From a bacterium (GTDB lineage: Bacteria > Planctomycetota > Planctomycetia > Pirellulales > UBA1268): 35,710 nt of DNA. The stretch is taken from positions 1-35,710 of the forward strand of contig JAPOJV010000017.1 of the NCBI GenBank assembly GCA_029978085.1. The letters are read 5' to 3'. The notes below the pieces were generated by a model. It had not been told where the DNA came from and searched no databases. It saw only the letters and a list, made by a program, of their open reading frames with translations. The position numbers were made by a program, and so were the translations under genes. Below are positions 1 through 35,710 of the stretch, piece after piece. Every line of letters begins with the position of its first letter. The first letter of the stretch is position 1.

Positions 1-2
1 AG

Positions 3-743
3 ATGGAGATCCGGGAATTGCTGACGAAGTACGGCTTCCCCGGCGACGAGGTGCCGATCGTCCGCGGGGCCGGCAAGCCGGCCTACGACAGCCCGGCGGA
101 TCCGGCCAAGAACAAGTGCATCGCCGAGCTGCTCGACGCGGTCGACGCCTACATCCCCGAGCCGGTTCGCGAGCTCGACAAGCCGTTCCTGATGGCCATC
201 GAGGACGTGTTCTCGATCGAAGGCCGTGGCACGGTGGCCACGGGTCGTATCGAGCGTGGCATGGTGAAGGTGGGCGACGAAGTCGAGATCATCGGCCTCA
301 AGGACAAGGCCGAGAAGACGACGGTCACCGGCGTCGAGATGTTCAAGAAGGTGCTCGACAGCGGACAGGCCGGCGACAACGTCGGCTGCCTGCTCCGCGG
401 CGTGGCCCGCGACGGCATCGAGCGGGGTCAGGTGCTCGCCAAGCCGGGGTCGATCAAGCCCCACAAGAAGTTCGAGTGCGAGGTCTACGTGCTGTCGAAG
501 GAGGAGGGTGGCCGTCACACGCCGTTCTTCGCCGGCTACCGCCCGCAGTTCTACTTCCGCACGACCGACGTGACCGGCTCGACCAAGCTGCTCGGCGGCG
601 TCGAGATGTGCTCGCCGGGCGACAACGTGAAGATGGAGGTCGAGCTGATGGTGCCGATCGCCATGGACGACGGTGTTCGCTTCGCCATTCGCGAAGGCGG
701 CAAGACCGTCGGCTCGGGTGTCGTGACCAAGATCCTCGACTGA
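3..743 (+). CDS. tuf: Elongation factor Tu, C-terminal part (5' end lies outside the window)
   Basis: ORF protein [22 protein letters not shown]...[13 protein letters not shown]...[49 protein letters not shown] is characteristic of EF-Tu domains 2-3; the N-terminal GTPase domain is missing because of the window edge. Confidence 0.97.
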
Positions 744-820
744 ATATGTCCGGGGTTCCAGCCCCGGAGGAATGGAGAAATGAGTCCGGGGGCCCGGCCT
801 CGGACGGTAGGTAAAAACAA

Positions 821-851
821 GCCGGGCTTCGAGGTCGCCTCGAAGCCCGGC
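821..851. terminator. Perfect 14-bp hairpin between tuf and tRNA-Trp
   Basis: GCCGGGCTTCGAGG-TCG-CCTCGAAGCCCGGC; preceded on + by GTAAAAACAA, so the T-tract (TTGTTTTT) follows the hairpin only on the minus strand. Confidence 0.6.
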
Positions 852-857
852 GAACAC

Positions 858-930
858 AGGGGCGTAGCTCAACTGGCAGAGCGCTGGTCTCCAAAACCAG
901 AGGTTGCGAGTTCGATCCCCGCCGCCCCTG
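858..930 (+). tRNA. tRNA-Trp (anticodon CCA)
   Basis: Acceptor AGGGGCG/CGCCCCT, D-arm GCTCAACTGGCAGAGC, anticodon arm CTGGT-CTCCAAA-ACCAG, T-loop TTCGATC (T-stem has one A-C mismatch), discriminator G; CCA not encoded. Confidence 0.95.
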
Positions 931-1000
931 CACGCAGTTGCCGCGGCGCGTCACGAGGCGCGCCGTGGCCCCGCGGGCGGGCAGTCCGGCGACGGAGCGC

Positions 1001-1516
1001 ATGATGGCAAGCACACAAGAGAATCACGTCCGCGGCGGCAGTGTCTGGGGAGAGCTCCTCAGCGCCTCGGTCTACAAGCCCACGCAGGGGCGGCTGGCGC
1101 GTCAGCTGACGTTCGCCGCCCTGGCCTTGATCATCGGGATCGGTGTATGGCGACTCGCCCAACTGCTGCCGCTCTGGTTCGCGGGCACCGCTGCGCTCCC
1201 GGCCGGCGATCTCCCGGCCGATGCGGCGTCGGGCCTCTCGGCGTTCGGCGACATCGGGGTGGTGCGGTTTTTGGTGCCGGGCCTGTTGCTCGCGGCGGGG
1301 CTCTGGTTCTGCTACCGGCTGGTCAATGTCCCGCGGTTTGCCGACTTCCTGATCTCGGTCGAGGCGGAAATGGCGAAGGTGTCGTGGCCGAGCGGGGGCG
1401 AGGTGGCCCGCAGCTCTGCCGTGATTATCTTTTTGATCTTCGCGTTGGCGGCGATTCTGGCTGGGTACGATCTCTTTTGGTGGTTCATCCTGCGGTACGT
1501 GCTCCAGATCACCTGA
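1001..1516 (+). CDS. secE: Preprotein translocase subunit SecE
   Basis: Located between tRNA-Trp and nusG; C-terminal region FLISVEAEMAKVSWPSGGEVARSSAVIIFLIFALAAILAGYDLFWWFILRYVLQIT is SecE-like. Start at 1001 or 1004 preferred over 938. Confidence 0.9.
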   Translation: MMASTQENHVRGGSVWGELLSASVYKPTQGRLARQLTFAALALIIGIGVWRLAQLLPLWFAGTAALPAGDLPADAASGLSAFGDIGVVRFLVPGLLLAAGLWFCYRLVNVPRFADFLISVEAEMAKVSWPSGGEVARSSAVIIFLIFALAAILAGYDLFWWFILRYVLQIT

Positions 1517-1532
1517 CGACCGGAATAGCGAT

Positions 1533-2300
1533 ATGACTGCAACATTCGACGATTCGATGGGCGGTGAGCAGGCGGCTGCCGAAGCTACCGACCTGCCGCG
1601 GTCGCACTCGGCTGACGGAGCCCCCGCCGATGCTGTGCCGCCGGTGGTGAACGACGCCGAGGACGACGACGACGGCACTCCCGCCGAGCTCGAGGATCCG
1701 TTCGCCGGTGACGAAAACGCCACGCCTGTCGAGGTCGCTGCCGAAGCTGCGGCCGCGGCTGCGGTGGGTGACAAGCAGTGGTACATCCTCAAGGTGCAGA
1801 GCAACCGGGAGGATTCGATCCGCGAGACCCTCCTCCGCCGGATTTCGCTCCAGGGCCTCGACCGGTTCTTCGGCGACGTCGTCGTGCCGAAGGAGCAGGT
1901 GACGGAGTTCAAAGGGGGCAAAAAACGCGTCGTTTCTCGCAAGCTCTATCCGGGATACATCCTGGTGAACATGATCTTGAACGACGAGACCTGGTACCTC
2001 GTGCGGGAGACCGGCGGCATCGGTGACTTCACCGGCTCCGCCGGCCGGCCGAGCCCCATGCTCCCGCAGGACGTGGCCAAGCTGCTCAACAAGGCCGAGG
2101 AGAAGACCGCCGAGACTCCGCGGCTCAAGATCAACTTCAAGAAGGGTGACCGCGTGAAGATCAACGAGGGCACCTTCGAGAACTTCGAGGGCGAAGTCGA
2201 GCAGATCGACGAGGCCAACGGCCGCGTGACGGTGATGCTCAGCATCTTCGGCCGCTCGACCCCGGTGGATATCGAATACTGGCAGATCGAATCGGTCTGA
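1533..2300 (+). CDS. nusG: Transcription termination/antitermination protein NusG with an acidic N-terminal extension
   Basis: [24 protein letters not shown]...[14 protein letters not shown]...[52 protein letters not shown] (NGN + KOW). Confidence 0.96.
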
Positions 2301-2340
2301 AACCGACACCCAGCGACGCACAGACAAGAGGATTGCTGCA

Positions 2341-2766
2341 ATGGCGAAACAGATGGTTGGACAGGCGAAATTCCAGGTGCCCGGTGGTCAGGCCACTCCG
2401 GCGCCGCCGGTGGGCACCTCGCTCGGCCGGTTTGGCATCAACCTCGGCCAGTTCGTCCAGCAGTTCAACGATCGCACCCGTGAGGCGGCCGGCATGCCGA
2501 TCCCGGTGGTGGTCACCGTCTACAACGATCGCTCGTTCGACTTCATCACGAAGAGCCCGCCGGCCGCGGCCCTTTTGAAAAAGGCTGCCGGTCTGGCCAA
2601 GGGGTCGGGCGTGCCGAACCGCGACAAGGTCGGCAAGGTCACCAAGGCGCAGGTCGATGAGATCGTGCGGCTCAAGGGGGCCGACCTCAACGCCCGTGAC
2701 GGCGAGCATGCCCGCCGCATGGTCGAAGGCACTGCCCGCAGCATGGGCATCACCGTGGAGGGCTGA
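2341..2766 (+). CDS. rplK: 50S ribosomal protein L11
   Basis: [40 protein letters not shown]...; operon position. Confidence 0.97.
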
Positions 2767-2817
2767 GCCCTCCGATCTCCGTTCACGTTCCATTCATTCC
2801 GCGAAAGACCCTGACTC

Positions 2818-3504
2818 ATGACCGTCGCCAGCACCAAGCGCATGCGGGCCATGCTCGCCGTGAAGCCGCAGACCGAGGCCCCGCTGTCTCTTGCCGAGGC
2901 CATTGAGGCCCTGAAGAAGTTTCCGCCGACCAAGTTCGACCAGACGGTCGAGATCCACATGCGTCTGGGTATCGACCCGAAGCAGGCGGATCAGATCATC
3001 CGCGGCTCGATCGTGCTGCCTCACGGCATCGGCAAGTCCAAGCGGGTGGTCGTGTTCGCCAAGGGCAACCTGGCCGACGACGCGAAGGCGGCTGGTGCCG
3101 AAGAGGTCGGTGCCGACGATCTCGCCAAGAAAATCAAGGAGGGCTGGACCGACTTCGACGTCTGTATCGCCGCGCCCGACATGATGGGCCTCGTGGGCCC
3201 GCTCGGCAAAGTGCTCGGCCCCCGTGGCCTGATGCCCAGCCCGCGTGCCGGAACGGTCACGGCCGACATCAAGAAGACGGTGAGCGAGTACAAGGCCGGC
3301 AAGGTCGAGTTTCGCAACGACCCCACGGGCATCGTGCACGCCGTAGTCGGCAAGTTCAGCTTCGATTCGGGGAAGCTCGCCGACAACGTCCGGGCATTCA
3401 TCGATCACATCCTGTCCCTGCAGCCGTCGAGCGTGCGTGGCCAGTACGTGAAGAGCATCTCGATTTGCGGCACGATGACCCCCGGCATCATGGTCGCCGC
3501 CTGA
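2818..3504 (+). CDS. rplA: 50S ribosomal protein L1
   Basis: ...[40 protein letters not shown]...[26 protein letters not shown]... Confidence 0.97.
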
Positions 3505-3539
3505 CACCTCCACGAATCTCACGCTGAAAGTTCCCACTC

Positions 3540-4091
3540 ATGAGCAAGCTCATCAAAAACATGCTGGTCGACGACCTCAAGGGCCGCCTGCAGGGCGTCG
3601 GTGAGGTGATCGTCGTGAGCCTTGGCAGGCTCGATGCCCAAAAGACCACGCAGCTCCGCCAGGCATTGCGGAAGAAGCGGATCAGTCTGCAGCTCGTCAA
3701 GAACAGCCTGGCCCGCCGCGCCATGCTCGGCACGCCACTCGAGCCCGCGCTCGAGGAGGCCGAAGGCATGCTGGCGATCGCCTGGGGCGGCGACGATGTC
3801 GTCGATCTTGCGAAGGAGCTCGACCGCCTCTCGGGCGTGAAGGACTTTGATGGCTTCGAGTGTCGCGGCGGCGCCCTTGACGGCGCCCGTCTCGATGCCG
3901 GCGACGTCAAAAAGGTCGCCAAGTGGCCCACGCGGGTCGAGCAGCTGTCGATCCTCTCCGGACAGATTTCGTCGCTGGCGGGCACACTCGCCGGGCAGAT
4001 TGTTTCTGCCGGTGGCACCCTGGCTGGCCAGATTTCGCAGCGGGCCGACGACCTGGAAAAGGCCGGCGGCGAGGCGGATTCGGCCGCCTGA
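3540..4091 (+). CDS. rplJ: 50S ribosomal protein L10
   Basis: Position between rplA and rplL; LRKKRISLQLVKNSLARRAMLGTPLEPALEEAEGMLAIAWGGDDVVDLAKEL. Confidence 0.95.
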   Translation: MSKLIKNMLVDDLKGRLQGVGEVIVVSLGRLDAQKTTQLRQALRKKRISLQLVKNSLARRAMLGTPLEPALEEAEGMLAIAWGGDDVVDLAKELDRLSGVKDFDGFECRGGALDGARLDAGDVKKVAKWPTRVEQLSILSGQISSLAGTLAGQIVSAGGTLAGQISQRADDLEKAGGEADSAA

Positions 4092-4222
4092 GTGGCTGGC
4101 GCCCGGAATTTTCCGGGGCGGGCTTCACTCCGACGAATCACATGGTATGAAGGAAGGCTCGCCGCAGGGCGGGCCGATACGGTCCCCAGGCACTCCGCAA
4201 CCACAAACCACACCACTTTACC

Positions 4223-4254
4223 GCTGTCGCCGTCATCCGGCGACAGCATTTTTT
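4223..4254 (+). terminator. Rho-independent terminator/attenuator between rplJ and rplL
   Basis: GCTGTCGCCG-TCATC-CGGCGACAGC (perfect 10-bp stem, 5-nt loop) followed by ATTTTTT; rplL ATG at 4277. Confidence 0.8.
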
Positions 4255-4276
4255 CGAAGGGAAAGGACCTCGAGCG

Positions 4277-4702
4277 ATGGCAACGGCTGAAGCAACCCGT
4301 GAATTCTCCAACGAGACCAAGGAACTCGGCGACAAGATCGTCGGTCTGACGCTCAAGGCTGCGAAGGAGCTGTCCGACTACCTCGACGAAGTCCACGGCA
4401 TCAAGCCCGCCGCTGGCGGCGCCGTGATGATGGCTGCTCCCGCAGCCGGCGGCGGTGCCGCTGGTGGCGGTGGCGAAGCTGCCGCCGAGAAGACCGAGTT
4501 CGACGTGATCCTCGAGAACTTCGGCGACAACAAGATCGGCGTCATCAAGGTGGTCCGCGCTGCGACCGGCCTTGGCCTGAAGGAGGCCAAGGACATGGTC
4601 GAGGCCTGCCCTGCCAAGGTGAAGGAAGGCATCTCGAAGGCCGACGCCGAGAAGCTCAAGAAGGAGCTCGAGGAAGCCAAGGCGAAGGTGTCGATCAAGT
4701 AG
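4277..4702 (+). CDS. rplL: 50S ribosomal protein L7/L12
   Basis: [89 protein letters not shown]. Confidence 0.97.
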
Positions 4703-4730
4703 CCCGCCTCGCTGCCGCGTCCGTTCAATC

Positions 4731-4768
4731 CCCCGCCTTCCCGCCCGTTTGGGCGGGAGGCTGGCGGG
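4731..4768 (+). promoter_or_regulatory. Two-part GC-rich hairpin in the rplL-rpoB spacer (candidate attenuator)
   Basis: CCCGCC-TT-CCCGCCC-GTTT-GGGCGGG-AGGCT-GGCGGG followed by TTTGT. Confidence 0.45.
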
Positions 4769-5018
4769 TTTGTCTGGAAACGGTATAGTATTTGCGGTTC
4801 GCTTGCCTGCCCTGTCTCTCTGTTCCCGGTTTCCCAGCCCTCCCTGTTCTTCCCAGGTCGTGCCGCCTGCGGTCGAACGTGCTTGTCGTTTGTTCGGGTT
4901 CGTTTCCTGTCGTGTCGACTGAACGGTCGTCAGTCGTCGGCGCGAAGAGCGAGCCACGCCGCCAGTCTCGCGCCAGCAGTCGCCCCTGCCATCGCAACGC
5001 TTTAGGAGCCTTTTCTAC

Positions 5019-8777
<3,759 letters not shown>

Positions 8778-8780
8778 CCC

Positions 8781-13121
<4,341 letters not shown>

Positions 13122-13160
13122 GCCGCTGGCCGGCTCCGGCGTTGACGCCCGGAGGTGCGT

Positions 13161-14084
13161 ATGCCGCAGCGGACGACCAGTTGGCTGGTGACGGAGGGGC
13201 CGACCGTTCCCGTCGGCCAGGTCGCCATGCGAACGCTCCGCGGACGGCTCCGCGCCGTCTGGGCCGAGGCCCAGGCAGCGGCCGAAGGCACGGCACCGGA
13301 GCACGTGCATCGGCTGCGTGTCGCAACTCGCCGTACGCTGGCGGCGTTCGACGTGTTTCGCGACGTGCTGCCGGCGAAGCGGTCCGCCTGGTTTCGCAAG
13401 CGGCTCCGAATCCTGCGGCGGGTTGCCGGCGACGCCCGCGACCTCGACGTGCTCACGGGGCGTCTGCGGCAGGATGACGAACGACCCGCACCTGCCCGCA
13501 CCGCCCGGGCCAGGCTCGTCGCGATGCTCGCGAAGCAACGCACCGTCTCCAGAGCGCCGATCCGCGAACTCTACGAGCGGCTGGCCGATGCCGACTGGTC
13601 GGCCCGGGTCGATGACCTCATGGAGCGGGTCGCTGACCGCGGCCGCGATGTCACGTTCGGCGTCTACGCCCGCCAGCGGTTCGGCCCACTCGTCGAACGC
13701 TTCTTCGCCGTTGCCGATCGCCGGCTGCGGGATGCAGACGAGATCCATCAGCTGCGGATCGAGGCGAAGAAGCTTCGGTATGCCGTCGAGATCTTTGCCG
13801 GTGTCTTTCCCGCGGCCACGCTGGCCCGTTGCCAGGAAGCCCTCGAGCGACTGCAGCAGACACTCGGCGACTTTACCGACCATGCAGCGGCTGCCGACCG
13901 ATTTCGCCGCTGGTCGCGTGACGAGAGCATGCGGGCAGACCGTGATGCGCTCGCGGCGCTCCGCCGCCGCGAGGATGCCCTGGCCGACGACGCCCGCAAG
14001 GTCTTCGCCACGTGGTGGAGCCGGTCGCGGCGGCGGGCGCTTAAGCGCACCTTCAACCGGTCGCTCCGTCGAGAGTCGGCATGA
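13161..14084 (+). CDS. CHAD-domain protein
   Basis: LRGRLRAVWAEAQAAAEGTAPEHVHRLRVATRRTLAAFDVFRDVLPAKRSAWFRKRLRILRRVAGDARDLDVL matches the CHAD HxxRVxxRR-type pattern. ATG 13161 preceded by GGAGG (ORF track starts at GTG 13155). Confidence 0.85.
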   Translation: MPQRTTSWLVTEGPTVPVGQVAMRTLRGRLRAVWAEAQAAAEGTAPEHVHRLRVATRRTLAAFDVFRDVLPAKRSAWFRKRLRILRRVAGDARDLDVLTGRLRQDDERPAPARTARARLVAMLAKQRTVSRAPIRELYERLADADWSARVDDLMERVADRGRDVTFGVYARQRFGPLVERFFAVADRRLRDADEIHQLRIEAKKLRYAVEIFAGVFPAATLARCQEALERLQQTLGDFTDHAAAADRFRRWSRDESMRADRDALAALRRREDALADDARKVFATWWSRSRRRALKRTFNRSLRRESA

Positions 14085-15280
14085 CGTCGCGACACGCTTC
14101 CGCGCGGGCTGGGCAGCAACCGCCGTCGCGCGGCCCGTCGGCGGCCATCGTCGTGACAGTCGGACTCGGCCTGGCCGCTGCCATCTGGGGCCTCGGCCGC
14201 TGGGCCACGTCCACGGGCAGCCAGGCAAGCCCCGCGAACGGCGCGGCCGATCGCCAGGCCGCCGGCTTCGAGCCGACCGTGCCGGCAGGGACTGCACCGG
14301 GGCCGGCCCCAGCGGGCATGGTGTGGGTTCCCGGCGGTGAGTTCTCGATGGGCTGTGCCGATCCACGGGGCATGCCGTTCGGCGGCGACGACCCGATGGC
14401 CGACGCCCGTCCGATCCATCGCGTGCGCATCACCGGCTTGTGGATGGATGCCACCGAGGTGACGAACGCCCAGTTCGCCGCCTTCGTGAAGGCGACGAAC
14501 TACGTCACCGTCGCCGAGCGAACACCGCGGGCGGAGGACTTCCCGGGCGCACCGGCCGAGAATCTCGTGGCGGGGTCGATCGTCTTCGCGCCGCCCGCCG
14601 GCGACGTGCCGCTGCGTGACGCCACCGGCGCCGCCCATCTCCGCTGGTGGGCCTACGTGCCGGCCGCCTCGTGGCGGCACCCATTCGGCCCGGAGAGCGA
14701 CATCACCGGCCACGACGACGATCCCGTCGTGCACATCGCCTTCGAGGATGCCGAGGCCTACGCTGCCTGGGCAGGCAAGCGGCTCCCCACGGAGGCCGAA
14801 TGGGAATTCGCGGCCCGCGGCGGCCTCACTGGCGCGGCCTACCCCTGGGGCACGGAATTCAAGCCCGGCGGCCGCTGGATGGCCAACACGTGGCAGGGCC
14901 GCTTTCCGCGGGAGAATACGGCCGCGGACGGCTTCCCCGGCATCGCTCCGGTGGGTCGCTATCCGGCCAATGCCTACGGCCTGCACGACATGTCGGGCAA
15001 CGTCTGGGAGTGGTGCAGCGACTGGTATCGCCCCGACACCTACACCCGCGACGCCGGCCCCGACCTCCGCGCGGTCGTCACGAACCCGCGCGGCCCTGCC
15101 GACAGTTTCGATCCCCAGGAGCCGGGGCAGCCGAAGCGGGTGCAGCGCGGCGGCTCGTTCCTGTGCAGCGACCAATACTGCTCACGCTACATCGTGGGCA
15201 CTCGCGGCAAGGGCGAGGTCTCGAGCGGCACCAACCACATCGGCTTCCGGTGCGTGAAGGAACCAGACACGGTGCGGTGA
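14081..15280 (+). CDS. Formylglycine-generating enzyme (SUMF1/FGE) family protein
   Basis: MVWVPGGEFSMGC...WMDATEVTNAQFAAFVKATNY...RLPTEAEWEFAARGG...MSGNVWEWCSDWY...QRGGSFLCSDQYCSRYIVGTRGKGEVSSGTNHIGFRC; ATGA overlap with the CHAD gene. Confidence 0.9.
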   Translation: MTSRHASARAGQQPPSRGPSAAIVVTVGLGLAAAIWGLGRWATSTGSQASPANGAADRQAAGFEPTVPAGTAPGPAPAGMVWVPGGEFSMGCADPRGMPFGGDDPMADARPIHRVRITGLWMDATEVTNAQFAAFVKATNYVTVAERTPRAEDFPGAPAENLVAGSIVFAPPAGDVPLRDATGAAHLRWWAYVPAASWRHPFGPESDITGHDDDPVVHIAFEDAEAYAAWAGKRLPTEAEWEFAARGGLTGAAYPWGTEFKPGGRWMANTWQGRFPRENTAADGFPGIAPVGRYPANAYGLHDMSGNVWEWCSDWYRPDTYTRDAGPDLRAVVTNPRGPADSFDPQEPGQPKRVQRGGSFLCSDQYCSRYIVGTRGKGEVSSGTNHIGFRCVKEPDTVR

Positions 15281-15476
15281 CGCAACAGCGGGGTACGGCA
15301 TGACCACATTGGTTCGGCCGGCGGCAAGACGCTCCGTCGTCGCTTCGGGATTCCTCCCGCCACGCGTGTTTTCGATGGCACGCACATAGCTACGGATATC
15401 CCTGCGCTCCTCCTCCGGTCTCGCCGACCGTCCTCCTCACGATCGGGTGTCCAGTTTCGCGGACGTCAATCGATAA

Positions 15477-17246
15477 TCAGACGCAACGCATCAGCTTCTT
15501 GAGCTGCGGGAGCGTGCGGGTGTTGGCGATGTCGCCGGCTTCGAGGCCGGCGCGGCGGGCCTGGAGGATGCCGCACCGCATGACGTCGAGACCGCGGGTG
15601 GAATGGGCGTCGGTCGAGATGACGAGCTTCACGCCGGCCCGCTTCGCGGCGGCCGCGTGGCGGTCGTCGAGGTCGAGCCGCCAGGGGTTGGCATTGATCT
15701 CGAGGAAGGTGCCGGTGCGGGCCGCAGCCTCGATCACCGCTTCGATGTCGACGTCGTAGGCCGGACGGCGGTTGATGAGCCGGCCCGTGGGGTGACCGAT
15801 CACGCTCACGAAGGGATTCTCGATCGCCTCGATGATGCGGGCCGTGATCCGGTCGCGGGGCTGGTTCTGGCCGTAGTGCAGGCTGGCCACGACCCAGTCG
15901 GCCTGCTCCAAGACGTCGTCGGGGAGATCGAGGCCCCCCTTCTCGAGCATGTCGACCTCGATGCCCTTGAGCACCACGATGGGCGGCGGACCTTCCTCGC
16001 CGAGGGCGGCGTTGAGGCGGTCGATCTCGCCCCACTGTCTGAGCAGCCGCTTGCGATCGAGGCCGTGGGCCATCGTCACCCGCTGGCCGTGATCGGTGAT
16101 CGCGATGTAGGAGAGCCCGCGGGTGATCGCGGCACGGACCATGTCGGGGAGCGTGTCTTCTCCGTCGGTGGCCGTCGTGTGCATGTGGAGATCGCCGCGG
16201 ATGTCGGCGAGCGTCACGAGCTCCGGAAGGTCGCCCCGCTCGGCCCGCAGAATCTCGTCGCTCCCCTCCCGCAGTTCCGGCGGAATCCACGGCAGACCGA
16301 CCGCGGCGTAGACGTCGGCCTCCGTGCGGCCGGCCCGGCTGGCGGTTCCCCGGGCGTCGGCCTCCTGTCCATCGGGCCGCAGCTCGAATACGCCGTATTC
16401 GTTGATCGTGAGCCGCTGATCACGGGCCCGGCCCCGGAGCTTCACGTTGTGGTCCTTCGAGCCCGTGAAGTACTGCAACGCCGCGCCGAACGAGCCGTGG
16501 TCGACCACCCGCAGGTCGATCTGCACGTCCCGCGGCCCGCGGATGCTCGTCTTCGTGTCGCCCCGCAGGAGCACGGCCGATGTCTCCTTCCAGCGGTGCA
16601 GGTGATCCATCACGGCCGCGGCATCGTCGCTGTCGACGACCAGATCGAGATCGCCCACCGTCTCGCGACCGCGCCGCCAGCTGCCCGCTCCCTCCAGCTG
16701 CCGCACGGCCGGGCACTCGCGCATCCAGGCAAGCAGCGACTGCATGATCGAGTCGGCCTCATTCCAGAGCAGGCGGGCGTGCTCGGGGTTCTTCGCGAAG
16801 GCGATGTTGTCGAGGATCGCGGCCTGCGTCTTGGCGCCGAATCCCTTCACCTCCTGCACCCGGCCGTCGCGGCAGGCCTGCTCCAACGCGTCGAGCGAAT
16901 CGATTCCCAGCTCGTCGACGAGCAGCTTCACCTTCTTGGGGCCGAGTCCGGGCACACGCATCAGCTCGAACACGACGGTCGGCACCTGCTGCTCGAGCTC
17001 CGTGAGCAGCGGCAGCTTGCCGGTGTCGAGCAGGGCCTCGATCTTGCCCGCCAGATCGGCGCCGATGCCCTCGAGGTCGGTCAGGGCTCGGGCCGGGTCG
17101 GCCCGCACCGATGCCAGCGATTCCACCATGCCGCCGATCATCCGGGCGGCATTGCGATAGGCCCGCACGCGAAACACGTTGCCCCCCTGAAACTCCAGGA
17201 GGTCGGCCACGTGGTCGAAGACGGCGGCGATGTCGGCATTCGTCAT
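15477..17246 (-). CDS. polX: PolX-type DNA polymerase/3'-5' exonuclease with C-terminal PHP domain
   Basis: N-terminal VFDHVADLLEFQGGNVFRVRAYRNAARMI, HhH VPGLGPKKVKLLVDELG, GDLDLVVDSDD, and PHP motif DIRGDLHMHTTATDGEDTLPDMVRAA. Confidence 0.93.
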   Translation of the reverse strand: MTNADIAAVFDHVADLLEFQGGNVFRVRAYRNAARMIGGMVESLASVRADPARALTDLEGIGADLAGKIEALLDTGKLPLLTELEQQVPTVVFELMRVPGLGPKKVKLLVDELGIDSLDALEQACRDGRVQEVKGFGAKTQAAILDNIAFAKNPEHARLLWNEADSIMQSLLAWMRECPAVRQLEGAGSWRRGRETVGDLDLVVDSDDAAAVMDHLHRWKETSAVLLRGDTKTSIRGPRDVQIDLRVVDHGSFGAALQYFTGSKDHNVKLRGRARDQRLTINEYGVFELRPDGQEADARGTASRAGRTEADVYAAVGLPWIPPELREGSDEILRAERGDLPELVTLADIRGDLHMHTTATDGEDTLPDMVRAAITRGLSYIAITDHGQRVTMAHGLDRKRLLRQWGEIDRLNAALGEEGPPPIVVLKGIEVDMLEKGGLDLPDDVLEQADWVVASLHYGQNQPRDRITARIIEAIENPFVSVIGHPTGRLINRRPAYDVDIEAVIEAAARTGTFLEINANPWRLDLDDRHAAAAKRAGVKLVISTDAHSTRGLDVMRCGILQARRAGLEAGDIANTRTLPQLKKLMRCV

Positions 17247-17314
17247 AAGGAGCAGCTCGCGAGCCCCTCATCTTAACGCGGCAGGTCAATTCCTCTGCGG
17301 GGCGGCCTCCTGTG

Positions 17315-17465
17315 GCGTGGGTTCGGGGCTGCCCGTGCCCCGTCGCCGGACGCTCGCTACGAACATCCTGTTCTTCGCTCGCTCGGATGCCGCCTTCGCT
17401 CCGCCATCCTGGCTGCGCTCGGCGGCATACGCCGGCTCCTGGGGCACGGGCAGCCCCTCACGGCG
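17315..17465 (+). repeat. Dispersed structured repeat family, copy 1 (short variant)
   Basis: GCGTGG...GGGGCTGCCCGTGCCCC (17325-17341) ... GGGGCACGGGCAGCCCC (17441-17457) ...CACGGCG; internal CGGCG-GCATA-CGCCG hairpin shared with copies 2 and 3. Confidence 0.9.
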
Positions 17466-17488
17466 TTTTCGTTGGCAACTGTTCGCGT

Positions 17489-18580
17489 TTACCGCGTGCC
17501 GAGCGCGGTCGGCAGGGCGGCGGTCGGGTAGCGCGGGCCCACCGTGGCGGGCTGCCACGAGGTGGTGTGGCTCGTCGGCTCGAGCAGACGGGGGAAGGCG
17601 CGGGTGGCGGCGCCGGGGCCGGAGCCGGGGAGCACCGGCATGCCGTTGGTGCCAGTCGCCGAGGGCTGGGCTGGCGCGGTGCCGCTTGGTGCCGGCGTGA
17701 GGGCCGGAGGTGCGATCGGGGCGTACGGGGCAGCCGGCAACTGCGGCGCAGCTGGGGCCTGCGCTGCGGGCGTGCCGTTGCCAGTGCCGTAGGTCTTCTG
17801 CAGATCGGGAATTGGCTTCAGCGACGGGGTCGGGGCCAGAGCCGGTGGCTGCGTGGCCTGCAACTGCTGCTGGGAAGGGGCTGCGGGCATGAACGTCGTG
17901 CCACTCTGCGGGACGATCGGCTGCGGCTGTTGGAACGTGGGCGTCGCATAGCCGGCTGGTGGGAGAGCCGGGGGCGTGGCCGCAGGCTGACCTGGGATCA
18001 GCTGCTGGGGCACGTCGGCGCCGGCGGCGCCCCAGGCCTGGGGCGTGGTCTGGATCGGCGCCGCGAAGGGGCTGGCGGCCGGGGCAGGCGCGGCAGGCAT
18101 GGCGGGGGCGGCATAGCCGGTCGGCGCAGCATAGCCCGGCTGCATCTGCACGTACTTCGTGGTCGTGACGGCGCGGTATTGGGTCACCGGCACGTTCACG
18201 GCCTGCTGCACATATTGCGTGACCGGCTGCATGCACTCCTGGGGGCAGCCCGTGCAGGGGTCGATCTCGCACGACGGCTTGTAGGTGGTGACGGGCACGC
18301 ACTGATACTGCGTGCGGTAGGTGGTTTCCGGCACGTAGCTCGTCTGCTGCATCGGCACCATGACCGGAGGCGGCGGGGCGGGAACCGGCGCCATCACCGG
18401 GGCTGCCACCGGAGCCACGACGGGGGCCACCGCGTAGACCGGCGCCTTCTTGAAGCATGTGCCGCAGCCGGCGAAGAACTCGCTCAGGCAGCACTGTGTC
18501 TGGGCGACGCACGCGCCGGGCATAGCCACCGAACAGGCGGTCGCCAGCAGCATCGCGGTGGTCAGTCGAAGCGTCTTCAT
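17489..18580 (-). CDS. Secreted Cys- and Pro-rich hypothetical protein
   Basis: Signal-peptide-like MKTLRLTTAMLLATACSVAMPGACVAQ; CCLSEFFAGCGTCF, TSYVPETTYRTQYQCVPVTTYKPSCEIDPCTGCPQEC, then long Pro/Ala/Gln-rich tail. Confidence 0.75.
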   Translation of the reverse strand: MKTLRLTTAMLLATACSVAMPGACVAQTQCCLSEFFAGCGTCFKKAPVYAVAPVVAPVAAPVMAPVPAPPPPVMVPMQQTSYVPETTYRTQYQCVPVTTYKPSCEIDPCTGCPQECMQPVTQYVQQAVNVPVTQYRAVTTTKYVQMQPGYAAPTGYAAPAMPAAPAPAASPFAAPIQTTPQAWGAAGADVPQQLIPGQPAATPPALPPAGYATPTFQQPQPIVPQSGTTFMPAAPSQQQLQATQPPALAPTPSLKPIPDLQKTYGTGNGTPAAQAPAAPQLPAAPYAPIAPPALTPAPSGTAPAQPSATGTNGMPVLPGSGPGAATRAFPRLLEPTSHTTSWQPATVGPRYPTAALPTALGTR

Positions 18581-18807
18581 CGCTCTCTCCTCCGATTCGA
18601 TCCGGCGATCCGGCGGCGGCCTCCGGGCGGATTGCGGACATTGCTAGACTAGGTTGCGCGGCGGCGCGGCTCGCGGGAAAAATTCGCTGCGAATCATGAA
18701 TTCGACGCCGCCGGTCCCTACGACCGTTACGGCCGATACCAGCGGAATTCGATTCGGAGGAGCCGACGTCTCGGCGGAACGATCCCCCGGCTCGCACCTG
18801 GGGACTT

Positions 18808-19413
18808 TTATGGGGAGCGGCGGGATTCGAATCGGTCGTACAAGTCGGCGAGGGCGTCGCGGAGGTTGCCGTCGTGGCGGGGGCATGCGTCTTCGAGATC
18901 GGCCTTCGCGATGCTGCCCCCCGCGCCGGGAAGCGTGGCGACGATCGCGGCCAGAATCTCCGGACTCGTGCGACACTCCACGAGCGTCGGCAGCGCCGTC
19001 GGCACGTGGCTGGTGACCAGGAGCCCACACCTCCGCCTCGTTGCGATCACCCGCACGGCGAGCCGGCCCACCGGCCCGATCTGTTCCCAGCTGTCGATAC
19101 AGACGACGGTGCCGGGAGCCGCAGCCAGGATCGCCTTCAGGATGCCGACCGTATCGCGGGCAGAGCGGGCGCGGAGCGGACCGAGGCTGCCTGCGTGATC
19201 AGCCAGTGCCGCCGCGAGGTGGGTGAGCAGGTTCGTCTTGCCGCTGCCATGTGGGCCGACGATGGTGCCGCACCCCCCAAGCTCCCGCAGGCGGGAAAGC
19301 AGGCTGGCCAGATCGACAGGCCGGCCGGCGGCGTCGAGCGGCGGCACGCACCCGGGCTGGGTATGCCGTGTGGCGAATGGATTGGAAGCCGGCCGGTGCG
19401 GGCGGCTGCTCAC
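18808..19413 (-). CDS. P-loop ATPase of unknown function
   Basis: Walker A GTIVGPHGSGKTNLLTHLAAAL and Walker-B-like TVVCIDSWEQ. GTG start at 19413 overlaps the upstream stop (GTGA); the ORF track extends to 19521. Confidence 0.75.
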   Translation of the reverse strand: MSSRPHRPASNPFATRHTQPGCVPPLDAAGRPVDLASLLSRLRELGGCGTIVGPHGSGKTNLLTHLAAALADHAGSLGPLRARSARDTVGILKAILAAAPGTVVCIDSWEQIGPVGRLAVRVIATRRRCGLLVTSHVPTALPTLVECRTSPEILAAIVATLPGAGGSIAKADLEDACPRHDGNLRDALADLYDRFESRRSP

Positions 19414-19823
19414 GACGCGGTCGCCTTGGGCATGCGGGCGGGCGGCACCCGGCCGACGTCGAACACATGCTCCGACACGAAGTCCCGCCCGCCCTGGAAG
19501 AAGATCCGCACGCGGGCGCACCAGCGGATCTTCACGATCACGCCCTCGTACGACAGCGGGCTCTGCGGCAGCGTGACGGCGAACGATCCTGCGACGTCAG
19601 GCTTCACCGCCCGCTCGAAAAAATGCACCCACAGATCCTCCTCGCCTTTGCCTTCGGTGTACCAGAGCACCGAGTGCTCCACGGCCCGCAGTCGTTCGCT
19701 CCCCAGGCCGCCCACGTCATAGCGGACACTCAGCGTGTCGCCCGGTTCGTAGCCACGGCCAGGGCGATCGAACTGCACGTCGATGAACGGCCCATGCCGT
19801 GGCGTCTCGCCCGCGAGGCTCAT
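19410..19823 (-). CDS. Conserved-looking beta-rich hypothetical protein (possibly arrestin-like fold)
   Basis: 137 aa: PGRGYEPGDTLSVRYDV...LRAVEHSVLWYTEGKGEEDLWVHFFERAV...LPQSPLSYEGVIVKIRWCARVRIFF; ATGA overlap with upstream gene. Fold is inference. Confidence 0.7.
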   Translation of the reverse strand: MSLAGETPRHGPFIDVQFDRPGRGYEPGDTLSVRYDVGGLGSERLRAVEHSVLWYTEGKGEEDLWVHFFERAVKPDVAGSFAVTLPQSPLSYEGVIVKIRWCARVRIFFQGGRDFVSEHVFDVGRVPPARMPKATAS

Positions 19824-21166
19824 GCCAGCACCCTCCGTGCGGGCCGCGGCGTCTCGCGTGGGTTGGCGGCGAGGCCGGGATAGACCGCCAGCGGAAACAC
19901 TCGCAGAAACGCCGGCCAGCGGGCGGGCACGCCATGCACGACCAGCCGCCAGCGCACGGCATTGTGCTCGGAGGCAAATGAATGCATGGCATCGCTCGGA
20001 ATCGTGATCGTCGATCGCACCTCGAACCGGGCGCCGGGCAGCAGCGCCACGTCGGACCAGGCGTCAAACTGCCGCCTCCAGACGACGAGGCTCTCGGTGC
20101 GGGCGTCGGTGCCCTGGCGAAACGTCGCCTGCTCGACCAGTTCGAGCGCGAGCGTCAGCCGACGGATCCTGCCCGATCCCCCCTGCGCGAGGAGCACGTC
20201 GTACGTGCCGCCCGGCTCGAGCGGATGATCGGAGATCTCCAGCTGGGTCGTGCCCACCGCGGCAGACAGCACCAACCCACGGACGACCAGCGCGATCGCC
20301 GCGCCACCCACCGCGATGAAGGGCACGAGCAACGCGAGGAGCAGCCAGTCCACTCGACCGCTCGTGAACTCGAGGCCGGCCCCCACGGCGAGCACGAGCA
20401 GCACCGCATTCCAGAACGCCGCGAAGAGCCCGAGCCCGAGGAGCGTCCAGTTCTCCGGACTCTCCAGGGGCAATCGATACCGCAGTTGGGTGCCCGGCGA
20501 GTTGACCAGGTCGTCGCACGGCGGCAGACCGGCGAGATCGACCGCGGATGGCGAAGCCGGTGCCCGCGGCCCGAGCAGGCCCGGGATGCCGGTCGCCGCG
20601 GCCAGCGCCTCTTCGGATCGGCCCCACCGCCGCACCGCCCGCGAGAGTCCTGCGCCGCCGAACGCGACCAGCGCACCAGGAAGGAGGAGCGCGAGCAGCC
20701 ACATCCACCAGTTGTAGCCGCGCTCGAGCACGATGGCCGTGGGGTCTGCCGGGTCGTACCAGAGCGGCACCTCGCTGCCGAGCTTCCAGTCGGCGAGGCG
20801 GGCCACGGCGGCGGCGCGGTCGGGCACACCTGCCGATGGCTGGGAGCGGGTCCACGCTTCGTGGATCGCGCCGGCGACGTCGTACCGCAGCCGCACCGTG
20901 GGCCGCCATGTCGTGCTGGCCGCGGCCAGCGGGTCGTCGACAGTCCGCTTCACGAGACCCTTGCCCAGCACGCGGCCACGCGACTCGATGAAGTCGTGAT
21001 TGATCCGCCATTCCGGAACGGCGACGCCGGAGATCAAAAGCGCCCCGAACACGACGCCGGCGCAGACGAGCGCTCCATGGAACAGCCCGTCACCGAAGGA
21101 ACCCCATGCCTCGGAGCCCGTGCGCCGGTGGCCGCGTTTTTTGCCGAAGATGCGGGGCAGCCTCAC
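19820..21166 (-). CDS. DUF3592-like membrane protein
   Basis: 448 aa with several hydrophobic segments; SRGRVLGKGLVKR...RPTVRLRYDVAGAIHEAW...LGSEVPLWYDPADPTAIVLERGYNWWMWLLALLLPGALVAFGGAGL resembles DUF3592. GTG start with GGGAG upstream. Confidence 0.7.
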   Translation of the reverse strand: MRLPRIFGKKRGHRRTGSEAWGSFGDGLFHGALVCAGVVFGALLISGVAVPEWRINHDFIESRGRVLGKGLVKRTVDDPLAAASTTWRPTVRLRYDVAGAIHEAWTRSQPSAGVPDRAAAVARLADWKLGSEVPLWYDPADPTAIVLERGYNWWMWLLALLLPGALVAFGGAGLSRAVRRWGRSEEALAAATGIPGLLGPRAPASPSAVDLAGLPPCDDLVNSPGTQLRYRLPLESPENWTLLGLGLFAAFWNAVLLVLAVGAGLEFTSGRVDWLLLALLVPFIAVGGAAIALVVRGLVLSAAVGTTQLEISDHPLEPGGTYDVLLAQGGSGRIRRLTLALELVEQATFRQGTDARTESLVVWRRQFDAWSDVALLPGARFEVRSTITIPSDAMHSFASEHNAVRWRLVVHGVPARWPAFLRVFPLAVYPGLAANPRETPRPARRVLA

Positions 21167-21184
21167 GATCGCTCCCGCTTCAGG

Positions 21185-21490
21185 TCATGCCTGGCCGACG
21201 GGTTCCGTCGACGTGGTGTTCATCGCGAGAGACGACGCCGACTGCTGGGACCGGAAGAAACCGATCTTCTCCAGAGACTTGTAGACCTCTTCCAGCGTCT
21301 TCTCTCCGAAATTCGAGATCGAGAGCAGATCGGCCCGCGTGCAGTTGAGCAGGTCGTGCACGGTGAAGATGCCCCGCTCCTCCAGGCAGTTGGTCGTCCG
21401 CACGGAGAGACCGATCTCGGCGGTGCTCATCTCGAGCTTCTCCGCCATTTCATCGGACTGCATCAGGTTCTTGTATGGTATCCGCGGCAT
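21185..21490 (-). CDS. Stand-alone RNA polymerase alpha-subunit C-terminal-domain (alpha-CTD) protein
   Basis: 101 aa MPRIPYKNLMQSDEMAEKLEMSTAEIGLSVRTTNCLEERGIFTVHDLLNCTRADLLSISNFGEKTLEEVYKSLEKIGFF...; aligns to the E. coli alpha-CTD TVRSANCLKAEAI...LGKKSLTEI; GGAGGGA SD upstream of ATG 21490. Confidence 0.88.
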   Translation of the reverse strand: MPRIPYKNLMQSDEMAEKLEMSTAEIGLSVRTTNCLEERGIFTVHDLLNCTRADLLSISNFGEKTLEEVYKSLEKIGFFRSQQSASSLAMNTTSTEPVGQA

Positions 21491-21561
21491 GGGGTCCCTC
21501 CCTCGCGTCGTGTGTGTGGTGGGCCGTCGACCGTGTTCGGCCGAGATCGGCTGAACGGGAA

Positions 21562-21567
21562 TATAAT
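21562..21567 (+). promoter_or_regulatory. Perfect TATAAT -10-like box in the divergent alpha-CTD / pcrA spacer
   Basis: GGGAATATAATCAAG in an otherwise GC-rich region; the minus strand reads TATATT over the same bases. No strong -35 seen. Confidence 0.4.
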
Positions 21568-21602
21568 CAAGTTGGCGGAAAACGGGCCACTCGTGCGGTG
21601 GC

Positions 21603-24059
21603 ATGATTCTCGACGCGGCGCGGTCCGCGCGGCCCGTACCGCCTGTCTTGGGCCCGCAAATCGTGCAGCTTTCCTCGTTCGACAGCCTCAATGACAGCCA
21701 GCGGCGGGCGGCCACGCACGTCGAGGGGCCGCTGCTCGTGCTAGCAGGCCCAGGCAGCGGGAAGACGCGGGTGGTCACCCATCGCGTGGCCCATCTCATC
21801 TCGGTAGGCGTCCGCCCCGATCAGATCGTGGCCCTCTCGTTCACGAACAAGGCGGCCGACGAGATGCGCCGCAGACTCACGGAAATGGTCGGGCCACAGC
21901 CGGTGGAGATGGGCACGTTCCCCCGCTTTGCCGCCCGCCTCTTGCGCCGCCAGGCGCGGCTCGTGGGCCTCACGAGCGACTACTCGATTCTCGACCCCGA
22001 CGACGCCGGCGCGGTGCTCAAGCGGGCGGCGAAGAAGCTCGGCCTCGCCCTGTCGCACGTGCCGGTCGACCGGCTGGCGGGAGTAATCAGCCGCGCCAAG
22101 AACGACCTGCTGACGCCCGAGACATTCGAGCCCCGCTGGGGGCGTCCGGTCGAGGAGGTGGCCCGCCGAGTGTGGCCGGTCTACCAGGAACTCTTGCTCC
22201 AGTCGAACGCGGTCGACTTCGACGACCTCTTGGTGCACGTGGCCCGGCTGCTGGCCGACACGCCCGACCTCCGGGCGCAGCTCGATGCCCGGCACCGCTT
22301 CATCCTCGTCGACGAGTATCAAGACACCAACGCCGTGCAGTACTGCATCCTCCGCGGCCTGTCGATCGACCACCCGCATCTCGCCGTGACCGGTGACCCC
22401 GACCAGGCGATCTACGGCTGGCGCGGCGCGAGCATCCGCAACATCCTCGAGTTCGAGCGCGACTACCCCACGGCCACGGTTGTGAAGCTCGAGCACAACT
22501 ATCGCAGCACCGCCAACATCCTCGGCACGGCCGACCGCCTCATCGCCCACAACTCGAAGCGGAAGCCGAAGCGGCTGGTCACCGACGCGCCGCCCGGCCC
22601 GCCGGTGCGGATCGTGCTCGACGCCTCCGGGCACGACGAGGCCGACCGGATCGCCACGGAGATCGCCGCCGACATCGCGGCGGGCCGGCGGTCGCCTCGC
22701 GACGTCGCGATCCTGTTTCGCACCAACGCCCTGTCGCGATCGCTCGAAGTGGCGCTTCGCGGCCGCGGCATTCCCTATCAGCTCGTCCGCGGCCTCGAGT
22801 TCTTCAAGCGGCGGGAGGTGCGCGACGTCGTGGCCTGGCTGCGGCTGATCCGCAACCCGCGCGACGACGAGGCGCTCTACCGGGTGGTCAACGTGCCGGC
22901 CCGCGGCATCGGTCGGCAGTCGCTCGATCGGCTCGCGGCCTGGGCCGAGCAGCGGCGGCTGCCGGTGGTTGAGGCCGCCGCCGAGGCGGGCCAGATCGGC
23001 GGCATCTCGAAGCGGGCCTCGAAGGCGCTCGTCGATTTCGCCCGACTCCATGCCGAACTCACCGCCCTGCATGGGCGTGAGCCGGGGGTGGCGCCGCTCC
23101 TCGCAGCCGTGCTCGAGAAGAGCGGCTATCGGCGGATGCTCGAGGAGGAAGGGGAGGAGGACGAGGAGGGGCAGGATCGCCTGGCGAACGTCGAGGAACT
23201 CCTCACGGCAGCACGCCAGTTCGACGACGACGCGGCCACGCGGGCGACGGCGCCGTCCGACGACGGCGATGCACTGGGTGGTTTCCTCGAAATGACCGCG
23301 CTCGTCGCCGACACGGACGCCTGGGATCCCTCCGGCGACCGAGTGGCCCTGATGACCTTCCACGCCGCGAAGGGGCTCGAGTTTCCCGTCGTCTATCTGG
23401 TGGCGCTCGAAGACGGCATCCTCCCGCACGAACGGAGCCTCGACCAGCCCGACCAGCTCGAGGAGGAGCGGCGGCTCGTATTCGTGGGCATCACCCGTGG
23501 CAAGGAAGAGGTCTGCGTGAGCTGCGGGCGAATCCGCGACTATCGCGGCACCCGCCGGATCTCGGCGCCGAGTCTCTTTCTCACGGAGATGACCGGCAGC
23601 GAAACGGAAGTGACGGGCGCCGAGGCGCCACCGCGCGGGAGTGTCGTCTTCGATCCGTTCGGCGACGCGGCCCGCGGCGATGCGTTCGCCGACGAGATGC
23701 AGGTCGCGGGCCACCGCCGCCCCGCCGGCACGAGCGTGGCCCGTCAGGACGGCCTCGTGCTCGAAATCGAAGACGCCGACGAGGCGGAGCGGCTCCAGTC
23801 ACGGCCACGGGAGAAGCGCCGATTGCGGCCGACCGCGTTCGAGACGGCCGCCGATCTTGCCGCCCGCATGGGGGGGCAGGGGCCGCGCGCCATGTCGTTC
23901 GACACGGGCCAGCGGGTGCGACATGCGGAGTACGGCGAGGGCGTGATCGCCGGCATCAGCGGCACCGGCCCCCGTGCCGTCGGCACCGTGATCTTCTCCG
24001 GCCCCGCCGGCACCCGAAAGTTCATCCTCGGCCACGGTGCCCTCGAACCGATCGAGTGA
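21603..24059 (+). CDS. pcrA: UvrD/PcrA-type superfamily 1 DNA helicase
   Basis: LNDSQRRAATHVEGPLLVLAGPGSGKTRVVTHRVAHLI, ILVDEYQDTNAVQ, LAVTGDPDQAIYGWRGASIRNILEFERDYP, LEHNYRST, VALMTFHAAKGLEFPVVYLVALEDGILPHERS; C-terminal RVRHAEYGEGVIAGISG PcrA-like domain. Confidence 0.95.
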   Translation: MILDAARSARPVPPVLGPQIVQLSSFDSLNDSQRRAATHVEGPLLVLAGPGSGKTRVVTHRVAHLISVGVRPDQIVALSFTNKAADEMRRRLTEMVGPQPVEMGTFPRFAARLLRRQARLVGLTSDYSILDPDDAGAVLKRAAKKLGLALSHVPVDRLAGVISRAKNDLLTPETFEPRWGRPVEEVARRVWPVYQELLLQSNAVDFDDLLVHVARLLADTPDLRAQLDARHRFILVDEYQDTNAVQYCILRGLSIDHPHLAVTGDPDQAIYGWRGASIRNILEFERDYPTATVVKLEHNYRSTANILGTADRLIAHNSKRKPKRLVTDAPPGPPVRIVLDASGHDEADRIATEIAADIAAGRRSPRDVAILFRTNALSRSLEVALRGRGIPYQLVRGLEFFKRREVRDVVAWLRLIRNPRDDEALYRVVNVPARGIGRQSLDRLAAWAEQRRLPVVEAAAEAGQIGGISKRASKALVDFARLHAELTALHGREPGVAPLLAAVLEKSGYRRMLEEEGEEDEEGQDRLANVEELLTAARQFDDDAATRATAPSDDGDALGGFLEMTALVADTDAWDPSGDRVALMTFHAAKGLEFPVVYLVALEDGILPHERSLDQPDQLEEERRLVFVGITRGKEEVCVSCGRIRDYRGTRRISAPSLFLTEMTGSETEVTGAEAPPRGSVVFDPFGDAARGDAFADEMQVAGHRRPAGTSVARQDGLVLEIEDADEAERLQSRPREKRRLRPTAFETAADLAARMGGQGPRAMSFDTGQRVRHAEYGEGVIAGISGTGPRAVGTVIFSGPAGTRKFILGHGALEPIE

Positions 24060-24091
24060 ACGATTGATCGCGCGATCGCTGTGCACCACTA

Positions 24092-24346
24092 CGCCGTGAG
24101 GGGCTGCCCATGCCCCAGGAGCCGGCGTATGCCGCCGAGCGCAGGCAGGATGCCTGAGCGAATTCGGGGAGGCGAGAGGTGCGGTGCAAGCTCGAGGAGC
24201 ATTTGGACCGAGTCTTCGAGGTCCCGCGACGATCTGAAAGACCGCGCAGCGGCGACTTGTACCGCCCCCGAGCCGGCGACACACATGAGACGTGTGCGAC
24301 CTCAGCGAGCGTCCGGCGACGGGGCATGGGCAGCCCCGAACCACGC
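24092..24346 (-). repeat. Dispersed structured repeat family, copy 2 (long variant, reverse orientation)
   Basis: Terminal arms 24100-24116 GGGGCTGCCCATGCCCC and 24321-24337 GGGGCATGGGCAGCCCC are perfect reverse complements; shares an identical 51-nt core (24182-24232) with copy 3. Confidence 0.93.
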
Positions 24347-24397
24347 CACAGGAGCCCGGGGATCCCCACGCTCGCGCTCAGGGCTTGTATGGTCGCA

Positions 24398-25351
24398 TCA
24401 AATCGTCGATGACGAGTGACCGCGCCACCAGGCGACGGTGGCGGCGAGGCCTGCGTCGAAGGTCTGACGCGGCTGCCAGCCGAGCAGCGAGCGGGCCCGC
24501 GAGATGTCGAGGCCGCGGCGGGGCTGGCCATCGGGCTTCGATGCATCCCAGACGACGCGTCCCGTGAAGCCGCAGGCGGCGGCGATCTTCACGACGAGGT
24601 CGCGGATCGCGATCTCGGCGCCGCCGCCGAGGTTGATCGGCACCGGCTCTTCCATCACTTCCGCCGCCCGTACGATCCCTTCGGCGGCGTCGTCGACGTA
24701 GAGGAACTCGCGGGTGGCCGAGCCCGTGCCCCAGCAGACGACGTCGTCGGCCCCGGCCAGGCGGGCCTCCTCGCACTTGCGTATGAGCGCCGGGATGACG
24801 TGGCTGGAGGCGGGGTCGAAGTTGTCGCCGGGACCGTAGAGGTTCACCGGCAGGGCGACGGCGCTCGCCATGCCATACTCGCGGCGGTAGCCGTCGAGCA
24901 TCACGAAGATCGCCTTCTTGGCGACGCCGTAGGGAGCGTTGGTCTCCTCCGGGTAGCCGTTCCAGAGATCGTCTTCGCGAAAGGGCACGGGGCAATGCTT
25001 CGGATAGGCGCAGACGGTGCCGGTGTGGACGAACTTCTTCAGGCCGTTCCGGCGGGCATGCTCGACGAGGTGCAGCCCCATCGCCATGTTGGCGAAGAAG
25101 AAGCGGCCGGGGTGGGCCATGTTGGCCCCGATGCCTCCCACCTCGGCGGCGAGATGAATCACGACGTCCGGCCGCGCCTCGTCGTAGAGGCGGGCCACGT
25201 CAGCCTCGACCGTGAGGTCGAATTCGCGGCGACGCGGCACGATGATCCGGTCGGAGGGCACGCCCCGTTCACGGAGCGTGCGGCAGACCGCCTGGCCGAG
25301 GAAGCCGGCGCCGCCCGTCACCACGATCCGCTGCTGGGTGAGGTCGATCAT
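24398..25351 (-). CDS. fcl: GDP-L-fucose synthase
   Basis: IVVTGGAGFLGQAVCRTLRERG...DVVIHLAAEVGGIGANMAHPGRFFFANMAMGLHLVEHARRNGLKKFVHTGTVCAYPKHCPVPFREDDLWNGYPEETNAPYGVAKK. Confidence 0.93.
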   Translation of the reverse strand: MIDLTQQRIVVTGGAGFLGQAVCRTLRERGVPSDRIIVPRRREFDLTVEADVARLYDEARPDVVIHLAAEVGGIGANMAHPGRFFFANMAMGLHLVEHARRNGLKKFVHTGTVCAYPKHCPVPFREDDLWNGYPEETNAPYGVAKKAIFVMLDGYRREYGMASAVALPVNLYGPGDNFDPASSHVIPALIRKCEEARLAGADDVVCWGTGSATREFLYVDDAAEGIVRAAEVMEEPVPINLGGGAEIAIRDLVVKIAAACGFTGRVVWDASKPDGQPRRGLDISRARSLLGWQPRQTFDAGLAATVAWWRGHSSSTI

Positions 25352-25360
25352 GCGGCGGGC

Positions 25361-27189
<1,829 letters not shown>

Positions 27190-27235
27190 GGGTCGCCCCT
27201 CCCCGCACTGTCAGGCTGCATCGCCCGAAAACCGC

Positions 27236-29470
27236 TCAACTGGGCACCGGCGATGCATAGAGGTGCCGCGGGCTGTCGTCGCTCACACCGTTGACGACGG
27301 TGCCGAGCACCTTGATGCCCACCGAGCGGAGCCGTTGCACGGCCTTCGTGACCAGTGGCACACGGCTGACGTCACGCATCGTCACCACGATGGCCGCATC
27401 GCTCAACTGGCCGAGCAGCAGCACGTCGGCGAAGGCGAGCACCGGCCCGGCATCGATCACGACGTGGTCGAACGACTCCCGGAATCCTTTGATGACCTTG
27501 GCCGTCTCGGGGCGCGAGAGGGCCGTGATGGAGGCGTAGTCGCAGGCTCCGCCCGTGACGGCGAAGAGCCCCTCGATGCCGGTCGGCTGCACGGCCTCGT
27601 CGTTCGTGATCTCGCCCCGCAGCAGCTCGGGCATGCCAGTCCGCAGGTCGAGTTCGAGCGCCATGTGCACGTTGGGATGACGCAGATCGCCGTCGAGAAG
27701 GAGCGTGCGGCTCCCGGCCCGGGCGAGGCTCGCGGCGAGCTGGGCGGCGAAGGTCGTCTTGCCTTCGTGCGCCATGGCGCTGGTCACCACGATCACCTTC
27801 GGCGCCTCGCGGCCCGTCTGGGCGATCACCGCCCGCACGCCGTCAACGCACTCGGCCACGTGGGCGGTGTTGGGCTTCTTCCGCGACCGCGATACCCGCG
27901 GCACCGTGCCGATGACCCGCAGGCCCACGCGTTCCGACACCTGATCCGCCGCCGAAATCCGGTCGCGGAGATACTCCAGCAGGATCACGAGGCCGGCGCC
28001 GGCGCCGAAGCCGGCCAGCGCGGCGAGCCCGGTGAGCATCGCGCGGAAGATCTCGTCGCCGTCGCTCGGCACGCGGGCCTCTTCGAGGAGTTCCACGCGA
28101 TTGGGCATCGCGATGTCGACTTCGGAGGCGTTGAGCTGCAGGCCCATCTGGTTGGTCACCTGCTGAAGCTGGGCGATCTCGTTGCGGCGAGCCTCGAGGT
28201 CGGCGTTGGCATTGCCCATCGCCATCACTTCTTTGGCCACCTCGTCGAACTCCTTCGACTTGTCTTCGAGTCGTTTGGCGAGCATCTCGCGCCGGAGCCG
28301 CAGCATCACCGGGGATCCGGCGGCCGGCCCACCACGGCGGCCCGCTGCCTCGGCCGCCGCCTCGGCGGCCAGCTGCGGCCGCAACGTTTCGGCCCGGCTC
28401 TCGATTCGCCGTAGCAGGTCTTCGCGCTGGGCCTGCAGCCGCCGCACGGCAGGGTCGTTCGGCCCGCGGGCGCTCCGGCCCGCCTGAGCCGTGATCATCT
28501 CCTCGACCTGCGACAATCGGCCGCTCAACTCCGCGATTTGTGGGTGCCGCATGAGCAGCCCATCGACGGAGTCGTCGGGAAGTGCCGCCTCGCCGGGCAC
28601 CTCGCCCCGGGCCTGGGCGTCGATCAGGGCCAGCTCGGTGTCGATCGCCGTGACGTCCCGCTGCAGCTGATTGAGTTCGGCGCGGAGCGTACCGAGATGG
28701 TCGAGGAGCAGGCTCCGCTGCGTCGAGGCCTCCGAGCTGTCGCGGCTGCCGAGCTGCTTGGCGAGGTTGTTGAACTGCTCCATCCGGGTCCGCACCTCGG
28801 CCATGTTCTCCTTGTACTTCTTCTCGAGCATGTCACGGCGGGCGAGCCGTTCCGACCGCTCCTTCGTGACCACGTCGGTGAGGTAGGCCTGCGTCACGGC
28901 GTTGACGATCTGCGTCACGTCACGCGGGTTCGAGCCGCGGAGTTTGATCTGCACCACTTCCGCCGCACTCGGGGCGACGGCCTGCAGGTTGCGGGCGAGC
29001 CAATCGACCGGGTCCGTCTCTTCGGCGAACGTCGAGAGCTCGGAGACGCCGGGCCGCCGCAGGGCCGAGGTGAGCACGAACGGGCTCTTGATCAGTTGCA
29101 GCTGCGTCTGGCGGTATTGGTCGTAGTCGCCCATGCCCGCCCCGGTGAACGTGCCCGGATTGGCCCGCACCCGCAGCCACGCCACCGCCTCGTATCCGCG
29201 TGGCAGAAAGAGCCAGGCCGTCACCGCGGCGGTCAGTCCGAGCGACAGCCCCAGGGCGGTCGCCGGCAGCCACCGCCGGCGGATGGCGTGCCACACCCGT
29301 ACGAAGTCGAGGCCGCCGCCGAGCTGATCGCCGCCCGGGCCATAGGGCACGGGGGGCGCGTACTGCGTCGGCAGCGAGAGCGAGCTGTCGGTGATGGTCG
29401 ACAGCATGCCCGCCGACGGCGCGGCCGTCTGGGTCGTGGTGCCCGCTGTGGTGTCGTGTGTCTCGCTCAT
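27236..29470 (-). CDS. Wzz-domain polysaccharide biosynthesis protein fused to BY-kinase-like ATPase
   Basis: N-terminal Wzz-like VWHAIRRRWLPATALGLSLGLTAAVTAWLFLPRGYEAVAWLRV, long coiled-coil, second TM, then VIVVTSAMAHEGKTTFAAQLAASLARAGSRTLLLDGDLRHP and HVVIDAGPVLAFAD. Confidence 0.9.
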   Translation of the reverse strand: MSETHDTTAGTTTQTAAPSAGMLSTITDSSLSLPTQYAPPVPYGPGGDQLGGGLDFVRVWHAIRRRWLPATALGLSLGLTAAVTAWLFLPRGYEAVAWLRVRANPGTFTGAGMGDYDQYRQTQLQLIKSPFVLTSALRRPGVSELSTFAEETDPVDWLARNLQAVAPSAAEVVQIKLRGSNPRDVTQIVNAVTQAYLTDVVTKERSERLARRDMLEKKYKENMAEVRTRMEQFNNLAKQLGSRDSSEASTQRSLLLDHLGTLRAELNQLQRDVTAIDTELALIDAQARGEVPGEAALPDDSVDGLLMRHPQIAELSGRLSQVEEMITAQAGRSARGPNDPAVRRLQAQREDLLRRIESRAETLRPQLAAEAAAEAAGRRGGPAAGSPVMLRLRREMLAKRLEDKSKEFDEVAKEVMAMGNANADLEARRNEIAQLQQVTNQMGLQLNASEVDIAMPNRVELLEEARVPSDGDEIFRAMLTGLAALAGFGAGAGLVILLEYLRDRISAADQVSERVGLRVIGTVPRVSRSRKKPNTAHVAECVDGVRAVIAQTGREAPKVIVVTSAMAHEGKTTFAAQLAASLARAGSRTLLLDGDLRHPNVHMALELDLRTGMPELLRGEITNDEAVQPTGIEGLFAVTGGACDYASITALSRPETAKVIKGFRESFDHVVIDAGPVLAFADVLLLGQLSDAAIVVTMRDVSRVPLVTKAVQRLRSVGIKVLGTVVNGVSDDSPRHLYASPVPS

Positions 29471-29530
29471 GTCAGCCGTGGCGATCCGGCGCGGGGCCGG
29501 AGCGACGCGTCGATGTCCTTGCGTTACCCG

Positions 29531-30640
29531 TTACCCAGACTTTCCCGGCGACTCGGGCCGCGCCGCGATGGGCACGACACCGCCGGCCCGGGCCGCGCGG
29601 GCAGTGCCGGTCGTGGCGGCCGTGGGCCGACCACCGCCGACGACGGCCGCCGGCGTGAGCTCTTCCGTGACCACCATGTATTTGAGAAGGGCCTGCAGAA
29701 AGAACAGCAGGCCGAGGGCCATCGGCATCATGAAGTAGCCGGCCCAGTCGTGGAAAATCTTCTCCGCCCATTCAGGGTTGATCGTGTACATCACGCCCGT
29801 GACCGTGATCCGGGTGGCATTCACGATGAGCGCGATCGGGATGGCACTGGCCGCGATGACGAGGTTTTCCCACCATTCGCCGCCGCCGATGAGCACGATC
29901 ATGAGGGCGAGCCAGACGAAGATCGTGAGCATGCGCAGGCCGCTGCAGGCGTCGACGACGCCGAGCACCTGGGAATCGCCAAGCACGATCTTGTTGCCTT
30001 CGCGGTAGGCGTCGAGCCCGACCGTCTGGAGTGCGTAGGTGCTCATCATCGTGGCCAGCGTCTGGAGCGGTCCCAGCAGGTAGCGGGTGGCCTCGTCGGG
30101 CAGCGGGTACATGAAGATGAGCGTGGCGATCGGGGCCCAGGCCCACTTGAACACGCCCCAGCCACCGGCCATCAGGAACACGCCCGCCAGCGCCGGGACG
30201 AACGTGTACATGTCGATCGTCACGATGCTGAAGCGGGCGCACACGAGCCGCAGAACGAAGCTCGCCACCAGCAGGCCGAGTCCCGTCGCCCGCGCCGACG
30301 ACGTGACGGTGCCGATCGGCTGCCGCCACCAGAAGAGCAACGCTGCCGTGCAGAGCGGCACGATCCACCCGTGGGAATACTGCGGATTGTCCCAGCTCGA
30401 ACGGGCGTTCAGCAGGCCGGGCCAGTAGCTGTAGACGAGCAAGCCGGTGAGCAGGGCGATGACGGCCCACGGCGTGCGTTGTTCGGCATCCCGCAGGTCC
30501 GTGGCCCATTCGCCGAGACGGCGACGAATGCCATCGACGAGCGACTCATCGAGCGGCGCAACCCGAGCGGCGGGCTGCGGGGTCGCAGGCCGTGGCTCTG
30601 GACGGTGGCCGGACGGGAGGATGGAAGCTGGTGTGCTCAC
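29531..30640 (-). CDS. Exosortase
   Basis: Multi-TM; candidate catalytic Cys/Arg/His motifs VVDACSGLRML, IVNATRITVTG, KIFHDWAGYFMMPMAL; SSWDNPQYSHGWIVPL. Confidence 0.9.
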   Translation of the reverse strand: MSTPASILPSGHRPEPRPATPQPAARVAPLDESLVDGIRRRLGEWATDLRDAEQRTPWAVIALLTGLLVYSYWPGLLNARSSWDNPQYSHGWIVPLCTAALLFWWRQPIGTVTSSARATGLGLLVASFVLRLVCARFSIVTIDMYTFVPALAGVFLMAGGWGVFKWAWAPIATLIFMYPLPDEATRYLLGPLQTLATMMSTYALQTVGLDAYREGNKIVLGDSQVLGVVDACSGLRMLTIFVWLALMIVLIGGGEWWENLVIAASAIPIALIVNATRITVTGVMYTINPEWAEKIFHDWAGYFMMPMALGLLFFLQALLKYMVVTEELTPAAVVGGGRPTAATTGTARAARAGGVVPIAARPESPGKSG

Positions 30641-30757
30641 GACGGGTCGGTGCCCTGAAATCGCGAAGAGGCGACTGCGCAGATCGCCTACGCGGCCGCA
30701 CCACGATTCTACACCACGCCCCGGGGCGGTTTCCCGCCCCCGGTCAGAGTGGGAAAT

Positions 30758-31333
30758 TCAGCCGCCCCAGAGCGGCCAAAACCACCCCGCGACCGCCAGA
30801 AGTGCGGCGACCAGGGCCGTTGCCAGCAGTGCCGTCCGCCGGGTCACGACATGCCCGGCCCGGGCCAAAAGCCCCCAGGCGACGATCGTGAGGGTCGCGG
30901 CCCCACCGGCGGCCCAGCCGAGCAGCCAGCGGTAGTCGCCGAGCACGAAGGCCCGGTCGATCAGCGGTATCGATGAGCCGGTGGCCTGCCAGGCGATCGC
31001 CTCGGCCGTGGCAAGCGCCGCCAGCGCGAGGCCACATCCGGCCTCCACGACCGCGTAGGTGGCGGGGATCGCCATACCGCAATCCCGGCAGCGGCCGCGG
31101 AGCAGAAGCCAGCCGAGCACCGGAATATTGTCCCGAGCCCGCACAGGCTGGCCGCAGGCAGGGCATGCCGATCGTCCGGACACCACCGACCGGCCCGCCG
31201 GCACCCGGTAGGCCACGACATTCAGAAAACTGCCCACGATGGCGCCGATGACGAAGGCCGCGGCGACGAAGCCGCCGTCCTCCCAACGCATGGAGAAGCC
31301 GCTGCCTGAAAGCCACACGGCTGCGAGCCACAT
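30758..31333 (-). CDS. Prepilin-peptidase N-terminal-like (DiS_P_DiS) membrane protein apparently lacking the A24 aspartyl-protease part
   Basis: FVIGAIVGSFLNVVAYRVPAGRSVVSGRSACPACGQPVRARDNIPVLGWLLLRGRCRDCGMAIPATYAVVEAGCG; no GxGD or (I/L)PD aspartate motif downstream. Start uncertain (31333 or 31291 rather than 31450). Confidence 0.75.
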   Translation of the reverse strand: MWLAAVWLSGSGFSMRWEDGGFVAAAFVIGAIVGSFLNVVAYRVPAGRSVVSGRSACPACGQPVRARDNIPVLGWLLLRGRCRDCGMAIPATYAVVEAGCGLALAALATAEAIAWQATGSSIPLIDRAFVLGDYRWLLGWAAGGAATLTIVAWGLLARAGHVVTRRTALLATALVAALLAVAGWFWPLWGG

Positions 31334-31448
31334 CTGCGGAATCCCCGGGAAGGAAAAACGACGCGCCTGAAACGCGGCTGGGTCTGGAGGGTGCCTATCG
31401 GGTAGGGTACCCGACCGACGCAGCTCCGTATCCGCATGCACGGCCGGC

Positions 31449-32444
31449 ATGGAAACCTCCGCCCCACTCGAGCCGATCGATGCCCCGCCAGCCCGGCGGC
31501 GACTGCTCTCCGGCTGGCCGGGGCTGGTGCTGCGGCTGGCGGCGACCGTCCTCTTGATGGCCTACGCGCTGCGGGGAATCACGTGGGGCAAGTTTGCCGC
31601 GCTCGTGTCCAACGCCGACTGGCGGTGGTGGATCGCGGGGCTGGCCACGGGCCTCACGGTGCAGATCGCCGCGGGCGTTCGCTGGGCCGCTCTTGCCCGG
31701 CCGCTCGGGTTTCCCTTCTCCCGGCGGTTCTTCGTGTGGAGGTTTCTCGAGGGCTCCTTCTTCAGCCTCTGTCTGCCCAGTTCGATCGGTGGCGACGTGA
31801 TCAAGGCCTATCGCGTGGGCGACACGACGCAGCGGCGACTTCTCGCCGGCTGCTCCGTGCTCGCCGACCGGCTCACGGGCCTGGCCGCGCTCGGGGTGCT
31901 CGCCGGTGCCGCGCTGGCGGGCACGAAGTACGCGCTCTCGCTGCCTGCCACGCTTGCCATCGGAGCCGGTCTCCTCACCGTGACGCTCGCCGTGTTCATG
32001 CTCGGCGTCGCCTCGATCGATCGCCTGCTCGCGATCATTCCCGCGCCGCATCCGGCCCGCGAGTTCATCGCCCGCCTGCTGCCCTACCAGCAGCGGCCGA
32101 GCCTGATGGCCCACGCGGTGGGCTGGAGCTTCATCGTGCAGATGGGGGGCGCGGTGGCCGTCGGCCTGATAGCCCGCTCGCTCGGCGTGGTGCAGCCACT
32201 CGCGATCTGGTTTGCGGTGGTGCCGCTCGTCGCGCTCGCCGTCGTCCTGCCGATCAGCATCAATGGCGTCGGCGTGCGGGAGAACGCGCTCGCTGTGCTG
32301 CTGGCGCCCCACGGCGTGGCCGCGGAGTCGGCTGTCGCGGTGGGGCTGTTGTGGCTTGCCAGCCAGATCGTCACCGGCCTGATCGGAGGCGGGCTGTTTC
32401 TCATCGACCGCCAGGCGGCGGTGCCCGACGCCGAGCATCGGTGA
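31449..32444 (+). CDS. Lysylphosphatidylglycerol synthase-like / flippase-like transmembrane protein
   Basis: Multi-TM ORF with LEGSFFSLCLPSSIGGDVIKAYRVGD...VLADRLTGLAALGVLAGA...PISINGVGVRENALAVLL. Confidence 0.85.
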   Translation: METSAPLEPIDAPPARRRLLSGWPGLVLRLAATVLLMAYALRGITWGKFAALVSNADWRWWIAGLATGLTVQIAAGVRWAALARPLGFPFSRRFFVWRFLEGSFFSLCLPSSIGGDVIKAYRVGDTTQRRLLAGCSVLADRLTGLAALGVLAGAALAGTKYALSLPATLAIGAGLLTVTLAVFMLGVASIDRLLAIIPAPHPAREFIARLLPYQQRPSLMAHAVGWSFIVQMGGAVAVGLIARSLGVVQPLAIWFAVVPLVALAVVLPISINGVGVRENALAVLLAPHGVAAESAVAVGLLWLASQIVTGLIGGGLFLIDRQAAVPDAEHR

Positions 32445-32973
32445 CGAGAAGCCCCGCGATCGTCTTGGCATCCTCGATGCGGCCGTCGTGGCACATGGCC
32501 AACGCCTCGTCCCAGGCCACGACGAGCGGACGAATCCGCTCGCCCGGCTCGAGCGCCTGCGGCCCCGCGACGAGGTCGTGGGCCACGAACAGGTGCATCC
32601 GTTCCCGCAGGATGCCCGGCGACATCCAGAACTCCCCCGCCGCCTCGATGCGGCCGGCGCGGTAGCCGGTCTCCTCGGCCAGTTCGCGAGCCGCGGCGGT
32701 CGCCAGCGGCTCGTCGCGATCGAGCGTGCCGGCGGGCAGTTCGATCAGCGTGCGGCCCACGGCCACCCGCTCCACCTCGATGAGGCACACGGCGTCGGGC
32801 GAGACGAGCGGCACGACGACCACGCTGCCCGGGTGTACCACCACGTCGCGGTCGCGGAGCGAGCCGTCGGCGCACGGCTCCTGCACCCGCACCACGCGAA
32901 ATCGTCGCGCCGTCAGGAGCAGTTCGCCGTGGGCGAGATCACGGGGAAGCGGGCCGGGGACGCTCGCGGTCAT
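32401..32973 (-). CDS. NUDIX hydrolase (ADP-ribose-pyrophosphatase-like)
   Basis: Nudix box GTLDRDEPLATAAARELAEETGY fits GX5EX7REUXEEXGU. Confidence 0.92.
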   Translation of the reverse strand: MTASVPGPLPRDLAHGELLLTARRFRVVRVQEPCADGSLRDRDVVVHPGSVVVVPLVSPDAVCLIEVERVAVGRTLIELPAGTLDRDEPLATAAARELAEETGYRAGRIEAAGEFWMSPGILRERMHLFVAHDLVAGPQALEPGERIRPLVVAWDEALAMCHDGRIEDAKTIAGLLVTDARRRAPPPGGR

Positions 32974-33968
32974 GACTGTGGCTCCATGGTGCCCCGGCAC
33001 ACGGGCAGCGGCACGATCCGCACGGGTGCGCCGGCCACCGTTGGCGCGGCACCGTCCGCCAGCGCCCGCACGTGCACGATCGCGAGGCCGATTCCTTCGC
33101 CGAGCGTCGGCGACAGGCAGGCCGACGTGATCGTGCCCACGACGGCGCCGTCGAGCATGATCTCGGCGTTCACTGCGGGTGGCACGGCACTGCCCGTGGC
33201 GATGCCGACGAGCCGGCGGTTCACGTGGCCGAGCGCATCGAGCCGCGCCACGGTCTCCTGCCCCAGGTAGCAGCCCTTGGTGAAGCAGATCGCACGGGCA
33301 TCGCGGCCCAATTCCTGCGGCAGCGTCTTCGCGGGAACATCGTGCGGCTCGGGACTGCCGGCGTCGATGCGGGCAGCATCAACGGCCGCAGACGACAGCT
33401 GCGGCAGACCCGTCGCCGTCAGCCAGGCGGCCATGCGGTCGGCGTCGGCCGCCGCCGTGATCACGAGCGCGCCACCCGGCCCATACCACTCGGTCGCGAC
33501 AATCGTCACGGGCATGCCACCGAGATCCGCGGAGCAGTGCGCCAGCGCGGCGAGTGGCAGTGAGGCACCGGCCTGACCACTGAGCCACGCCGCCGCATCG
33601 CGGCCGTGCACGAGGAACGCGGCCCGCTCGGTCGTTGCATCGTGGAACGACACGGCCTCGCGGATGTGATAGTGCTCGAGGTGCTCGTGCAGTCGGCCGG
33701 CGAGACCCGGCGCCGCGTCGATCCAGATGCCGCCGGGCGTCCGCAGGAGCGCGGCCACGGCGATGACCTGGCCGCGGCCATCGGCGAAGAAGCCCTCGGT
33801 GCCGCCGCCGACGGCGAGCGGGGCCAGGCTGGCGGTCGTGAAATTGTCGACGAACCGCACGGCATCAGCCCCTTCGACGAGGAGGGCCGAGCGGGCTGGC
33901 AGCGGGGCCCACGAGGCGGCGGAACCGGCTGGTCCGGCTGATCCGGGAGGGAAGGCTGATCCGGTCAT
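32970..33968 (-). CDS. ygfZ: YgfZ/GcvT-like folate-binding protein
   Basis: KGCYLGQETVARLDALGHVNRRLVG signature; start MTGSAF at 33968. Confidence 0.88.
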   Translation of the reverse strand: MTGSAFPPGSAGPAGSAASWAPLPARSALLVEGADAVRFVDNFTTASLAPLAVGGGTEGFFADGRGQVIAVAALLRTPGGIWIDAAPGLAGRLHEHLEHYHIREAVSFHDATTERAAFLVHGRDAAAWLSGQAGASLPLAALAHCSADLGGMPVTIVATEWYGPGGALVITAAADADRMAAWLTATGLPQLSSAAVDAARIDAGSPEPHDVPAKTLPQELGRDARAICFTKGCYLGQETVARLDALGHVNRRLVGIATGSAVPPAVNAEIMLDGAVVGTITSACLSPTLGEGIGLAIVHVRALADGAAPTVAGAPVRIVPLPVCRGTMEPQS

Positions 33969-34134
33969 GTCGTGCTCCTGCGGCAAGTCGGCCCCACACT
34001 ACCACGCGGCCTGCCGCCGGCGGCCGCACACGGAAAAATTTTCCCGCCGCCGTGAACGCTTCGTGGCCAGCCTCCGTATTGCTTCCACCACCGCACGGGT
34101 GGGCGATGCAGAGGCCGCTTCGGGAGACACGACC

Positions 34135-34746
34135 ATGGCGACCGTGGATTGCAACCGGAATCGATACGACGAGTTCGACGAGCAGGACGACCTCTTCGGC
34201 GATCCCCAGGCGGTTGCCGACCTGGAACACTCCGATGTCACACGGGCGGAGGAGGATCTGGTCGGCCGTGCCACTCCAACGCATGAGCAGACAATGCTCC
34301 ACCGCATTGCCGAGGTCCGGCGGCTGCAGGGCGTGACGCTACGGAACGTCGCCCGACGGCTCGGGATGTCGTTGCCCGTTGTGCGGCGCCAGGAGCAGCC
34401 CGATTGCGACCTCCGCATCTCCGACCTCCATCGGTGGCAGGAGGTGCTGGAGGTGCCGGTCTCTGAACTGCTCGTCGAAGGCGACGGTCAACTGTCGGGG
34501 CCGGTGCTGCAGCGGTCGCGCATGGTGAAGCTGATGAAGACGGCCGCCGCGCTCCGCGAGCGGACGGATGGCTCGCCGGCGGCCCGCATGGTGGAGATGC
34601 TCGTCGACCAGATTCTCGAGATCATGCCCGAATTGGCCGACGTCACGCCGTGGCATTCGGTGGGGCAGCGGCGGACGCTCGATGATGTCGGCCGCACGGG
34701 CCGCTCGCCTGTCTCGGAGGACGTGTTCCGCCGCGGCGCTGGGTAG
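34135..34746 (+). CDS. XRE-like helix-turn-helix protein
   Basis: 203 aa from ATG 34135 (GGGAG upstream); LHRIAEVRRLQGVTLRNVARRLGMSLPVVRRQEQPDCDLRISDLHRWQEVLEVPVSELL. Confidence 0.75.
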   Translation: MATVDCNRNRYDEFDEQDDLFGDPQAVADLEHSDVTRAEEDLVGRATPTHEQTMLHRIAEVRRLQGVTLRNVARRLGMSLPVVRRQEQPDCDLRISDLHRWQEVLEVPVSELLVEGDGQLSGPVLQRSRMVKLMKTAAALRERTDGSPAARMVEMLVDQILEIMPELADVTPWHSVGQRRTLDDVGRTGRSPVSEDVFRRGAG

Positions 34747-34961
34747 CGTGGGTCGGGGTTGCCCACGCCCCGAGAGCCGGACGCTCGCTGGGGTCGCACA
34801 CGTAAAAGGTGTGTCGCCGGCTCGGGGGCGGTACAAGTCTCGTCGCGGGACCTCGAAGACTCGGTCCAAATGCTCCTCGAGCTTGCACCGACCCCCTCGC
34901 CTCCCTGCCTGCGCTCGGCGGCATACGCCGGCTCTCGGGGCGTGGGCACCCCCTCACGTCG
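34746..34961 (+). repeat. Dispersed structured repeat family, copy 3
   Basis: Arms 34755-34780 GGGGTTGCCCACGCCCCGAGAGCCGG and 34928-34953 CCGGCTCTCGGGGCGTGGGCACCCCC pair over 26 nt with one mismatch; 51-nt core 34840-34890 identical to copy 2. Confidence 0.93.
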
Positions 34962-35047
34962 TTTCGGACTCGAGGATCGGCCTTTTATGGGGCGTTCCGG
35001 CTGGCTACGATCGTTGCCGTGTTCGGCCGTCCTGCGTCTGAGGTGAT

Positions 35048-35512
35048 TCAGTGTCGTCGTTGCTCGGTGTGCTCGGCATCACGCTGGTGTTGTTTTTCGT
35101 CGTCGCCCTCACGGCGCGGCTGATTCTCGGCCGCTGAGCGGGCGGCTGCTTCGCGGAGCATGCCGAGCGTGAGGAGGGCGATGAAGCCCCCGAGGATGCC
35201 CACGAAGGTCACCCAGGCGGTGACGGCGAGCGCGGGATAGTCGCGGAGCCAGACGAGCTCCGGAGGCTCGGCGCTCTTGGGCACCTTTCGCTGCACGGGG
35301 CCCGTGCGGCCCGACTCGCGCTGCATGGCGGCGCGGAAGCCGTCCCAGTCGGCCTGGATGGCAGGGGCCGTCAGTTCGGCCAGCCGCCCCTCCCGCCACC
35401 GCAGAAAGGCCACCGGTGGGCCGACCAGGAGCCCTAGCCATACGGCGGCGATCACCGCGGCGGCAGGGCCCAGAGTCCGCGACCGCCCTGCCTTTCGAGT
35501 CTCGATCCGCAT
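35048..35512 (-). CDS. Hypothetical membrane protein
   Basis: 154 aa, two hydrophobic segments (LGPAAAVIAAVWLGLLVGPPVAFL; ALAVTAWVTFVGILGGFIALLTLGML); charged C-terminal tail. Confidence 0.6.
   Translation of the reverse strand: MRIETRKAGRSRTLGPAAAVIAAVWLGLLVGPPVAFLRWREGRLAELTAPAIQADWDGFRAAMQRESGRTGPVQRKVPKSAEPPELVWLRDYPALAVTAWVTFVGILGGFIALLTLGMLREAAARSAAENQPRREGDDEKQHQRDAEHTEQRRH
35051..35137 (+). CDS. Candidate 28-aa single-TM microprotein
   Basis: GTG-initiated MSSLLGVLGITLVLFFVVALTARLILGR*, preceded by GAGGTGA SD about 5 nt upstream; antisense to the charged tail of the 35048-35512 ORF. Confidence 0.4.
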   Translation: MSSLLGVLGITLVLFFVVALTARLILGR

Positions 35513-35710
35513 TGTTTTTCGCCAGTTTTTCCCAGCCTACCCTGAGGGGGCATTCAGTCTGGCATGCCACAGGCTCGCCTGCTACCGTCCCGCCCCGGTC
35601 CGCCCGTGGTGCGGCCGCCTTCCACTCGATGCGTCGCCAGAGGAGCCCGGCCCGTGCGTCTCGTCTCCCGGTTCATGATCCTCCCGCGTGTGACCCTGCG
35701 GCGTGCCACT

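Follow-up and report, generated by a model that had tools for sequence, protein, structure and literature searches.

What the recurrent short CATCCTG hairpins of this locus belong to, and what might recognize them, is the question raised by the window, i.e., the whole 35,710-nucleotide stretch of planctomycete DNA analysed here. The sequence-only reading had noted three of them, with a constant TCC loop and closing pairs and with distal stems that differ but stay complementary, and all three are present in the sequence: GAACATCCTGTTC at 17361–17373, GCCATCCTGGC at 17403–17413, and CAGGCATCCTGCCTG on the minus strand of 24142–24156. They form the inner pair of arms of a dispersed repeat, here called family A, which is probably a non-autonomous mobile element that expanded in one family of freshwater Pirellulales-type planctomycetes and is recognized by its single-strand fold.

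The hairpins and the repeat that carries them

The CATCCTG motif occurs 11 times in the window, three times in repeat copies and eight times elsewhere; the former are flanked by 2–4 extra complementary pairs (n = 3) and the latter by 0–1 (n = 8), and dinucleotide-shuffled windows contain a mean of 0.45 such hairpins (maximum 4 in 200 shuffles). When the sampled loci of this genome are pooled, at least two extra pairs are found at 83 of the 86 motifs near the element core versus two of the 21 elsewhere. The recurrence of the hairpins and their enrichment inside the repeat are thus borne out on many copies, and complementary flanks are the rule in further copies, the opposite of the outcome that would have spoken against them.

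Family A is a geneless repeat of ca. 136 bp with the ends TC-GGGG...CCCC-TC (end sequences GGNTC-GGGG and CCCC-TCRC). Its fold comprises a 17-bp terminal stem, P1, enclosing a short P1b, the arm H1, and the stem P3 bearing the arm H2. H1 and H2 have a module in common, which as read runs CGCTnC, a variable stem of 4–5 bp, CATCCTG with the TCC loop, the other side of the stem, and TnCGCT. Both hairpins belong, as arms, to a single three-way-junction fold that the terminal repeats close, and the view of them as a second, independent covariation signal has to be abandoned.

Copy 1 (17322–17459) is intact and matches the covariance model R1 on the as-read strand with 149.8 bits (E = 2e-27); its putative structured strand is the minus one, the sequence-only reading having been made on the plus strand. 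Its P1 is formed by 17325–17341 (GGGGCTGCCCGTGCCCC) and the exact reverse complement of that sequence at 17441–17457 (17 pairs). Inside P1 lie the N1 pair (17353 with 17381 on the plus strand), which is C-G here and T-A or A-T in other copies, the H1 module (17355–17379, with the minus strand AGCGAAGAACAGGATGTTCGTAGCG containing G.A pairs and a GGA loop), P3 (17387–17394 paired with 17421–17428, with strong covariation), and the H2 module (17397–17419, minus strand), laid out as that of H1. The H1 hairpin at 17361–17373 is GAACA-TCC-TGTTC as read and GAACA-GGA-TGTTC on the structured minus strand, and the H2 hairpin at 17403–17413 is GCCA-TCC-TGGC and GCCA-GGA-TGGC, respectively.

The two other copies of the window are interrupted by a different repeat. 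Copy 2 (24098–24340, plus strand structured, P1 arms 24100–24116 and 24321–24337), which is matched by fragments of the covariance model, has a family B element nested inside it and retains a single hairpin at 24142–24156 (CAGGCA-GGA-TGCCTG on the plus strand). In copy 3 (34752–34955, minus strand structured, 48.1 bits, P1 34755–34771 and 34937–34953) the interior is replaced by family B, with its GGGGG...CCCCC core at 34824–34896 on the plus strand, and this nested insert removed H1 and most of H2. The hairpins seen initially thus hold for copies 1 and 2, with only one left in copy 2, and H1 is gone from copy 3.

Family B is a separate repeat of ca. 90 bp with GGGGG...CCCCC ends, found in the window at 34814–34905 and, in the inverted orientation relative to copy 3, at 24182–24269 on the minus strand, and the genome contains 40 or more matches to it, with identity of up to 98–100%. 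At one orthologous site family A is intact in this genome (G000, L007) and contains family B in the relative G010 (L331/L332). A small hairpin, CGACCAATCCGCT...AGCGGATCGGTGCCCG, is inserted at varying points of family A, the H1 and H2 arms included (L077, L022/L076, L225, L238). The intergenic region of copy 2 holds a shortened, one-hairpin family A in G006 (L146), and in G010 (L131/L154) a tandem array of the ca. 36-bp unit ATCCCCTCGCTCGCGCTCAGGGCTTGTATGGGCGTCG stands in the place of copy 2; a single unit related to this array adjoins copy 2 in the window at 24358–24392. A putative insertion of family A into itself (L093) was rejected, the sequence being a partial tandem duplication.

Covariation and the structured strand

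In a MAFFT alignment of 47 diverse family A copies, 95.0% of cells are paired in the fold, and changes on both sides of a pair are found in 167 cells of 25 pairs, as compared with 46.9 cells and 10.5 pairs in shuffled controls, none of the 500 shuffles attaining the observed value, and with only 7–23 such cells in slid-structure controls. The signal is present both within this genome alone (97 cells vs. 25.8 shuffled) and among its relatives (436 vs. 105.7), and most helices of the fold contribute to it. The 17 pairs of P1 have 92–94% of cells paired; the N1 pair (columns 34–64) is UA in 25, CG in 15, and AU in two of the 47 copies; and the H2 stem switches between C-G and G-C (32:15 in the 47 copies, 26 GC to 21 CG in this genome alone). 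The middle two pairs of H1 vary freely, while the outer G-C and the inner C-G and A-T pairs are nearly fixed. The description of the hairpins given from the sequence alone is accurate in this respect: the C-G and A-T closing pairs are nearly constant across copies, and GC, AU, CG, and UA all occur at the distal positions.

Not every covarying cell is a separate mutational event. Orthologous copies of this genome and G010 are near-identical at one site (L006/L091, three differences), and at two others (L017/L337 and L088/L341) they show block differences spanning both arms of a stem between flanks that are alike, which indicates that much of the in-place covariation reflects the swapping of whole, preformed subfamily variants, through either conversion or re-insertion; owing to such exchange between copies, covarying cells are not independent events.

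One-sided mismatches, counted on the strand as read in model-fitted alignments, are strongly polar. In this genome 97 paired changes are accompanied by 46 A.C, three G.U, and 18 other one-sided cells (A.C vs. G.U by pairs, 15 vs. 2, p = 0.002), and the relatives show 124 A.C versus 27 G.U (by pairs, 27 vs. 4, p = 3e-5). The alignment model scores G.U on the as-read strand, so that any alignment bias runs against the A.C excess. Since A.C on one strand corresponds to G.U (or G.T) on the other, it is the reverse complement of the strand as read that is under structural constraint, or else exposed to C-to-T damage, and this strand most likely represents the structured molecule. As separate evidence, of 178 copies folded as RNA, 173 are more stable as the reverse complement (−88.3 vs. 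−78.8 kcal/mol).

With the strand set in this way, the loop originally taken as TCC, although indeed constant, becomes GGA within CAGGATG, the sequence of the loop and closing pairs in most hairpins (of 326 hairpin rows, 306 keep GGA); CACGATG takes its place in a few relatives. Invariant C.T juxtapositions of the as-read strand become G.A or A.G on the reverse complement, where they flank two-pair helices, and a direct tally finds them kept at eight positions in 44–47 of the 47 copies. The triloop is thus conserved as had been proposed, but the conserved unit is larger and includes the flanking AGCGnA and GnAGCG with their G.A pairs. In G002 and G021 (L094, L096) ordinary pairs have replaced the G.A juxtapositions of H1 and the loop is in some cases CACGATG, as if the constraint had been lost.

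The reading of these arms as recognition hairpins is plausible, and reasonable in the light of their recurrence, constant loop and closing pairs, and covarying distal stems, although the three candidate mobilizers described below failed the presence test. The strand opposite to that read would fold, when single-stranded, into a fixed shape, a long P1 with two arms inside, each arm presenting a short stem of free sequence with the CAGGATG (GGA) loop on a G.A-rich helix. Recognition would then be by shape and not by stem sequence, so that stem pairs may drift as long as they remain paired, while the loop, the closing pairs, and the G.A pairs are held constant. The likeliest recognizer would be an enzyme that copies or moves the element via a single-stranded form, either ssDNA or RNA.

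CsrA binding and template switching as alternatives

The CAGGATG loops recall the binding sites of CsrA. According to this explanation, family A is transcribed from the structured strand, from a promoter of its own or by read-through at the 3' ends of genes, and the pair of GGA-loop hairpins is bound by a CsrA dimer, the copies serving as scattered decoys or 3'-UTR regulatory sites. The hairpin loops of CsrB contain ca. 18 repeats of CAGGA(U/A/C)G, and the SELEX consensus of CsrA is RUACARGGAUGU (PMC7652899); five-base A-GGA-X loops devoid of the N of A(N)GGAX are genuine, lower-affinity targets of RsmE, and ANGGAX loops are high-affinity ones (PMC4005645). The insertion variants CATGGATG, CAGGGATG, and CAAGGATG match ANGGAX, CsrA is encoded in all 53 genomes tested (2–14 matches each, four in this genome), and three CsrA proteins of this genome retain L4 and R44. 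From the motif, binding of CsrA to the family A hairpins is possible.

CsrA, however, is equally common in genomes devoid of family A, and the 64 copies lying between co-directional genes are found in either orientation (30 vs. 34), so that family A is not tied to neighbouring transcripts; on these two grounds the CsrA reading is given a low probability. In addition, a common promoter-like flank was not seen at family A, the likeness to CsrB leaves the conserved G.A pairs and the terminal stem unexplained, a few relatives have CACGATG loops, and no Csr/Rsm model is among the four Rfam matches obtained up to E = 10. CsrB/CsrC and RsmX/Y/Z share the repeated CAGGAUG-type GGA-loop hairpins with the putative structured strand of family A, but they are encoded by one or a few sRNA genes, each of which contains many sites, unlike family A with two sites per copy in 77 dispersed copies, set in a conserved G.A-rich scaffold and known from DNA sequence. 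Equally doubtful is a combined version, in which a selfish or domesticated mobile repeat would spread paired putative CsrA-binding hairpins, acting as a CsrB-like sponge or a regulon builder, while transposition would select the one-strand RNA or ssDNA fold.

Mutational maintenance of palindromes is considerably less probable. Template switching during replication, by copying one arm onto the other, would yield paired changes without any selection for structure, and it is described in PMC8794818 as making and keeping hairpins with paired substitutions. The scarcity of one-sided intermediates relative to paired changes in this genome and the conversion of the H1 G.A positions into ordinary pairs in G002 and G021 are in accord with it; yet it would convert the eight G.A juxtapositions to Watson–Crick pairs, and these are kept while neighbouring pairs vary, and it predicts neither the fixed loop nor the strand polarity.

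Distribution, mobility and known repeat families

The assembly containing the window (3.31 Mb, 263 contigs) has 77 copies of family A (43 forward and 34 reverse) when counted with a pattern for the H1 arm, the reversed pattern used as a control giving none. Within the taxonomic family, the same pattern detects the repeat in 28 of the 36 genomes sampled; outside it, the 161 other genomes of the order gave no hit. GTDB contigs related to the window come from freshwater planctomycete metagenome-assembled genomes (MAGs). Several MAGs with family A bear the titles Candidatus Kuenenia stuttgartiensis or Planctomicrobium piriforme; such names are at odds with the repeat that these MAGs have in common and are probably label errors. 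No match of family A was found in plasmids or IMG/VR, no related family in Rfam at gathering or relaxed thresholds, and no description of it in a literature search confined to papers available without subscription. Family A appears to be a new family of small, mobile interspersed repeats that are structured and have a readable active strand.

Its placement was determined with gene calls from a simple codon model trained on five genes of the window, and the counts are therefore approximate. None of the 139 copies with usable context lies inside a predicted gene; 65 of 138 lie between convergent genes (background 23%, p = 3e-10 for enrichment) and nine of 138 between divergent ones (p = 0.004 for depletion), and the median distance to gene 3' ends is 68 bp. 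That the copies are ordinary 3'-end structures, bidirectional terminators or mRNA-stabilizing hairpins between convergent genes, is highly improbable, for despite this location and a very stable terminal stem most orthologous intergenic sites have no element, no T run follows P1 in copy 1, a terminator role needs no conserved inner arms, loops or strand polarity, and pneumococcal repeats with the same bias, BOX, RUP, and SPRITE, are interpreted as parasitic inserts tolerated there (PMC3049150).

The distribution among orthologous sites bears on the preferred reading, that of a mobile repeat. At the sites of copies 1 and 2 the element is missing in most relatives, and G008 has a family A copy that is flanked by the same gene pair as copy 2 and points the other way. 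G010, the closest relative, has no element at the L050 site and is filled at other orthologous sites. This empty site leaves the exact ends unfixed, and a scan of 170 copies for the direct repeats expected of a target-site duplication showed no clear excess at any offset.

Three candidates for a consistent mobilizer were rejected owing to their patchy presence among element-rich genomes: many genomes with the element lack Y1/RAYT (PF01797), reverse transcriptase (PF00078, RVT_1) is absent from this genome, G010–G013, G120, G138, and G196, and IS110 (PF01548) from most tested genomes, including this one and several element-rich relatives. The test for a parent element, i.e., one with ends common to a resident transposase-coding element, covered these three families. 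An autonomous partner between closely spaced copies was likewise rejected, the three proteins scanned there matching a ROK protein, MnmE, and aldehyde dehydrogenase. Nine Y1 loci showed no match to family A and their flanks carry other repeats. In G010 (L290, contig C105) REP-like hairpins that carry a GTAG tag and have TCC as their triloop (GTAGGCCCGTCACTCCGTGACGGGC) are arranged in tandem around a Y1 transposase gene, and hairpins resembling this type flank some family A copies, e.g., on the left of L024. Other Y1 transposase genes of the genus (L284, L285, L287, L288, L289) have inverted repeats of the AAAAAGGTGCCAGCCACCAAATCTGGGTAA type at their boundaries, as in published TIRtrons.

Among known repeats, BOX, RUP, and SPRITE of Streptococcus pneumoniae (PMC3049150) resemble family A in being small, geneless, and high in copy number, with a predicted RNA fold and enrichment between convergent genes. 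The modularity of BOX also has its counterpart in the one-hairpin deletion form L146, nested family B, and inserts of hairpin D. Family A, compared with them by features and not by sequence, differs in being limited to one planctomycete family and in forming one closed unit, a three-way junction with inverted repeats at its termini, for which strand-polar covariation and G.A-rich arms were measured. The GTAG/CGTC REPs and the TIRs of TIRtrons, mobilized by RAYT and TIRYT (PMC3733652), are likewise palindromic, intergenic, and of high copy number, occur in planctomycete hosts, and may be recognized as ssDNA, but REPs are 20–40 bp long with a GTAG/CGTC tag at the stem foot, in contrast to the ca. 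136 bp and TC-GGGG...CCCC-TC ends of family A, which is not the repeat flanking resident Y1 genes of the genus; those carry AAAAAGGTGCCAGCCACC... or other repeats. With MITEs it shares short length, dispersal, the absence of genes, and terminal inverted repeats (17 bp and perfect in copy 1), and it differs from them by a strongly conserved internal structure and by having no parent IS among the Y1, RVT_1, and IS110 families.

Small interspersed repeats usually display their structure through folding alone. Here, the many copies across one family of genomes let mismatch polarity reveal the active strand, on which the CAGGATG-loop fold is conserved. If the CsrA reading were true, a mobile repeat would disperse CsrA sites across an uncultured planctomycete lineage. 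What moves such repeats, and whether CsrA sites ride along with them, is directly testable in this lineage, which is known mainly from metagenome-assembled genomes.
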